A stretch of DNA of 64,000 nucleotides. Source: Thomasclavelia spiroformis DSM 1552 (lineage in GTDB: Bacteria; Bacillota_I; Bacilli_A; Erysipelotrichales; Coprobacillaceae). Below are positions 1 to 64,000 of this stretch, piece by piece. The translations under genes and the position numbers were made by a program. A model generated the notes under the pieces. That model saw nothing but the letters and a program-made list of their open reading frames with translations, made no database searches and was not told the DNA's origin. The stretch is from assembly GCF_025149465.1 (NCBI RefSeq), contig NZ_CP102275.1, positions 1,984,001 to 2,048,000 of the forward strand. Reading direction: 5' to 3'. Position 1 is the first letter of the stretch, and every line of letters begins with the position of its first letter.

Positions 1-375
1 TTTATTAATCAATGGTATGATAAGGGAATTGATGCAACTTTATTAATTAATGTATTAGGTAATATTGCATTATTTGTTCCTTTAAGTATTATTCTTTTAA
101 ATTATTGCAAATGTTTAAATAATACTAATATTATTTTTATTAGTTTTTTTACTAGTTTTTCATTTGAATTAATCCAGTTATCAACTGGATGGGGAATTTT
201 TGATGTTGATGATATTTTATTAAACACAATTGGAGGAATAATCGGTTTAATAATTTATCGACTATTTAACTTTAAACAAAATAATTTTACTTCTACAATC
301 TTTTTAATTAATTTTGGAATAATTGGTTATATTTCATTATACACATATAAACCATCACTATTATCAATTTTATAA
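1..375 (+). CDS. VanZ-like membrane protein, 3' part
   Basis: The frame is open from the first base and stops at 373-375, so only the C-terminal ~124 residues are present. Visible VanZ-family features are NVLGNIALFVPL, a helix ending FELIQL, then FDVDDILLNTIGGIIG (the conserved 'DxxDhhxNxxGxxhG' element), followed by a last hydrophobic helix. VanZ-like proteins are small polytopic membrane proteins; one confers low-level teicoplanin resistance, but most have no known role. The next small ORF starts 14 bases downstream behind AAAGGAG, so the two are probably co-transcribed. The family assignment is good; a specific function cannot be given. Confidence 0.8.
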   Translation, partial: FINQWYDKGIDATLLINVLGNIALFVPLSIILLNYCKCLNNTNIIFISFFTSFSFELIQLSTGWGIFDVDDILLNTIGGIIGLIIYRLFNFKQNNFTSTIFLINFGIIGYISLYTYKPSLLSIL

Positions 376-389
376 AGGAGTCTGTTAAT

Positions 390-491
390 ATGGAAAAACT
401 AACTACAAAAGAAAAAGTATTTGTTTTTATAATTTTAGGGGCAATCATTATATTTTCAATTATTACTAAATATTATTCTATGATGGTATGA
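390..491 (+). CDS. 33-residue single-pass membrane peptide
   Basis: A short ORF starts with ATG at 390, eight bases after AAAGGAG. It has a charged N-terminus (MEKLTTKEK), one hydrophobic segment (VFVFIILGAIIIFSIIT), then KYYSMMV and stop. Its TGA overlaps the ATG of the peptidase gene in an ATGA arrangement (488-491), so translational coupling is likely. No family is recognised. The good ribosome binding site and tight coupling argue that it is real. Confidence 0.6.
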   Translation: MEKLTTKEKVFVFIILGAIIIFSIITKYYSMMV

Positions 492-1156
492 AAATAAAAA
501 AATTAGTTATTATCTTGCTTATATTATTTATTGGTTATACTTTTATCAATAAAAATAAATGTCCTGAATATATTGATGAATTTGTTCAAAACTATCCACA
601 AGCTAAAGAACTAAAAACTAACTATCAACCATATGAAAACAACGAACCAATTAAAATATCTATTACCAATGATAACATTCCTTTACTAATTCAATGGGAT
701 AAACGTTGGGCATATACTCATTATGGTGATGAAATAGTTGGAACTGCAGGTTGTGGTCCTACTTGTTTGTCAATGGTTGCAATTGGATTAACTCAAAATA
801 CTAAATATAATCCACGTTATATTGCAAAATATGCTATTGAAAATGATTATCTTGAAGGAAGTAAAACAAGATGGTCATTAATGGAGCAAGGATGTCAAGC
901 ATTTGGTTTAAAAGCTAACGCTATTGCTTTAAATAAAAATATAATGATTGAACAATTAAATCAGGGACACCCAATTATCTGTAGTGTAAGACCAGGTGAT
1001 TTTACTAATGGTGGTCACTTCATTGTAATTACTGAAACTGTAAATGGTAATTTTTATGTAAATGATCCAAATAGCAAGGAAAACAGCAAACGTACCTGGA
1101 CATATGAAACATTAGCCCCACAAATCAAAGCACTATGGGCCTATTCAAAATTATAA
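488..1156 (+). CDS. C39-like cysteine peptidase, membrane-anchored or exported
   Basis: The protein has 222 residues and starts with MKIKK followed by a hydrophobic segment (about 6-20), which acts as an uncleaved anchor or signal peptide. The body is a Peptidase_C39-like papain fold. IPLLIQWDKRWAY opens the domain. The catalytic Cys lies in TAGCGPTCLSM (about 86-96). GHFIVI (about 176-181) supplies the His and VNDPNS the Asp/Asn. Such proteins act outside the membrane; substrates are usually unknown, although related domains process double-glycine leader peptides inside ABC exporters. It is coupled to the 33-residue membrane peptide upstream and followed by a strong terminator. Confidence 0.8.
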   Translation: MKIKKLVIILLILFIGYTFINKNKCPEYIDEFVQNYPQAKELKTNYQPYENNEPIKISITNDNIPLLIQWDKRWAYTHYGDEIVGTAGCGPTCLSMVAIGLTQNTKYNPRYIAKYAIENDYLEGSKTRWSLMEQGCQAFGLKANAIALNKNIMIEQLNQGHPIICSVRPGDFTNGGHFIVITETVNGNFYVNDPNSKENSKRTWTYETLAPQIKALWAYSKL

Positions 1157-1182
1157 CCCAAGGATTTCTCTCCTTGGGTTTT
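1155..1182. terminator. bidirectional intrinsic terminator
   Basis: A perfect 10-bp stem (AACCCAAGGA at 1155-1164 with TCCTTGGGTT at 1171-1180) and a 6-base loop are followed by T-rich sequence on the + strand. It lies between the convergent peptidase and phosphatase genes and could serve both. Confidence 0.8.
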
Positions 1183-1927
1183 ATATTAAATTTTTTTCAA
1201 TCACTGTAATTTTTCCATCATTTAAACATAAACAATTTAATTGGCCTACTGTTCCACATGCCAATCCACCGTCAATTCCAATCTTATTATGATTAATTGT
1301 ATCAAACCAGATATCAAAGCTAAAATCATCATTTAATAAAACTGTTGGTGTATGTCCAAAGATATATATTTTAGTTAAATCACCACGTTGTAAATAAAAT
1401 TTTTCCCGAATCCATAATAAATCATTTTCAACTTGCTGATTCAATGGTTTTCTAACATCAATACCTGCATGAACTAAAACATAATTTTGTTCATTAACAG
1501 ATATTTCTAAATAATTAGGTAAACTTTTTAAATATTCATATACCCTTTTTAAAAATTCTCTTCTAATAATACAATAATCTTCATATTTCATCGTATCTTT
1601 TTCAAGATAATCATTAATACTATTAATTGTCTTATCTCCACCATTTGCTATCCATAACTTAACTACATTCATAGAATAATCAAAATCATCATTTTCAAGA
1701 TTACAAGACAAAGCTTCTTGCATCATATATTCATGATTACCTTTAATTAAAATAATATTATCATGTTCTTGAATATAAAATAATAACTTTAAACTATCTT
1801 CTCCTCGATCACAAACATCACCAACAATATATAGCTTATCGAGATCATTAAAAGAAATCTCATTTAATAATTTTATAAATAAATCATAATATCCGTGTAC
1901 ATCACTTATGACAAAAATACGTCCCAT
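1181..1927 (-). CDS. PPP-family metallophosphoesterase
   Basis: This 248-residue calcineurin-type phosphoesterase shows the metal-binding motifs in order: SDVHG (8-12), GDVCDRG (36-42), GNHE (63-66), VHAG, then FGHTP. This is the PrpA/PrpB-like Ser/Thr phosphatase or diadenosine-tetraphosphatase branch, and the substrate cannot be read from sequence. A close paralogue lies at 17961-18695 with the same C-terminal pattern (GIDGGL...GQLNCLCLN). It is monocistronic and convergent with the peptidase gene. Confidence 0.85.
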   Translation of the reverse strand: MGRIFVISDVHGYYDLFIKLLNEISFNDLDKLYIVGDVCDRGEDSLKLLFYIQEHDNIILIKGNHEYMMQEALSCNLENDDFDYSMNVVKLWIANGGDKTINSINDYLEKDTMKYEDYCIIRREFLKRVYEYLKSLPNYLEISVNEQNYVLVHAGIDVRKPLNQQVENDLLWIREKFYLQRGDLTKIYIFGHTPTVLLNDDFSFDIWFDTINHNKIGIDGGLACGTVGQLNCLCLNDGKITVIEKNLI

Positions 1928-1994
1928 TTTCTACCACCTGTATATATCATAATATAATTACACTCAATTATAAATAAAATATTTATTAATTACA

Positions 1995-2021
1995 ACAAAA
2001 AAAACGGAACACTGTTCCGTC
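1995..2021 (-). terminator. terminator after ornithine carbamoyltransferase
   Basis: A 7-bp stem (ACGGAAC at 2004-2010 with GTTCCGT at 2014-2020) is followed on the minus strand by a run of eight T. It sits just downstream of the minus-strand stop at 2022. Confidence 0.8.
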
Positions 2022-3011
2022 TTATTGATTACCTAAAGTGGCTACCATAACCGCTTTAATTGTATGCATTCTATTTTCAGCTTCATCAAAAACAACTGAA
2101 TTTTCACTTCTAAATACTTCGTCTTCAACTTCACGAATATCAATACCTTGTTCATATTTTTCTTTAGCAACATCCGTTTCAAAATCATGAAATGATGGTA
2201 AACAATGCATAAACAAAGTTTTAGGATTATTAGTTTTTGCCATCATTTCTTGAGTAACTTTATACGGTGATAATAGTTTTACACGTTTTGGATATAATTC
2301 TTCTGGCTCTCCCATTGAAACCCAGATATCAGTATAAATTACATCAGCATCTTTAACAGCTTCATCTACATTATCAGTAATTGTTAAAGTTCCACCTGAT
2401 TTTAAAGCTTCTTGTTTACAATACTCAACTACTTCTTGATCCATTTGTAATTCACTTGGTCCAAGTGCCACAAAATGCATTCCCATTTTTGCCGCACCAT
2501 ACATTAAACCATAACAAACATTATTTCTAATATCACCAGTAAATACAAATTTAACTTCATTTAATGGCTTATCTAAATGTTCTTCAATAGTTAGAAAATC
2601 TGCTAATGTTTGAGTTGGATGATCAACATCTGTTAGCCCATTCCAAACCGGAACCCCAGAATAATCACGTAATGCTTCAACTGTACTTTGTTTAAAACCT
2701 CTAAATTCAATTCCATCATACATTCTTCCAAGTACTTTAGCAGTATCTTCAATCGATTCTTTTTTCCCCATCTGTGAATTTGATAAATATGTTACATGTC
2801 CGCCTTCATCTAAAGCAGCAACTTCAAAAGCACATCTTGTTCTAGTTGACGTTTTTTCAAATAATAGGACAATATTTTTTCCTACCAAACTTTTACCTAG
2901 AATTCCTTTTTTCTTATCAGCTTTTAATTTATGAGCTAGATCTAATAAGTATCTAATTTCTTCTTTAGTATAATCTTTAAGTGTTAAAAAACTTCTTCCA
3001 TGTAAATTCAT
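2022..3011 (-). CDS. argF/arcB: ornithine carbamoyltransferase
   Basis: This is a 329-residue OTC converting ornithine and carbamoyl phosphate to citrulline, or the reverse in arginine catabolism. Signature motifs are STRTR (55-59, carbamoyl phosphate), HPTQ (131-134), DIWVSMG (228-234, the ornithine SMG loop) and HCLP (269-272). Length is normal. The start follows GGGGGAC at a good distance. No other arginine or ADI-pathway gene lies nearby, so the anabolic or catabolic direction cannot be decided. It has its own terminator. Confidence 0.95.
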
Positions 3012-3061
3012 TGTAAGTCCCCCTTTTTCTAGATTCTAACAAAAATAAAAGCAATAATCAA

Positions 3062-3247
3062 CTAATTGATTACTGCTGGATTATCTTCTTTTTCAAACAT
3101 TTCTTTAATGTTATCTTTAGATTGAATAATTAATTCTCGAACATGTTTTAATGTTTCATCAGTAACTAAAATATCAAATGCTTCTTTTGCGCTACTAGCT
3201 TCTACTGCAATCGATAAATCTAATTTATATAATTTTTTATCATCCAT
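3062..3247 (-). CDS. hypothetical 61-residue protein
   Basis: This small acidic soluble protein starts MDDKKLYKLDLSIAVEA and has no membrane segment or recognisable motif. A strong AAAGGAGAG site precedes the ATG. It lies 13 bases downstream of hflX on the same strand, so it is probably the second gene of that unit. Its N-terminal half looks like a short beta-alpha element. No function can be assigned. Confidence 0.65.
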   Translation of the reverse strand: MDDKKLYKLDLSIAVEASSAKEAFDILVTDETLKHVRELIIQSKDNIKEMFEKEDNPAVIN

Positions 3248-3260
3248 AATAATCTCTCCT

Positions 3261-4487
3261 TTAATTTTTTAATATATATTTACTATATCTACTAATCATA
3301 CTAGGATGCATTTCTACTTTTAAATAAATGCTATCTTCTAAATACTCAAATTCTAACACCAAACAATGTTGATGTAAATAACTAAATATTTCACCATCTC
3401 GATAAGGTATATTTAAATTATAAATTGCATAATCTTTAAACAGGATCGAACTAATCATTTTTTCTAATTGCTCAAAACCAATTTGTTCTTTAGCAGAAAT
3501 AAAGACATACGGATCTTTAGGAATAATAAAAGCATATTTATTTAAATCTATTTTATTATATGCATAAATCATTGGTGTGTCCTTTATGCCTAACTCTTTT
3601 AAAACTTGATTTGTTGTTTCTATGCACATTTCATAATTTTCATTTGTCGTATCAACAACATGAATCAATAAATCAGCTTCAACAACTTCTTCAAGAGTTG
3701 AACGAAATGCTTGTACTAAATGATGAGGTAATCGATTAATAAAACCAACTGTATCAGTTAATAAACAAGGATGATGATTGATCTTGATATTACGAGTAGC
3801 TGTTTGTAAAGTTGCAAAAAGCATATTTTTTTGTAATACTTGTTTGTTTTTATCAATACAAAAAGCATTCATCAATGTACTTTTTCCACTATTAGTATAA
3901 CCTACTAAAGCAATTACTTTCATTTCGTTATTTTTACGTTTTTTTCTTTGCGTTTGTCTTTGTTTTACAATTTTAGCCAACTGATTTTTAGCTTGATATA
4001 TTTGATTAGCAATCATTCTTCGATCTAATTCAATCTGTTTTTCACCACTACCTCTAAAACCTGATCCACCTTGTTGACTATATAAGTGTTCTTTCATCCC
4101 TGCTAAACGCGGTAGTAAATATTGACCCTTAGCTATTTCTACTTGTAACTTTGCTTCTTTACTTTTAGCTCTCTGCTCAAAAATACGTAAAATTAAATCT
4201 GTTCGATCAGTAACTTCAATATCTAAACCATCAGTCAAATTTTTTATTTGCAAAGGTGACAATTCTTCATCAAAAATTACAATGTCAATATCATCTAATT
4301 GCATTTTAATTTCTTGTACTTTCCCAGTACCTATATATAATGATGGATTAATTTTATCTAAGTTTTGAACACATTTTTTTATTACTTTAATATTACAAGC
4401 TTTACATAACTCTTCTAATTCAACTAAAGAGCTATCTAAATCATAATCCATCTCTTTGTATTTAACTCCAACTATTAATGCATCCAT
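3261..4487 (-). CDS. hflX: GTPase HflX
   Basis: This 408-residue HflX GTPase belongs to a family that splits stalled or heat-damaged 70S ribosomes. The N-terminal HflX domain contains GTGKVQEI (53-60) and the glycine-rich GSGFRGSGEKQ (141-151) followed by the helical linker LDRRMI. The G domain shows G1 GYTNSGKST (196-204), G3 DTVGF (245-249) and G4 NKID (311-314). The start follows GAGGTG. A small unknown gene is co-oriented downstream. Confidence 0.95.
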   Translation of the reverse strand: MDALIVGVKYKEMDYDLDSSLVELEELCKACNIKVIKKCVQNLDKINPSLYIGTGKVQEIKMQLDDIDIVIFDEELSPLQIKNLTDGLDIEVTDRTDLILRIFEQRAKSKEAKLQVEIAKGQYLLPRLAGMKEHLYSQQGGSGFRGSGEKQIELDRRMIANQIYQAKNQLAKIVKQRQTQRKKRKNNEMKVIALVGYTNSGKSTLMNAFCIDKNKQVLQKNMLFATLQTATRNIKINHHPCLLTDTVGFINRLPHHLVQAFRSTLEEVVEADLLIHVVDTTNENYEMCIETTNQVLKELGIKDTPMIYAYNKIDLNKYAFIIPKDPYVFISAKEQIGFEQLEKMISSILFKDYAIYNLNIPYRDGEIFSYLHQHCLVLEFEYLEDSIYLKVEMHPSMISRYSKYILKN

Positions 4488-4544
4488 TCTTTCACCTCAT
4501 CTAATTTTATCTTATCCAAATAAATTTTGCTAGAAGGAAAACAT

Positions 4545-5459
4545 ATGAAAAAATTAAATTATTATTTCACTTTATTATTAGTTACATTTATTACTTTATT
4601 TTCATTTTTTAATATGTTTCAAATCGTCGCTTTATCTAATAATGTCATTAAAATAGTTATTAATAATCTTTTACCCTCTCTATTACCTTTTATGATCTTG
4701 ATATCTTTATGTTTATCATTAGGTTTATTAAATTTATTTAGTTATTTTATTCAATTTTTATTCAAGCCTCTTTTTAAATTATCACCAATCATGTCATCAA
4801 TATACTTTATCTCATTTTTTTGTGGTTATCCTACAAACGTAAAGATGATCAAAGAAGCCTATACTTTAAAATACATTAATGACAGTGAATTACAACATTT
4901 ATTATCAATTGCTTCATTTGCTTCAATATCATTTATTTTTGTATCACTGAATTTAGAAAATCCTATGATAATATATTTATGTCATATTTTACCCAGCCTT
5001 ACTAAAGCATTATTCTATCATAAACAATATAATTTTCAAACACTTAAAGAATCATTAACTACTCTCATTCAACCTCATTTAAGTTTTGTAGTTGCATTAA
5101 AACAAAGTATTCTCAGTTCTTGTTATGCCTTTATTTTTATTTTAGGATATATGCTTGTTTTTCAATTTATTGGTTATGCTTTATCTAATATTATTAACAA
5201 TGATTTTTTAAATGCTGTAATTCAGGGAGTTTTAGAATTTAGTTCCGGTAGTTTACAATTATTACAATTTAAACATACTCCTCTTATTTATAGTTTAATA
5301 TGTTTTAATTTATCATTTAGTAGTATCAGTGTTATGATGCAAACTGATAATTTATTAGACAATATTGATTATAGTTTTAAAAAATATTTTCTTGCTCGAT
5401 TATATCATGGTATTAGTTCTTTTTGTTTATGTTTATTTATATATACTTTTATTCTATGA
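4545..5459 (+). CDS. YlbJ-like sporulation-type membrane protein
   Basis: This is a polytopic membrane protein of 304 residues from the ATG at 4545, which is preceded at six bases by GAAGGA. An upstream in-frame TTG has no such site. Recognisable nucleoside-recognition/YlbJ features are NNLLPSLLPFMI, the membrane pair around FFCGYPTNVKMI, and a repeated half toward the C-terminus. B. subtilis YlbJ is needed for spore cortex formation. Here the match is to the family pattern only. It is divergent from hflX and upstream of perR. Confidence 0.7.
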   Translation: MKKLNYYFTLLLVTFITLFSFFNMFQIVALSNNVIKIVINNLLPSLLPFMILISLCLSLGLLNLFSYFIQFLFKPLFKLSPIMSSIYFISFFCGYPTNVKMIKEAYTLKYINDSELQHLLSIASFASISFIFVSLNLENPMIIYLCHILPSLTKALFYHKQYNFQTLKESLTTLIQPHLSFVVALKQSILSSCYAFIFILGYMLVFQFIGYALSNIINNDFLNAVIQGVLEFSSGSLQLLQFKHTPLIYSLICFNLSFSSISVMMQTDNLLDNIDYSFKKYFLARLYHGISSFCLCLFIYTFIL

Positions 5460-5468
5460 GCATTATAG

Positions 5469-5522
5469 TTGACTAATAAAATGTTTTAATATATTATAAT
5501 AGTAACCATTACTATTATAATA
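5469..5522 (+). promoter_or_regulatory. perR promoter with PerR-type palindromic operator
   Basis: A sigma-A promoter is visible: TTGACT (5469-5474), a 17-base spacer, then TATTAT (5492-5497). It overlaps a perfect inverted repeat, TTATAATAGTAA (5494-5505) and TTACTATTATAA (5509-5520) around CCA, extendable to 14-bp arms. The half site resembles the PerR box TTATAATnATTATAA. Its position from -10 to beyond +1 predicts autorepression of perR-rbr. Confidence 0.75.
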
Positions 5523-5539
5523 AAAATAAAGGAGGCTCA

Positions 5540-5941
5540 ATGACAAAAATAACCAGATACTCAAAACAACGTGAACTAATATATCAAAATTTAAAAGCTA
5601 GATGTGATCATCCTACAGCAGAAAGTATCTATAGCGATTTAAAAGTAGATAATCCTGGATTAAGTTTAGGAACCGTTTATCGTAATTTAAATTTTTTAGT
5701 AGCCACAAATAAGATACGTAAATTAGATGTTGGTCAATCTACTGTACATTTTGATGCTGATCTTTCAGCACACCATCATTTTATTTGTAATCGCTGTCAA
5801 CAAGTATTTGATATTGCTTATAGTGAAAATATTAGTAATGAAGTGCAAAAACAAACTGAACATAAAATTGAAAAAGTAGAACTTGTTTTCAGTGGTGTTT
5901 GCAAAAAATGTTTAGAAATTCAAAAAATGGAGGAAAATTAA
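5540..5941 (+). CDS. perR: peroxide regulator PerR (Fur family)
   Basis: This 133-residue Fur-family repressor has a winged helix (about 1-70, with [13 protein letters not shown] as the recognition region) and a C-terminal dimerisation domain. The structural zinc site is CxxC (C83, C86) plus CxxC (C121, C124). By alignment to B. subtilis PerR the regulatory ligands are all present: H24 (HPTAES), D72, H78, H80 and D91. D91 matches Asp104, which distinguishes PerR from Fur. It has its own palindromic operator and is followed one base later by rubrerythrin, the expected peroxide-defence partner. Confidence 0.88.
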
Positions 5942-5942
5942 A

Positions 5943-6527
5943 ATGACACTTAAAGGAACTAAAACAGCTAATAACTTAATGCATGCATTTGCAGGAGAAA
6001 GTCAAGCACGTAATCGCTATACTTATTATGCTTCAATTGCTAAAAAAGAAGGATTTGTACAAATTCAAAATATTTTCTTAGAAACAGCTAATCAAGAAAA
6101 AGAACATGCTAAAAGATTAATGAAATTCATGAATAAAGACTTAGCAGGTGAAACTTTATATACAGATGGAAACTTCCCTGTATTATTAGGAACTACTGCT
6201 GAAAACTTAAAAGCTGCTGCAGCTGGTGAAAACGAAGAATATACTGATATGTATCCAAGTTTTGCTAAAACTGCACGTGAAGAAGGATTCGAAGAAATTG
6301 CTACTGCTTTAGAAAGTATTGCAATTGCTGAAAAACATCATGAAGCTAGATACTTAAAATTACTTGAAGCTTTAGAAAATGGTACTACATTTAAGCGTGA
6401 ATCACCTGTAGTATGGAAATGTAATAACTGTGGATTTATTTATGAAGGTTTAGAAGCACCTGAAAGATGTCCAGCATGTGATCATCCAAAAGCACATTTT
6501 GAAGTTAATACATTCTTTTTAGGATAA
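5943..6527 (+). CDS. rbr: rubrerythrin
   Basis: This 194-residue non-haem diiron peroxidase reduces H2O2 in anaerobes. The ferritin-like four-helix domain carries E19 and the ExxH pairs E52-H55 and E130-H133. The C-terminal rubredoxin domain has C160xxC163 and C176xxC179. Length and domain order are typical of classical rubrerythrin. It lies one base after perR, so it is regulated from the PerR operator, and it ends in a strong terminator. Confidence 0.95.
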
Positions 6528-6551
6528 TAAATATATAGCTAGATAAATTGT

Positions 6552-6600
6552 TCTCTGTAAAATAGATTGTTATTGCTCTTATTTTACAGAGAGTTTTTAT
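6552..6600 (+). terminator. terminator of perR-rbr
   Basis: A 13-bp stem (TCTCTGTAAAATA at 6552-6564 with its complement at 6580-6592) is followed by GTTTTTATTTTA. Confidence 0.85.
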
Positions 6601-6626
6601 TTTATAGAAATAAATATGACATTAAA

Positions 6627-6660
6627 AAGAAGATTATAATGTCTAAGATATAATCTTCTT
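6627..6660 (-). terminator. terminator of the XRE regulator gene
   Basis: A 12-bp inverted repeat (AAGAAGATTATA at 6627-6638, complement at 6649-6660) is followed on the minus strand by a T run. It is placed ten bases after the end of the minus-strand gene at 6670. Confidence 0.7.
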
Positions 6661-6669
6661 TAATATATA

Positions 6670-7695
6670 CTAGATTCTTTTCAACATTTGTATAAAATCT
6701 TCATTTTCTTTTAAAAAATCAAAATCTTTATCTTTTAATAAAGTAGAAAGTAAGTCTTTAGCCTCTTTTACAAGTTTTTGTTTATTAGCTTTAATTGTTA
6801 AATGTGAATAAAGTGGTGAAGTAAGAAAATTTTCATTTTCAAATAAAACAGTAAACAATTTCTTTAAAATTGAAATACTCGTTTTTTCATCTCTTTTTAA
6901 AATTGCAACTTGTAATATTCCTAAATACGGTAAATAATTGGCTAAATCAAAACATTTTCCTACTTGTTTATATACTTTAGCATAATAATTATAAGCATAT
7001 TCATTATTTTGTTCAAATGCTATTTCAATCATTTGGATTAATAATGATAAAATAATTGAAATTTGCTGATATAATTTTTCTTCAGTTAATTTTAGTGCAA
7101 GATCATTCTCTCCTTGTACTCGATATAAAGAAACCATCTTTTGACGTTTATCAATCACGTTTTGTTCTGGTAAACTTTCAATCATTTCTTTAGCCAAATC
7201 TAATTGGTTGTTTTTTAAATAATTATCTATCATCATTGATTTAGCTAAATTTCTGATTTGCAAATCATCGCTTTTTAAAGAATCTAATATCCATTTTTCA
7301 ATCGTTGGATAATAAGTTTCGTCATCTTGTTTATCATCAATACATAACATTCCTTTTAAGACTAATGCACAATTTAGTAATAACTTATAACAAGTTGGAT
7401 ATTCATCAATTTTATTTTTCGCTAACAAAAAAGCCTCATCAATCTCTTTGTTTGCAAGCTCATTTAAAAACAATCCAATTTCCATATCTGTTAAATCTTC
7501 TTTAAAAGATAAAAGTGTATTTAAATCAGTTTTTAATATTCTAGCTAAAATAGGTAATATCGTAATATCAGGATAACAATTTCCCTTTTCCCAACGATTA
7601 ACTGCTGAAGATGAAAGATTTAAAAGAGCTCCAAGTTGTTCTTGAGTATAACCTAGTTCTAATCTTCTTTCTTTAATAATTTCATTTATTTTCAT
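6670..7695 (-). CDS. XRE-family regulator with helical C-terminal domain
   Basis: This 341-residue protein has an N-terminal HTH_3 domain (about 5-58; LGYTQEQLGALLNLSSSAVNRWEKG). A long all-helical region from about 70 to the end looks TPR-like. The architecture resembles Rgg/PlcR-type peptide-sensing regulators and similar stand-alone XRE-TPR proteins, but no peptide gene is visible next to it. The start follows AGAGGTG. The target is unknown. Confidence 0.75.
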   Translation of the reverse strand: MKINEIIKERRLELGYTQEQLGALLNLSSSAVNRWEKGNCYPDITILPILARILKTDLNTLLSFKEDLTDMEIGLFLNELANKEIDEAFLLAKNKIDEYPTCYKLLLNCALVLKGMLCIDDKQDDETYYPTIEKWILDSLKSDDLQIRNLAKSMMIDNYLKNNQLDLAKEMIESLPEQNVIDKRQKMVSLYRVQGENDLALKLTEEKLYQQISIILSLLIQMIEIAFEQNNEYAYNYYAKVYKQVGKCFDLANYLPYLGILQVAILKRDEKTSISILKKLFTVLFENENFLTSPLYSHLTIKANKQKLVKEAKDLLSTLLKDKDFDFLKENEDFIQMLKRI

Positions 7696-8446
7696 TTAAA
7701 TCACCTCTAAATAATTTTACTATTTCTTAATTTCAATCCAATTAATCAAAAGTAAATTTTCACTAATAAAAGTTGCGTATCCATTAATTATCCTTATTGA
7801 TTTATCGAATATTGAAATTAATACTTCTATTTTGAGTACTTTGCAAACTATTTGTATATAATTTTTTAAAGAGGTTTTGCACATAACTCTTATAAATATC
7901 TTTATATAAATTTGAACATCACTTTTATATTAAGTTTGAAAGAAATCAAAAACTCACTATATGCATCATTTTCTTTTAATTTAAGAAAATTAGTATTAGA
8001 ATTATATGATACATTATCTATTTCACACAATTCAATGTTTTGTAGTTTATATATTACTTTTTCTATTCTTCCGTTATACCTTGTGTTAATTCTACAATTT
8101 CATTATTTACACTTTCAAATTATAGTGATATCCATTTGCTTACTCTTATAAAATTAAATGCTTCTTTTTGCATAATTTTATAATCCATAATCTTTCTTGC
8201 ATTAACTGTGATAATAAAATTAAATTTTAGATATAATTTATAACTTGAGGCGATAAAATTCCATTATATATAAAAATCATTTATAAATCATCATATCTAC
8301 ATGTTGTCCCTGTTATTTTCACCTATGATAAGCTATATTTTTTAATGTATCCACTAAAATGGAATAAAAAACACCTACATCATATTATTTTCCTTATCAA
8401 CCCTATCCAATATTTTTAAATCCATATATTAATAAACATTTATAAC
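7696..8446. other. 750-base gap without an intact gene
   Basis: This very AT-rich stretch separates two minus-strand genes. A 79-codon + strand ORF at 7912-8151 has no ribosome binding site and lies opposite a broken minus-strand frame (see 7902-8125), so I do not call it. No tRNA, terminator or repeat stands out in the rest. Confidence 0.5.
7902..8125 (-). pseudogene. possible remnant of an unknown gene
   Basis: On the minus strand a hydrophilic frame can be read from about 8085 down to a stop at 7902-7904 (ending NFLKLKENDAYSEFLISF then KLNIKVMFKFI). The piece upstream of it continues in another frame (NEIVELTQGITEE, then stop). It has no start codon, no ribosome binding site and no recognised family. 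The Lys/Glu/Asn-rich composition looks coding, but the call is tentative. Confidence 0.25.
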
Positions 8447-9061
8447 TTAATCAAACTGAGTTTGCCAATTTTCGTTTAAATAAGCTTTAAAACACATTTC
8501 AATTTGTTCTTTATTCGTTTTTTCTTCTGCTAAATTATGTGGTAAATCTTGTAAAGAGAAATAACGAATTTCTGTTGTTTCTATATTTTCAACAAATTTA
8601 CCATTTATGACTTCACATAAAACAAAAATTTTACACACACCATAAGCATAAACAGGCTTATTATGCTTATTTCTATCTTGTATAGAAATAATTTTTACAG
8701 TTTTTACATTAAGTCCTGTTTCTTCTCTAACTTCTTTTTCAGTATTTGATTTAACAGATTCCAAAACATCACACCAACCGCCCGGTAAAGACCATGTCCC
8801 ATTATTTTCATGAACTAGCAATATTTTATTATTTCTAAATATTGCAGCTCTTGTATCTAGTTTTGGTGTTTGATAACCTGTTTCATGACAAAATAAATCT
8901 TTAACTTTTTCTATGCTTACTTCTGTCTTTTCTGCAAGCATTTCCGCTGATATTTCTCGTAATCTTTGATACCTTTCTCTATCATATACATCTTTTGTAT
9001 AAGTTAATCCAATTTGTGATAGACTTTGTATTTCTATTGCCCATTTCAACCATTTTTCCAT
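8447..9061 (-). CDS. Nudix hydrolase (ADP-ribose pyrophosphatase-like)
   Basis: This 204-residue protein has an N-terminal Nudix_N_2-type helical segment (WLKWAIEIQSLSQIGLTY) and a C-terminal Nudix domain. The Nudix box runs GWCDVLES...KEVREETGL, so the usual Arg of REUxEE is Lys here. The remaining catalytic Glu residues are intact. Relatives hydrolyse ADP-ribose or other nucleoside diphosphate derivatives. The Shine-Dalgarno sequence is weak. It is 28 bases downstream of the HAD gene on the same strand, possibly one transcript. Confidence 0.85.
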   Translation of the reverse strand: MEKWLKWAIEIQSLSQIGLTYTKDVYDRERYQRLREISAEMLAEKTEVSIEKVKDLFCHETGYQTPKLDTRAAIFRNNKILLVHENNGTWSLPGGWCDVLESVKSNTEKEVREETGLNVKTVKIISIQDRNKHNKPVYAYGVCKIFVLCEVINGKFVENIETTEIRYFSLQDLPHNLAEEKTNKEQIEMCFKAYLNENWQTQFD

Positions 9062-9089
9062 TTATAAAACCAGCTTTCTTTATGTAATC

Positions 9090-9869
9090 TTATATCAACC
9101 CAATAGCTTTACAATAGGAATAAATTCCATCATTTGCAACATCATCACATATATCATCAGCAATAGATTTTAATTCTAATGAAGCATTTTTCATAGCAAC
9201 ACCTCTACCAACAGCCTCTAACATTTCAATATCATTATTACCATCACCAAAAGCCATTGCTTCTTCTTTAGTTAATTGATAATAGTCTAATATTTTATTA
9301 ATTGCCACACCTTTACCACCACTTAAAGGAATAATATCGATCGCCCGATCCCACCATGCTACAATTTTAGCATCTTTAACATCTTTCATAATCAAGTCAT
9401 ACTCATTTTTATAACATCCTAACATAATTTGATAAACTTCTTCAGTATTTACTACTGTATCAAAATCATCTGCAACTTTAACTTTATTTCCACTGAATCC
9501 ATAATATTCATCTAAATCTTTATCACTACCATTTGCAGCTAATCTATTTTTTGTAGCTAAAGATAGTGGACGTCCAATTTTTTTAGCATTATTTATAATA
9601 ATATAAACATCTTCTTTTTTTAAAGGATTACTGAAAATATCTATATATTTATTAAAACAATAAGAACCGTTATAAGTTAAAAAAGCATCAAACTCAACAT
9701 TTGGAAAATGTGGTACTTGCATTGGTGATCTTCCAGTAGCAATACAAATCTTAATTCCATTATTTTTAAGTTTCACTAATGTTTCTAATACTTTTTTTGA
9801 AATTTGTTTTTTCTTCATATCAATCAATGTTCCATCGATATCAAAAAAAATAATTTTTATATCATTCAT
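9090..9869 (-). CDS. HAD-superfamily phosphatase, Cof type
   Basis: This protein has 259 residues from the ATG at 9869, which is chosen because GGGGG lies eight bases upstream; an earlier in-frame ATG overlaps that site. The HAD motifs are FFDIDGTLID (motif I), a Thr in ATGRSP (motif II), Lys in GGKG, and GDGNNDIEML (motif III). A Cof-type C2 cap lies between. Substrates are typically sugar or nucleotide phosphates and cannot be assigned here. Three further HAD-Cof paralogues or relatives are in the window. Confidence 0.88.
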   Translation of the reverse strand: MNDIKIIFFDIDGTLIDMKKKQISKKVLETLVKLKNNGIKICIATGRSPMQVPHFPNVEFDAFLTYNGSYCFNKYIDIFSNPLKKEDVYIIINNAKKIGRPLSLATKNRLAANGSDKDLDEYYGFSGNKVKVADDFDTVVNTEEVYQIMLGCYKNEYDLIMKDVKDAKIVAWWDRAIDIIPLSGGKGVAINKILDYYQLTKEEAMAFGDGNNDIEMLEAVGRGVAMKNASLELKSIADDICDDVANDGIYSYCKAIGLI

Positions 9870-9884
9870 AGTGTAAACCCCCAT

Positions 9885-10324
9885 TAATTATCATTTACAA
9901 ATTTTATTTAAATACATTATAACATGTACTAATTTTAAAATCAGTTTTTCCAACTATTAAAAACTTACTTTTTAAAATACAGTTTAAAACAAAATACTAT
10001 GATAGCAAAAAAATATTTAACACTTTGTTTATTACTATCACTAGTCAAAATTCTAGACTATCTTTATTGTTTATATTAGTACATTTTATAATAAATTTTA
10101 TATCTAATTTTTGATTATCCTCATAAACACTATAATTTCAAGTATTTTAAAATATAAGAAAAACTCTCATTTTACCACGATTGAATGAACCTTGATATGA
10201 CAATAGAACAACACTAAAAAGACATCATTGATATCTCAGTAATGTCTTTTGTTAAAAAGTAGTCAATTCTAAAACTAACTGCTTTATATGTATAGATATG
10301 AAATTGTCAAACTGAAATTTTTAG
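9885..10324. other. gap holding the left end of a decayed Tn916-type element
   Basis: From about 10098 the sequence matches the left end of the element in bioY: TATCTAATTTTTGATTATCC, then AAACACTATA, and TTTACCACGATTGAATGA...CTTGATATGAC. A terminator-like hairpin follows at 10216-10250 (AAAAGACAT with ATGTCTTTT), in the same relative place as the hairpin at 47590-47620. Bases 9885-10090 show nothing recognisable. Confidence 0.55.
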
Positions 10325-10716
10325 TTAAATATTCTTCTTCAATTCAATAATATTTTGTTCTATCTTTTTAATAGTGATTTTAAACTCTTCATCTGTTTTT
10401 CAACAGAATCTTCTAGTTACCAATTATTATCAAAAATTCTTCCTATAAAAGGAGAACTTACATTACATCCCATAGAAATAATAATATCTACTTTAAGAAT
10501 ATCTGATATCAATTTCAAATATTGATTTTGTTCCATATCAATTCCATATGACTCTTTCATAATACGAACTACGTCTGGATTGATTTAAGATTTAGTTTCC
10601 GTTCCTATTGAATAACTTTCAAATACATCAAAACCTAAATGTTTACCAAGTACTTCCGATATTTGACTACGATAAGAATTATGAATACAAATAAAAGCTA
10701 CTTTTTTCTTACTCAT
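10325..10716 (-). pseudogene. arsenate reductase-like (ArsC, LMW-PTP fold) pseudogene
   Basis: The minus-strand frame from ATG 10716 reads as a thioredoxin-type ArsC. It keeps CIHNSYRSQ (P-loop CX5R with the nucleophile, but the usual second Cys is Tyr), SYSIGTE and VDIIISMGCN. It is broken by an in-frame stop at 10585-10587 (a former Gln position), another at 10417-10419 after DNNW, and a frameshift near 10395. The tail then reads DEEFKITIKKIEQNIIE and stops at 10325-10327. Its start overlaps the end of the DUF5714 gene by eight bases, so the two formed an operon. Confidence 0.85.
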
Positions 10717-11263
10717 AAAATGGACATCTTTCTTTGATACATTGCATATTTAAATTTGAATACTCACACTTAATATCTTCATATTCAAGTTTAACTTCAT
10801 AATGAGAATTGATATATTCTACACCATACTTAAAAGCAATCATTGCATCTCTTTTACAACATCTTGGACCATTGATTTTTCCTAATGTTGAGATTGCTTT
10901 TGAAGTAAACTGCATATGATTTCCCCAAGTTCCATCCTTAGTTAACGGTCCAGTACCATCAATGATAGATAATGTTGCACCTATGGATGTTATAGCACCA
11001 CAAACTCCCCATAAACCACACATAGCTCCTGGCATTCTTAATCCTTCTTGTTTTAGCTTCAAAAGTGCCTCATCTAAATCGATATTACCACCAGCATTTT
11101 TATAAGCAACAAGTATACTTGCTCCATCTAAAATATGATGTTCTGGACCATGAATACTAATATAGTCATTTTTGGTAATATTTTTAAAAATTTGAATAGG
11201 GTTTATACTAATTTCTCTCTTTATATCATTTATAATTAAGTCTGCTTTTTCATTTATAGTCAT
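10709..11263 (-). CDS. DUF5714-domain protein
   Basis: This 184-residue protein contains the DUF5714 pattern: GPEHHILDGA, then MPGAMCGLWGVCGAITSIGATLSI, GTGPL, WGNHM and GPRCCKRDA. The C-terminal tail is Cys-rich (CEY...MQC...ERCPFYE). The conserved His and Cys residues suggest a metal or cofactor site, but no function is established to my knowledge. The start follows GAGGAGA. It overlaps the arsC pseudogene, which hints at arsenic or thiol chemistry. It appears intact although its partner is dead. Confidence 0.75.
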   Translation of the reverse strand: MTINEKADLIINDIKREISINPIQIFKNITKNDYISIHGPEHHILDGASILVAYKNAGGNIDLDEALLKLKQEGLRMPGAMCGLWGVCGAITSIGATLSIIDGTGPLTKDGTWGNHMQFTSKAISTLGKINGPRCCKRDAMIAFKYGVEYINSHYEVKLEYEDIKCEYSNLNMQCIKERCPFYE

Positions 11264-11327
11264 AATTATTTTCTCCTCAAAATTTATATAATTTTTTCAG
11301 TGTTGTAAATAAGGGTTTGAATCATCA

Positions 11328-11861
11328 TTATTTACCTTTCCATATCCTTGCTTCTATAAGAAAGTTATCTATTAGCTGTTGCTTTCCTTTAGTATATTGT
11401 TTACGATCATTATAAAACTTATTTGCAAGTCCTTGTTTTAAATTATCATATTGTTTAGCTTTTAAAGGGAAAGCATTTAAATAATCACGAAAATTAATAT
11501 AATTATTCCATTCAATCCCATCCCATTTAACTACATGGATATGATGCGTTCTAATATCTTTTTCAAAATCACCTTTTACAAATAATATTTGATTAGAAAC
11601 ATCATTTCCTCGATAAATTAATTCTTTTTCTTTTAATACATCAATATATGGTACAATATCAATTAAATTATATACACCAATCACAATATCAATAATGGGC
11701 TTTGCATGTATTGAAGCAATAGCTGTGCTTCCAATGTGCTGAATATCAATAGCAACATTACCTAAGAAGTCTTTTAACTCTTTAATTGTTCGATTTGCTT
11801 CGTTGTCCCATTTTTCCTGATGAATTATCAATTTTACAGTACCTCTTTTTAAACCTATCAT
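11328..11861 (-). CDS. GrpB/UPF0157 family protein
   Basis: This 177-residue member of the UPF0157 (GrpB) family, related to the nucleotidyltransferase fold, has HIGSTAI (43-49), KPIIDIVIGV and VHVVK/HHIHVVKWD as family motifs. Some family members are fused to dephospho-CoA kinase. The biochemical role is not settled. It lies between a GNAT gene and DUF5714 on the same strand, inside the decayed element. Confidence 0.8.
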   Translation of the reverse strand: MIGLKRGTVKLIIHQEKWDNEANRTIKELKDFLGNVAIDIQHIGSTAIASIHAKPIIDIVIGVYNLIDIVPYIDVLKEKELIYRGNDVSNQILFVKGDFEKDIRTHHIHVVKWDGIEWNNYINFRDYLNAFPLKAKQYDNLKQGLANKFYNDRKQYTKGKQQLIDNFLIEARIWKGK

Positions 11862-11884
11862 ACAATTAAATCTTTCTTATTAAT

Positions 11885-12385
11885 TTACCTTACTTTTCCA
11901 TAAATACATAAATCATAAATGTTTTCGTTTTTAATAACTGCTTTTTCCATTACTCCTTCAAGTATAAAACCATTCTTTTCTAGCACTTTTCTTGACGCAA
12001 TATTTGGTTTATATACAAGTCCTGTAATACGAATAATATCTAATTTTTCAAAAGCAATTTCGCAAACCTGTCTTACAGCTTCGCTCATGACTCCTTTTGA
12101 ACATACCTCTTGTAATAGATAATAACCAATTTCAGAATCTTTTCGATATACATCTTCCTTTTGTTCGACTGATATTGTACCTACGACTTTTCCATTAAAA
12201 ACAATTTCTCGAAATACGCCTTTTTTATCATCATTTTCTTTGACCATATTCAACCACCATTGGGCAGATTTATTTGTATATGGGTTAGGTAGCCTGTCTG
12301 ATAAATAACCTCTATCAATCGAATTACACATTGCGATAAGAGAGTCTTTATCTTCAAGAGTCCATTTTCTTAGCTCAACATTCAT
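11885..12385 (-). CDS. GNAT N-acetyltransferase
   Basis: This 166-residue GNAT domain of the RimJ/RimL type starts at the ATG at 12385, six bases after AGGTG. Visible features are LRKWTLEDKDSL at the N-terminus, EIGYYLLQEVCSKGVMSEA (acetyl-CoA-binding loop region) and the C-terminal NIASRKVLEKNGF motif. Substrates of such proteins include protein N-termini, amino acids and antibiotics; none can be chosen. It is followed by GrpB 24 bases downstream. Confidence 0.85.
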   Translation of the reverse strand: MNVELRKWTLEDKDSLIAMCNSIDRGYLSDRLPNPYTNKSAQWWLNMVKENDDKKGVFREIVFNGKVVGTISVEQKEDVYRKDSEIGYYLLQEVCSKGVMSEAVRQVCEIAFEKLDIIRITGLVYKPNIASRKVLEKNGFILEGVMEKAVIKNENIYDLCIYGKVR

Positions 12386-12394
12386 ATCTAACAC

Positions 12395-12878
12395 CTCATT
12401 TATAAATTCTAATTTATCCGTTTCTTCATACCAATATTATAACAATTCCATATATCCGCCACAACCAAAATTAGCATATCTGCATACTAGAAAGAGCCAA
12501 CGAACAAACGAAAAATACTTATATAAATATGTGAACACATTTGGAAACACAAAATATATGTGTGCTAGGAGCATTGATACAATCAAGCCCTCTGATACTA
12601 AAGAAATAGGTATTATACATAAAAGATAAAGGCTTTTCTTATAATAATATGCATGTTAAAAGCACCTTCTACATAGCCAAGTAAGATGATTATGTAAGAA
12701 AAAACCTCCTTTAATCTCAAATTGAGTGAGGTAAAAAATAATACCAAAGAGAAAATCACATTTACAAAGGAACAAGAATAAATTGTATTTTGTTACTTTG
12801 ATATATAATTATCTACAAATATTTTTCTTTTAAAACTTTGTTTGTAGTTGTGGTATAATATGCAAACGGAGGTAGTTT
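12395..12878. other. gap with integrase relic and promoter of the Mrr-like gene
   Basis: Besides the relic at 12560-12780, the end of the gap carries TTGTAG (12839-12844) and TATAAT (12854-12859) only nine bases apart, and GGAGG before the ATG at 12879. Bases near 12801-12850 are loosely similar to the right end of the bioY element (ATATATAATT). Nothing else is seen. Confidence 0.4.
12560..12780 (+). pseudogene. relic of a Tn916-type tyrosine integrase
   Basis: The sequence GTGCTAGGAGCATTGATAC...CCCTCTGA.ACTAAAGAA and, further on, AAAGGCTTTTC, ATACCAAAGAGAAA and CAAAGGAACAAGAA align base for base in stretches with the integrase gene at 53106-53340. They encode the GARSIDTIKPSDAKEW to DTKEKVALTEEQE region. 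Frames are broken by many substitutions and indels, and the catalytic domain is gone. Confidence 0.75.
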
Positions 12879-13574
12879 ATGAAACTTTTATTTGTTTGGT
12901 TAATTAATACTATTATTGTTTTGCCTTTTAAAGTCATTAGATTAGTTATTAAAATTATTTATCAAATTATTAAAAATATCTATTTTAATAACTTAAATTT
13001 GGACTATATCAATAATCTTGATGGTTACCAATTTGAAGCATTTACAAAAATATTATTAGAAAAAAATGGCTTTAAAGATGTTCATATTTCAAAAAGCAGT
13101 AATGATTATGGTATTGATATCCTTGCAAAAAAAGATAATTATACATACGCAATTCAATGTAAACGATATAATAAACCCGTTGGCATTAAAGCTATTCAAG
13201 AAGCAATTGCTGGCTGTGTTTATTATCAATGTGACATCCCGGTTGTTTTTACTAATAATATTTTTTCTAAAGCAGCTATAAATTTAGCTAATATTAATGA
13301 TGTTGAACTATGGGATCATGATATGTTATGCTATTTTTTAAAGAAGTCAAAATTGTTATCAAAAAACATCCCTTTTTATTATCCTATTATTTCTTTATTA
13401 ATAACTATTTTATTGTGTTATGTTTATTTTATATATAATCAATTATTAATAATTTTATTGATTAGTATCTTTATTTTTATAAGTATTTTAATTAAAATGA
13501 TCAACAACAAAAAAAAGACTTTGCTTATTACCACAAAGCCAAAAATCCATGATTATAGCGATACTATAAATTAG
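12879..13574 (+). CDS. membrane-anchored Mrr-like restriction endonuclease
   Basis: The protein has 231 residues. N-terminal hydrophobic segment(s) (3-36) are followed by an Mrr_cat domain: DGYQFEAFTKILLEKNGF, then the PD-(D/E)xK core DYGIDILA (D80) and AIQCKRYNKPVG (Q93, K95). Two C-terminal membrane segments (about 141-185) and a basic tail follow. Mrr-like nucleases cut foreign or modified DNA. Tethering to the membrane at both ends is unusual and could place it at the site of DNA entry. It sits immediately beside the decayed element. Confidence 0.82.
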   Translation: MKLLFVWLINTIIVLPFKVIRLVIKIIYQIIKNIYFNNLNLDYINNLDGYQFEAFTKILLEKNGFKDVHISKSSNDYGIDILAKKDNYTYAIQCKRYNKPVGIKAIQEAIAGCVYYQCDIPVVFTNNIFSKAAINLANINDVELWDHDMLCYFLKKSKLLSKNIPFYYPIISLLITILLCYVYFIYNQLLIILLISIFIFISILIKMINNKKKTLLITTKPKIHDYSDTIN

Positions 13575-14214
13575 TATCGCTAATTATTTGTTTTTGTTTA
13601 TATCGATAAAAAATCAAACAAAGTAAAGCAAAAACCACAATTATTAAAACAATCAAGATAAAACAATGCATAAAAAATGTTTCTGGTAAAATTGTAATAA
13701 CCGGATCAGTTTGATAATCAAAAATCCAAAAATCATTTCTAAAAAAGAGTTTATGAAAAATTATAAATGCCTGATCAAAATCTATTGCTACTAAAAAACC
13801 TAATATAGAAGGAATTAAGATTGTTATGATTCCTGTCAATCGTAAAAAACGATATTCTTTTTCTTTAAATCTTTTAATTAGTAAAATTATTGATATTATT
13901 CCACTAATCAACATACTTACTTGAATTACTTCAAAAATTGTTTTTACTTCTTGAAAATGAATTCTACCAGCTACAGACATTGCAAAATCAGGTAAATTCA
14001 AATTTCCCTGATAAAAAATAGACTGATAATTTATTAATATATCATAATTATCTTTTATTGTTTCAACTGGAAGCCCACTGATTTTATCAATATTTAAATA
14101 ATTAATATCAAAATAGTATAACTGTTTAAAAAAGACAGTAAATACAATTGCAAATGAAATAATAAAAATCATTAATACAATTGATAAAATAATATCTTTT
14201 TTATTATAAGTCAT
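13564..14214 (-). CDS. DUF1461/TIGR01906 integral membrane protein
   Basis: This 216-residue membrane protein has four predicted segments: N-terminal, two central (about 95-125 and 130-155) and C-terminal. An extracytoplasmic stretch contains the family-typical HFQEVKTIFEVIQ. The function of this family is unknown. Its end overlaps the convergent nuclease gene by 11 bases. Its start overlaps the end of trmL by 11 bases, making it the last gene of an aroE-rdgB-trmL operon. Confidence 0.75.
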   Translation of the reverse strand: MTYNKKDIILSIVLMIFIISFAIVFTVFFKQLYYFDINYLNIDKISGLPVETIKDNYDILINYQSIFYQGNLNLPDFAMSVAGRIHFQEVKTIFEVIQVSMLISGIISIILLIKRFKEKEYRFLRLTGIITILIPSILGFLVAIDFDQAFIIFHKLFFRNDFWIFDYQTDPVITILPETFFMHCFILIVLIIVVFALLCLIFYRYKQKQIISDTNL

Positions 14215-14713
14215 ATAAAAATTCTTCCCCTTTTTGTACTTCTACTTTAGATAAATTAGGATAATTTTGTTGTCTTAATACCTCATAAATACAAATTGCT
14301 GCACAATTTGATAAATTAAGACTTCTTACCTTATCGCTCATTGGAATTCTTAAACAACTATCTAGATGTTTAGTTAATATTTCCTTTGGAATTCCATCAT
14401 GTTCATGACCAAAGAATAAATAATGATCTGTAGATGAATCACTAAAATCCTGATCAGTAAAACATAAATGTGAATAGCGGGTAAAAAAGTGATATTCACC
14501 AGGATTCTTTCGAACAAATTCCTCGTAATTTTCATATACACGTAAATCTAAATCTTTTACATAATCTAAACCAGCTCTTTTCATTTTTTTATCATCTAAA
14601 TCAAAACTCATTGGTTTAATAATATGTAAAACAGTGTTTGTTGCTACACAAGTTCTCATAATATTTCCTGTATTTTGAGGGATTGCTGGATGAACTAAAA
14701 CTATATGATTCAT
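14204..14713 (-). CDS. trmL: tRNA (cytidine/uridine-34 2'-O)-methyltransferase TrmL
   Basis: This 169-residue SPOUT methyltransferase methylates the wobble 2'-O of tRNA-Leu isoacceptors. Motifs are HPAIPQNTGNIMRTC (motif I region), then GHEHDGIP (motif II) and IPMSDKVRSLNLSNCAAICIYE (motif III, the knot). Length is normal. It is linked to rdgB by a TAATG overlap. Confidence 0.92.
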   Translation of the reverse strand: MNHIVLVHPAIPQNTGNIMRTCVATNTVLHIIKPMSFDLDDKKMKRAGLDYVKDLDLRVYENYEEFVRKNPGEYHFFTRYSHLCFTDQDFSDSSTDHYLFFGHEHDGIPKEILTKHLDSCLRIPMSDKVRSLNLSNCAAICIYEVLRQQNYPNLSKVEVQKGEEFLYDL

Positions 14714-15300
14714 TATAACATCTCCTTTAATATTGAATATAATTTTTTAAGTGCTTTAGCACGATGTGAATACTTATTTTTTTCTTCCATTGGCATCATT
14801 GCTGAAGTCATTTTACATGGTGGAAAATAGAAAATTGGATCATAACCAAAACCATTTTCTCCTTCAATTTTATCATTGATTAAACCTTCCATCGTTTCTT
14901 CAATAATGATTGGCTCTTTATCAGGAATAACCAAAGCCATTGCGCAAACAAAACGAGCACTACGCTCTTTTCCTTTTATTGCATCAATAATATATTTATT
15001 TTTTATATCATAACTTGTATCTTCACCAAGAAAACGTGATGAATATATACCTGGTTGTTTATCTAATGCATCTACTTCTAAACCACTATCATCAGCTAAA
15101 ACTGGTTTGTTGACAATTTTAGCAATTGTACTAGCTTTTATTAATGCATTTTCTTTAAAAGATGTTCCTGTTTCTTCAATATCTATTTCCTGATCTAAGA
15201 CATCTTTCATTGATAATACATTAATATCAATATCTTTTAACATTGCTTTAATTTCTTTTAATTTTCCCTGATTAGTTGTTGCTAAAATTAATTCTTTCAT
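14713..15300 (-). CDS. rdgB: XTP/dITP diphosphatase (RdgB/HAM1 family)
   Basis: This 195-residue enzyme hydrolyses non-canonical purine triphosphates. Motifs are ATTNQGKLKEI (substrate loop, 7-17), LADDSGLEVDAL with the metal-binding Asp pair, PGIYSSRF and GENGFGYDPIFYFP, then SHRAKALKK at the C-terminus. It overlaps aroE by four bases (ATGA) and trmL by one. Confidence 0.93.
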   Translation of the reverse strand: MKELILATTNQGKLKEIKAMLKDIDINVLSMKDVLDQEIDIEETGTSFKENALIKASTIAKIVNKPVLADDSGLEVDALDKQPGIYSSRFLGEDTSYDIKNKYIIDAIKGKERSARFVCAMALVIPDKEPIIIEETMEGLINDKIEGENGFGYDPIFYFPPCKMTSAMMPMEEKNKYSHRAKALKKLYSILKEML

Positions 15301-16169
15301 TTTTTTACCCCTATTCCTAAAACTTTTTTTACTTTATCAATTGGCATATCTTTTCCTGTCCAAATCTTAAATGATTCAGCCCCTTGATACAATAACATTA
15401 ATTCACCATTCATAACTTTACATCCCGCATTTTTAGCCATTTGTAAAAGTTTTGTAGTTGCTGGTTGATAAATTATATCAGCTACTTTTAATTGACTAGA
15501 AAAATATGATTCATCAGGTACTACTGATTGATCTAGCATTGGTTCCATTCCAACACCAGTAGTATTTATAAATAAGTAACTATTATGCATATCTTGTTTT
15601 AATGAATCCAAATCGCTTAATAATTTAAATTTAATTTTACAATTTGTTTCTTTGATTGTATTATTAATAATTTTAATAAATTCAGCTTTTTTACTTCGAT
15701 TATAAACAATTATCTCACTAGCTCCATCTAATGCCATTTGTACCATAATAGCCTTACATGCCCCACCAGCTCCAACAATCGTTATTTTTTTATTTACAAT
15801 ATCCCAACCTTGTTCATTTATAGCTTTAATAAAGCCTATTCCATCTGTAATTGTACCATAATAGCGATTTTCTATTAATTTAATTGTATTTACAGCATTA
15901 CATAATCTAGAAGCAGTTGAAATTTCATCTAAATAAGGAATAATGGCTTCTTTATGTGGCATAGAAACATTGCTTCCTTCTACTTTTAATATTTTAAAAC
16001 TTTTAATAGTATCTTTTAATTGCTCAGATTTAATATCAAAAGCCAAATAAACACTATCGATATTCAATTCTTTAAATGCTAAATTATGCATGATTGGTGA
16101 TTTTGAATGGTGTGCAGGACTACCAATAAATGCATATAAGCTTGTTGTTGCACTAATTCTTGAATCCAT
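15297..16169 (-). CDS. aroE: shikimate dehydrogenase
   Basis: This 290-residue NADP-dependent enzyme reduces 3-dehydroshikimate. The substrate site shows SKSPIMHN (22-30), GSNVSMPHKE (with the catalytic Lys) and NAVNT. The Rossmann loop is GAGGACKA. TTGVGM and GELMLLYQGAESFKIWTG form the C-terminal shikimate contacts. It is the first gene of the operon and no other aro gene is nearby. Confidence 0.93.
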   Translation of the reverse strand: MDSRISATTSLYAFIGSPAHHSKSPIMHNLAFKELNIDSVYLAFDIKSEQLKDTIKSFKILKVEGSNVSMPHKEAIIPYLDEISTASRLCNAVNTIKLIENRYYGTITDGIGFIKAINEQGWDIVNKKITIVGAGGACKAIMVQMALDGASEIIVYNRSKKAEFIKIINNTIKETNCKIKFKLLSDLDSLKQDMHNSYLFINTTGVGMEPMLDQSVVPDESYFSSQLKVADIIYQPATTKLLQMAKNAGCKVMNGELMLLYQGAESFKIWTGKDMPIDKVKKVLGIGVKK

Positions 16170-16329
16170 AATTACCTCCTATTTAGAGGATATTATAACA
16201 CGGTTAATTAAAACTGTGCAGTTATTTAAAAAAATAGTTACATATTGATAAAATATTTATTTGCGAAAAATGTAGTTATTTTGTATAATTTGACATGTTA
16301 ATAATGAATTTTTAAAGTGAGGAACGAAA

Positions 16330-17145
16330 ATGGGTAAATACAAGTTAGCTGCATTAGATATGGATGGTACTTTATTAAATAGCCAAAAAAATATTACACC
16401 TTCAACTATTGAAACAATAAAAAAAGCATTAAAACTAAATAAATACATTGTTTTATCAACTGGCAGAGCTTTAGATGAATTACGTGATTATCATCAACAA
16501 CTTACTGATATTCCTTATGGTATTTTAGCAAGTGGAGCTTTAATTTATGATTTTAAAGATAACAAAATTATTCATCATGAAACTTTTTTAACATCACAAA
16601 TCAATAAAATTTTTAAAGCTATCAATCAAGAAAACATCATGATTCATTTCTTTTCAAGTGGTAGATCAATTGTTTCAAAAAAAGATATTTCCAATATGGA
16701 TAAATATCAAATGAGCATTTATCAACCAATGTTCAAACGTGTTGCAACTACAGTAGATGATATAATCGATTACGCTAAAAATCATCCGATTGAAAAAATA
16801 AATCTATATCATCAAAATGAAGCAGCAAGAGCTGAAACTTTTGAAAAATTAAAAGATTTATCACTTTCATTTGCTTTTGCTGAAACAACTTCTTTAGAAA
16901 TTTCTCCATCAAATGTAACTAAAGGACAAGGATTAATTAAGTTATGTCATTTTTTAGACATTGAGCTTAGTAAAACAATTGCTGTTGGTGATGCTGATAA
17001 TGATTTAGATGTGTTAAAAACTGCAGGTTTAGCAGTAGCTATGAAAAATGCTAATGATAACGTTAAAAAAATTTGTGATGTAATTGTTGATGATAATGAT
17101 CATGATGGTTGTAAAGAAGCAATTGAAAAATATCTTATTAAATAA
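16330..17145 (+). CDS. HAD-superfamily phosphatase, Cof type
   Basis: This 271-residue protein has motif I ALDMDGTLLNSQ (8-19), motif II STGRAL, the cap domain with SQINKIFKAINQENI, Lys in KGQGL and motif III GDADNDLDVLKTAG. The start follows GAGGAACG. It is typical of the YidA/Cof group of sugar-phosphate phosphatases; the substrate is unknown. It is divergent from aroE and has its own terminator. Confidence 0.9.
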   Translation: MGKYKLAALDMDGTLLNSQKNITPSTIETIKKALKLNKYIVLSTGRALDELRDYHQQLTDIPYGILASGALIYDFKDNKIIHHETFLTSQINKIFKAINQENIMIHFFSSGRSIVSKKDISNMDKYQMSIYQPMFKRVATTVDDIIDYAKNHPIEKINLYHQNEAARAETFEKLKDLSLSFAFAETTSLEISPSNVTKGQGLIKLCHFLDIELSKTIAVGDADNDLDVLKTAGLAVAMKNANDNVKKICDVIVDDNDHDGCKEAIEKYLIK

Positions 17146-17183
17146 AAAAAGGGAAATAAATCCCTCAAAATAATATATACTAT

Positions 17184-17212
17184 AAGAAGTTTAATTAAAC
17201 TTCTTTTTTTAT
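17184..17212 (+). terminator. terminator after the HAD gene
   Basis: A perfect palindrome with 11-bp arms (AAGAAGTTTAA at 17184-17194 and TTAAACTTCTT at 17195-17205) leads into a run of seven T. A weaker GGGAAATAAATCCC hairpin lies just upstream. Confidence 0.75.
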
Positions 17213-17961
17213 AAATAATACTTTTGATAATAGCAAACTCGAAGTAAATCACAAATAGTCATTATCTGATAGTTAAATTCTATTCCATCAAATTTACCAG
17301 GAACTTGAATTACATATTTTGATATTTTGTATTCATCAAGAGTATAAGCTTTATTTTGTGTAATTAAAATTGACATTGTTTGATCTAGATCAAATTCTTT
17401 TTTTATTTGCATAAATGTATTCATTGAACGACCTGTAGCAGAAATAAAAATAATTACATCGTCTTGATTAATTTTAATATTTTTATCGAAAAAACGATAT
17501 TGAATTACTGGTTTTCCAAAAGTTACTAAATCTGTCTGTAATTCAACTGTAATTGACATTGGATATAAAGCACCAACTAAGATGATTTGCTTTGCTTTAA
17601 AAATCGCTTTACATATAATTGAAATATATTCATTGATGTTATCATCAAAACAATTATTTCCTATTTTTTTAATTATCCATTCACTATCAATCCCTAGCAT
17701 TCTAGCTCTAATTTGATCAATTCTAATCATATAATCTCGAAGCAAACTACTTTTAAATTCATCAAAATTTTTAAAACCCAATAAATTACAAAAATTTATA
17801 ATTTTATCTTTATCAATCCTACTTTTTAAACAAACGTCATCAAAACTCATATCTTCAAATTCTAAATAATTATAAACAACAAACTTACAAAAACGATAAT
17901 AACAATCATCTACTAAACTACCATTTAAATAAGTCAAAATTCTACTAAGTAAAAGATTCAT
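17209..17961 (-). CDS. RpiR-family regulator (HTH + SIS)
   Basis: This 250-residue protein has an N-terminal HTH_6-like domain (1-75, including FDDVCLKSRIDKDKIINFCNLLGFKNFDEFK). The C-terminal SIS domain (about 115-230) contains IILVGALYPMSITVELQTDLVTFG and DVIIFISATGRSMNTFMQIK, the sugar-phosphate-binding Ser/Thr loop. RpiR proteins sense phosphosugars. It is coupled to the phosphatase gene upstream (TAATG), so the two probably act in one small metabolic response. Confidence 0.8.
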   Translation of the reverse strand: MNLLLSRILTYLNGSLVDDCYYRFCKFVVYNYLEFEDMSFDDVCLKSRIDKDKIINFCNLLGFKNFDEFKSSLLRDYMIRIDQIRARMLGIDSEWIIKKIGNNCFDDNINEYISIICKAIFKAKQIILVGALYPMSITVELQTDLVTFGKPVIQYRFFDKNIKINQDDVIIFISATGRSMNTFMQIKKEFDLDQTMSILITQNKAYTLDEYKISKYVIQVPGKFDGIEFNYQIMTICDLLRVCYYQKYYL

Positions 17962-18695
17962 TATTTCCCCTCCTTTTTAATAACAAATACTTCCATTGTA
18001 TTTAGACATAAACAATTCAATTGCCCATTATCAAATGGTCCTAAACCACCATCAATTCCTATCTTATCTTTATAAATTGGATCATACCAAATATCAAAAC
18101 AAGAACTATCATGATGAATGTAACAAGTTGGTGTATGCCCAAAAATAATTATTTTATTATCTATTCCTTTTGACATAAAAAAATATTCACGCATCCAAGC
18201 ACATTCTTCTTCAGTTTGATGATACAGATCTTTTTCAGGATTTATTCCTGCATGAATTAAAACATAATCTTGATTATTACAATTTATCTCAATAAATGAA
18301 GGACAACTATCAACATATTCAATCATCATCTTATAAAAAGCCGCTTTTAAAATACTATATTCATATTCATCGAAGGCTTTCTTTTTTAAATATTGATGAT
18401 AACTAGTGCATGTTTTACTACCTCCATTTTGAAACCATAATCTCCCTTGTGAAGTATTTAAATCTCCTGCTTTAAAAGCATCACGCATCATCAATTCATG
18501 ATTTCCTTTAATCAGATGAACATTCTTTAGTTTTTCTATATACATGTATATTTTTAAACTATCTGGTCCTCGATCACAACAATCGCCTAAAATATATAAT
18601 TCATCGTTATCATTAAAATTAATCTTTTTAAGCATTTGTATAAAAATATCAAAATGTCCATGTAAATCTGATAACACATAAATATTTTTAGACAT
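17961..18695 (-). CDS. PPP-family metallophosphoesterase, second copy
   Basis: This protein has 244 residues from the ATG at 18695, which follows GGGGGTG at five bases; an upstream in-frame ATG lacks a site. The motifs LSDLHGH, GDCCDRGPDS, GNHELMM, VLIHAGINPE and FGHTPTCY match the copy at 1181-1927 along the whole length. It is translationally coupled to the RpiR gene. The protein or nucleotide substrate is unknown. Confidence 0.85.
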   Translation of the reverse strand: MSKNIYVLSDLHGHFDIFIQMLKKINFNDNDELYILGDCCDRGPDSLKIYMYIEKLKNVHLIKGNHELMMRDAFKAGDLNTSQGRLWFQNGGSKTCTSYHQYLKKKAFDEYEYSILKAAFYKMMIEYVDSCPSFIEINCNNQDYVLIHAGINPEKDLYHQTEEECAWMREYFFMSKGIDNKIIIFGHTPTCYIHHDSSCFDIWYDPIYKDKIGIDGGLGPFDNGQLNCLCLNTMEVFVIKKEGK

Positions 18696-18745
18696 TGATA
18701 CACCCCCTTTTTTATAGTTTAACATTATTTTAAATTTGAATAAAT

Positions 18746-18783
18746 AAAAAATAGATTTACAAACAACTGTAAATCTATTTTTT
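18746..18783 (-). terminator. terminator of the FNT gene
   Basis: The stem AAATAGATTTAC (18749-18760) pairs with GTAAATCTATTT (18769-18780), extended by A/T pairs, with T-rich flanks on the minus strand. The gene's TAG stop lies inside the stem. Confidence 0.7.
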
Positions 18784-19533
18784 AGGTTTAATCATCATAT
18801 ATAGTGGTAGTCCAAGTAAAACACCACCACCAACAATATTTCCAACTGTAGCAATTAACATATGTAGTGGTAATAACGACCAATCAAAACTTGTTCCTAA
18901 GCCAGTAATTCCTAATGTAAAATATCCCATATTAGCAATACTATGTTCAAAGCCAGGTAATACAAACGCCATAACAACAATCATCATAATAATTGTTTTA
19001 GCAGTATCATCTTGCATTTTCATTCCTACATATGCTCCAACGCATACGATAAAATTACATAAAACACCTTTAATAAAAAGTTCCCCAACACTAAAAGTTA
19101 ATTTTCCACTTACAATACTTTCAATATAAGGAATAAATAAATCATGGTTACTTCCGCTTTTAACAAATAAAAAACAAACTAACGAAATCCCAATAAAATT
19201 TCCAATATAACAAATAATCCACATCGGAATAATTTGTTTAAATTTTAATTTTTTACCATATATAGGTATCATTGTTGTAAAACAATTACCTGTAAATAAT
19301 TCCGAACCTAAAATAACAATAATTACTAAACCAATCCCAAATGAACCAGCTACCGCTATCTTTGATGCAATTAAATTAGTTTGAAACAACAAAGTACCTA
19401 AAGTAACAGACAAAATAGTTGCTATTCCCAAATATAACCCTGCTACAATTGCACGTGCAAAAAATCTCCCTGGTTCGTCTCGACACATTTCATATTTTTT
19501 TATTCCTAAATCTGATAACATCTCAAAACTCAT
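18775..19533 (-). CDS. formate/nitrite transporter family channel
   Basis: This 252-residue FNT-family protein has six membrane segments. Family features include GRFFARAIVAGLYLGIATIL (first helix), GSELFTGNCFTTMIPIYGKK after helix 2, NFIGISLVCFLFV, KGVLCNFIVCVGAYVG with the conserved Asn, and GFEHSIANMGYF with the pore His. Members move formate, nitrite, hydrosulfide or lactate. Without adjacent pfl or nitrite genes the anion cannot be named. Confidence 0.88.
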   Translation of the reverse strand: MSFEMLSDLGIKKYEMCRDEPGRFFARAIVAGLYLGIATILSVTLGTLLFQTNLIASKIAVAGSFGIGLVIIVILGSELFTGNCFTTMIPIYGKKLKFKQIIPMWIICYIGNFIGISLVCFLFVKSGSNHDLFIPYIESIVSGKLTFSVGELFIKGVLCNFIVCVGAYVGMKMQDDTAKTIIMMIVVMAFVLPGFEHSIANMGYFTLGITGLGTSFDWSLLPLHMLIATVGNIVGGGVLLGLPLYMMIKPKK

Positions 19534-19728
19534 AAAAACCCTCCAAATCTTTTTTATTATAAACTAAATTATTTGTACTTTCAACAAATTATCTAATTTC
19601 TCAGTATTTTTATCAGCTTGTATTTTGTTGATTTTTGTATTTCCCAGGAAATTATTTTAATAAAATATTTAGTTTAGATTGTTTACAAATAATTAAAAGT
19701 GTACAATATAATCATTGGAGGAATGATA

Positions 19729-21633
19729 ATGAAAGATGGATATATACGTATAGCTGCAGCCTCGTTTGATACAAATATTGCAGATATTAAAAATAATAGT
19801 TTACAAATCTGTAAACTAATTGAACAAGCTTATGAAAATAAAGCAAAAATAATTGTATTTCCAGAATTATGTTTAACAGGATATACATGTGAAGACTTAT
19901 TTAATCAAGATCGTTTATTAAATGAAGCTAAATTTCAATTACAAAATATTATTGAAAAAACAATTAATAAAGATATTATTGTGGTAGTAGGTTTACCATA
20001 TCAGCATTTAAATAGTCTATATAATGTAGCAGCAATTATTCATAGTGGTAAATTATTAGGTCTAGTTCCTAAAACTCATGTTCCTAATTATCAAGAATTT
20101 TATGAAGCTAGACGTTTTGAAAAAGCACCATCAAAAAATACAACCGTATTTTTTAATGGTCAAACTACTCCATTTGGTACTAAATATATTTTTGCTTCAT
20201 CAACTAATTGTGAATTTAAATTTGGAGTTGAAATTTGTGAGGATCTCTGGTTGCCTGATGCCCCAAGTATTGATCTTGCCTTAAATGGTGCAACATTAAT
20301 TTTAAATCCTTCAGCTAGTAATGAAATAACAACTAAAAAAGACTATCGTCGCTTATTAGTAAAATCACAATCTGCACGATTAATTTGTGGATATGTTTAT
20401 TGTAACGCTGGAAATGGTGAAAGTACTACTGATGTAGTATTTAGTGGTCATCATATTATTAGCGAAAATGGTACCATCATCAATGAAAGTCAAGGATTTA
20501 ATAGTGAGATAATATATGGCGATTTAGATCTGAAAAAATTATCTAGCGAAAGACGTAAAATGACCACTTTTAAATCAAAAGATGAGTATGAAACAATATA
20601 TTTTGATTCAACTAATATTGATCTAGATACAACATATTATTATGACCCTCATCCTTTTGTACCTAATAATTTAGAACTTAGAGAAAAACGCTGTAAAGAA
20701 GTTTTTGATATTCAAACTTATGGATTGATGCAAAGATTAAAAGCAACAAATATTAAAAAAGTTGTAATTGGTATTTCTGGAGGGTTAGATTCTACTTTAG
20801 CATTACTTGTTTGTACAATGGCATTTAAAAAATTAAATTATGATACTAAAGATATCATCGCAATTACAATGCCTTGTTTTGGAACAACTTCTAGAACTAA
20901 AAATAACGCCTTAGGATTAATGAAAGAATTAAATGTTACAAGTTATGATATTGATATTAGTGAATCTGTAAAAATACAATTTAGAGATATTGAACAAGAT
21001 GAAACCATTCATGATGTTACTTATGAAAATGTTCAAGCCCGTACCAGAACTGAAATTTTAATGAATAAAGCAAATCAAGTTGGTGGTTTAGTTATTGGAA
21101 CAGGTGATTTGTCTGAAGTTGCTTTAGGTTGGTCAACTTATAATGGTGATCATATGAGTATGTATGCTGTTAATGTTTCTGTTCCAAAAACTTTAGTTCG
21201 TTATTTAGTTGATTATGTATCTAGTTTATATCGTGGTCAAAAATTAGAAGCTATTTTAAAAGATGTTTTAGATACTCCTGTTTCACCTGAATTATTACCT
21301 CAACAAGATGATAAAATAGTTCAAAAAACTGAAGATATCGTAGGACCATATGAATTACATGATTTCTTTATTTATCATATGATTCGTTTTAGCGATGAAC
21401 CAAAAAAACTATTAAGAAAAACTAAATTAGCTTTTAAAGATAAATACGATAATGAAACAATTAAAAAATGGTTAATTAAATTTTATTGGCGTTTTTTCAC
21501 CCAACAATTTAAACGCAGTTGTATTCCTGATGGTCCTAAAGTTGGTAGTGTTTCACTTTCTCCACGTGGAGACTGGAGAATGCCTAGTGATGCTAGTGTA
21601 AAAGAATGGATTCATGAATTAGAAAATAATTAA
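19729..21633 (+). CDS. nadE: glutamine-dependent NAD+ synthetase
   Basis: This protein has 634 residues from the ATG at 19729, seven bases after GGAGG; an earlier in-frame ATG at 19723 is too close to that site. The N-terminal nitrilase-like glutaminase domain has E46, K115 and C170 as catalytic triad. The C-terminal synthetase domain has the PP-loop SGGLDS (350-355) and GTGDLSEVALGW. It amidates nicotinic acid adenine dinucleotide using glutamine. It shares a hairpin terminator with groEL. Confidence 0.95.
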   Translation: MKDGYIRIAAASFDTNIADIKNNSLQICKLIEQAYENKAKIIVFPELCLTGYTCEDLFNQDRLLNEAKFQLQNIIEKTINKDIIVVVGLPYQHLNSLYNVAAIIHSGKLLGLVPKTHVPNYQEFYEARRFEKAPSKNTTVFFNGQTTPFGTKYIFASSTNCEFKFGVEICEDLWLPDAPSIDLALNGATLILNPSASNEITTKKDYRRLLVKSQSARLICGYVYCNAGNGESTTDVVFSGHHIISENGTIINESQGFNSEIIYGDLDLKKLSSERRKMTTFKSKDEYETIYFDSTNIDLDTTYYYDPHPFVPNNLELREKRCKEVFDIQTYGLMQRLKATNIKKVVIGISGGLDSTLALLVCTMAFKKLNYDTKDIIAITMPCFGTTSRTKNNALGLMKELNVTSYDIDISESVKIQFRDIEQDETIHDVTYENVQARTRTEILMNKANQVGGLVIGTGDLSEVALGWSTYNGDHMSMYAVNVSVPKTLVRYLVDYVSSLYRGQKLEAILKDVLDTPVSPELLPQQDDKIVQKTEDIVGPYELHDFFIYHMIRFSDEPKKLLRKTKLAFKDKYDNETIKKWLIKFYWRFFTQQFKRSCIPDGPKVGSVSLSPRGDWRMPSDASVKEWIHELENN

Positions 21634-21639
21634 AAAAAG

Positions 21640-21672
21640 CAGGTAATTAAATGTTTTGCATTTAACTACCTG
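21640..21672. terminator. shared terminator between nadE and groEL
   Basis: The stem CAGGTAATTAAATG (21640-21653) pairs with CATTTAACTACCTG (21659-21672) with one mismatch. It has T runs on both strands, fitting the convergent gene ends. Confidence 0.8.
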
Positions 21673-21685
21673 TTTTTATTATCTA

Positions 21686-23308
<1,623 letters not shown>

Positions 23309-23315
23309 CTACCTC

Positions 23316-23576
23316 CTATGCAAGATATCCTAAAATATCTTTTTCACTAATAACAATATATTCAACTACATCAATTTTAATATTCGTACCTGAATATTCT
23401 TTATAAACTACTTGATCGTTTTCCTTAATTTCAGCTTTACAATCTTTTCCAATTGCAACAACTGTTGCTACACTTGGCATACTTTTACTTTCAGTCGTTA
23501 AAATAATTCCACTTGATGTTTTATTTTCTACTTTTTCTTTTTTCAAAACAACATTATCATGTAATGGCTTAATCAT
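23316..23576 (-). CDS. groES: co-chaperonin GroES
   Basis: This protein has 86 residues from the ATG at 23576, seven bases after AGGAGTG. The GTG at 23585 that also opens the frame is part of that site. It contains IKPLHDNVVLKKEK, the mobile loop SSGIILT and the C-terminal VVEYIVISEKDILGYL. It is the first gene of the groESL operon. Confidence 0.95.
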   Translation of the reverse strand: MIKPLHDNVVLKKEKVENKTSSGIILTTESKSMPSVATVVAIGKDCKAEIKENDQVVYKEYSGTNIKIDVVEYIVISEKDILGYLA

Positions 23577-23591
23577 TTTAATCACTCCTTT

Positions 23592-23618
23592 TTAGCACTT
23601 GCCATACCTAAGTGCTAA
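23592..23618. promoter_or_regulatory. CIRCE operator 1 (HrcA site)
   Basis: TTAGCACTT (23592-23600), nine bases, then AAGTGCTAA (23610-23618). This 9-9-9 arrangement is close to the CIRCE consensus TTAGCACTC-N9-GAGTGCTAA. It lies between the promoter and groES. Confidence 0.92.
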
Positions 23619-23622
23619 GTAT

Positions 23623-23650
23623 ATTATACTCCTTTCTAGCACTTTGTCAA
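23623..23650 (-). promoter_or_regulatory. groESL sigma-A promoter
   Basis: On the minus strand TTGACA (23650-23645), a 16-base spacer, then TATAAT (23628-23623). The -35 box lies in the spacer of CIRCE 2 and CIRCE 1 lies just downstream of the -10 box, so HrcA would block both ends of the promoter. Confidence 0.88.
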
Positions 23651-23662
23651 TAAGAGTGCTAA
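23636..23662. promoter_or_regulatory. CIRCE operator 2 (HrcA site)
   Basis: CTAGCACTT (23636-23644), nine bases, then GAGTGCTAA (23654-23662), with one mismatch in the arms. A double CIRCE predicts tight HrcA control of groESL. Confidence 0.9.
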
Positions 23663-23709
23663 ATTTATTTAAATATTTATAAATTATCCAAAAATACTAC
23701 AAATTAAAA

Positions 23710-25551
23710 GGGGCTGTAACGAATAAGGATTTTTAATCTTTAGGCGTTACGCCTTTTTTTGCTTGATACAGTATATTTAGATAAAAAACAAAGTTATCCA
23801 TATTTAGATAACTTTTTTGGTACTATAAAAACATCATGTGCTTTTTACATGTTTTTATTTAGCTTTTTAGGAAATTGATATTTCCTTCTTTTTCATCTTT
23901 TTATTGTGGTATTTGCGTATATTATAGGCAATCCCTATTAACAGCAGTTCTGTTTTTACATTTATGTTTCCTCTTCTTTTTAATCGGACATAATCCATAT
24001 TCTGCTTTATTATTCCAAATGTCCCTTCTGACTGTATACTTCTTTGCTTTTTCATCTCTTTTCCTTCTTCGGTTCCAAGATTTTCATCTACTTTTTCCTG
24101 CATTTCATTTAAGGCATAATTTATCTGTATTTTTCTTTGCTCCTTTGCCTTTGTGCATTTTTCTTTTACTTTACAGTCATGACATTTACCACATTCGAAT
24201 ACTCTGCTGATTTGTAGATATTCACCTGCTGTGTTCCATCTTTCTTCTTTTTCAATATTAAATGAATGTCCCTGTGGGCAGACTTTAAATCCCTTTTCAT
24301 CATATTCCCAGTTCATCTGATTATATATTTTCTTTTTAAATTCCTTTGTATTCTTTTTTGCATAATAATTATACTTTAATCCCAGTTCCATCCCGTTTAT
24401 GACATTAAAAAGCAAATTATCATAGCTTCCATATCCGGCATCGCCTATTGGCCATTTTGGATAACAGCCGTATCTTTCTTTATATTTTTTCATAAACGGT
24501 ATATATGTTTTTGTATCAGCAGGATTTGAAAATATATCCATATGCATAATATATTCATCACTTACACCTATTTGCAGGTTATATCCCGGTTTAAATATAC
24601 CTGTATGATTATAATAGTCATACTTCATGTTCATCATGGTAGCATCATGATCAGTCTTTGAATAACTGTTCCTGTCGCCACATATGTTCAATGATTCTTC
24701 ATATCTCATTAATTTTATATAGATTTCAAGAAATTCATCATAATATTTCTGTAATAAGGAACGTCTTTTGCCTTTTCCGTATACTATTTCTATATTTTGT
24801 CTTATCATCAGTTCCATTAACTGTTCTGCAATCAGTCCTGTATCATCAGCAGAATATCTTGATTTTATATCATATTTAAAGTTAAGATCATCATTTAATC
24901 TTATGATCAGATCTGTCACTTTAAGAAATGCTTTTTCCTGATAGCCTAGAATAGCTTTTTTCCAAACAAAACTGTTTTTCCTTGCATTGGCTTCTATCTT
25001 AGTTCCATCAATATAAAGTTTAGAAATATCAACATCATCTAATTCAATGATTCTTTTAACAACATCATAAAAAATATCTTCGATAGACATCGATAATTTT
25101 TCTGATATAAATCTTTGAAAAGCCATGAAAGAAGGAGTTTCATCATTAGCCAGCCACATATATCGGATATCATATCTGCATAATTCTTCCATTTTTCTTA
25201 ATTCATATTGACCGTTTATAAATGCAAACAATGTAACCTGTAACATCATATTAGGGTCGTAGCCCCTGTTGCCTCTATGGGGGCAGTTAAAATACTTTGA
25301 AGTGTTAATTCCTTTCATAATTTCTACGAAAGATGTCACCGGATCATCTACAGGAACAACTGTAAAAAAATCTAGTGGAAGTTTACATTGAAATGTATTA
25401 TAATAAGAATTGTCAATCGGGTAATTAGATTCTATTATTTTTATATTTTGCATAATCTAATTATACCAAAAATAGCACTTATACTCATCTGAGTTTAAGT
25501 GCTATTTTTTTATTTTTGGTCAAACACATTATTTTAATGCGTTACAGCCTC
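23710..25551 (-). mobile_element. IS1182-type insertion sequence
   Basis: The element is bounded by imperfect inverted repeats, GGGGCTGTAACGAAT at 23710-23724 and GAGGCTGTAACGCAT (read inward) ending at 25551. It contains a single transposase gene. Internal hairpins with T runs lie at 23742-23760 and 23790-23817, downstream of the transposase. No clear target duplication could be read. It landed about 50 bases upstream of the groESL promoter, and its right edge abuts the stop codon of the RCK gene. Confidence 0.85.
23867..25453 (-). CDS. IS1182-family transposase
   Basis: This 528-residue protein has the DUF772-type N-terminal domain (HRGNRGYDPNMMLQVTLFAFINGQYELRKMEE). The DDE catalytic core includes LYIDGTKIEANARKNSFVW, WPIGDAGYGSYDN and the C-terminal SEGTFGIIKQNMDYVRLKRRG (Glu). 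A Cys-rich stretch CPQGH...CGKCHDCKVKEKC lies before it. The gene appears complete, so the element may be active. Confidence 0.9.
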   Translation of the reverse strand: MQNIKIIESNYPIDNSYYNTFQCKLPLDFFTVVPVDDPVTSFVEIMKGINTSKYFNCPHRGNRGYDPNMMLQVTLFAFINGQYELRKMEELCRYDIRYMWLANDETPSFMAFQRFISEKLSMSIEDIFYDVVKRIIELDDVDISKLYIDGTKIEANARKNSFVWKKAILGYQEKAFLKVTDLIIRLNDDLNFKYDIKSRYSADDTGLIAEQLMELMIRQNIEIVYGKGKRRSLLQKYYDEFLEIYIKLMRYEESLNICGDRNSYSKTDHDATMMNMKYDYYNHTGIFKPGYNLQIGVSDEYIMHMDIFSNPADTKTYIPFMKKYKERYGCYPKWPIGDAGYGSYDNLLFNVINGMELGLKYNYYAKKNTKEFKKKIYNQMNWEYDEKGFKVCPQGHSFNIEKEERWNTAGEYLQISRVFECGKCHDCKVKEKCTKAKEQRKIQINYALNEMQEKVDENLGTEEGKEMKKQRSIQSEGTFGIIKQNMDYVRLKRRGNINVKTELLLIGIAYNIRKYHNKKMKKKEISIS

Positions 25552-26219
25552 TAACCAATAAATAATTTATTTAGTTCTTTAATTGCATTTTCATCACCAA
25601 AAGCTAAAATATTTTGACCCGCTTCAATAACTGTATCTCCATGTGGAATAACCATTTCATCATTATCATCATAAATTGCAATTAAAATTGCATTATTAGG
25701 CAAAACAATATTTGAAATAGTTTTACCAACATAACTTGACTTATAATCTACATGAATTCGTACAATTGAATAATCCCCTTTTGATAGCTTCATTAAAGTC
25801 ATAATTGATCGATAATTCATTTCATCAGCAATCATATGACCAATAATATCAGCTTGGTTGATTTTAACATCAACACCCATTCCGGTATTAAATAGCCAAG
25901 CATTTTTAGGGTTATTAACTCGTGCAATAACTCTTAAAACACCATATTCAAATTTTGCTAACATGGCTGTTGTTAAATTGACTTCATCTAATCCAGTGAC
26001 ACAAACCAAAGCCTCACAAGTTCTAATATTTGCTTTTTCTAATACTTCAATGTCAGTTCCATCACCAATTATCAGACATTCTTCTGGTAATCCGGATTTT
26101 TTATAATTTTCAATTGCTTTAACACGATTTTCAATAACTTTTACGGTATGATTATTTTTTAACAATAATCCTGCAATATATGAACCAATTTGGCCTCCAC
26201 CAACAATAATTATCTCCAT
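25551..26219 (-). CDS. RCK/TrkA-type nucleotide-binding protein A
   Basis: This protein has 222 residues from the ATG at 26219, after AGAGGTG; a GTG nine bases earlier is part of that site. The RCK_N Rossmann fold starts EIIIVGGGQIGSYIA, and a RCK_C domain (about 140-222) follows. Such subunits gate K+ transporters in response to NAD(H), ATP or c-di-AMP. No TrkH/KtrB pore gene is adjacent; the gene instead follows a second RCK gene and a P-type ATPase. Its stop codon is at the IS boundary. Confidence 0.85.
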   Translation of the reverse strand: MEIIIVGGGQIGSYIAGLLLKNNHTVKVIENRVKAIENYKKSGLPEECLIIGDGTDIEVLEKANIRTCEALVCVTGLDEVNLTTAMLAKFEYGVLRVIARVNNPKNAWLFNTGMGVDVKINQADIIGHMIADEMNYRSIMTLMKLSKGDYSIVRIHVDYKSSYVGKTISNIVLPNNAILIAIYDDNDEMVIPHGDTVIEAGQNILAFGDENAIKELNKLFIG

Positions 26220-26231
26220 TTTTATCACCTC

Positions 26232-26879
26232 TTAATATAAAGTTTGCTTAAATTTTGCTATCGATTCGTCTAATACTGAAAAATAAATTGTATCATTATC
26301 TTTTATTTTTGTATCCTTTAAAGGCATCATTGTATTATCATTCCGTTCAATTGCAACAATTTCAAATTCACCACGTGATGATATTTCTTCAACAGTTTTA
26401 TTTATTAAAACCAATGGTGCCTTTAATTTAATTATTTTTATTTCACTATTTTCCCCAATCTTCTTTACAACTTGCAAACGATTATTATCAAAATAATCCA
26501 AAATTCTTTCAACACCTAAATCTGTAATTGAAATAATATGAATTCCCATTGAACGAAAAATACGTGCTTTTGATTTATCATACATTCTTGCAACAACATT
26601 ATTAACATGATAAATATTATGTGCAATATTACTAACAACTGCATTAATTGCATCACTACTTGAACAACTAATTAAAGCATCAGCCATTTTAATTCCTGCA
26701 GCTTCTAAAATATCTTTATCATAACCCATTCCTAACAATGTACGACCTGTAAAATTAGTTCCAAGATTATTAAATGCTTCTAGACGATTATCAATAACAG
26801 TCACATCATGATTTTGATTGTTTAAATAGTTAGCTAAGCGAGTACCGAACTTCCCACATCCAACAATTATAATTTTCAT
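26232..26879 (-). CDS. RCK/TrkA-type nucleotide-binding protein B
   Basis: This 215-residue protein is built like its downstream neighbour: the Rossmann start IIIVGCGKFGTRLANYL, DVTVIDNR, then an RCK_C domain ending in YFSVLDES. Two different RCK proteins in tandem suggest a heteromeric regulatory ring. Its ATG overlaps the end of the ATPase reading frame by four bases, so translation is coupled to the ATPase. Confidence 0.85.
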   Translation of the reverse strand: MKIIIVGCGKFGTRLANYLNNQNHDVTVIDNRLEAFNNLGTNFTGRTLLGMGYDKDILEAAGIKMADALISCSSSDAINAVVSNIAHNIYHVNNVVARMYDKSKARIFRSMGIHIISITDLGVERILDYFDNNRLQVVKKIGENSEIKIIKLKAPLVLINKTVEEISSRGEFEIVAIERNDNTMMPLKDTKIKDNDTIYFSVLDESIAKFKQTLY

Positions 26880-28537
26880 TTTTTTACACCCTTTCTTTTA
26901 TGTCTATTTCTAATTATTTTTTTTCTTAATTCTTCAATTGCAAAAACTACAAAAGGTATTGGTAATGCATAAAGCCATTCGATTATTCCAATTGGTGATG
27001 TATTAAATACATTATTTAATATAGGAATATATATTATTGCTATCAAAATCAAAAATTCAACGACTAGTCCTAAATTAATATATTTATTTGTAAAAATACC
27101 ACGTTTAAATACAGATTCACTTTCAGTACGGTTATTCATTACCATTCCCATTTGAGCAAATACAACTCCAACTAACATCATTGTTGTTGCTTTATAATAA
27201 ATTGTACTACCTTCCATTGCTAGCGGTTTTTGAGGCCAACCATTTAAGTAATTAACTAAGAAATATCCCCCTAAAGCAAATAATGTGATTAATAATCCAT
27301 ACCATATAAAACCTACTAAAATAACTTTTTTATTAAGTAAACGTTCATTAACCTTACGAGGTGGTTGATTCATAATATTATCTTCTGGAAGTTCAGCACC
27401 TAAACCTAGTGCAGGAATCATATCAGTACCAATATCAATTGTTAAAATTTGCATAATTGTAAGTGGCATTGGCACTAAACCACCCGAAAATAAATATAAT
27501 GCTGGTGCGGCCGCTTCTGGAGTATTACTATCAAAAATATAACGTAAGAATTTTCGAATATTATTATATACTGCTCTTCCTTCTTCAATTGCTTTTACAA
27601 TTGATGCAAAATTATCATCAGTTAAAATCATATCAGCAGCTTCTTTAGCAACATCAGTTCCAGTAATTCCCATTGCAACACCAATATCTGCTTTCTTTAA
27701 AGCTGGTGAATCATTAACACCATCTCCAGTAACAGCAACAATATTTCCCATTTCCTGTAAAGCACAAACAATTCGATATTTTTGATCTGGTGCCATTCGA
27801 GCAAAAACAACTTCACCTTTAAGTACTTCTTTTAGCTCTTCATCATTCATGTTACTTAATTCTACACCTGAAATAATTTTTGCATCATTACTTCTGATGA
27901 TTCCAATTTTACGTGCAATACTTTCTGCTGTTAATCCATAATCACCTGTGATCATAACTATTTTAATACCCGCACTGTGACATAATTCTACTGCCTCTTT
28001 CACTTCTTTTCGAGGTGGATCTTGCATTGCAATTAAACCCAAAAATGTTAAATCTTTTTCAATTACTTCTGGACTATAATCTCTAATTGAACTTGGTAAA
28101 TCTTTATCCTGAGGTTTTAATGTTCGATACGCAACTGCTAATACTCTTAAACCTTCGCGAGCATACATATCATTAGCCTTCATAATATTTATACGATCTT
28201 CATCACTAATTGCTCTGGCTTTTCCTTGAAAACAATGAGTACATAATTCCATTACTTCTTTTGGTGACCCTTTAACAAAAGCAATTCGCTGACTACCTTC
28301 AAATGGTTCTTTCAACTGATGAATAGTTGTCATCCTCTTTCTTCTCGATTCAAATGGTAATTCTAAAATTCGGGGATAATAACTATTTAACTTATCCAAA
28401 TCTATTTTTCCTTTTCGAGCAACAACTTCTAAACATGCCTCAGTTGGATCCCCTAAAACAGTATAGCGTCCATTGATACTATCTTTTTCAGGTGCGATTA
28501 ATTTTGCATTCGAACATAAAACAGCACCACTTAACAA
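26876..28537 (-). CDS. P-type cation ATPase, C-terminal fragment (frameshifted gene)
   Basis: This frame of 553 codons opens with a TTG and no ribosome binding site. It carries the nucleotide-binding domain (GDPTEACLEV, FVKGSPKEV), the hinge MITGDYGLTA and VVAVTGDGVNDSPALKKADIGVAMG, and then six membrane segments (PLTIMQILTIDIGTDMIPALGLG). It is the second half of a P2-type (Ca2+-ATPase-like) pump whose first half ends six bases upstream in another frame. It needs an upstream frame correction to be made as a pump. Confidence 0.85.
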   Translation of the reverse strand: MLSGAVLCSNAKLIAPEKDSINGRYTVLGDPTEACLEVVARKGKIDLDKLNSYYPRILELPFESRRKRMTTIHQLKEPFEGSQRIAFVKGSPKEVMELCTHCFQGKARAISDEDRINIMKANDMYAREGLRVLAVAYRTLKPQDKDLPSSIRDYSPEVIEKDLTFLGLIAMQDPPRKEVKEAVELCHSAGIKIVMITGDYGLTAESIARKIGIIRSNDAKIISGVELSNMNDEELKEVLKGEVVFARMAPDQKYRIVCALQEMGNIVAVTGDGVNDSPALKKADIGVAMGITGTDVAKEAADMILTDDNFASIVKAIEEGRAVYNNIRKFLRYIFDSNTPEAAAPALYLFSGGLVPMPLTIMQILTIDIGTDMIPALGLGAELPEDNIMNQPPRKVNERLLNKKVILVGFIWYGLLITLFALGGYFLVNYLNGWPQKPLAMEGSTIYYKATTMMLVGVVFAQMGMVMNNRTESESVFKRGIFTNKYINLGLVVEFLILIAIIYIPILNNVFNTSPIGIIEWLYALPIPFVVFAIEELRKKIIRNRHKRKGVKK

Positions 28538-28542
28538 TAAAT

Positions 28543-29700
28543 TTAAACTATTACTTTTTTAGCATCTATTTCTTGATTACCATTATAAATTTTTCCTATT
28601 GGTGCATATCCTTCACCACTAACATCCATTTGACAATCAACTGTCCATAAATGATTAACCGTCATTTCATTTTGAGTTAATGTTCCTGTTTTATCAGAAC
28701 ATATAACATTAGTACATCCTAATGTTTCAACTGCAGATAATTTTTTAACTAATGCATTTTCTTTAGCCATTCGTTGTACTGATAAGGCTAATGATAATGT
28801 AACAGCTGGTAATAACCCTTCAGGAATAAAAGCAACGATCATACCCAAAGCAAAAATAAATGATTCTAATAAGGGATCTTTGATAATAAAAATTGCAATT
28901 AACATAAAGGCTATTCCTATGCTTAAAGCAATAATTGCTATTTGCTTTGTTAAAACATTCAATTCCTTTTGTAAAGGTGATAATGTTTTTTCAGTATTTT
29001 GTGTTAAATCAGCAATTTTTCCAAATTCACTATTCATCCCAGTAGCAACAACGACACAATGACATGTTCCTGAAGCAACTGTTGTACCTGTAAAAATCAT
29101 ATTTTCAGCTTCAAGGTATGAAACTTCTTCTTTTAAAGCTTCAAAATTTTTTCTAATTGGGTTACTTTCTCCTGTCAAAGTAGATTGATCAACTTGAAAA
29201 TCACTACAACGCAAAATTCTTGCATCCCCGCAAATACGATCACCTTCTTCTAAAATCATTATATCACCAGGAACAATTTCTTCTGCTAAAATTTTTACTT
29301 CTTTACCATTTCTAACAACACGAGCATATGAAGGCATCATTTTTTGCAATGCATTGGTTGCCTTTTCAGCTTTAAATTCTTGAAAAAAAGAAAAAAATCC
29401 ATTAATTAAATTTACACAAAAAATTGCTATTCCTAATTCTATAGTTCCTGACAAAATTGCAAGTAAACCACTACCCCATAAAAGTAATGCCATTAAGCTA
29501 GTAAAATTTGAAAATAATTTTTTAATCATCGGTGTTTCTTTTTTACTAGCTATTTCATTTTTACCATACTTTTCAATTCGTTCTTTTACTTGAACTTCTG
29601 ATAAACCTTCCATGCTACTATTCATTAAAGTATAAGCTTCAACAGGTGTCAGGTACATTATTTGATGATCATTAAATTTATTATTTTTATTCATATTCAT
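28543..29700 (-). CDS. P-type cation ATPase, N-terminal fragment (frameshifted gene)
   Basis: These 385 codons hold the cation-ATPase N-domain, the first membrane pair, the actuator domain with LTGESNPI, PEGLLPA in the M4 metal site and the phosphorylation motif ICSDKTGTLTQ. The frame ends DAKKVIV-stop. A run of six A within GCTAAAAAAGT is the likely site of the shift: one extra A would continue as SNSLNLLLSGAVLCSN into the downstream fragment. This is either an inactivating one-base loss or a sequence error. The phase is wrong for a classical A AAA AAG slip. Confidence 0.85.
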   Translation of the reverse strand: MNMNKNNKFNDHQIMYLTPVEAYTLMNSSMEGLSEVQVKERIEKYGKNEIASKKETPMIKKLFSNFTSLMALLLWGSGLLAILSGTIELGIAIFCVNLINGFFSFFQEFKAEKATNALQKMMPSYARVVRNGKEVKILAEEIVPGDIMILEEGDRICGDARILRCSDFQVDQSTLTGESNPIRKNFEALKEEVSYLEAENMIFTGTTVASGTCHCVVVATGMNSEFGKIADLTQNTEKTLSPLQKELNVLTKQIAIIALSIGIAFMLIAIFIIKDPLLESFIFALGMIVAFIPEGLLPAVTLSLALSVQRMAKENALVKKLSAVETLGCTNVICSDKTGTLTQNEMTVNHLWTVDCQMDVSGEGYAPIGKIYNGNQEIDAKKVIV

Positions 29701-29791
29701 ACAATAAATCTCCTAATATTACTATGTTTTTCTTATCTATAAACAAAATTAATTTTTAATGATATCATTTTCATCTCCTTTCAAGCCTGTC

Positions 29792-29959
29792 AAAATAAAA
29801 AACAGATCCACAAGTGAATCTGTCTGTATCGTAATTTACTAAACTATAAATAGCTGTTTTAACGTAATTTTACATTGAATAAATAAAGCATATGCTTTAT
29901 GACAGACTCCACCACTTATTCAACGCCCAAATCATAGCACAACCTATATAAAGAGTCAA
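29792..29959 (-). promoter_or_regulatory. promoter and terminator-containing leader RNA of the ATPase-RCK operon
   Basis: The minus-strand promoter is TTGACT (29959-29954), 17 bases, TATGAT (29936-29931). The predicted RNA starts near 29924. It forms an 11-bp stem (29916-29926 with 29872-29882) enclosing an 18-base palindrome ATAAAGCATATGCTTTAT. Farther on comes an intrinsic terminator (29803-29811 with 29814-29822, then T6). The segment GTGGAGTCTGTC (29912-29901) inside the first structure can pair with GACAGATTCAC (29824-29814), the 5' arm of the terminator. This is a switch-like arrangement. I cannot match it to a known riboswitch class. Confidence 0.6.
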
Positions 29960-30014
29960 CAAATACTATCACTATCTTTTTTTATAAAAAAGAATTAACA
30001 TTTTATGTTAATTC

Positions 30015-30980
30015 CTATAAATTTACTATATACACTTTTCCTTGACATGATATTCTAAGTTGTTTTTTATTATTAACAATAGAATCAGGAACATTGAATG
30101 CAAAATGTACAAATTTACTTTGATCATTTGCGATATTAGTACTTAATCCTTTATCCAAAGTAGTTCTTTCATCATTTTCACATAATACAATTGCTGGATA
30201 TTCATTTCCATCAGCATCAATTAATTTCATTGTTAAAAGATTACTTGCTAACAAATCATTTCCAGAAACATTTTTTACTGTAGCATTTACATCAACATAA
30301 CTACTACTTTCATCATCCACCTTATAATAAGTATATAAGCCAGTTGGATTAGCTGGATTTATTTCTTTTGTAGTATTTACTGCTTGTAATGTAACTTCAC
30401 TATAACCTTCAAATACAGTCAATTCATTTAAATTCATCTTTATATATTTTTCATCAACATTATCTAATTTAAATTTTAAACTAGCTTTTTCTGGTTCTTC
30501 TTTTGTTGTTGAAAGTATAAAATTAACTTGTTTATCTAATTTTTTGGGATTTACCTCAGCATAAAAATGTACTCTTCTTGAACTATCTCCAGCAATAATT
30601 CCATCTTGACTTAATGAAGTACCATTTTCACTTACCATAGCTAATGCTGATAAATATTCTTCATCACCAATTTTAAAAGAAGCAGTTAATTTTTTTGTTA
30701 TATCTAGATCAGTAGATTTTAAATTTTTAATATTTACGATCAAATCTAATAAAACATTACTTTCTTTTTGTGGTTTATAATAAGTATAAGTATCGTTGAT
30801 CGTATCAGGAATGATCTGTTTTGGTTTTCCAATACTTTCTATTTGATATGATATTAAATTATCTAATTTATTTTCTTTGTTCCATTTTATTGTTTTTGTT
30901 GTATCTTGATTTTCTTGACTACAAGCAGTTAAACCAAATGTTACTAGACATACTAACAATATTTTTATTATCTTTTTCAT
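30015..30980 (-). CDS. lipoprotein with two repeated domains
   Basis: This 321-residue protein has a lipoprotein signal, MKKIIKILLVCLVTFGLTAC, with the lipobox Cys at 20. The mature part is a tandem duplication. Each half begins with a TYTYYK or LYTYYK motif (near residues 65 and 215) followed by about 90 residues of beta-rich sequence ending HFYAEVNP or HFAFNVPD. It resembles DUF4352-like immunoglobulin-type modules of surface lipoproteins, but no function is known. It is probably bound to the outer face of the membrane. Confidence 0.75.
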   Translation of the reverse strand: MKKIIKILLVCLVTFGLTACSQENQDTTKTIKWNKENKLDNLISYQIESIGKPKQIIPDTINDTYTYYKPQKESNVLLDLIVNIKNLKSTDLDITKKLTASFKIGDEEYLSALAMVSENGTSLSQDGIIAGDSSRRVHFYAEVNPKKLDKQVNFILSTTKEEPEKASLKFKLDNVDEKYIKMNLNELTVFEGYSEVTLQAVNTTKEINPANPTGLYTYYKVDDESSSYVDVNATVKNVSGNDLLASNLLTMKLIDADGNEYPAIVLCENDERTTLDKGLSTNIANDQSKFVHFAFNVPDSIVNNKKQLRISCQGKVYIVNL

Positions 30981-31142
30981 AGTTCCTCCTTTTCATAACC
31001 TTTTTTAATACATATATTTTACTACAAATAACTTTATAAAACCACATTTTAAATAATCTCATTTATTTTTCTAATAATAACTTTTTTGTATTAATATAAA
31101 TTTGTTTTATTTAACTAGCTATTTTCTCTTTAAAAAATAAAA

Positions 31143-31242
31143 ACTACCCTTTTTATAATTTATTATAAAAATAAAAGTAGTGTCTTTTTTACTTATAATA
31201 ATATTATTACTATTTATATAAAACCTTATTAGTTTAATTATA
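31143..31242 (-). promoter_or_regulatory. short transcript or attenuated leader upstream of the lipoprotein gene
   Basis: On the minus strand an extended -10 TGATATAAT (TATAAT at 31242-31237) is followed about 55 bases later by a bipartite hairpin. Its outer arms are ACTAC/GTAGT (31181-31177, 31147-31143) and its inner 10-bp arms TTTTTATAAT/ATTATAAAAA (31171-31162, 31159-31150). A T-rich run follows. It could end a small RNA of about 90 bases or attenuate the downstream lipoprotein gene. The -35 box is unclear. Confidence 0.35.
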
Positions 31243-31462
31243 TCATAAATCAATAAAAAAGATACAAAAAGCACAATTTTTGAAATAAACTTGAATATCT
31301 TTTATTATTAAGTTATATTTTAAGTGGATAAAGAAAAGTGATTAAAACTATTCTTCATAAAGAAATATTTGGATAAATGGTTAAGAAATATAATTATTGT
31401 AATATGATGGGATAAATAGCTAATTTAATTTTGTTTGTACATCCAAATATTTTGAATTTTAA

Positions 31463-31493
31463 AAGAATTGTGGCAGAGTAAACCACAATTCTT
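31463..31493 (-). terminator. terminator of the ABC-F gene
   Basis: An 11-bp stem, AAGAATTGTGG (31463-31473) with CCACAATTCTT (31483-31493), lies just past the minus-strand stop at 31500. Confidence 0.8.
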
Positions 31494-31499
31494 TTTTAT

Positions 31500-32921
31500 T
31501 TATATTAATACTTTTTTAGTAGCAACATTATCACAAAAATATTGATCATGCTCCACAAATAAAACTGTAGCATCGAAAGATAATAACAGCTCTTGAATTT
31601 GCATTCTTGTAAAAATATCTAAATAATTTAATGGCTCATCCAAAATATATAAGTGTGCAGATTGACATAAAACTCCAGCTAACATTACTTTCTTTTTTTG
31701 TCCTTTACTATAAGTACTAATATCTTGTAAAAATAACTCTCGAGAAAAATCTATTTTACGTAAAATCGTTTTGAATAAACTAAGATCCAAATCATTATTT
31801 CTGGCATAATCATCCAAACTACCTGATAAATTGCTGTCATCTTGCGACAAATACGCAATTTTTAAATTAGATCCAATATTAATTTTACCTTCATATTCAA
31901 TATTTCCACCCATAATCAATTTAATAATACTTGATTTTCCAGAACCATTTTTACCTACTAAATTAATTCGTTCATGACGATTTATACTAAAACTTACATT
32001 TTCAACAATTGCTCGATTGTCATAAATTATTTTAATATTCTCTAAATAACATAAGCATTTTTTAGAATAAACTAATGGTGCTATTTTTAATTTTTCAACA
32101 ATTTCAACATTTTTTGAGCGTTGCATCATTTTAGCAGCTTTATGCCCAATAAAACCTCTATCACCTTTTTCACCAGATACACGAGCACTTTTCGTTGCTT
32201 CTACTTTATGTGACCAACTTTCATTTTGTTTTGCTGCTGTTTTTAATCTTTTTATATCTTTTTTTAAATGTTTATTTTTTTGAATTTCTAATTCATCTTG
32301 ATTATTTTTTAACTCATACCAAAGCGAAAAATTTCCTTTTATTACCTCTATACTAGTTCGATTAATTACAAGTACATGATCAATACAACTATCTAAAAAA
32401 TTACGATCATGACTTACTAAAATAAAGCCTTTCTTTTTTCTTAAATAATTACTTAAAATCTTTCTTCCATGATAGTCTAAATGATTAGTAGGTTCATCAA
32501 TCAAAACGATATCATGTGGTTTTAAAAATAAAACAGCTAAAAGTACTTTAGTTTGTTCACCTTTAGATAAAGTTGAAAACATTTGATCTAAAACAATTAA
32601 ATCAACAGCAAATAAAGACAATTCTCTTTCAACTTCCCATAATTGATAATCATCTAAAATATTATCAATAATATCAATTGTTTTTAAATTCTCATCTTTG
32701 ATTAAAAAAGGAAAATAATCAAATAAATAATTTTGTGTAATCTCTCCTTGATAATCATAATTACCACAAAACAAATTTAATAAAGTTGTTTTTCCTTTAC
32801 CATTTCTGCCAATTAAACCTAACTTCCAATTAGTATCGATTTTAAAACTAATATTATCAAACACATTTTCAGTTTGATTATCATAACCAAATGTCAAATT
32901 CTTTACTTCTAATAATCCCAT
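31500..32921 (-). CDS. ABC-F ribosomal protection-type ATPase (Lsa/Vga-like)
   Basis: This 473-residue cytosolic protein has two ABC domains and no membrane segments. The first Walker A is GRNGKGKTT (38-46), with LSKGEQTKVLL and IDEPTNHLD. The linker carries WSHKVEATKSARV and GFIGHKAAKMMQRSKN, as in the Lsa/Vga group. The second Walker A is GKNGSGKSS, with YSKGQKKKVML and LDEPLNYLD. Such proteins bind the ribosomal E site and dislodge lincosamides, streptogramin A or pleuromutilins. The upstream attenuator supports an antibiotic-inducible role. The exact spectrum is inferred only. Confidence 0.88.
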   Translation of the reverse strand: MGLLEVKNLTFGYDNQTENVFDNISFKIDTNWKLGLIGRNGKGKTTLLNLFCGNYDYQGEITQNYLFDYFPFLIKDENLKTIDIIDNILDDYQLWEVERELSLFAVDLIVLDQMFSTLSKGEQTKVLLAVLFLKPHDIVLIDEPTNHLDYHGRKILSNYLRKKKGFILVSHDRNFLDSCIDHVLVINRTSIEVIKGNFSLWYELKNNQDELEIQKNKHLKKDIKRLKTAAKQNESWSHKVEATKSARVSGEKGDRGFIGHKAAKMMQRSKNVEIVEKLKIAPLVYSKKCLCYLENIKIIYDNRAIVENVSFSINRHERINLVGKNGSGKSSIIKLIMGGNIEYEGKINIGSNLKIAYLSQDDSNLSGSLDDYARNNDLDLSLFKTILRKIDFSRELFLQDISTYSKGQKKKVMLAGVLCQSAHLYILDEPLNYLDIFTRMQIQELLLSFDATVLFVEHDQYFCDNVATKKVLI

Positions 32922-32941
32922 CTAATATTCCTCCCATAAAT

Positions 32942-33078
32942 AAAATAAAAAGCTACAAGAAAATATATACTCGTAGCTAAAAATATTAGATAACATGTAT
33001 AAATAAAAGGATATATTTTCTTGCACGCAAAAACAGTTGATCACTGTCATTTAATTTTTAGCAAGAAAATCTATACAT
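32942..33078 (-). promoter_or_regulatory. ribosome-mediated transcription attenuator of the ABC-F gene
   Basis: Three pairings can be read on the minus strand. (1) ATTTTCTTGC inside the uORF (33070-33061) pairs with GCAAGAAAAT (33024-33015). (2) CAAGAAAATATAT (33023-33011) pairs perfectly over 13 bp with ATATATTTTCTTG (32968-32956). (3) An intrinsic terminator, AGCTAC (32978-32973) with GTAGCT (32956-32951), is followed by TTTTATTTT. A ribosome stalled on the uORF would free the segment for pairing 2 and abolish the terminator, giving drug-induced readthrough into the ABC-F gene. Confidence 0.78.
33058..33078 (-). CDS. six-residue leader peptide MYRFSC
   Basis: ATG at 33078 follows GGGGTGGAAGG; the frame reads MYRFSC and stops at 33058-33060. 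It overlaps the first strand of the attenuator, so its translation state decides the fold. Very short leader peptides of this sort precede many antibiotic-resistance ABC-F and erm genes. Confidence 0.6.
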   Translation of the reverse strand: MYRFSC

Positions 33079-33123
33079 CCTTCCACCCCATTTCAATAAG
33101 AATATAACAAATAAAAATAATTT

Positions 33124-33528
33124 TTACAAGTATTTATTCTCTATTTCATCAATAAATAACTCTAAAAGTTCAATACTCTTATCAAAATAATATAATTGTA
33201 AAATATCACTTTCATTAAAGCCTAATTTTATCCATCGATATAAAATATCACGTTTATACAGTGAAATTCTTTCAAGATCTAATTTATATTTTTTTATAAA
33301 TTTATTAACAGCTCTCATTGTTTGAGCATATTCACAAATCAAACAATCTTGGCCATAATTTCTCGCCATATATTCTACATAGCTCAAAAAAATCTGTTTA
33401 AACTCTTCACCGTCAATATTCTTTAGATACTCTTTCAAACGCTTTAATATTAAATCAACATCATCTTCTAACACACAATCACCATTGAATCTAAATTTAA
33501 TTCTTCTCTTTATTTTCCAATAATTCAT
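33124..33528 (-). CDS. hypothetical protein paired with an EIIB-like protein
   Basis: This 134-residue, mostly helical, charged protein contains CLICEYAQTMRAVNKFIKKY in the middle and no membrane segment. No family is recognised. Its start overlaps the end of the EIIB-like gene by 32 bases in another frame, so the two are co-translated and probably work together, perhaps as a regulatory pair linked to the PTS. It has no clear ribosome binding site of its own. Confidence 0.6.
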   Translation of the reverse strand: MNYWKIKRRIKFRFNGDCVLEDDVDLILKRLKEYLKNIDGEEFKQIFLSYVEYMARNYGQDCLICEYAQTMRAVNKFIKKYKLDLERISLYKRDILYRWIKLGFNESDILQLYYFDKSIELLELFIDEIENKYL

Positions 33529-34114
33529 TTATTATCATTAAAGCACCTGAAAAATCATTCATTGCAAATATTTTTGTAGGAATCACTACGACATCTTTTC
33601 CTGGTAAAAGTACCTCCACTTGAGGCAATAAATAACTAATTTGCGGTGCTAACATAATAATATCATAATCTTTTGCAATATCTTGTAATCTCGAATATCC
33701 AGTAGCAGTTATTTGATAAGATAATTTATTTAGTTTAGCCAACTCCATCATTTTACTTGCAAACAGCGTTGTTGTTAATCCCCCACTACAACAAAGTAAA
33801 ATACTTACAAAAGGACGATTTGCTACCTCAAAAATACAATCGATCATATCTTCAAAAAGTTTAATTGCATGATTTAAATATTTTAATTTAAAATGTAAAT
33901 AAAAAACAACATCATTATTCAAGCAATTAATTATCTTTTGTTCAAATATTCCATCACCATAATATTTAATCATTGCTTCAATATCATTGTATTTTATAAT
34001 AATCGTATCCTCATTATCATTTTCAAATTTAATTTTCAAATTATATTTTTTTCCCTGGTTCACAATCCATTTAAGATAAAATATTGAATTAATTTCCAGA
34101 TAAAACTCATCCAT
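33497..34114 (-). CDS. PTS EIIB (lactose/cellobiose-type) domain protein with novel N-terminus
   Basis: In this 205-residue protein residues ~101-200 form a PTS_IIB lac/cel-type domain: VSILLCCSGGLTTTLFASKMM with the phosphorylatable Cys (C109 by alignment to CSAGMS), and DIIMLAPQISYLLPQV. The first ~100 residues (MDEFYLEINSIFYLKWIV...) match nothing I know. Normal EIIB subunits lack this part. With no EIIA or EIIC gene nearby, a regulatory or orphan phosphoacceptor role is plausible. Confidence 0.7.
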   Translation of the reverse strand: MDEFYLEINSIFYLKWIVNQGKKYNLKIKFENDNEDTIIIKYNDIEAMIKYYGDGIFEQKIINCLNNDVVFYLHFKLKYLNHAIKLFEDMIDCIFEVANRPFVSILLCCSGGLTTTLFASKMMELAKLNKLSYQITATGYSRLQDIAKDYDIIMLAPQISYLLPQVEVLLPGKDVVVIPTKIFAMNDFSGALMIINELLENKEKN

Positions 34115-34202
34115 AGTAATTCCTCCAAAACCCCTATTAATAATTATACTATGTTTTAGAAAGGTTTACAAATTTCTAAACAATGAGTTTCACTAAACAT
34201 AA

Positions 34203-34295
34203 TTATTCTTGTGCATTAGAATTATTCTTATACTGCTCTTTTTCATCTATAATTTGATTTTTATAATCATCTTGATTCATACTTTTATCCTTCAT
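34203..34295 (-). CDS. 30-residue hydrophilic peptide
   Basis: ATG at 34295 is preceded by GGGTGA. The product is charged and Asn/Gln/Lys-rich (MKDKSMNQDDYKNQIIDEKE and so on). It lies 26 bases after the next small gene and is divergent from the S24 regulator. No family is known. Confidence 0.4.
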   Translation of the reverse strand: MKDKSMNQDDYKNQIIDEKEQYKNNSNAQE

Positions 34296-34321
34296 ATTAT
34301 CACCCATAAATAGTATGTCCA

Positions 34322-34444
34322 TTATAATAAAATCAAATCAATTAAATAACAAGATAAATCAGCCATTAAATATGCTAAAGCTAAAATACTAGCAGTTACT
34401 GTAATTATTCCTCTTCCTGTTAAATTAAGTTTCCTATAATTCAT
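34322..34444 (-). CDS. 40-residue membrane peptide
   Basis: ATG at 34444 (or the adjacent 34447) follows GGAGGG. The sequence is MNYRKLNLTGRG, a hydrophobic helix IITVTASILALAYLMADL, then CYLIDLILL. A minus-strand promoter TTGACA (34528-34523), 17 bases, TATATT lies upstream, beside the operator-like sites of the divergent S24 regulator, which may control it. The family is unknown. Confidence 0.5.
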   Translation of the reverse strand: MNYRKLNLTGRGIITVTASILALAYLMADLSCYLIDLILL

Positions 34445-34486
34445 CATTATCCCTCCAAAATATTTTTATTTTAAATTAGTTTCTTT

Positions 34487-34602
34487 TTAAGACACTTTTA
34501 ATATAAAACATTTATAATTCTTTGTCAATAAAAAGTATCTTTTTTAGACACTATTCAAATAATATTTGCATTAAATTAAAATTAATAGTAAAATTAAGAC
34601 AC
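34487..34602. promoter_or_regulatory. divergent regulatory region with three repeated half-sites
   Basis: The motif TTAAGACAC or TTAGACAC occurs at 34487-34495, 34544-34551 and 34594-34602, all in the same orientation. It flanks the leftward promoter (TTGACA at 34528-34523) and the region just before the + strand regulator's GGAGTG site. I infer operator sites for the S24-type repressor at 34618. Confidence 0.5.
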
Positions 34603-34617
34603 AAGGAGTGATAATAC

Positions 34618-35238
34618 ATGACTGGGCAACGAATTAAAAAATTACGTAAAGAAAAAGGTTTGACCCAAGAACAATTAGGCAATCTTTTAGGAGTCAAAAA
34701 ATCTGCTATCGCTAAATATGAAAATAATCGTGTCGAAAACTTAAAAAAAGAAACAATTCAAAAACTATCAGAAATATTTGAAGTTCCAGCAACTTATTTT
34801 TTAGGCATTGATGAAACTAATCAGCCAACTATAACTAATTCTATTACAATCCCTTTATATAACGATATTAGCTGTGGAACTGGTATTTTTGTTGATGATA
34901 ATATCGATGAATACATTGCCTTACCAGAATCATTATTAACTTTAAATAAAGAATATTTTTGTCAATATGCTAGTGGTGATAGTATGATCGATGAAAATAT
35001 TAATCCTGGTGATTTAATTGTTTTTGAAAAATGTAATCATTTAAAAAATGGAGATATTGGTTGCTTTACTTTAGAAGATAACATAGCAACATGTAAGAAA
35101 TTTTATCAAGATGATGATAACCAATGTATTATTTTGCAACCAGCTAATTCTAGCTATTCTCCTCTTATCATTAATTATGAAAATCAAAATGGATTTAGAA
35201 TAATTGGTAAATTAAGTCTAGTTATTAATAAAAGATAA
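34618..35238 (+). CDS. XRE-S24 (LexA/CI-like) transcriptional regulator
   Basis: This 206-residue protein has an HTH_3 domain (5-60; GLTQEQLGNLLGVKKSAIAKYENN) and a C-terminal S24 peptidase domain with the Ser of ASGDSM (S122) and a Lys in TCKKF (about K160). A Cys-Gly (86-87) occupies the place of the Ala-Gly cleavage site. Such repressors self-cleave on DNA damage or other stress. It is divergent from two tiny genes, and repeated operator-like sites lie between. Confidence 0.85.
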   Translation: MTGQRIKKLRKEKGLTQEQLGNLLGVKKSAIAKYENNRVENLKKETIQKLSEIFEVPATYFLGIDETNQPTITNSITIPLYNDISCGTGIFVDDNIDEYIALPESLLTLNKEYFCQYASGDSMIDENINPGDLIVFEKCNHLKNGDIGCFTLEDNIATCKKFYQDDDNQCIILQPANSSYSPLIINYENQNGFRIIGKLSLVINKR

Positions 35239-35270
35239 TTAACTACAATAATTGAAAACTTAGTTATACT

Positions 35271-35321
35271 AAAAAAGACAATAAACTAGTATTTGCATAA
35301 TACTATCTCATTGTCTTTTTT
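35271..35321. terminator. shared terminator between the S24 regulator and a HAD gene
   Basis: 12-bp arms, AAAAAAGACAAT (35271-35282) and its complement (35310-35321), enclose an inner AGTAT/ATACT stem. Both sides are T-rich outward. Confidence 0.75.
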
Positions 35322-35348
35322 AATATAACATATTCAACTATATAATTT

Positions 35349-36137
35349 TTATATTTCCAATATTTCTTTTATTTTACGAATAACACCTTGATTATCATTA
35401 GAATCAATAACTTGGTAAGCTATTTCTTTAATTGAATCAACTGCATTTTCCATTGCATACCCATATTTAACTTGTTGTAAAAGTTCATAATCATTCATTT
35501 GATCACCAAAAGCCATACATTCTTCAGGTTTGATATTATATAATGATTGTAAAAAAGCCATTCCTATTCCTTTATTGATATTTTTATTTTGGATATCCAT
35601 CCAAGCATTTCCAGAAGTAACTATTTTAATATGATCAGGCAATAATTTTTCTACAATTTTTATTATTTCATTAATTTTTTCATTTTGATCATATATCGAT
35701 ACTTTCATAATATCATCATTAATATCATCAAACGAATCGACAAAACGATAATTACAATAATATTTTATAATTTCATTTTTATATTTAAGATTCTTATTTA
35801 AAATATATGCCCCTTTTCTACCACATAATACAATTACTAATTCTTTATAATTAGCTAAAACATTTTTTATTTTTATTAAATCTTCATTTTCAATTATATT
35901 ACAGTATAACTGTCTTGCTCCTTTAGCTATAAAACAACCATTTTCTGCAATAAAATATATTTGTTCACTAAGTGGCACAAATTTTTGAAAAAGGCGATAA
36001 TATTGATTACCACTTGCAACGACAAACTTAATATCTCTTTTTTTAAGTTCATAAAATATATCTATAAATTCAAAATCAAACCTTTTATTTGAATCAAGAA
36101 ATGTCCCATCCATATCAGTAGCAATAAGTTTTATCAT
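35349..36137 (-). CDS. HAD-superfamily phosphatase, Cof type
   Basis: This 262-residue protein has motif I ATDMDGTFLDSN (6-17), motif II VASGNQYYRLF, a C2 cap, Lys in NKGIGM and motif III GDQMNDYELLQQVKYGYAMENA. It belongs to the same broad group as the genes at 9090, 16330 and elsewhere. The substrate is unknown. It lies 50 bases downstream of bcp on the same strand. Confidence 0.88.
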   Translation of the reverse strand: MIKLIATDMDGTFLDSNKRFDFEFIDIFYELKKRDIKFVVASGNQYYRLFQKFVPLSEQIYFIAENGCFIAKGARQLYCNIIENEDLIKIKNVLANYKELVIVLCGRKGAYILNKNLKYKNEIIKYYCNYRFVDSFDDINDDIMKVSIYDQNEKINEIIKIVEKLLPDHIKIVTSGNAWMDIQNKNINKGIGMAFLQSLYNIKPEECMAFGDQMNDYELLQQVKYGYAMENAVDSIKEIAYQVIDSNDNQGVIRKIKEILEI

Positions 36138-36187
36138 AGTATTCCCTCATTCTAATAAATAATTTATATAATTAATCATCAATTATT

Positions 36188-36646
36188 TTATTCTTCTATT
36201 TCTTTTAACATATTTTGCGGATTATTGGCAGCTTTAACCTTTTCAAAAGCTTTTATAATCATACCATCTTCATCAATTAAGTATGTAGTTCTTACAACTC
36301 CCATCACTTTTTTTCCATACATATTTTTCTCTTTCCAAACATCATATGCTTTAATAGCTTCTAATTCTGGATCTGATAACAAAATAAATGGCAACTGATA
36401 CTTATCTTTAAAACGCTTATGTGAAACTACACTATCTTTACTTATTCCAATAATCTCTACCCCATGTTCGACAAAGTTTGGATATAACTCTCCAAAACCA
36501 CATGCTTGTTTAGTACATCCAGGTGTATTATCTCTAGGATAAAAATATAAAATAACTTTTTTTCCTTTAAAATCACTTAATGACATACTTTCATTATCCT
36601 GATTTAATAATGTAAAATCAGGTGCTTTTTTTCCAATTTCTAACAT
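36188..36646 (-). CDS. bcp: thioredoxin-dependent peroxiredoxin, Bcp/PrxQ type
   Basis: This 152-residue peroxiredoxin contains FYPRDNTPGCTKQACGF, with peroxidatic Cys44 and resolving Cys49 four residues apart, the PrxQ signature. It reduces peroxides using thioredoxin. Good AAAGGATGG site before ATG 36646. It adds to the perR-rbr peroxide defence but has no visible PerR box. Confidence 0.93.
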   Translation of the reverse strand: MLEIGKKAPDFTLLNQDNESMSLSDFKGKKVILYFYPRDNTPGCTKQACGFGELYPNFVEHGVEIIGISKDSVVSHKRFKDKYQLPFILLSDPELEAIKAYDVWKEKNMYGKKVMGVVRTTYLIDEDGMIIKAFEKVKAANNPQNMLKEIEE

Positions 36647-36709
36647 AATTCATCCATCCTTTACCATCATATAATAATCATTATTATATTTAAATGCAAA
36701 TCATATAAA

Positions 36710-36793
36710 CTATTTTTTATTAATCTGAAACAAACACATAATTACAACACCAATAATTACTCCTAATATAAATATCGATAAATATCCTAGCAT
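36710..36793 (-). CDS. 27-residue membrane peptide (DUF3789-like)
   Basis: ATG at 36793 follows GGAGGTATGAT. The sequence MLGYLSIFILGVIIGVVIMC then LFQINKK resembles the short DUF3789 proteins: one glycine-zipper-like membrane helix and a polar tail. Function unknown. It lies between MATE and bcp genes on the same strand. Confidence 0.6.
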   Translation of the reverse strand: MLGYLSIFILGVIIGVVIMCLFQINKK

Positions 36794-36832
36794 ATCATAC
36801 CTCCAAAACAATTATTACCAATAATAATAATT

Positions 36833-38188
36833 TTAAAGATAAATTCGATATTTCCACTTTCCTTTTAAAAATCTAAACAACAATAAACCACATCTTGCAA
36901 CATTATCAAATACCATCATCAACCATACAAATTCAACTCCTAAATTAAACACATTGATCATTATAAAAGTACCCAATACTCTAATTCCCCACATCGTAAT
37001 CAATGAAAAAATAAAAGGCGCCTTAGTGTCTCCCATCCCATTAAATGTTCCTTCAAGAATAACTAAAATTCCATATATCGGTTCTGATACAGAAACAATT
37101 CTTAATACTCTTGCACCTATCTCAATTACCTTCAAATCCGTCGTAAAAATCATCATCAATTGTTTTGCAAAAATAAATAAAAATATTCCACAAATGCTCA
37201 TCAACACCATTGTTATTCCACATATCAAATATGTAATCTCTTTAACTTTATGCTCACTTTTTTCACCTATAGCATTACCAACCAAAGTTGCTTCAGCTGC
37301 TTGAAAACCATATCCAGGAATATAAAATGCCTGCTCAGCTTGAATTGCAATCGAATGAGCAGCAAATTGAATAACCCCAAGTTTAGCAATCAATGAAGAA
37401 AATGTAATATGTCCTAAACAAATAACACCTCTTTCCAAAACAATCGGTATCCCTATCGTTAAACATTCTAAAAATTCTTCTTTATAAAAATGAAAACCAG
37501 TTTTATAAAATTCAAATATTTCATTTTTATAATATCTAATAAACATCATGACTCCTCCAGCAACAAAAGATATTGCCGTTGCAATTGCTGCTCCATTAAC
37601 TCCTAACCCCGCTCCAAAAACAGTTATTCCCATAATTTTACGAGTCGGATAAATTAAAATAAAATTCAAGCAAATATTAATCAAATTCATATACAAGCTA
37701 ATTAACATCGGCGTTTTCATATCACTAACACTTCGTAATACTGAAGATAAAACCAAAACTGTTACGCGAAATAATAACGGTAATGAAATAATCATAAAAT
37801 ATGATGAAGCAGTCCCTCTAATTTTTTCATCACCATTTAACCACGTAGGTAAATACGGTCCAATAATCAAACATATGATAGTAAGAGTTATTCCAACAAT
37901 CAAAGTAATAAATAACCCCTGCTGACTAACTCGCTTGACTTTTAAATTATCATTAGCTCCTTTTGCCTTAGCACAAACCGAAAGAATTCCAATTCCAAAA
38001 GCAATTGCAATACTAGTAATCAACCACCCAACTGTAGAAGTCAATCCAACTGCAGCACTAGCACTAGCCCCTAAAGCTCCTACCATGGCGGTATCAACAT
38101 AAGAAACTATTACATTCATCGCCTCTTGAACAATTGCTGGCCAAGCTAAGTGACAAATTGAACTAATTTGATTTATGCATTGTTTCAC
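36833..38188 (-). CDS. MATE-family efflux transporter
   Basis: This protein has 451 residues from a GTG at 38188, six bases after GGGGG. A farther ATG would add an implausible N-terminus. It has twelve hydrophobic segments in two halves, with AWPAIVQEAMNVIVSYVDTAMVGALG at the first helix and GIPIVLERGV at the start of the second half. MATE pumps export cationic drugs or metabolites with Na+ or H+. No regulator is adjacent. Confidence 0.88.
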   Translation of the reverse strand: MKQCINQISSICHLAWPAIVQEAMNVIVSYVDTAMVGALGASASAAVGLTSTVGWLITSIAIAFGIGILSVCAKAKGANDNLKVKRVSQQGLFITLIVGITLTIICLIIGPYLPTWLNGDEKIRGTASSYFMIISLPLLFRVTVLVLSSVLRSVSDMKTPMLISLYMNLINICLNFILIYPTRKIMGITVFGAGLGVNGAAIATAISFVAGGVMMFIRYYKNEIFEFYKTGFHFYKEEFLECLTIGIPIVLERGVICLGHITFSSLIAKLGVIQFAAHSIAIQAEQAFYIPGYGFQAAEATLVGNAIGEKSEHKVKEITYLICGITMVLMSICGIFLFIFAKQLMMIFTTDLKVIEIGARVLRIVSVSEPIYGILVILEGTFNGMGDTKAPFIFSLITMWGIRVLGTFIMINVFNLGVEFVWLMMVFDNVARCGLLLFRFLKGKWKYRIYL

Positions 38189-38382
38189 TACTATCCCCCT
38201 AATCAAAAATAATTCTTTGCTAATATTATAGGCTATATTAAAAGGAAGAGGCAAGCTTAATAACAACGATCATTAATTTTTTCACCCAATAAAATAAGAA
38301 AAGCAAATTATTAGACAATGTCATTAGGTTAAAAACTTATTGATATTGGTCTAGAATCACCTTTTTATTAACTAATAAATAT

Positions 38383-38409
38383 AAAAAAATTGACAGTGCT
38401 TTCTGTCAA
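38383..38409 (-). terminator. likely terminator of the trpXYZ-type operon
   Basis: TTGACAG (38390-38396) pairs with CTGTCAA (38403-38409), followed on the minus strand by seven T. It lies 170 bases past the ATPase stop; the rest of the gap 38267-38580 shows nothing recognisable. Confidence 0.6.
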
Positions 38410-38580
38410 ATTTTTTATATATGAAGATTTTTTAGAAACATCTATGAATAATCTTAAAAATACATTAAACCACAATATCATTAAATTAAAATATTATAAC
38501 TTTAAGACCGTATCTTTTACGTATAAAAATAAAACTAAAAATAGATAAATTATAATTTTATCTTCTTAAAAAAAGTCACA

Positions 38581-39366
38581 CTATCTTAATAACACTTTGT
38601 CACTATATGCATTAGCTGAAGTGGAGTATAGATGAATTAATTCATCAACAGTCATCTTTTCTCTTTTTTCACCTTCAATCAAAGCTATAATTTTCCCATC
38701 TTTCATAATCATTGTTTTATTTCCATATTTTAAAGCATCTTCCATATTATGAGTAATCATCAATGTAGTAATATTATTTTCATTTACTATCTTTTTAGAT
38801 AATTCTAATACTTTTTCAGCTGTTTTAGGATCTAAAGCAGCCGTATGTTCATCTAGTAAAAGTAGCTCAGGAGTTACTAAAGTAGCCATCAATAATGTAA
38901 GTGCCTGTCTTTGCCCACCTGATAATAACCCTACTTTTGTTTCCAAACGATCTTCTAATCCTAAATCTAATTCCTTTAAAGCTTTTTTAAAAGTATCACG
39001 ATAACGATGTGACATTAAACTTAAGCTAAAATGTTTACCACGTTGATTAGAAAGATGAAGATTTTCTTCAATTGTCATATTAGGAGCTGTTCCTTTTAAT
39101 GGATCTTGGAATAATCTTCCAATCACTCGAGAACGTTTATACTCAGGTTCAAATGTAATATCTCGATCATTTAATAAAATTGATCCACTTTTTGTTTCTA
39201 CTGCTCCTGAAATAGCTTGAAATAATGTCGATTTCCCCGCTCCATTACTTCCAATAATCGTAACAAAATCACCAGTATTTAATTTTAAATTAATATCACT
39301 AAGAGCAACTTTTTCATTAACAGTTCCTTCATTAAAAATAACAGAAACATTCTTTAGTTCCAACAT
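38581..39366 (-). CDS. trpZ: ABC transporter ATPase of the TrpXYZ type
   Basis: This 261-residue ATPase has Walker A GSNGAGKST (about 38-46), signature LSGGQRQALTLLMA and Walker B LLLDEHTAALDPKT; the usual EPT is EHT, as in this family. It is the last gene of a three-gene importer operon, two bases after the permease. The family energises uptake of tryptophan, tyrosine or related small molecules. Confidence 0.85.
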   Translation of the reverse strand: MLELKNVSVIFNEGTVNEKVALSDINLKLNTGDFVTIIGSNGAGKSTLFQAISGAVETKSGSILLNDRDITFEPEYKRSRVIGRLFQDPLKGTAPNMTIEENLHLSNQRGKHFSLSLMSHRYRDTFKKALKELDLGLEDRLETKVGLLSGGQRQALTLLMATLVTPELLLLDEHTAALDPKTAEKVLELSKKIVNENNITTLMITHNMEDALKYGNKTMIMKDGKIIALIEGEKREKMTVDELIHLYSTSANAYSDKVLLR

Positions 39367-39368
39367 AA

Positions 39369-40238
39369 CTATTTTCTCCTTTTTTTCCTTTTAAATGCTC
39401 CATTTGTTGAAGCAATTGCAATAACAACCAGTATAGCTGAAAGTAATTTTAAATATCCTGAAGGTAAACCTAACTGTAAAGCAACAGTCAAAATTGCTCG
39501 ATAGAAAATAGCTCCAAAAACAACTGCTATCAATTGAAAAATAATCTTCTCCTTTTTAATGAAGGTCATTCCCACAATAATACTTGCAAGACCAATAACC
39601 ATCATCCCAATACCACTATTAACATCAGCAAAACTTTGGTGTTGCGCAAATATTGCTCCACTCATTGAAACAAAACCATTAGCAAGCGCTAATCCCAATA
39701 CTTTCATTTTATCAGTATCAATCGAACTAGCTCTAACCATGGCTTCATTATCTCCACAAGCTCGAAGTGATAATCCTAATTGTGTTTTTAAAAATAAATT
39801 CAAAATAATAACTATTAAAATTACAATAACATAAATAACAATTAACTTACTATATGGCGTAATAGTATCTAAACTACTAAAAATAGTAGTTTGATCAAAC
39901 AAAGAAATGGTTGGTGTATTATTCATAATCATCAAATTGATTGAATACAAACCAGTCATTGTAAGAATTCCTGATAATAATGGCATAATTTTCAACTTTG
40001 TAATCAATAACCCAGTTACCATTCCTGCAAAAAGTCCAAAAACAAACGAAGCTAGTATACCAAGATATGGCATTGAATTCATCGTAAATACAGCACTTAT
40101 AGCTGTTCCTAAAGTAAAACTTCCATCAACTGTTAAATCCGGAATATTTAACACTTTATAACTAATATATAAACCTAGTGATAAAACAGCAAATATTCCT
40201 CCTAATTCTAATGCTCCTAAAATAACTACTTGACTCAT
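39369..40238 (-). CDS. trpY: ABC transporter permease of the TrpXYZ type
   Basis: This 289-residue BPD_transp_2 permease has about eight hydrophobic segments; GIFAVLSLGLYISYKVLNIPDLTVDGSF near the N-terminus and LRACGDNEAMVRASSIDTDKMK in the cytoplasmic loop are typical. It ends in a basic tail. It stands between the binding protein and the ATPase. Confidence 0.85.
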   Translation of the reverse strand: MSQVVILGALELGGIFAVLSLGLYISYKVLNIPDLTVDGSFTLGTAISAVFTMNSMPYLGILASFVFGLFAGMVTGLLITKLKIMPLLSGILTMTGLYSINLMIMNNTPTISLFDQTTIFSSLDTITPYSKLIVIYVIVILIVIILNLFLKTQLGLSLRACGDNEAMVRASSIDTDKMKVLGLALANGFVSMSGAIFAQHQSFADVNSGIGMMVIGLASIIVGMTFIKKEKIIFQLIAVVFGAIFYRAILTVALQLGLPSGYLKLLSAILVVIAIASTNGAFKRKKRRK

Positions 40239-40247
40239 AAATATCCT

Positions 40248-41225
40248 CTACATTTCTACATATGATTTATCATTTTTAATACTATCTGGTAAATTAATTT
40301 CAAGTTGATCCAATATACCTTTATTTACATAGATACTTAAATCATCTTTAAAAACTTTAACAGGAATATCTTCAACTTTATCACCTTTTAAAACCTTATC
40401 AACCATATTAGCAGTTTCTTTACCTAAAGCTTCATAATTAATTCCAACACTTAAAAAACCACCATCTTGTACCATTGAATCAGCCCCCACATACAATGGT
40501 ACTTTAGCATCTACACATGTTTTTGAAACAATATCCATAGCACTAGCTACCATATTATCATTAGGAGCAAAAATTGCATCACTTTTGCTAGCTAAAACAT
40601 CAATTGCACTTTGAATTTCATTAACAGCACTAATTGTTCCTTCTACTAAAGTAATATTATTTTTTTCACAAAATGCTTTAGCTTTATTTATATTAGTAAC
40701 CGAATTTGCTTCACCTTTATTATAAATAACTCCTAATGTTTTCATTTCTGGATTAACTTCTAATGCTTTACTTAAAATTTTATCTACTTGAATTTCATCA
40801 CTAGTACCAGTAATATTTTTATCTGGTTTTTCCAATGATGAAGTTAATCCCGCACCAATTGGATCAGTCACCGCCGCAAAAATAACTGGTGTATCTTTAG
40901 CCATGACTGCAGCTGACATTGCAACTGGAGTAGCAATTGCTACCACACAATCTTTTTTACTAGCTTGAAAACCTTGAATGATCGAAGGTGCAATATTTGC
41001 ATCACCTTGAGCATTTTTAAATGTATAATTAATATTTTCACCTTGTTTATATCCTAATTTTTCCATTTGCTTATCAAAAGCATCTTTAATTGTATTTAAA
41101 GAAGTATGTTCAACATATTGAATAATCGCTACTTCTTTTAAATTATCACTACTACTGTTACTACATCCAGTTAAAACTCCTAACGTTAACATACATACAA
41201 CCATCAACTTAAATATTTTTTTCAT
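40248..41225 (-). CDS. trpX: ABC transporter substrate-binding lipoprotein of the TrpX type
   Basis: This 325-residue ABC_sub_bind protein (COG2984-like) has a lipoprotein signal MKKIFKLMVVCMLTLGVLTGC. The mature domain contains VEHTSLNTIKDAF, PVIFAAVTDPIGAGL and PLYVGADSMVQDGGFLSVGINY. It is the first gene after a T-box leader with features of a tryptophan-type T-box, which supports Trp as ligand. This is family knowledge plus inference. Confidence 0.85.
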   Translation of the reverse strand: MKKIFKLMVVCMLTLGVLTGCSNSSSDNLKEVAIIQYVEHTSLNTIKDAFDKQMEKLGYKQGENINYTFKNAQGDANIAPSIIQGFQASKKDCVVAIATPVAMSAAVMAKDTPVIFAAVTDPIGAGLTSSLEKPDKNITGTSDEIQVDKILSKALEVNPEMKTLGVIYNKGEANSVTNINKAKAFCEKNNITLVEGTISAVNEIQSAIDVLASKSDAIFAPNDNMVASAMDIVSKTCVDAKVPLYVGADSMVQDGGFLSVGINYEALGKETANMVDKVLKGDKVEDIPVKVFKDDLSIYVNKGILDQLEINLPDSIKNDKSYVEM

Positions 41226-41329
41226 TTTACTTACCCCTTTTCTATAATTATTTATACATATGTTTATAAATTTAATTATAGCTACACCATCGTCTATCTA
41301 ATTTCATAATAATTTCCCCCTTTAAACAA

Positions 41330-41555
41330 AAAACATCTGTCCTAAAAGGACAGATGTAAAAATCTGCTATGCCACCTTATGGTCAAAAAATGCTATCACA
41401 TTCCAGCTTTATAACGTAAGCTAAACGTCAAAAGATACTCGAATAATCTTTCCCCTTTGCCTTCATGGGTCCATTTACCAAAGTCGCATCTCTATCTAGA
41501 TTCCACCATCCTAGACTCTCTATAAGCACGTACTATGTTTTATCTCCCAATCAAT
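41330..41555 (-). promoter_or_regulatory. T-box leader, probably tRNA-Trp responsive
   Basis: Read on the minus strand from about 41550: Stem I pieces AGAGAGTC and GGTGGAA, a candidate specifier region with TTTGG followed by AAATGG, then the T-box AAGGTGGCATAGCAG (41378-41364). The intrinsic terminator is ACATCTGTCC (41357-41348 and complement 41342-41333) followed by T6. The TGGC of the T-box would pair with a GCCA acceptor end, so the discriminator is G, as in tRNA-Trp. A UGG specifier is consistent but not proven. Confidence 0.82.
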
Positions 41556-41770
41556 AGTTTGATTATATAATATAAATTTATCACATGATAAATATTTTGT
41601 CAATCTAGCATTTTAAAATCAATAAAGTCAAATATTGATTAAATTTTCAAATAATCTACTAAATTATTTAAAAAATTAATAAAATATTAAGCTTTAGCAA
41701 GTTGTAAAATTAATCAATCTAAGCTATTATATAATGTGAATTATTATTTAGATAAGTGGAGGAAAATAAA

Positions 41771-42601
41771 ATGATTACTTTTCTAAAAGGGTTGATTGTT
41801 GGTATAGGAGGAATTGCTCCTGGCTTAAGTGGAAGTGTATTATTAGTTATTTTTGGATTATATCAAAAAACTATTAATGCAATTGCAACATTGTTTAAAG
41901 ATTTTAAAAAAAATATTTTATTTTTAATTCCATTATGTTTAGGATTTGGAATAGGGGCAATAATTTTTAGTAAAATCGTTAATTTTTTATTAAATAACTT
42001 TGAAGCTCAAACAAGATTTGCATTTTTAGGGCTAGTAGTAGGAACTATTCCTTTATTTTATAAAGAAGTTAAAAAAGAAGGTTTTTCAAATAAATATTAT
42101 ATTGTTATTATTATTGTTGCTATCTTAGGTTTAAGTGTATTTTCTTTTAATAGTAACTTGTTTCCAACAGTTACTGACCCTAACTTATTCCAATCAGTAA
42201 TATTAGGAATTGCTGTTGCTGGATCATCAATTGTTCCTGGAGTTGATAGTGCGGTTATTTTATCTACTTTAGGGCTATATGAATTATATGTAAGTTCTTT
42301 AGCTAGCTTTAATCTTTCTATTCTTATTCCTGCTGGTGTTGGACTAGTTATTGGGGTATTGGTAATTTCATTTATCATTAATAAATTAATTAACAAATTT
42401 TATACAATGACTTTTTCTATTATTTTTGGATTATTTTTATCAATTATTCCTAATGTTCTTAATGAAAGTTGTACATTACAAATGGACGTTCATTCATTAA
42501 TCTGTATTATCTTTGTTATCATTGGATTTATCGTTTCTTTCTATTTAGGCGATATTCAAGGTAATAATGAAAAAATAAAACAATTAATCAACAAACCCTA
42601 A
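41771..42601 (+). CDS. DUF368 membrane protein
   Basis: This protein has 276 residues from the ATG at 41771, eight bases after GGAGG; the GTG five codons earlier overlaps that site. The DUF368 hallmark GIGGIAPGLSGSV occurs near the N-terminus and a second half repeats it as AVAGSSIVPGVDSAVIL. About eight hydrophobic segments are present. Members have been proposed as undecaprenyl-phosphate flippases (PopT group); that role here is by family only. It has its own terminator. Confidence 0.85.
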   Translation: MITFLKGLIVGIGGIAPGLSGSVLLVIFGLYQKTINAIATLFKDFKKNILFLIPLCLGFGIGAIIFSKIVNFLLNNFEAQTRFAFLGLVVGTIPLFYKEVKKEGFSNKYYIVIIIVAILGLSVFSFNSNLFPTVTDPNLFQSVILGIAVAGSSIVPGVDSAVILSTLGLYELYVSSLASFNLSILIPAGVGLVIGVLVISFIINKLINKFYTMTFSIIFGLFLSIIPNVLNESCTLQMDVHSLICIIFVIIGFIVSFYLGDIQGNNEKIKQLINKP

Positions 42602-42630
42602 AAACATGTTTCTATGAATCATGTTTTTTA
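42601..42630 (+). terminator. terminator after the DUF368 gene
   Basis: AAAACATG (42601-42608) pairs with CATGTTTT (42620-42627), followed by more T. Confidence 0.6.
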
Positions 42631-42655
42631 ATTATTATTTTAAAAGGAGCATATC

Positions 42656-43429
42656 ATGGAAAAAACATATACAATATCACAAATAAGTAAACTATTAGGT
42701 CTAACAAATGATGCTATTCGTTTCTATGAAAAAAAAGGCCTAGTTCATCCTACTACTAATCCCCATAATAACTATCGTATGTACACTTTAAAAAATGTCT
42801 TAGAACTTTTAGATATCATTTACTATCGACACTTAGATTTTTCAATTATTGAAATTCAAGAATTATATCAAAACTTAGATCCAACTCAAGCCTATCAATT
42901 AGTAGAAACACAAAAAATTAAAGTTGAAAGAAGAATTTTATATGAACAACAATTATTAAAAAAAATCAATTATATTCAATCATTATATCTGCAAATCAAA
43001 ACAGATAAAAATATTGAAATAGCAACATTTCCAACATCATATATCTTATTTGAAAGCGAAGATAGTGATGAATTCTTCACTCACAAAATTAGACATATTA
43101 CTACTGATGAATTTGTTTTATGTTCTATTTTTAAAAAATACGATCATACTTTAAACCAACAAGCAACATATGTAACTTTAGAAACAGATATTGCTAGTAA
43201 TTTACAATTATCATTAGATCTCCAAACTATCAATTTAACTAAATGTATTCATATGACCTGTGCTATGAATAATAAAACGATCAATAAAACTACTATCAAT
43301 AAACTTTTAGAATACGCTAAAATAAATAATTTAAATTATGCATCATATTTTTTAATCAAAGAAATTCCATTAACCTTTTATCATGATAAAGAAAATTATT
43401 ACGCTGAAATATATTTACCAATAATCTAA
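42656..43429 (+). CDS. MerR-family regulator
   Basis: This 257-residue protein has an N-terminal MerR HTH (ISQISKLLGLTNDAIRFYEKKGLVHP), a coiled-coil (about 80-115) and a C-terminal domain resembling the effector-binding (GyrI-like) fold. It probably controls the MATE gene downstream, whose promoter has the long 19-base spacer typical of MerR targets. The ligand is unknown, most likely an exported drug-like compound. Confidence 0.82.
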   Translation: MEKTYTISQISKLLGLTNDAIRFYEKKGLVHPTTNPHNNYRMYTLKNVLELLDIIYYRHLDFSIIEIQELYQNLDPTQAYQLVETQKIKVERRILYEQQLLKKINYIQSLYLQIKTDKNIEIATFPTSYILFESEDSDEFFTHKIRHITTDEFVLCSIFKKYDHTLNQQATYVTLETDIASNLQLSLDLQTINLTKCIHMTCAMNNKTINKTTINKLLEYAKINNLNYASYFLIKEIPLTFYHDKENYYAEIYLPII

Positions 43430-43437
43430 AAATAACC

Positions 43438-43468
43438 TTGACCCTTGTCTAACACCAACCTTTATACT
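43438..43468 (+). promoter_or_regulatory. MerR-type promoter of the MATE gene
   Basis: TTGACC (43438-43443), a 19-base spacer, then TATACT (43463-43468). The over-long spacer is the hallmark of promoters that MerR activators untwist. Confidence 0.7.
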
Positions 43469-43487
43469 AGCAATGTAAAGGAGTGAT

Positions 43488-44837
43488 ATGATGAATAAAA
43501 AAATAATTAATCAAAAATTTTATAAATATGTAATACCATCAATGATTACAATGTTACTTAGTGGTTTTTATTCAATTATTGATGGTTTATTTGTCGCCAA
43601 TGCTGTAAATGATAGTGCTTTGGCTGCTATTAATATTGCTTATCCAATTCAAGTAATTTTAAATGCTACTGCAATTGGGATTGGAATTGGTGGCGCTGTT
43701 AATTATTCATATTATAATGGTCAAAATAAAATAAAACAAATGCATAAAACAATCGGTAGTACCTGTTCATTATTATTGATCAGTGGCATAATTTTACCAA
43801 TTATTTTAAATTACTTTGTAAATGATTTATTAGTTTTTTTAGGTGCTAAGGGAAATATTTACACTGGTGCTTATGAATATATCCATATTATTTTAATCGG
43901 TGGTATCTTACCAATAATAGGAAATGGAATTAATCCTCTATTAAGAAATCAAGGTAAAACCATTTATGCTACTATTAGTATGAGTAGTGGTTTAATTGTT
44001 AATATTATTTTAGACTACTTATTTGTATATAAAATGCAACTTGGTTTACATGGAGCGGCATTAGCAACAATTATTGCCCAAGGTGTTGTTGCATTTAGTG
44101 GAACTATAATGCTGATTTATTTTAAATTAAAAGAATTAAGTTTAATCGATTATATTCCTAATTTAATAACTATTAAAAAAATCTTAACGATTGGTATTTC
44201 CCCTTTTGGTCAAACTCTTATTCCTTGTATCATTACAGTAATTACTAACTGGATGTGCATTCGCTATGGTGGTGATAATGCATTAACAATTTTTTCTATT
44301 ATCAGTTATGTTCTTTCGTCTATACAATTATTTTTACAAGGAGTCGGCGATGGTATTCAACCGTTATTAAGTTATTATCATGGCTGTAAACAACCGCAAT
44401 TAATTAAATATATTTATAAAAAAGCAATCACTTTATCCCTAGCTATTTCAACTACTTTAACAATACTTGTGATTATTTTCCCTAACATATTAACATCATT
44501 ATTTAATGTTGATAATATTATCTATAATGAATGCCGCAATGCTCTAATAATTACTGCACTATCATTTCCATTTATTGGCAACAATCGTTTATCATGTGCT
44601 TTATTTTATGCAACTGAAAGAACATTATTTTCATCAATTATTGTCTATCTTGAACCATGTGTAATAATCCCTGGCTGCCTTATTTATTTTTCTAATATTT
44701 TTAAATTAACAGGGATATGGCTTGCTTATCCAATAGCTCAAGTTATTTTAACAATCATTGCTTTGTATTTTATTTATTTTATTTTACTGAAAGCTAAAAA
44801 TATTAATGTAACTGTTGATACAGAATATTCAATTTAA
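43488..44837 (+). CDS. MATE-family efflux transporter, MerR-linked
   Basis: This 449-residue polytopic protein has about 12 hydrophobic segments: FYKYVIPSMITMLLSGFYSIIDGLFVANAV at the first helices and GISPFGQTLIPCIITVITNW at the start of the second half. Two adjacent ATGs (43488, 43491) follow GGAGTG and either could be used. Regulated from the MerR-type promoter immediately upstream, it is the likely efflux arm of a drug-sensing pair. Confidence 0.88.
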   Translation: MMNKKIINQKFYKYVIPSMITMLLSGFYSIIDGLFVANAVNDSALAAINIAYPIQVILNATAIGIGIGGAVNYSYYNGQNKIKQMHKTIGSTCSLLLISGIILPIILNYFVNDLLVFLGAKGNIYTGAYEYIHIILIGGILPIIGNGINPLLRNQGKTIYATISMSSGLIVNIILDYLFVYKMQLGLHGAALATIIAQGVVAFSGTIMLIYFKLKELSLIDYIPNLITIKKILTIGISPFGQTLIPCIITVITNWMCIRYGGDNALTIFSIISYVLSSIQLFLQGVGDGIQPLLSYYHGCKQPQLIKYIYKKAITLSLAISTTLTILVIIFPNILTSLFNVDNIIYNECRNALIITALSFPFIGNNRLSCALFYATERTLFSSIIVYLEPCVIIPGCLIYFSNIFKLTGIWLAYPIAQVILTIIALYFIYFILLKAKNINVTVDTEYSI

Positions 44838-44930
44838 ATATAATATTTCATTAAAAATATTCAATCTAATTCATATAATTTAATAGCTTAAATTATTAAA
44901 AAAATTTTAGTAAAATTAAATAATTTATGC

Positions 44931-45050
44931 TATAATATTTTGCTGAAAGAAGGTGTTATTATGTCCCCTGAGCCCGAGCAGGAATATTTCAAACAATTAA
45001 ATAATAAATTCAGGAGACATAATAATTAGTCTCCTGAAGTAAGGAGGCTA
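44931..45050 (+). promoter_or_regulatory. corA leader with leader peptide and two exclusive hairpins
   Basis: An extended -10 box (TGCTATAAT; TATAAT at 44931-44936) starts a leader holding a 22-codon ORF (44961-45029). Hairpin A is TTCAGGAGAC (45009-45018) with GTCTCCTGAA (45029-45038), a perfect 10-bp stem. Hairpin B is TAGTCTCCT (45027-45035) with AGGAGGCTA (45042-45050), 9 bp with one G-U. Hairpin B buries the corA ribosome binding site. The two share 45029-45035 and cannot coexist. A ribosome that finishes the ORF unfolds A and favours B (corA off); early drop-off leaves A and frees the site (corA on). Confidence 0.7.
44961..45029 (+). CDS. 22-residue Pro/Glu-rich leader peptide of corA
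   Basis: ATG at 44961 follows AAGAAGGTG at a suitable distance. The peptide starts MSPEPEQEYFKQ, continues LNNKFRRHNN and stops with TAG at 45027-45029, inside the regulatory hairpins. Alternating Pro and Glu codons right after the start are the kind of sequence known to destabilise translating ribosomes when Mg2+ is low, as in enterobacterial mgtL. It is not membrane-like and has no other apparent role. Confidence 0.65.
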   Translation: MSPEPEQEYFKQLNNKFRRHNN

Positions 45051-45052
45051 AT

Positions 45053-46003
45053 ATGATAGAATTCTACAAAACTTATGATAATATAACAAAAAAAATATCA
45101 ACTCCTGAAATAGGATGTTGGATCAATGTAGTATCTCCAAATGAAGAAGAAAAGAATTTTTTGATTGAAGAAATCGGCATTTTACCAGAATTCATAAATT
45201 CTTCATTAGACCCTGAAGAAAGTTCACATATTGATTATGATGAAGATTATAATCAAAAGTTAGTTATTGTTGATTATCCTAGTGCTGAAGAAAACGAAGT
45301 AAGCTATGATGATGATAAATTGCTTCAATATACAACTTTGCCTTTAGGTATTGTTATTATGAAAGGATATGTCATTACAATCTCTTTATATGATAATTTA
45401 TGTATCGATGATATGGTTCAAGGTAAAGTACGTGGAATTAATACTACTTTGAAAACTAGATTTTTGTTACTTTTATTATTAAGAATTTCACAACGATATT
45501 TAATTTATCTAAGACAAATTGATCGCATTTCACTTAGAACCGAACAAAGTTTGCATAAATCTATGCAAAATAAAGAGTTAATTCAAATGTTAGGATTAGA
45601 AAAATCATTAGTTTATTTTTCTACTTCTTTAAAAACTGATGAAATAACTTTAAATAAAATAATGCGTGGTAAGACTATCAAATTATATGATGAAGATCAA
45701 GATTTATTAGAAGATGTTTTAATCGAAATACATCAGGCAATTGAAATGTGTAACATTTATTCTAATATTTTATCTGGAACTATGGATGCTTTTGCATCAG
45801 TTATTTCTAACAATTTAAATATTGTTATGAAAGTTCTTACTGTTATTACTATTGTAATGTCTATTCCAAATATTATTTTCAGTTTCTATGGGATGAATGT
45901 TACTGGTCTACCAATTGCACAATGGTGGTTTCCAACTATTGTTGCTATTATCGCCTGTATTATTGCCACAATTATTTTTATTAAAAAAGATATGTTTCAC
46001 TAA
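45053..46003 (+). CDS. corA: CorA-family Mg2+ channel
   Basis: This 316-residue protein has a large cytoplasmic N-terminal domain, a long stalk helix, and two C-terminal membrane helices with the GMN signature (280-282; FYGMNV) at the pore mouth. It ends with a basic KKDMFH tail. It mediates Mg2+ (or Co2+/Ni2+) uptake as a pentamer. AGGAGG sits five bases before ATG 45053 and is masked in one fold of the leader. Confidence 0.93.
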   Translation: MIEFYKTYDNITKKISTPEIGCWINVVSPNEEEKNFLIEEIGILPEFINSSLDPEESSHIDYDEDYNQKLVIVDYPSAEENEVSYDDDKLLQYTTLPLGIVIMKGYVITISLYDNLCIDDMVQGKVRGINTTLKTRFLLLLLLRISQRYLIYLRQIDRISLRTEQSLHKSMQNKELIQMLGLEKSLVYFSTSLKTDEITLNKIMRGKTIKLYDEDQDLLEDVLIEIHQAIEMCNIYSNILSGTMDAFASVISNNLNIVMKVLTVITIVMSIPNIIFSFYGMNVTGLPIAQWWFPTIVAIIACIIATIIFIKKDMFH

Positions 46004-46024
46004 ACAGCTTAATGCTGTTTTTTT
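46002..46024 (+). terminator. corA terminator
   Basis: AAACAGC (46002-46008) pairs with GCTGTTT (46014-46020), followed by seven T in all. Confidence 0.85.
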
Positions 46025-46026
46025 AT

Positions 46027-46072
46027 TTTACAATTGTAAACATAACTTAATAAAAGTGTTTACAATTGTAAA
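46027..46072. promoter_or_regulatory. BirA operator of the biotin locus
   Basis: TTGTAAAC (46034-46041), 16 bases, GTTTACAA (46058-46065) is the typical spaced inverted repeat bound by the BirA dimer. Each arm is itself part of a 14-base palindrome TTTACAATTGTAAA (46027-46040 and 46059-46072). It lies 33 bases before birA, predicting biotin-dependent autorepression of birA and, formerly, of bioY-bioB-bioD. Confidence 0.85.
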
Positions 46073-46104
46073 ATAATTTGTTATCTTAAAATTGGGGTGA
46101 TTAA

Positions 46105-47061
46105 ATGACAATAAAAAGTGATGTTTTAAAAATATTAGAACAAAATAGAAATATTTCTATTTCTGGTCAAGAATTAGCTAAACAATTAAATGTTAGCAGA
46201 ATGTCAATTTGTAAAGTTATCAAAAAACTAAAAGAAGAAGGTTATAATATTGAAGCTTCTACTAATAAAGGATACATGTTATTAAACAACAATGATATTT
46301 TATCTAGTGAAGGAATTAGTTGTTATTTAGATAAAAAGATGGATATTTATGCATATAAAACAATTGATTCGACAAATACTCAAATGAAAAAATTTGCTGT
46401 TGATAATCATGTTAATTATGCTTTAATTGTTGCTGAACATCAAAGTGCTGGTAGAGGGAGATTTAATCGTAATTTTTATTCTCCTGAAAAACAAGGCATA
46501 TATATGAGTTTATTACTTAGATACGATCAAACATTTAATGATGCAACATTAATTACAATTCAAAGTGCTGTTGCTATTAAACGCGTGATAAAAAAATTAT
46601 ATGGAATTGATACAAAGATAAAATGGGTCAATGATCTTTATTATCAAAGTAAAAAGATATGTGGAATTTTAACTGAAGCTATTAGTGATTTTGAAAGTGG
46701 AATGATTGAAGCAATTATTATTGGAATTGGAATAAATGTTTCTACCAAACAATTTCCTGAAGAGCTTTTAGATAAAGCAACTTCTTTAGGAATTGAAAAT
46801 ATTAATCGAAGTAAATTTATTGCATTGATTGTAAATGAAATATTTAAAATTATTGATGAAGATTTTGATAATGTTTTAAATGAGTATAAAGATGCTTCTT
46901 GTGTTTTAAATAAAAAAGTTGAATTTAGATATAAAGGTCAAATATATAACGGAATTGCTAAAGATATTAATAATTTAGGTAATCTTATTGTTAAATGTGA
47001 TAATCAAGAATATACATTAAATTCTGGAGAGGTTAGTATTATCCAAAAAAATTATGAATAA
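46105..47061 (+). CDS. birA: bifunctional biotin-protein ligase/biotin repressor
   Basis: This 318-residue protein has an N-terminal winged helix (1-60; SGQELAKQLNVSRMSICKVIKKLKEEGY). The catalytic domain has STNTQMK, EHQSAGRGRFNR (biotinyl-AMP loop), KWVNDLYYQSKKICGILTE and GIGINVS, and a C-terminal SH3-like domain follows. It joins biotin to carboxylase carrier proteins and represses biotin genes. It overlaps bioY by eight bases. Confidence 0.95.
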   Translation: MTIKSDVLKILEQNRNISISGQELAKQLNVSRMSICKVIKKLKEEGYNIEASTNKGYMLLNNNDILSSEGISCYLDKKMDIYAYKTIDSTNTQMKKFAVDNHVNYALIVAEHQSAGRGRFNRNFYSPEKQGIYMSLLLRYDQTFNDATLITIQSAVAIKRVIKKLYGIDTKIKWVNDLYYQSKKICGILTEAISDFESGMIEAIIIGIGINVSTKQFPEELLDKATSLGIENINRSKFIALIVNEIFKIIDEDFDNVLNEYKDASCVLNKKVEFRYKGQIYNGIAKDINNLGNLIVKCDNQEYTLNSGEVSIIQKNYE

Positions 47062-47479
47062 TACATTAAAAATGACATATTGTGGTATCTTTACAGCTTT
47101 AATTGCAATTGGAGCATTTATTCAAATTCCACTTCCATATATGGATTATTTTACTTTGCAATTTTTATTTGTCTTACTATCGGGAATTTTGTTGGGTTCT
47201 AAATTAGGTGGTTTAGCAGTTTTAATATATGTATTGATTGGGTTGATTGGTATCCCTATATTTGCTTCTGGTGGTGGGATTGGATATATTTTTAAAGCTA
47301 GTTTTGGATATTTAATTGGATTTATTGCATGTGCTTATTTTACTGGTTTAATCTGTGAAAAAGTTGCATTAACTGATTTAAAAAAATATGCTTTAGCTGT
47401 TTTTTGTGGTTTATTAGCTACATATATTATTGGTTTAAGTTACAAGTATTTTATTTTAAATTATATATCTAATTTTTGA
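47054..47479 (+). pseudogene. bioY: bioY, 5' part (gene split by a Tn916-type element)
   Basis: BioY is the biotin-binding S component of an ECF transporter. This piece encodes the first ~135 residues: LTALIAIGAFIQIPLPYMDYFTLQFLFVLLSGILLG and ASGGGIGYIFKASFGYLIGF are typical. The frame runs into the element after about YKYFILN and stops at 47477-47479 with residues (YISNF) that come from the element. The missing C-terminus is found 6.6 kb away at 54118-54276. Function is probably lost. Confidence 0.88.
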
Positions 47480-47589
47480 TTATCCGCATAAACACTATAC
47501 TTTTAAGCATTTTGAAATATAGAAAACCATTCATTTTACCACGAATTTACCACGATTGAATGAGCCTTGATATGACACAAAAACAACAT

Positions 47590-47625
47590 GGGAGATAGCA
47601 CAAATATCTGTGTATCTCCCGTTTT
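47590..47625 (-). terminator. terminator at the left end of the element
   Basis: GGGAGATA (47590-47597) pairs with TATCTCCC (47613-47620) and T-rich sequence flanks it on the + side. It lies just past the end of the minus-strand HTH gene; the minus-strand T run is weak, so it may mainly block entry from bioY. Confidence 0.5.
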
Positions 47626-47643
47626 TCAATTCATGTAATATGA

Positions 47644-47883
47644 TTACTTCACTCTGATTTCAAACTTCAAGATTGCTTTCATCATTTCTGTATGAATTTG
47701 ACCTTTTAATTCTTCATCAACCTGCATAGTGATTTTACCACTTTCAGAGTGGTAAAACGGACGCAAGCATAATTTACAGATATAAGCGTCATAAAACTTC
47801 AAAATCTCTCTTATGGCAGTTTCATTTCCAGCAGACGCTTGACATATTATTTTTAATGTAGGGTAGCCGTATTCTTTTTTCAT
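47644..47883 (-). CDS. Tn916 ORF8-type helix-turn-helix protein
   Basis: The 79 residues (MKKEYGYPTLKIICQASAGNETAIREILKFYDAYICKL...) match the small HTH_16-type protein found next to the sigma factor gene in Tn916-like elements. It is probably involved in element regulation. It lies four bases after the sigma factor gene. Confidence 0.8.
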   Translation of the reverse strand: MKKEYGYPTLKIICQASAGNETAIREILKFYDAYICKLCLRPFYHSESGKITMQVDEELKGQIHTEMMKAILKFEIRVK

Positions 47884-47887
47884 TAGT

Positions 47888-48307
47888 TCAATTCCTTTCT
47901 TTCAATACTGTTTTTAGTTTTTTCAATCCGTTACTTCTTCTGCGATAAATAGCAGAATGTGATACATGATACAATTCTGCGATTTCTTGGTCGCTCATGC
48001 TTTGAAAATAGCGTAATAATATTACATCACGCTCTTTACATGATAACTTACATAAAGCAACAGCAAGTTTCTCATTTGATATTTGAATTGTGAAATTCAA
48101 GACTTCAAAAGAAATGTAATCACAAGAATATTTATCCTTAGTTACACATTCAAGATTTTTCGTATCTGATAATTCACAGAATAAAACTTCACGTTTGGAA
48201 CGTCTTGCAAACTGTCTGTTCCTGTTTTTTACTGTGCATTTAATAACAATCATCATCAAAGCATTAAACTGTATTCTAACGATATGCTCGAAAGAAGATG
48301 TGTCCAT
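47888..48307 (-). CDS. Tn916 ORF7-type sigma-70-like factor
   Basis: This protein has 139 residues from the ATG at 48307, after AAGGAGGTG. The C-terminal region-4 HTH is clear: LSCKERDVILLRYFQSMSDQEIAELYHVSHSAIYRRRSNGLKKL. In Tn916 the homologous ORF7 promotes transcription of the excision and transfer genes. Here those targets are largely deleted. Confidence 0.85.
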   Translation of the reverse strand: MDTSSFEHIVRIQFNALMMIVIKCTVKNRNRQFARRSKREVLFCELSDTKNLECVTKDKYSCDYISFEVLNFTIQISNEKLAVALCKLSCKERDVILLRYFQSMSDQEIAELYHVSHSAIYRRRSNGLKKLKTVLKERN

Positions 48308-48507
48308 AATCTCACCTCCTTTCTGCAAACGCTGAAATTATATAAATAGGATAATTTGCATTTAGTACATTCCACCCATTTATATCGTTTTGTAAAATAC
48401 AGAAAAGAAGGTATGAAAAAGGCTCGCACAAAACACGAAGTCTGTACGAGCCATGAAACTTTGATTAAAAAACAGGTTATATTTTTAATTTAGTCAATGA
48501 TTATAGA

Positions 48508-49230
48508 TTATTTAAGTTCTGTATGTCGGATAATAGTATAAGCCCCACCTGCCAAAATACAAATAATCAATACCAAAGTCAAAGTGGGAAAGATATAATT
48601 GATTGTTCCGTCAGTCATAAAACCTAATGCTTTCATAAAGAAATCAGTAATATTTCTTACAACCTCAGCGGAAAATACATATCGGAATAATGCAATCACA
48701 AATAATATACAACCACCTAAAATAACCCCTAGGTAGATTGATGTATTTTTTCCAACTTTGTTAATTAGCAAAATTCCAAGATAAAATAAATTTAATATTA
48801 CCATATACAATAATGCTAACCAAATCCAATTTGCAAATACACTTTCATATCCATATATACTTCCAAATAAAGATTGATAATCATTTGTTAAACGGTGTAA
48901 AAATTGACCGACCACAGTATCAATAAAAGCCATTGCAGATGCCATAAACACAAACAGAGAAGTCATTGTAATAAAGATATACTTTCTGGTAAAACCATTT
49001 TGAATTAACATTTTAAAATCTTCCTTAAAACCGAGTACGCCTACAATGCCAACAAATATAAGTGAGTTAATTTCTAATCCATTTGTACCAACATTGTCAA
49101 AAGTTCCTAAACTAATTCCGATTATTAAAGTTATAAACGAAACGATTGCATATTGAATGATATAGAATATACCGATTGCTCTAAATGTTGTTGAGCAGTC
49201 ATATAGGATTGCAGATTTTAATTTATTCAT
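48508..49230 (-). CDS. ABC-2 type transporter permease (element cargo)
   Basis: This 240-residue protein has six hydrophobic segments, a short cytoplasmic N-terminus (MNKLKSAILYD) and a polar C-terminus. It follows its ATPase by one base. Together with the GntR gene it forms a three-gene unit like YtrA-regulated exporters, often linked to cell-wall antibiotics or bacteriocin immunity. The substrate is unknown. Confidence 0.8.
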   Translation of the reverse strand: MNKLKSAILYDCSTTFRAIGIFYIIQYAIVSFITLIIGISLGTFDNVGTNGLEINSLIFVGIVGVLGFKEDFKMLIQNGFTRKYIFITMTSLFVFMASAMAFIDTVVGQFLHRLTNDYQSLFGSIYGYESVFANWIWLALLYMVILNLFYLGILLINKVGKNTSIYLGVILGGCILFVIALFRYVFSAEVVRNITDFFMKALGFMTDGTINYIFPTLTLVLIICILAGGAYTIIRHTELK

Positions 49231-49231
49231 A

Positions 49232-50098
49232 TTACTTACCGCCTTTCTCTGTTAATTTGACAAATAATTTTTGCAAGTTCATAGTAGAGATTTGTAAATT
49301 GCTATCTTTAGGTAATGGTGTCTTTTCGCCCAATACATAAGCAATTTTCATGTTACCCAATTCATCATAGTCGATAACATTTTTATCCGAGCAATAATCA
49401 TCAACATCTTTTGCAATTCCCGAAATACTGTATCCTTTTTCTAAAAGGGTTTCAACGTTTTCTTGTAATAGGACTTTGCCTTTATCAATTAAAACTACTT
49501 CTTCAATAATATTCGCAACTTCTTCAATTAAGTGCGTGGCAATAATAATCGTTCGCTCATCATTTTCATAATCTTTCAAAAGTAAATCATAAAATAACTC
49601 TCTGTGATTAGCGTCCAATCCCAAAACGGGTTCATCAAAGATTACATAAGGGACATTCAATGATAGAGCAACTGTTAATTTGAAAATTGACTGATACCCT
49701 TTAGATAATGCTTTGAATTTCTTGTTGATGTCAAGATTGAATTTTTCAGCAATTTCAAATGCTTTATCTAAATCGAAACTATCATAAAACCGATTTATCC
49801 ACTTAAAGTGCTCTTTGATTTTTAATTCTTTATCGTATAAATCAGCTTCACTCATACAGAATATCTTTTCATGCACCTGCATATTTTCCTTTGCTGGAAT
49901 GTCATCAACAAGAACAGTCCCCTCATCAGCAAAAATTCTATTTGCAATAATATTGATTAAGGTTGATTTTCCAGCACCATTTCTTCCCAAAAAACCGTAT
50001 ATCTTTCCAAATTCAAAAGAAAATGAAACATTATCTAATGCTGTTAAATTGTTGTATTTTTTCGTGATATTTTTAATTTGAATTGCGTTCATGTTCAT
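49232..50098 (-). CDS. ABC transporter ATPase (element cargo)
   Basis: This 288-residue ATPase has Walker A GRNGAGKST (39-47), LSKGYQSIFKLTVAL as signature (a degenerate LSGGQ) and Walker B YVIFDEPVLGLD, and is of the YtrB/BcrA type. ATG 50098 (an internal ATG six bases later is also possible) overlaps the GntR gene. It drives the adjacent permease. Confidence 0.88.
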   Translation of the reverse strand: MNMNAIQIKNITKKYNNLTALDNVSFSFEFGKIYGFLGRNGAGKSTLINIIANRIFADEGTVLVDDIPAKENMQVHEKIFCMSEADLYDKELKIKEHFKWINRFYDSFDLDKAFEIAEKFNLDINKKFKALSKGYQSIFKLTVALSLNVPYVIFDEPVLGLDANHRELFYDLLLKDYENDERTIIIATHLIEEVANIIEEVVLIDKGKVLLQENVETLLEKGYSISGIAKDVDDYCSDKNVIDYDELGNMKIAYVLGEKTPLPKDSNLQISTMNLQKLFVKLTEKGGK

Positions 50099-50456
50099 AA
50101 CCCCTTTCTATCAATGAAATAATTTCTTCTTTGGTCATTTGTAATTTAGACGCTTCTTCAATCAATGTTGCGATATATTGTTCATAAAATTGACCTTGAC
50201 GTTTTAATCGAATTTTTTTGACTGCTCCCTCTTTTACAAACATACCTAAACCTCTTTTCTTGTATATAATTTCTTCATCTACCAACATATTCATACCTTT
50301 TAGAACAGTATGAGGATTGATATTCAGTAAAGCAGAAATTTCATTTGTTGAGGGTATCTTTGTTTCTTCTGGAAACATACCCGTAAAAATGGAATCTTCC
50401 AGTTGCTCCGCCATCTGAATGAAAATCGGTTTTTCTATATTCGGATTGATATGCAC
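50073..50456 (-). CDS. GntR-family (YtrA-like) repressor
   Basis: The 127 residues comprise a GntR winged helix (PIFIQMAEQLEDSIFTGMFPEETKIPSTNEISALLNINPHTVLKGMNMLVDEEIIYKKRGLGMFV) and a short helical tail, the YtrA architecture without a large effector domain. It heads the permease-ATPase unit and probably represses it through the inverted repeat just upstream. Confidence 0.88.
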   Translation of the reverse strand: MHINPNIEKPIFIQMAEQLEDSIFTGMFPEETKIPSTNEISALLNINPHTVLKGMNMLVDEEIIYKKRGLGMFVKEGAVKKIRLKRQGQFYEQYIATLIEEASKLQMTKEEIISLIERGYEHERNSN

Positions 50457-50491
50457 CTTACCACCACCTTTAGTTGTTTGTCTGTATGTTT

Positions 50492-50552
50492 GTTAGTTGA
50501 GTAACTAACTACATATCACTTATAATATACTCATAATCACACATATTGTCAA
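50492..50552 (-). promoter_or_regulatory. GntR-ABC promoter and operator
   Basis: Minus-strand TTGACA (50552-50547), 17 bases, TATATT (50529-50524). About 15 bases downstream lies a perfect inverted repeat, GTTAGTT-gagt-AACTAAC (50492-50509), a likely YtrA-type operator. Confidence 0.7.
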
Positions 50553-50610
50553 TAATTTTTGAAAAAATAAATTTATCTATTCTTCCTCTTGATTATCCAC
50601 CACAGAAAAG

Positions 50611-50673
50611 AAAAAGCCCTGTCAAGAGCCTTGCCACCATTGGTGGTGCTTTGCACTCTTTACTGGGCTTTTT
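50611..50673. terminator. terminator between GntR promoter and XRE gene
   Basis: AAAAAGCCC (50611-50619) pairs with GGGCTTTTT (50665-50673), with an inner CCACCATTGGTGG stem. T runs on both sides; it ends the minus-strand XRE transcript. Confidence 0.75.
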
Positions 50674-50706
50674 GTTTGCTGTATCTTCCATGCAAGAGGA
50701 AAAAGA

Positions 50707-51327
50707 TTATTCGTCCTCATCATCAAAATGGCTATTCCTTAATACTTCCCGTAACAGTTCCATATCCTCTTTTGAGTTCGGATTTATCATTTTCACGACT
50801 TGATAAGGTGTCCTATATTTATGTCCCTCTATGCTTTCCCCAAACATATCCATACTGTATAAATCATCATAGCGGTCTAGTAATTTTTGGAATTTCAAAT
50901 GCTGGATAAATTCTTTGATTGGGTAAAGGTCGGACGCTTCAATGCTTTTCCCGTTGATATAGTCTGTAATATATTCCCGTAACTTTTCCAACTCATATTC
51001 CAGCCATTCTTCCTCGCTGTCAAAGAAGTTATCATAGTGTCCGTGTTTCAGTTCTGCATTTAGACGTTCTTCTGTTCTTAAAAACTGACAGACTTCTTTT
51101 TCAGACTGATTGACATACTTCCATTCTCCCGATAATAATTCATTCGGCGTTACGTCCAGCACTTCCATTATCTTTTCCAGCGTTTCATAAGCAGGATAGT
51201 TCAACCCTCTTTCAATCTTGGAAAGGCTCTGCATATTGATACCGATTTTGTCCGCAAGTTCCTGTTGTTTCATTCCCCTAAATTTTCTTATGGTCTGTAT
51301 ATTATTTCCTAAATGGCTTATTTTCAT
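50707..51327 (-). CDS. XRE-family regulator of the element
   Basis: This protein has 206 residues from the ATG at 51327, seven bases after GGAGGG. The HTH is IRKFRGMKQQELADKIGINMQSLSKIERGLNYP (about 14-46), followed by a long acidic helical region. Codon use is clearly more GC-rich than in host genes. Similar regulators occur near the int end of Tn916/Tn1549-type elements. Its target is unknown. Confidence 0.78.
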   Translation of the reverse strand: MKISHLGNNIQTIRKFRGMKQQELADKIGINMQSLSKIERGLNYPAYETLEKIMEVLDVTPNELLSGEWKYVNQSEKEVCQFLRTEERLNAELKHGHYDNFFDSEEEWLEYELEKLREYITDYINGKSIEASDLYPIKEFIQHLKFQKLLDRYDDLYSMDMFGESIEGHKYRTPYQVVKMINPNSKEDMELLREVLRNSHFDDEDE

Positions 51328-51593
51328 TGCATAACCCTCCATATCTCGTTATATCTTCACTATTGTAAGTCTATCATGCTTAATATGATTTGTAAAGGCA
51401 AAAAAAGATATTGACAAATAAGCATATAAGAATTACTATGTTCTTGTAATCAAATAAGCACAATAGAATGAAATACAAAAACATTCAAAAAGAAATGACT
51501 ATCTGATTAAACCCGTAGATATGAATATTGGTTGAAATGGAACTTGTTAGAAAAGGCAAAACAGGACTTGCTGACAAAGTATTTCTGGTACTA
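51328..51593. other. XRE promoter region and unidentified gene fragment
   Basis: A + strand fragment from ATG 51537 reads MELVRKGKTGLADKVFLVLC and runs into the IS3 end; its composition matches the element, not the host. It is not the missing integrase N-terminus, so sequence between it and the integrase was probably deleted with the IS3 insertion. Confidence 0.35.
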
Positions 51594-51631
51594 TGTCAAG
51601 ATTTCGGACCACATAAATGTAAGAAATTTAA

Positions 51632-52447
51632 TTAATTGATACTAATTAAATAATCATGCTCATATTCATTAGGTGATTTATAATCACAATGTGAATGTAC
51701 TCTTATTGTATTATAAAATCCTTCTATGTATTCAAATACCAGCTTATATGCATGATTATAATTTATAATCTTAAATCTGTTCAGCCATTCCCTTTTTATC
51801 AATGCATGATATGATTCTATACACGCATTATCCCACGGTGTTCCTTTTTGTGAATAGCTTCTTTTCATCTGCTTAGTTAATCTTTTGTATTTCTTCGATG
51901 TATAGTGCACTCCGCGATCTGCATGGATTACTATTGGTTTTGCGCTTTTTCTTCTTTTTTTAGCTGTTTCCAGACATTTTAATACTTCATCTACTTCTAA
52001 TGTTTTGCTTAATGTCCATGCTATTATTTTTCTTGAATAGAGATCCATTATACTGGTTAAATATACAAATCCTTCATCTGCTGTCCAGATATATGTTATA
52101 TCAGTACACCATGCCTGATTTGGTGCTTTTGGATTAAAATCTCGGTTTAGAATATTTTTTAGTTTATTTGAAAAATCACAGTCTTTTGTTGTTATTGTAT
52201 ATGGTTTGATATAATGAGCTTTAATATTGTTTTCCCTCATTATGTTTCCTACATATTTTTCACTTATTTTTTCTCCCTCTTTTTTTAGTATTTCAGTTAT
52301 TTTAGGAGCTCCATATATTTCTTTTGAATCCTTATAGATTTTCTTGATTCTTTCTGTGATTCTAGCTTTTCTGATTTTTTGTTTACATGGTTTTCTTTTC
52401 AAATATTCATAATATCCTGATTTACTCAGTTGTAATTTTTTTAGCAT
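51632..52447 (-). CDS. IS3-family transposase OrfB (DDE domain)
   Basis: This 271-residue integrase-core (rve) protein has an HTH_21 region (YGAPKITEILKKEGEKISEKYVGNIMRENNI). The DDE residues lie in QAWCTDITYIW, VIHADRGVHYTS and ACIESYHALIKRE. The frame stays open upstream of this ATG (LYKRIKEKSKKDKQTSVTG) to overlap orfA, so it is normally made as an OrfAB fusion. Confidence 0.9.
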   Translation of the reverse strand: MLKKLQLSKSGYYEYLKRKPCKQKIRKARITERIKKIYKDSKEIYGAPKITEILKKEGEKISEKYVGNIMRENNIKAHYIKPYTITTKDCDFSNKLKNILNRDFNPKAPNQAWCTDITYIWTADEGFVYLTSIMDLYSRKIIAWTLSKTLEVDEVLKCLETAKKRRKSAKPIVIHADRGVHYTSKKYKRLTKQMKRSYSQKGTPWDNACIESYHALIKREWLNRFKIINYNHAYKLVFEYIEGFYNTIRVHSHCDYKSPNEYEHDYLISIN

Positions 52448-52515
52448 ACCGGTAACTGAAGTCTGTTTATCTTTTTTAGATTTTTCTTTTATCCTTTTAT
52501 AAAGATCCTGCTTAG

Positions 52516-52812
52516 TTAATTGCCCAGTATGCCAATAGCCTTTTTTAGGACTTCTAAAGCATCCTGTGTATCTTTCAGTTCTTTTTTTAATCTGGCAATT
52601 TCTTTAGCTTCGTCACTTGAATAATTACCGCTTCCTCTTGAATTAATTACGCCGTCATTACTACTGGCATCTTTAAGCCATTTATGAACAGTGCTATCAG
52701 CAATACCAAACTGTTTAGCTATAGCTACTTTAGATTCATCAGGATGTTCTAAAACATATTGAACAACTCCCTGTTTAAATTCATCTGTAAATGTTGGTTT
52801 AGTCATCATCAT
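52516..52812 (-). CDS. IS3-family transposase OrfA (HTH)
   Basis: The product of about 98 residues starts in the ATGATGATG cluster at 52812-52804, after GGGG. It has an HTH (FTDEFKQGVVQYVLEHPDESKVAIAKQFGIADSTVHKWLKD) and a leucine-zipper-like end. A perfectly phased slippery heptamer A-AAA-AAG (52546-52540, codons CTA AAA AAG) allows the -1 shift that fuses it to OrfB. Confidence 0.88.
   Translation of the reverse strand: MMMTKPTFTDEFKQGVVQYVLEHPDESKVAIAKQFGIADSTVHKWLKDASSNDGVINSRGSGNYSSDEAKEIARLKKELKDTQDALEVLKKAIGILGN
52540..52546 (-). other. programmed -1 frameshift site of IS3 orfAB
   Basis: AAAAAAG occurs in the X-XXY-YYZ phase near the end of orfA, and the -1 frame is open into orfB. 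This is the standard expression mechanism of the family. Confidence 0.75.
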
Positions 52813-52993
52813 ATACCCCTTTTCTATTTTTGATTTAAGCTTATGACATTGTATCATATACTAGCTAGTTCTTCCATTTAACTGGTACAGTTTTTATTCT
52901 AGCATCAGAAAACGGGAAAAACTCTCACTTCGAGAACTGGAACAACAGATAAGACGGGATATTGAGGACGGTATCGACAGCACAGGCAAGAAA

Positions 52994-53944
52994 ATGACGC
53001 TTTGTCAACTCTATTCCAAACAGAACGCACAGAGGGCAAATGTGAAGAAAAGCACAATGAAACAACGGGAACAACTCATGCGGTTATTGAAAGAGGACAA
53101 GTTAGGTGCTAGGAGCATTGATACGATAAAACCCTCTGACGCTAAAGAATGGGCGTTACGCATGAAAGACAAAGGCTTTTCCTACAATACCATTAACAAC
53201 CATAAACGCTCGTTAAAAGCGTCATTCTATATCGCCATTCAAGACGATTGTGTAAGGAAAAACCCTTTTGATTTCAAGTTAAGTGAAGTCCTAGAAAATG
53301 ATACCAAAGAGAAAGTCGCATTGACAGAGGAACAGGAACAAGCCTTACTCTCATTTATCAAGACGGACAATGTGTATCACAAGCATTATGATGATGTGCT
53401 GATATTATTAAAAACAGGACTTCGTATCTCGGAACTGTGCGGACTGACAGTAGCCGATATTGATTTCAAGAATGAAGTTGTGATTATCGACCACCAGTTA
53501 CTAAAGAGCAAGGAACAGGGCTATTACATTGAAACGCCTAAAACAAAGAGCGGAATAAGGCAAGTGCCATTAAGCAGAGAAACAATACAGGCATTTCAAC
53601 GGGTTATGAAGAAACGCCCAAAATCAGAACCATTTGTGATAGACGGACGGAGCAATTTCCTATTTGTCAATCATAAAGGCAAGCCCAAAGTTGCGATTGA
53701 TTACAACGCCTTATTTGTCCGTATGGTAAAGAAATACAACAAGCACCACAAGGACAAGCCCTTGCCACATATCACACCGCATACGCTACGCCATACATTC
53801 TGCACAAGGCTGGCAAGCAAGAACATGAACCCGAAAGATTTACAGTATATCATGGGACATTCAAACATCAGTATCACAATGAACTGGTACGCTCATGCGT
53901 CCATAGATACCGCAAAATCAGAGGTTCAGCGTCTAATCGCATAG
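52994..53944 (+). CDS. int: Tn916-type tyrosine integrase, N-terminally truncated
   Basis: 316 residues from ATG 52994. The frame stays open upstream to the IS3 edge (about 52893; IRKREKLSLRELEQQIRRD), but roughly the first 60 residues of the usual ~400 (the arm-binding domain) are absent. The catalytic set R144 (GLRISEL), H263-x-x-R266, H289 and Y299 is intact. Without the arm-binding domain, excision is unlikely. GC content is well above the surroundings. Confidence 0.9.
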   Translation: MTLCQLYSKQNAQRANVKKSTMKQREQLMRLLKEDKLGARSIDTIKPSDAKEWALRMKDKGFSYNTINNHKRSLKASFYIAIQDDCVRKNPFDFKLSEVLENDTKEKVALTEEQEQALLSFIKTDNVYHKHYDDVLILLKTGLRISELCGLTVADIDFKNEVVIIDHQLLKSKEQGYYIETPKTKSGIRQVPLSRETIQAFQRVMKKRPKSEPFVIDGRSNFLFVNHKGKPKVAIDYNALFVRMVKKYNKHHKDKPLPHITPHTLRHTFCTRLASKNMNPKDLQYIMGHSNISITMNWYAHASIDTAKSEVQRLIA

Positions 53945-54253
53945 AAGTATTTACCACGATTTTAACCACGATTGATAGGGAAAATATAAGAAGATAGACC
54001 TAGATATGTGAGGTTTACCACAAAAGCAAAATGCCCGTAGAGCCTATAAAATAAGGCTTTGCGGACATTTAAGAAGATATGAAAAGATAGTCAAAAAGAC
54101 ATATATAATTTAGATGAAATTTTTATTTAAATACTTCAATTTCATGGAAATTAGTTTTATTATCATGTTTTCCAATCGATTTGCCTTGTGATATTGCTTT
54201 AAGTATTTTAGCAATTATTTTAGCAACAAAACTCAAAAAAAATGGAGGTTTAC
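53945..54253. other. right end of the element and bioY 3' fragment
   Basis: Just after int, TTTACCACGATTTTAACCACGATTGA mirrors the repeats at the left end (given here as two ACCACGA units at about 53951-53976). They are probably integrase-binding sites. The element ends near 54115; from there the sequence is bioY again. Confidence 0.6.
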
Positions 54254-54276
54254 ATGTTAAAAAAGATTTTAAATAA
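54118..54276 (+). pseudogene. bioY: bioY, 3' part
   Basis: In one frame the sequence reads NFYLNTSISWKLVLLSCFPI then DLPCDIALSILAIILATKLKK and ends at TAA 54274-54276. This is the C-terminal helix and the conserved (L/I)P.D..(K)..LA..L...L end of BioY. It has no start. Its tail overlaps the start of bioB at 54254, so bioY and bioB were translationally close before the insertion. Confidence 0.85.
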
Positions 54277-55213
54277 AGTTTTAAATGAACAAGAAATTAG
54301 TAATGATGAGGCTATATCTTTGATTAATGTTGATCTTGAAGAATTAAAAAAAGCTGCTAATCAAATAAGAAAACATTTTTGTGGTAACAAGTTTGATTTA
54401 TGTTCAATTATTAATGGAAAAAGCGGTAAATGTAAAGAAGATTGTAAGTTTTGTGGTCAATCTATCCATTACCATACAAATATTCAAACATATGATCTAT
54501 TAAATAGCGATGAAATTAAAAAAATGGCTTTATATAATGAAAAAAAAGGTGTTCAACGTTTTTCAATTGTTACATCAGGACGTTGTTTAAATAATCAAGA
54601 ATTTGAAAATATTTTAAAAATATATCAGGAGCTTAATCAATCAACAAATATTTCATTATGTGCCTCATTAGGCTTATTAAAATATCATCAATTAAAAAAA
54701 TTAAAAGATGTAAAAGTTATAAAATATCATAATAATTTAGAAACATCGCAAAAATATTTTAAAGAAATTTGTACTACCCATACCTATCAACAAAAAATTG
54801 AAACGATTAACGATGCCTCAAATGCTGGTCTACAAGTATGTAGTGGTGGTATTGTTGGAATGAATGAAACTTGGCAAGATCGAATCGATTTAGCTTTTAA
54901 ATTAAATCAATTAAAAATCATGTCAATTCCTATCAATATTTTAAACCCTATTAAAAATACACCTCTAGAAAAAATAAAACCTCTTTCAAAAGAAGAAATT
55001 GAACGTATTTTTGCAATTTTTAGATTTATTAACCCTAAAGCCATCATTAAAATAGCTGGTGGTCGTGAATTATTAAACGATAAAGGACTAGGTGTTTTTA
55101 AAAGTGGAGCTAATGGTGCAATTACTGGAGATATGCTTACAACTAAAGGAATTAGCATTGATGATGATATCGAAATAATTAATGAATTAGGATTTGAAAT
55201 TAAAAAGATATGA
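54254..55213 (+). CDS. bioB: biotin synthase
   Basis: This protein has 319 residues from ATG 54254, five bases after GGAGG; an ATG 12 bases earlier overlaps that site. The radical-SAM cluster motif is C60-x3-C64-x2-C67 (GKCKEDCKFCGQS). YHNNLETS...YFKEICTTHTYQQKI and GGIVGMNE are typical of BioB. It inserts sulfur into dethiobiotin. It overlaps bioD by four bases. Confidence 0.95.
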   Translation: MLKKILNKVLNEQEISNDEAISLINVDLEELKKAANQIRKHFCGNKFDLCSIINGKSGKCKEDCKFCGQSIHYHTNIQTYDLLNSDEIKKMALYNEKKGVQRFSIVTSGRCLNNQEFENILKIYQELNQSTNISLCASLGLLKYHQLKKLKDVKVIKYHNNLETSQKYFKEICTTHTYQQKIETINDASNAGLQVCSGGIVGMNETWQDRIDLAFKLNQLKIMSIPINILNPIKNTPLEKIKPLSKEEIERIFAIFRFINPKAIIKIAGGRELLNDKGLGVFKSGANGAITGDMLTTKGISIDDDIEIINELGFEIKKI

Positions 55214-55860
55214 TAAAAGGATTATTTATTACCGGTACTAATACAGATGTCGGTAAAACCTATGTCACTGCAAGAATCATTAAGGAATTAAATAAAATAT
55301 ATCAAACAGCTTATTATAAAGCTGCTTTAAGTGGAATTAAAATTGTTGATGAAAAAATAATTTCTAGTGATTTAAAATATGTATGTGATTATGCTAATTT
55401 AAAAGAAAATAGTAGTAAAGTATCTTTTATTTATCAACAGGCTTTTTCACCACATTTAGCTTCTCGCTATGATAAGAATTTTGTTGATTTAAATGTTATA
55501 AAAAAAGATTTAGATGACTTATCTTTAAATCATGATATTATTGTTGTTGAAGGTAGTGGCGGAATTATTTGTCCTTTGAAAGCTGAAGATGAACTAATTA
55601 TGCTTAGTGATGTAATGAAACTTACAAAATATCCTTTAATAATTGTTACTTCAGCTACTTTAGGAAGTATCAATAGTGCTGTTTTAACTGCCTTATATGC
55701 TAAAAGCTTAGGACTTAAGGTGTTAGGTTTTATTATGAATTATTTTGATAAAGATAATATAATTCATCAAGATAATTATAAAATGATTGAAAAATTAAGC
55801 GGATATAAAGTTTTAGGTTATCTTGAAAAAAACGGTGATGAAATTAAGAGGTTTATATGA
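55210..55860 (+). CDS. bioD: dethiobiotin synthetase
   Basis: This 216-residue protein has P-loop GTNTDVGKT (9-17), KAALSGI (substrate Lys), VEGSGGIICPL and a C-terminal NYFDKDN region. It closes the ureido ring of DAPA using ATP and CO2. It lies between bioB and a methyltransferase with four-base overlaps on each side. No bioA, bioF, bioC or bioH is present in the window. Confidence 0.93.
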   Translation: MIKGLFITGTNTDVGKTYVTARIIKELNKIYQTAYYKAALSGIKIVDEKIISSDLKYVCDYANLKENSSKVSFIYQQAFSPHLASRYDKNFVDLNVIKKDLDDLSLNHDIIVVEGSGGIICPLKAEDELIMLSDVMKLTKYPLIIVTSATLGSINSAVLTALYAKSLGLKVLGFIMNYFDKDNIIHQDNYKMIEKLSGYKVLGYLEKNGDEIKRFI

Positions 55861-56384
55861 AAACAATGACAGAATATGTAAAAAACAAAATATTAAGTAG
55901 TACTTATACTACAGCAATTGATTTTACTATGGGTAATGGAAATGATACTTTAACTTTAAGTAAAGTAACTAAAAAAGTATATAGTTTTGATATTCAAGAA
56001 TTAGCTTTAAAGAATACTAAAAAATTAATTAAAGATATAAATAATGTTGAACTTATTTTAGATAGTCATGAAAATTTTGATAAGTATGTTAATAATTACG
56101 ATATCGGTGTATTTAATTTAGGATATTTACCTCAAGGTGATCATCATATTACAACAATGGTAGATACTACACTTATTGCTATTGATAAAGCTGTTAAATG
56201 TTTAAATAAAGATGGTCACCTTTATATCGTTGTTTATATTGGTCATAATGAAGGTAAAAAAGAAAGTGTTAAAGTGGATGAATATGTTAGTAAATTAGAT
56301 CATCAATCATATAATGTATCATTATTTAAAATGATGAATAAACAAAATGCCCCATATATAATAGAAATTGAAAAAAGAAAATAG
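55857..56384 (+). CDS. class I SAM methyltransferase, YtqB/MnmM-like
   Basis: This 175-residue protein has the SAM-binding motif AIDFTMGNGNDTLTL (20-34; DxTxGNGxDT is the YtqB signature), VYSFDIQE, FNLGYLPQGDH (motif IV) and a C-terminal NAPYIIEIEK. YtqB was identified as MnmM, a tRNA wobble mnm5U methyltransferase. It is not BioC, despite the biotin operon location. It overlaps bioD by four bases. Confidence 0.82.
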   Translation: MKTMTEYVKNKILSSTYTTAIDFTMGNGNDTLTLSKVTKKVYSFDIQELALKNTKKLIKDINNVELILDSHENFDKYVNNYDIGVFNLGYLPQGDHHITTMVDTTLIAIDKAVKCLNKDGHLYIVVYIGHNEGKKESVKVDEYVSKLDHQSYNVSLFKMMNKQNAPYIIEIEKRK

Positions 56385-56529
56385 GTTGTAACAAAATAAC
56401 TTTTTAAGGTTGAAATTCGTTTTCAACGGATTTGTCAATAAAAGTGTGTAAGTAAATTTAATTTTTTGTAAATTTTTTACTGAACACTGATTATTGATAG
56501 ATATTCAAGAGTGCATAAGTTGATTTAAA

Positions 56530-58451
56530 TAGAGTAGAGGGAAAATGAATTATTTTTCGCCCCTCTCATTGAACCGTACGTACGGGTCTCGTATACGGCT
56601 CTACATTTATATCGAATCACAAACTCTTAAGATAGTATTCAAGGGGATTGACTAAACCAGGTCTTTCTCCTTTTTGTATAGCTAGAATTTTGGGAGATAT
56701 GATGAAGTTGACAACATTTTGTCCACTTCTTCTGTACCATCCTAATCTTGTGTTAGCACATTTATAGATGGTTTCCTCATCGAAATTACATTTACATGCC
56801 TTGTTTAATTTCATCAGATTTCTATAAATTGTTGTTGGTATTTTCCATTGTTTGATAATGACACATCGTATTTTATGACGTAGCCATTGTCCAAATTCAT
56901 CGAGAAATAATTTAATGCTCCCTATTCTAAAGTAGTTTATCCAACCTCTTACAATCTGATTTACCTTTGTAAATGTAATGGATAGAGGTGTCGAAACGGC
57001 ATGTCTTCTTGATAAAATTATTTTTATCTTTTCATACAAGCGTTTCTTTCTATCTTTAGTAGGTGTGCATTTCCAATGTTCTCCATTCTTGTAGAATGCA
57101 AATCCTAAAAATTGTCCTTTCATTGGACGTACGACTTTTGTCTTCGTTGCACTAACTTTCAAGAATAGTTTTCTTTCTAGCCATGTTGTCACTGATTTCA
57201 TTACACGATTTGCACTCATTTCACTTTTAACGAAGATGATACAATCATCAGCATAACGTACAAATCTCAATCCCCTTGACTCCAGTTCTTTATCAAATTT
57301 ATCTAAATAAATATTTGATAAAACAACACTAATAGGCCCACCTTGTGGTGTTCCTGTAGTTGTACTCTTTATTAAACCTTTATCAAGAACTCCCGCTCTT
57401 AAATATGCACGTATTAAATGTAATGTTTTACTATCATTGACATGCTCTCTTAAGATTGAAATTAATTTATCATGATTTACTGTATCAAAGAACTTCTCAA
57501 TATCTAAATCAACAATCCATTCATAACCTTCATTTAAGTAATACAATACTTCCTCCATAGCCATGTGAGCACTACGTTTTGGACGAAAACCATAACTGTG
57601 TTCACTAAAAATTGGTTCATAAACTTCAGTAAGAACTTGTAACATTGCTTGTTGTATTACTCTATCGACAACGGTAGGTATTCCCAATGGTCTTTGTTTA
57701 CCATTCGGTTTAGGGATATAAACACGTTTAACTGGCATTGGGCGATATTTTTTGTTCATTATTTGGTGAACAACTTCATCTCTGTATTGACTAAACCATT
57801 GTTCGACCTCATGAACTGTCATTTTATCTACACCCGGTGCTCCTTTATTTTGTCTGACTCTTTTGATTGCGATTTGTAAGTTCTTTTCACTTATAATCTT
57901 TTCCATTAATTCCATTTGCTGCTCCTCCTTCTATTCGTAAATATATTTGAAATCATCCCAAGTACTTTTACCATCTATGGTTACGTTCCATAGTTCTAGG
58001 CTATCCTCCTATTCGGACTATTCAAACATTGCTTATAGTGATTTGCACTCTATAAACGTTTCAGTCCTTCGGCATTTCTACCTACTATGACTTCATCTGA
58101 TTTCTTATGGTAAACCTTTTTCGACCGAGGGTACTATCACTGATTTTAAAGTATACTAGGCTTCCTCGTCCATAAGACCTCCCGGGGTAATTCATGAATC
58201 CTATTTCTTTCACAACGTCTTGATTTACTGTCTTGGTTCTACGTTTACCTTTTGGACTTTAGTTTGTTGCGCAACCTTATCCACCATTTAGCCTCATCAA
58301 GTTTCTGTTCGTACGCTCGAAAGAATCGCTACACCACTTCCTTCACCCATGACATCACTATCAACGGCTTGTGGTTCACTACACTTGGCGGTAACTACCT
58401 ATGGTTGGTTTATCTCCAACTGAATTCATGCCATGCCCGGCACACGCACAC
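56530..58451 (-). mobile_element. group II intron (group IIC-like)
   Basis: The 5' end GTGTGCG (58451 or one of the overlapping GTG repeats) follows a terminator hairpin. Domain V is clear at 56571-56601 (GAGCCGTA...TACGGTTC on the minus strand). A domain VI-like stem (GAGGGGC with CCTCTAC) follows and the 3' end is near 56530. The intron ORF lacks an HNH domain. Insertion directly downstream of a stem-loop terminator is the habit of class C introns. The ~530 bases before the ORF (57916-58451) are the structured RNA domains I-III. Confidence 0.85.
56617..57915 (-). CDS. ltrA: group II intron reverse transcriptase/maturase
   Basis: This 432-residue protein has RT domains with RPLGIPTVVDRVIQQA (RT1-2), YGFRPKRSAHMA, VDLDIEKFFDTVNH (catalytic Asp), TPQGGPISVVLSN and the YADD box (221-224). 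The maturase/thumb domain X (about 290-390; GWINYFRIG...W...RWYRR type) follows. It ends without an endonuclease domain, as in IIC introns. It appears intact. GGAGGAG before ATG 57915. Confidence 0.93.
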   Translation of the reverse strand: MELMEKIISEKNLQIAIKRVRQNKGAPGVDKMTVHEVEQWFSQYRDEVVHQIMNKKYRPMPVKRVYIPKPNGKQRPLGIPTVVDRVIQQAMLQVLTEVYEPIFSEHSYGFRPKRSAHMAMEEVLYYLNEGYEWIVDLDIEKFFDTVNHDKLISILREHVNDSKTLHLIRAYLRAGVLDKGLIKSTTTGTPQGGPISVVLSNIYLDKFDKELESRGLRFVRYADDCIIFVKSEMSANRVMKSVTTWLERKLFLKVSATKTKVVRPMKGQFLGFAFYKNGEHWKCTPTKDRKKRLYEKIKIILSRRHAVSTPLSITFTKVNQIVRGWINYFRIGSIKLFLDEFGQWLRHKIRCVIIKQWKIPTTIYRNLMKLNKACKCNFDEETIYKCANTRLGWYRRSGQNVVNFIISPKILAIQKGERPGLVNPLEYYLKSL

Positions 58452-58453
58452 AT

Positions 58454-58475
58454 AGGCCAACAAAAATGTTGGCCT
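58454..58475 (-). terminator. terminator of the IS256 transposase, intron target
   Basis: AGGCCAAC (58454-58461) pairs with GTTGGCCT (58468-58475) around AAAAAT. It follows the transposase stop on the minus strand; its T tract is replaced by the intron 5' end. Confidence 0.75.
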
Positions 58476-58498
58476 TTCAAATACTCTAAATTATCAGT

Positions 58499-59632
58499 TT
58501 ATAATGTAAGATAATGATCAATTCTCGTCTTAAATTTATCATCAATCATTAATTGATTAAGTACCATCGACCAATTAGGTACATGTCCTTTTTCCCATTT
58601 ATTATTTAATTCTTTTATACGTAAATAAAGAAGTTTAAATAATGCATTTTCATTTGCAAATGTTCCTTTTTTCGTTACTTTTCTAAAACTTGAATTCACC
58701 GCTTCAATCGCATTCGTTGTATACATGATTTTTCTTACTGAACTGCCATAATTGAAAAGTTGTTCGACGTATTTAAAATTTCTGACCCAGACATCTACAG
58801 CACCTGGATATTGTCCCCATTCATTCTGGAATGATTCAAATGCAGTCTGTGCTGCTTTTAAACTCGATGCAGAGTAGACGCGTTTGATAGATGCAGTAAA
58901 CTTTTTATAATCTTTAGATGGAACATATTTAATTGAGTTTCTAATTAGATGTACAATACATCGCTGTACAACCACTTTAGGGAAGATTGCCTTAGCTCCT
59001 TCTTCTAATCCAGATACACCATCCATAGAAATAAAGAATACATCTTCTAAGCCTCTGGCCTTTAATTCATCAAAGATCTGCATCCATTGATTCTTACTTT
59101 CTGTAGGAGATAACCATAATCCTAACACTTCTTTATTCTCTTCAAAATCATAGCCTAGGATGACATATACTGCACATTGATTAATTTCGTAATCCTGTTT
59201 AAGTGAAACATACATACAATCTACAAATAAGAATGGATAGCACTTTTTAAGAGGTCTATTCTTCCAGTTCTGGTAATATTGTATCAGTAATATCTGATAT
59301 CATTTCATGGGATACTGAAAAGCCATAGATATCTTCTATGGTTTTAGAGATGTCTATTTGAGACATTCCTCTTGCATACATCGCCAGTACTTTTCCTTCA
59401 ATAGCTGATACACCTTTTTTCTTTTAGGAATCAGTATCGGCTCAAATGATCCATCTCTATCTCTAGGTGATTCTATTTCAATTTCACCTTGAAGCATTGA
59501 TTCAAATAAAGGTCCAAATAAATCTTTGAGAGTGTCATTCATGTCTTCAACCGATTCAGGGTTGTAAGCTTCAAGAATGGCTTGGGCAAGTGCGACTTTC
59601 TTAGGATCACGTTTAATTCTAGCCATGTTCAT
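58499..59632 (-). pseudogene. IS256/Mutator-family transposase, frameshifted
   Basis: The N-terminal frame (59632-59354) starts MNMARIKRDPKKVALAQAIL and leaves frame at AGAAAAAAGGTG near 59415, after KRKK. The true continuation GVSAIEGKVLAMYARGMSQI runs in the -1 frame to about 59265, where a +1 change is needed to reach WKNRPLKKCYPFLFVDCMYV. From there the frame is open to 58499 (VISMDG-type catalytic segment FFISMDGVSGLE, CIVHLIRNS, TTNAIEAVNSSFR). Together they cover a full ~390-residue transposase. Two frame changes make it inactive. Confidence 0.85.
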
Positions 59633-59854
59633 ATCCTTCTTTCCTCCAAATTATACCATAGTTATAATAAAAACTGTGCTTGTCAGGCCGCGCGCTCCTG
59701 ACTTACACAGTTAATTTTACACTCTCAAATTTTAATTAAGTGTCCAACAAATTGGGTTCACTTCATATCGGTGTTCCATAATCTACTTGCGATATTCAAT
59801 TTTTCATCTATTCAATACTGATGTGCTGTACCATGATCTTTGCAAATCTGGGAT

Positions 59855-59965
59855 TTCTAACGTATCAAGGCTCATTCAATCGTAGTAATTTGAAGTATTT
59901 CAATCCTTGAATATGCTGATAAATACAGTGTTTTAGCGGACAATCAGATTTTTAGTTGTTTTTTC
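59855..59965 (-). repeat. third relic of the Tn916-type left end
   Basis: Read on the minus strand: AAAAATCTGATTGTCCGC, AAACACTGTA, then TACGATTGAATGAGCC followed by TTGATACG. These correspond in order to the left ends at 47471-47575 and 10106-10202. It is in the opposite orientation and no integrase relic is visible beyond it. Confidence 0.65.
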
Positions 59966-59971
59966 CTACGA

Positions 59972-60088
59972 TCATATTCTTAGTATAAAACTAATATCAA
60001 TTTCATCAATTGTATAAACTGGCTTATGCTTTATTAACTGATAATCAATATTTAAATTATCTAACCTAGTTAATACCTTTTCAATCAT
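59972..60088 (-). pseudogene. YbaK/ProX-like gene, truncated 5' fragment
   Basis: From ATG 60088 (after GGTGCTGTTATGGA) the frame reads MIEKVLTRLDNLNIDYQLIK, then HKPVYTIDEIDISFI, and stops at 59972. The pattern L..L.I.Y....H.PV.T..E is the N-terminus of the YbaK/aminoacyl-tRNA-editing (prolyl-tRNA deacylase-like) family. The rest is replaced by the element relic. Confidence 0.6.
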
Positions 60089-60158
60089 TCCATAACAGCA
60101 CCTCTTTTAAATCATAACTAAATAGTAAACATTATGTCTTTTGATGTCAATGTTCTAA

Positions 60159-60623
60159 CTAGGCTATTCGTGGAAATTTTACATAATTATTCAATAAATC
60201 AATAGCTATAATAAGTCGTTGTCTTTCATAATAAATATTTTGATACATTAATAACAGTTTCTTTTTAATCTGCAAATCATTACAATCCTCATTTATAGCT
60301 AACGCCATAAATTCACTAGGGAACAATAAACGAGCATATAAATATATTATTTCACTACTACTAAGATTTCCCCTTTTAATATAATTATCTAGTTGTTCTA
60401 TATCAATTATTCCCTTTTTATAACTGCTTGTAAGATCTTTTATTCGCGAAGCAAAAATAAGATTATTAGGATTACACAAATCTTCATAACAATTATTAAA
60501 ATAAAAGTGTTCAACTCCTAAATGAAACACTTCCTCATTAATCATATTTAAAATACTAATAGCGGTTTCCCCTAAAATAAAACAAGATAATAAAATGTTC
60601 AAAATGACTAATTCTTGAAGCAT
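60159..60623 (-). CDS. hypothetical protein
   Basis: This 154-residue helical protein has an amphipathic to hydrophobic N-terminus (MLQELVILNILLSCFILGETAISIL) and a charged body containing YKKGIIDIEQLDNYIKRGNLSS and YERQRLIIAIDLLNNYV. No family is recognised. It is last in a minus-strand run with the gene at 60646 and yunB. Its starting ATG lies 22 bases after the upstream stop. Confidence 0.5.
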   Translation of the reverse strand: MLQELVILNILLSCFILGETAISILNMINEEVFHLGVEHFYFNNCYEDLCNPNNLIFASRIKDLTSSYKKGIIDIEQLDNYIKRGNLSSSEIIYLYARLLFPSEFMALAINEDCNDLQIKKKLLLMYQNIYYERQRLIIAIDLLNNYVKFPRIA

Positions 60624-60645
60624 AGTTTCCTAATTTGCTTTTAGC

Positions 60646-60990
60646 CTAATCTAAAATTGTACACCAGCTCTCTTTTATTTTTATAATTTCGATAGTTTTA
60701 TTAATCAACTGTAAAGACAGATTAATAAAACTATCAAGATGATACTCTTCTATTTGATAAGTATACAACATATAATCCATAGAAACTGGATGATTAAAAC
60801 AATTCATTACTAGCCGAAACCCATTCAACCCTAGTGCATTAACATAATAAGGATAATAATTAGTAAAATTATTAACTTTATTAAAATAATATAATTGCCC
60901 TTGATATTCAAAATAATCAATTTCTTTATCTAAAGAAATTGATAAAAACGTTGCAAAATATCTAGTTTTGATACCAATTTGGCACCTCAC
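60646..60990 (-). CDS. hypothetical protein overlapping yunB
   Basis: At most 114 residues. The first start (GTG 60990) overlaps the end of yunB by 29 bases and has only a weak site, so the true start may be later. Aromatic-rich sequence (YFEYQGQLYYFNKVNNFTNYYPYYVNALGLNG). No family is known to me. It lies in a run of probable sporulation-related genes. Confidence 0.5.
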   Translation of the reverse strand: MRCQIGIKTRYFATFLSISLDKEIDYFEYQGQLYYFNKVNNFTNYYPYYVNALGLNGFRLVMNCFNHPVSMDYMLYTYQIEEYHLDSFINLSLQLINKTIEIIKIKESWCTILD

Positions 60991-61615
60991 CTTCTATTAC
61001 TTCCATCACAAGTGGATAATCATATTCATGTGAAAATTCTTCATTATAAAAAGGAAATAACACCATCAATCTAATCTTAATAACAATCTTTAACGAAACC
61101 ATAACATGATTAACACCATAGTTTTCTATATTTTCTTCAACTGTACTAGTAATGGCACTAATGGTTTTATATTTAAGATTTATCTTTGGTCCAACATTAG
61201 CCAAAAACGGATTATCAGTTAAAAGACCTAATCTAATAGTTGCAATTACCCCTCCATCATCACTCATTTGCTGCAATTTATTTTGATAAAACGAATTATC
61301 TTCTTTTTGATAGGTACCTGCTTCAATTGAATAAAAAAGATCCTCTAACTGATTCACTAATTTTGCTCCAAGACTTGAAGCATAATTAGTATTAAAATTA
61401 ATAGCGACGATTTCATCACCATTACGGCTTATTGCAATTAAATCATCATGTTCTAATTCTACTGGAAATGGTGTATTATTGATGATCATCTGACAAAAAC
61501 GATTGACTTCTTTACTGGCAATAGTTTTTAACGCTGGCGTAATACTAATACAAACTAATTGAATTATAATTGCCAAGACTATTATTATAATCAATGATAT
61601 ATATCGTTTTTTCAT
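60962..61615 (-). CDS. yunB: sporulation protein YunB
   Basis: This 217-residue protein has an N-terminal membrane anchor (YISLIIIIVLAIIIQLVCI), then the YunB domain: FNTNYASSLGAKLVNQLE, IRLGLLTDNPFLANVGPKI, YGVNHVMVSLKIVIKIRLMVLFPFYNEE and a final EGEVPNWYQN. In B. subtilis yunB is a SigE-dependent gene needed for normal sporulation. It supports an endospore-forming host. Confidence 0.85.
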   Translation of the reverse strand: MKKRYISLIIIIVLAIIIQLVCISITPALKTIASKEVNRFCQMIINNTPFPVELEHDDLIAISRNGDEIVAINFNTNYASSLGAKLVNQLEDLFYSIEAGTYQKEDNSFYQNKLQQMSDDGGVIATIRLGLLTDNPFLANVGPKINLKYKTISAITSTVEENIENYGVNHVMVSLKIVIKIRLMVLFPFYNEEFSHEYDYPLVMEVIEGEVPNWYQN

Positions 61616-61645
61616 TTAATCACCAATATATTATACTATGATAAA

Positions 61646-64000
61646 TTAAAAATTATGTCTAGAAGCTATCATCTTATAAAACTGGATAATAATACTAGGT
61701 AATGTTGCAAAAATAAAAATCATCGCTAATTGTCTTAACGTTAATTCACTAATAGAAAAAAATGAATGAAAATTAGGTGAAATAAGAATCCAGATTAGTA
61801 GAAGTCCTCCCATTAAAAATGCTAGTAAACTATAATAATTTAACGGTAATTTTATTAGTGGTAAATCACTACGACAATTAAAACCATGTAATAATCGTGC
61901 TAAACATAGAGTTCCAAAAGCCATCGACGAAGCTGTTAATTCATTATTTCGAAGTCCCATAAAATAACTCAACATCGTAAAAATACTAATGATTAAACCT
62001 TCAAAACCGACTTGTAAAATTGTTTCTTTATTCAATAAAGATTTATTGATATTCCGTGGTTTTTGCTTTAGAATTTCTTCATTTCCTTTTTCCATCCCAA
62101 TTGCAATTGCCGGTAAAGAATCAGTTATTAAATTAATAAATAGTAGATGAACCGGTAAAAAAGGCGTCGGTAAGATTAAAAATGAAGTTACTAATACACA
62201 GATAATCGCTGATAAATTACCTGACAATAGATAAATAATTGCATTTTTTATATTAGTATAAACAATTCGTCCCGTCATTATTGCGTTAACGATAGTAGCA
62301 AAATTATCATCAGTTAAAACCATACTTGCCCCATCTTTAGCAACTTCACTTCCTGTAATCCCCATCGCTACCCCAACATCACTTTGTTTTAAAGCTGGTG
62401 CATCATTTACTCCATCACCGGTCATAGCAACAACTTTTCCACTTTTTTGCCACGCTTTAACAATTCTAATCTTATGTTCAGGAGCAACACGCGCATAAAC
62501 AGAAATTTGTGGCAAATAAGCATATAGCTGATTATCAGTCATTTTATCTAATTGTTTACCGTCTAGACATTTATCCCCGGGTTTGTATATTCCAATTTGC
62601 ATAGCGATACTGCAAGCTGTCGTTGCATGATCTCCAGTAATCATAATTGGTTTTATTCCAGCACTAATACAATCTTGAACTGCTTGAAAACTTTCAGGCC
62701 GTGGTGGATCTATTAAAGCAACTAATCCGATAAAAACTAAATCGTATTCATCTTGAATCGTCAAAGTATTACGATAAAATTTTTTATAAGCAAAGCCTAA
62801 TACCCTTTTCCCCTCACTAGCTAGAAAATCATTTTGCTCTAAAATTTTCTTTTTATCTCGATTAGTTAAAATCTCTTTATAACCATCATTTAAAATAGTC
62901 TTACAACGATTTAATAAAACATCAGGTGCCCCTTTAGTATATAAATGATTATTCGAAGCAACACTCATTAATTTTCGTGATGAATCAAAAGGAAGTTCTA
63001 AACGACGCTTTGTTTTTAAATCATAATCATGATTAAAACAATAATTATGATAGGCTTCTAACAAAGCAATTTCTGTAGGATCACCAATATTTTTACCATT
63101 TGAAATTGATGCATTATTACAGATTACAAAAGACTTCAATAAAATATTATGATTATATTCACGATGATTCAACTCACTAATTTTAATTCTTCGATCACGA
63201 GTATATATGTCAGTAGCTTCCATTTTATTCTGTGTTAATGTTCCTGTTTTATCAGAACAAATAACCGATATACACCCTAAACTTTCTACTGCATTTAAAT
63301 TCTTTATAATCGCATTTTCTTGAGCCATTTTTTGCGTAGAGATAGATAATACAATCGTTACAATTGACCCTAAGGCCTCGGGAATAGCTGCCACAGCTAG
63401 AGCAACAGCCACCATTAAAGCATCTAATAACTGTTCTTTAGCAAACAAAACATCCATCACTAAAACAAAAATACAAATAACTATGATTCCAATTGATAAT
63501 CTTAATGAAAATTCATCTAAAGACTTTTGTAAAGGAGTTTTTCTTTGCTTAGTTTCATTAAGCATAGTTGCTATTTTACCAATTTGGGTATTCATGCCTA
63601 TTTTAGTTACAACATAGCTGCCACTTCCATTTGTAACTAAACTACCCGAAAACACCATATTATTCATATCAGCAATTGAACATTCATGATGTAAAGGTAA
63701 AGTTTGTTTTTCGACACTTTCTGATTCTCCAGTTAATGCACTTTCATTTATCGTTAAGTTATTAGCTTCTATTAAACGACCGTCACCAGAAATCACATCT
63801 CCTGCTACAATAACGACAATATCGCCTATTGTTAATTCATTTGCTGGTATTTCCATTTTCTTTCCTGAACGGATTACTTTAACTTTAGGAATTGACAATT
63901 TCTTTAAACTATTTAGTGATTTTTGCGCTTTCACGCTTTGTATTGTCCCTAATATAGCATTTATAGTAATTACTACAATAATTACTAACGTACTTTCAAT
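61646..64000 (-). CDS. P-type cation ATPase (P2 type), 5' end beyond the window
   Basis: The frame is open to the window edge (IESTLVIIVVITINAILGTI precedes the first in-frame GTG at 63934), so the N-terminus is missing; 784 residues are visible. LTGESE in the actuator, PEALGSIVTIVL in M4, the phosphorylation motif ICSDKTGTLTQ, KGAPDVL, MTGDGVNDAPALK and six C-terminal membrane segments are present. It is a Ca2+-transporting PMCA/PacL-like pump by sequence type. Unlike the pump at 26876-29700 it is intact as far as seen. Confidence 0.92.
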   Translation of the reverse strand: MESTLVIIVVITINAILGTIQSVKAQKSLNSLKKLSIPKVKVIRSGKKMEIPANELTIGDIVVIVAGDVISGDGRLIEANNLTINESALTGESESVEKQTLPLHHECSIADMNNMVFSGSLVTNGSGSYVVTKIGMNTQIGKIATMLNETKQRKTPLQKSLDEFSLRLSIGIIVICIFVLVMDVLFAKEQLLDALMVAVALAVAAIPEALGSIVTIVLSISTQKMAQENAIIKNLNAVESLGCISVICSDKTGTLTQNKMEATDIYTRDRRIKISELNHREYNHNILLKSFVICNNASISNGKNIGDPTEIALLEAYHNYCFNHDYDLKTKRRLELPFDSSRKLMSVASNNHLYTKGAPDVLLNRCKTILNDGYKEILTNRDKKKILEQNDFLASEGKRVLGFAYKKFYRNTLTIQDEYDLVFIGLVALIDPPRPESFQAVQDCISAGIKPIMITGDHATTACSIAMQIGIYKPGDKCLDGKQLDKMTDNQLYAYLPQISVYARVAPEHKIRIVKAWQKSGKVVAMTGDGVNDAPALKQSDVGVAMGITGSEVAKDGASMVLTDDNFATIVNAIMTGRIVYTNIKNAIIYLLSGNLSAIICVLVTSFLILPTPFLPVHLLFINLITDSLPAIAIGMEKGNEEILKQKPRNINKSLLNKETILQVGFEGLIISIFTMLSYFMGLRNNELTASSMAFGTLCLARLLHGFNCRSDLPLIKLPLNYYSLLAFLMGGLLLIWILISPNFHSFFSISELTLRQLAMIFIFATLPSIIIQFYKMIASRHNF

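Follow-up and report, generated by a model that had tools for sequence, protein, structure and literature searches.

How a Firmicute might adjust the synthesis of its CorA magnesium channel is the question raised by the corA gene of Thomasclavelia spiroformis DSM 1552, which lies in the 64,000-nucleotide stretch of contig NZ_CP102275.1 analyzed here (the window). The product matches PF01544 with 162 bits and is the only PF01544 protein of the 2.53-Mb genome, in which neither MgtE nor an M-box riboswitch was detected and the model for Mg2+ P-type ATPases gave matches only below its curated cut-off. A previous sequence-only reading had proposed that a short Pro/acidic leader ORF and two competing hairpins allow the ribosome to sense Mg2+ ahead of corA, an interpretation that is partly supported by the analysis described below. 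The features of the locus are collected in Table 1.

Table 1. Features of the corA locus, in window coordinates
Feature	Position	Strand	Basis or remark
Probable extended -10 promoter, TGCTATAAT	44928..44936	+	Sequence; TGnTATAAT-like box, at the same place in most relatives
Leader-ORF Shine-Dalgarno, GAAGGTG	44949..44955	+	AAGAAGGTG invariant in 16 genus/family/order relatives
Leader ORF, MSPEPEQEYFKQLNNKFRRHNN, 22 codons plus TAG	44961..45029	+	Sequence; codons 2-6 conserved
Element 1, ATGTCCCCTG (consensus ATGTCYCCTG, first ten bases of the ORF)	44961..44970	+	Pairs with element 2
Hairpin A (2:3), 10 bp, corA SD exposed	45009..45038	+	Arms 45009-45018/45029-45038; covariation
Element 2, CAGGAGACAT (consensus CAGGAGRCAT)	45011..45020	+	5' arm of hairpin A plus conserved CAT
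Hairpin B (3:4), 9 bp, corA SD hidden	45027..45050	+	Arms 45027-45035/45042-45050
Element 3, anti-SD, GTCTCCTG (consensus YCTCCTG)	45029..45036	+	Common to hairpins A and B
Element 4, corA Shine-Dalgarno, AGGAGG	45042..45047	+	Sequence
corA, 316-aa CorA-type Mg2+ channel	45053..46003	+	PF01544
Likely intrinsic terminator of corA	46002..46020	+	

The leader is only about 110 bases long. Its promoter has a weak -35 and is without listing in a consensus scan; the position of the -10 box suggests that the transcript would start at ~44943, some 18 bases 5' of the ORF. Since a likely terminator directly follows corA, the unit comprises the leader and corA and is monocistronic. There is no intrinsic terminator on the plus strand between 44800 and 45785, and hence none between the ORF and corA, which argues against a transcription attenuator.

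As had been claimed, the 22-codon Pro/acidic ORF is present, with its own Shine-Dalgarno sequence (SD) just upstream, and it precedes a Mg2+ transporter gene. The two hairpins are likewise present and mutually exclusive: A is a perfect inverted repeat, and B, with one G-U among its nine pairs, covers the corA AGGAGG and holds the leader stop codon (TAG, 45027-45029) in its 5' arm. The description of the switch as two hairpins was nevertheless incomplete, given that a third, equally conserved helix had been missed, which joins the ORF start (~44957-44972 over its full extent) to the 5' arm of hairpin A. A conserved CAT that follows CAGGAGR, at or beyond the end of the hairpin A stem on its loop side, pairs with the AUG of the ORF. 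The leader can thus adopt two alternative sets of pairings, of which 1:2 plus 3:4 hides the corA SD and 2:3 frees it. This is the four-element arrangement of an mgtQ-type attenuator, with element 1 in the ORF and the transporter SD as element 4.

The ORF and the two hairpins are highly conserved. Both occur before every named Erysipelotrichia corA orthologue examined (at least 65% protein identity, with upstream DNA at hand), and this named set has the leader in Thomasclavelia, Massilimicrobiota, Longicatena, Traorella, Faecalicoccus, Amedibacillus, Merdibacter, and Faecalitalea. The relatives used stem from unannotated genomes, many of them metagenome bins. In a survey of 60 relatives, the leader was found at all 16 orthologues of 77-100% identity. 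It was absent before the homologues of 51% identity or less in this survey, before distant CorA homologues (~53% identity and less) in a phylum sample, before Coriobacteriia CorA (57-66% identity), in the Lachnospiraceae-type loci L057 and L106, and in L071 and L075. A covariance model built from 24 leaders and searched against 295 genomes of the order matched 43 of them, once each. The two weakest matches, at the start of ffh, were rejected as false; because the other 41 directly precede corA, we consider the leader to be tied to this gene. A pattern search for the same leader at other genes returned only a chance match inside rpoD. The comparison of related corA leaders, by which the sequence-only reading was to stand or fall, therefore found the ORF and the stems conserved.

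The 32 leaders compared are related to one another, so that counts of species are not counts of independent events. In hairpin A, 16 cells are changed on both sides, compared to 4.3 in shuffles, and 90% of cells are paired, compared to 42-54% when the partners are slid; across hairpin A and the 1:2 plus 3:4 set, sliding lowers pairing from 86-90% to about 42-63%. In each of the 32 leaders, the first eleven bases of the ORF find their best complement in the 5' arm of hairpin A (shuffle p <0.05 in all leaders but one, at 0.16). Helix 1:2 is paired in 94.8% of cells, with compensatory double changes at two positions, although the covariation excess of the whole 1:2 plus 3:4 set over shuffles is modest because many of its pairs hardly vary. 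For hairpin A, the covariation is strong. Changes of codon 3 from CCN to TCG or TTA are accompanied by changes of element 2 from GGAG to GAAG or AAAG/AGAG, and element 3 changes too; L062 and L064, for example, carry ATGTCTTCG, CGAAGACAT, and GTCTTCG, and L048 and L049 carry CTTT with AAAG or AGAG.

We then folded the 32 leaders with the ribosome footprint as a constraint, at equilibrium and under one energy model. The measure used was the free energy needed to open the SD, which replaced the probability of a fully unpaired SD, a poor measure in view of weak downstream pairs. Three states are predicted. Without a ribosome, the RNA folds as 1:2 plus 3:4 and the SD is closed, with a median of 6.5 kcal/mol to open it. 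A ribosome on codons 1-7 leads mostly to 2:3 and leaves the SD open (about 2 kcal/mol), and with a ribosome beyond codon 8, 3:4 is restored and the SD is closed again (7-8 kcal/mol); the leader is also predicted to be OFF once the ribosome enters element 2. Shuffled leaders are flat, with means of 3.3, 3.3, and 3.1 kcal/mol for no, early, and later ribosome, and both thresholds were passed by 28 of the 32 real leaders versus 0.6% of shuffles. The boundary between ON and OFF lies at codons 7-9, where element 1 emerges behind the ribosome, and it hardly shifts with footprint size. One leader, L048, is predicted to be nearly open even when ribosome-free. For a ribosome positioned between elements 1 and 2, the modeled 1:2 helix would have to span it, which is sterically doubtful. 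The footprint folding supports the direction that the sequence-only reading had assigned, namely corA on upon early abortion and off upon full translation, and the conserved pairing targets the SD, in keeping with translational control.

Based on these results, we propose, with a probability of roughly 0.7, that the corA leader is a four-element translational attenuator with a nascent-peptide sensor, through which low Mg2+ raises CorA synthesis. The free RNA would fold as 1:2 plus 3:4 and hide the SD. A ribosome on codons 1-7 would cover element 1, allow 2:3 to form, and expose the SD; past codon 8, element 1 would re-emerge and element 2 would then be unwound, so that 3:4 re-forms and corA is switched off. 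The conserved M-S-P-[E/D]-P-[E/D] start appears to be positioned for ribosome pausing or drop-off inside the ON window. In analogy to MgtL and MgtQ, a low Mg2+ level in the cell would favor such pausing or drop-off and yield more CorA, whilst at high Mg2+ the ribosome would finish the ORF and corA would be silenced. After drop-off, the naked leader would refold into the OFF state unless 2:3 persists or another ribosome starts, and the model therefore needs kinetic trapping or repeated initiation. The ORF itself, its conservation, the covariation, and the predicted three-state folding support this mechanism. We infer that the ORF is translated in T. spiroformis and that its motif destabilizes the ribosome, and the gene controlled, together with the analogy, suggests that Mg2+ is the signal.

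The peptide shows where such a sensor might act. It begins Met-Ser-Pro-Glu-Pro-Glu, and its conservation is confined to codons 2-6 (S-P-[E/D]-P-[E/D]), ending at codon 6, within the predicted ON window; pN/pS is 0.22 for codons 2-3, 0.47 for codons 4-6, and 0.88 for codons 7-12. As codons 2-3 are also constrained by the pairing with element 2, only codons 4-6 provide clean evidence for selection on the peptide. Codon 4 is acidic in 29 of the 32 leaders and codon 6 in 21; every leader has an acid at one or the other, as in an mgtQ-type attenuator with its early acidic codons. About a third of the leaders have a single acid at codons 4-6, and the acid content of the motif is lower than in strong destabilizing sequences. 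In E. coli, acid-x-acid with Pro near the start stalls or releases ribosomes, including the EPDP of MgtL, a ribosome-destabilizing motif that is sensitive to Mg2+ (PMC11282234), and high Mg2+ suppresses the release of ribosomes at such motifs (PMC9718836). The uORF of L190, which reads MSASPDPHEQRIRKGK, carries a Pro-Asp-Pro motif two codons further downstream and is a natural variant of the codon window.

The same four-element switch could report, through its Pro/acidic codons, the general state of translation (charging of Pro- or Glu-tRNA, EF-P, or an EttA-like ABC-F protein) rather than Mg2+. The RNA mechanism requires only slow ribosomes on codons 1-7, MgtL also responds to EttA (PMC11282234), and mgtP responds to charged tRNA-Pro (PMC8092293). 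We nevertheless regard this alternative as unlikely, given that the searches located the leader only before a Mg2+ channel gene and that the peptide has just two prolines, which stand apart and give way to Leu, Ser, or Ala in some leaders. Synonymous codons are also freely used: codon 5 is Pro in 30 of the 32 leaders and is encoded by all four Pro codons (CCC 14, CCG 12, CCA 2, CCT 2).

Less probable again is the two-hairpin model of the sequence-only reading, in which hairpin A forms by default and only complete translation of the ORF turns corA off. Taken alone, A is indeed somewhat more stable than B (-14.5 versus -12.9 kcal/mol), which implied that the ribosome-free RNA is ON. It is instead predicted to be OFF, as pairing with the ORF start occupies the 5' arm of A; the conserved 1:2 helix takes element 2 from A and prevails over 2:3 in 31 of the 32 ribosome-free folds, and the two-hairpin model leaves the conserved CAT beyond the A stem without a role.

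Plain translational coupling, whereby ribosomes that finish the leader ORF restart at corA or melt hairpin B, appears more improbable still. The stop lies 11-46 bases 5' of corA, and in several leaders a ribosome there is predicted to place its footprint over element 3 and partly reopen the SD. However, the position of the stop varies widely and precedes the hairpin in L009 and L047, conservation covers codons 2-6 and not codon 7 onward, and elements 1 and 2 would be left unexplained. A metal-binding riboswitch or RNA thermometer in place of the peptide-based sensor is very improbable: corA does have a structured leader here, and the gamma-proteobacterial 'corA motif' is a proposed riboswitch candidate (PMC6429828), yet Rfam scans of the leader at gathering and low thresholds found nothing relevant (neither an M-box nor another Mg2+ riboswitch), conservation is at the peptide level, and the ORF, SDs, and pairings account for the conserved bases, with no conserved aptamer core left.

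The closest precedent for the proposed attenuator is mgtQ-mgtB of Salmonella, in which the 1:2 plus 3:4 versus 2:3 logic was demonstrated experimentally, acidic codons were found to lower translation of the ORF and raise that of the transporter, and relatives were listed in other enterobacteria and Brucella (Choi et al. 2021, PMC8092293). Both systems place a short ORF with early acidic codons and a Pro before a Mg2+ transporter, both oppose an OFF state (1:2 plus 3:4) to an ON state (2:3) with element 1 within the ORF, and both target the transporter SD and not transcription. They differ in the transporter family (here a Firmicute corA), in the position of the leader (at the 5' end of its own transcript here, within an operon for mgtQ), in ORF length (12-31 codons versus 8), and in their prolines, Pro3 and Pro5 being nearly invariant here whereas Pro4 of mgtQ matters only through pairing. 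Because the gene families differ and no shared sequence is evident, convergence is likelier, and we do not claim descent. The view that no such leader had been described for a Firmicute corA holds in the literature searched, outside whose coverage most subscription papers fall; the RNA logic itself, and translational rather than Rho-dependent control, had already been described for mgtQ-mgtB (PMC8092293).

The corA leader also shares the acid/Pro alternation at codons 2-6 with MgtL of E. coli and Salmonella mgtA (PEPE here, EPDP there), at which ribosomes are destabilized in low Mg2+ (PMC11282234); unlike MgtL, which acts via Rho-dependent termination, the conserved target here is an SD. Like the leader, corL of E. 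coli and Salmonella is a short ORF 5' of corA whose translation opposes corA expression, although it acts by Rho-dependent termination, starts with UUG, has fewer Pro/acidic residues, and belongs to a long, different, gamma-proteobacterial leader (PMC11552253). With trpL-type attenuators, the leader has in common that a ribosome on a short ORF selects between alternative pairings of four elements; it lacks their terminator and run of regulatory codons. Judged by its sequence, the corA leader is a combination of mgtQ architecture with an MgtL-like destabilizing motif, now in Firmicutes and previously known in this form from Salmonella and relatives only.

A second, dissimilar type of ORF precedes corA at 17 loci (L096-L105, L107-L109, L111-L113, and L115) of Ruminococcus/Oscillospiraceae-type Clostridia, whose CorA is about 51-56% identical to that of the window. 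It mostly reads M-S-T-D-P-[FY]-G-R-A-E (e.g., MSTDPFGRAE) or M-x-I-D-P-[DE]-G-R-A-E, and codons 4-5 encode D-P in all 17; most have an inverted repeat such as ACAGRCGG...CCGYCTGT, and the corA SD is AGGCGG or similar. In nine leaders folded, opening the SD costs 4.5 kcal/mol more with a ribosome beyond codon 10 than with one on codons 2-7 (shuffles, -0.06 kcal/mol, sd 1.67). The free RNA exceeds the early-ribosome state in this cost by only about 1 kcal/mol, and element 1 is therefore weak or absent. Whether Mg2+ sensing by ribosome destabilization, with mgtQ-like SD switching, arose independently at least twice in Firmicutes (in the MSPEPE and MSTDPFGRAE types) and is general where the M-box is missing seems to us evenly balanced. 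Other short ORFs precede distant Bacilli corA genes in L127 (CorA 52% identical to the Ruminococcus query) and L129 (49%), namely MSSDINRSTLKQLNNK... and a TTG-start ORF with a GTGCCA hairpin, and may represent further leader types.

If the proposed attenuator is correct, ribosome instability on Pro/acidic codons would recur as a magnesium gauge in gut Firmicutes, rather than being an enterobacterial peculiarity, and would act on the CorA channel itself. With its compact leader, a dozen natural motif variants, and an ON window predicted to span about seven codons, the system offers a clean test of intrinsic ribosome destabilization as a sensor in Gram-positive ribosomes.

Three further observations concern the remainder of the window. 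At 47054-48430, a bioY-like gene is shortened to 141 aa, compared to open frames of 193-199 aa in close relatives of the genus. Minus-strand ORFs for HTH_16 and sigma-70 region 4 come immediately after it, which resembles Tn916-like elements; because of these adjoining ORFs, a mobile element was probably inserted at the 3' end of the gene. A cation-transporting P-type ATPase on the minus strand (26876-29700) is split into two adjacent frames of 385 aa (N-terminal and E1-E2 domains) and 553 aa (the rest), and is likely a frameshifted gene. Lastly, a group II intron occupies 56529-58364 on the minus strand, with RF02001 at 58194-58364 and RF00029 at 56529-56603.
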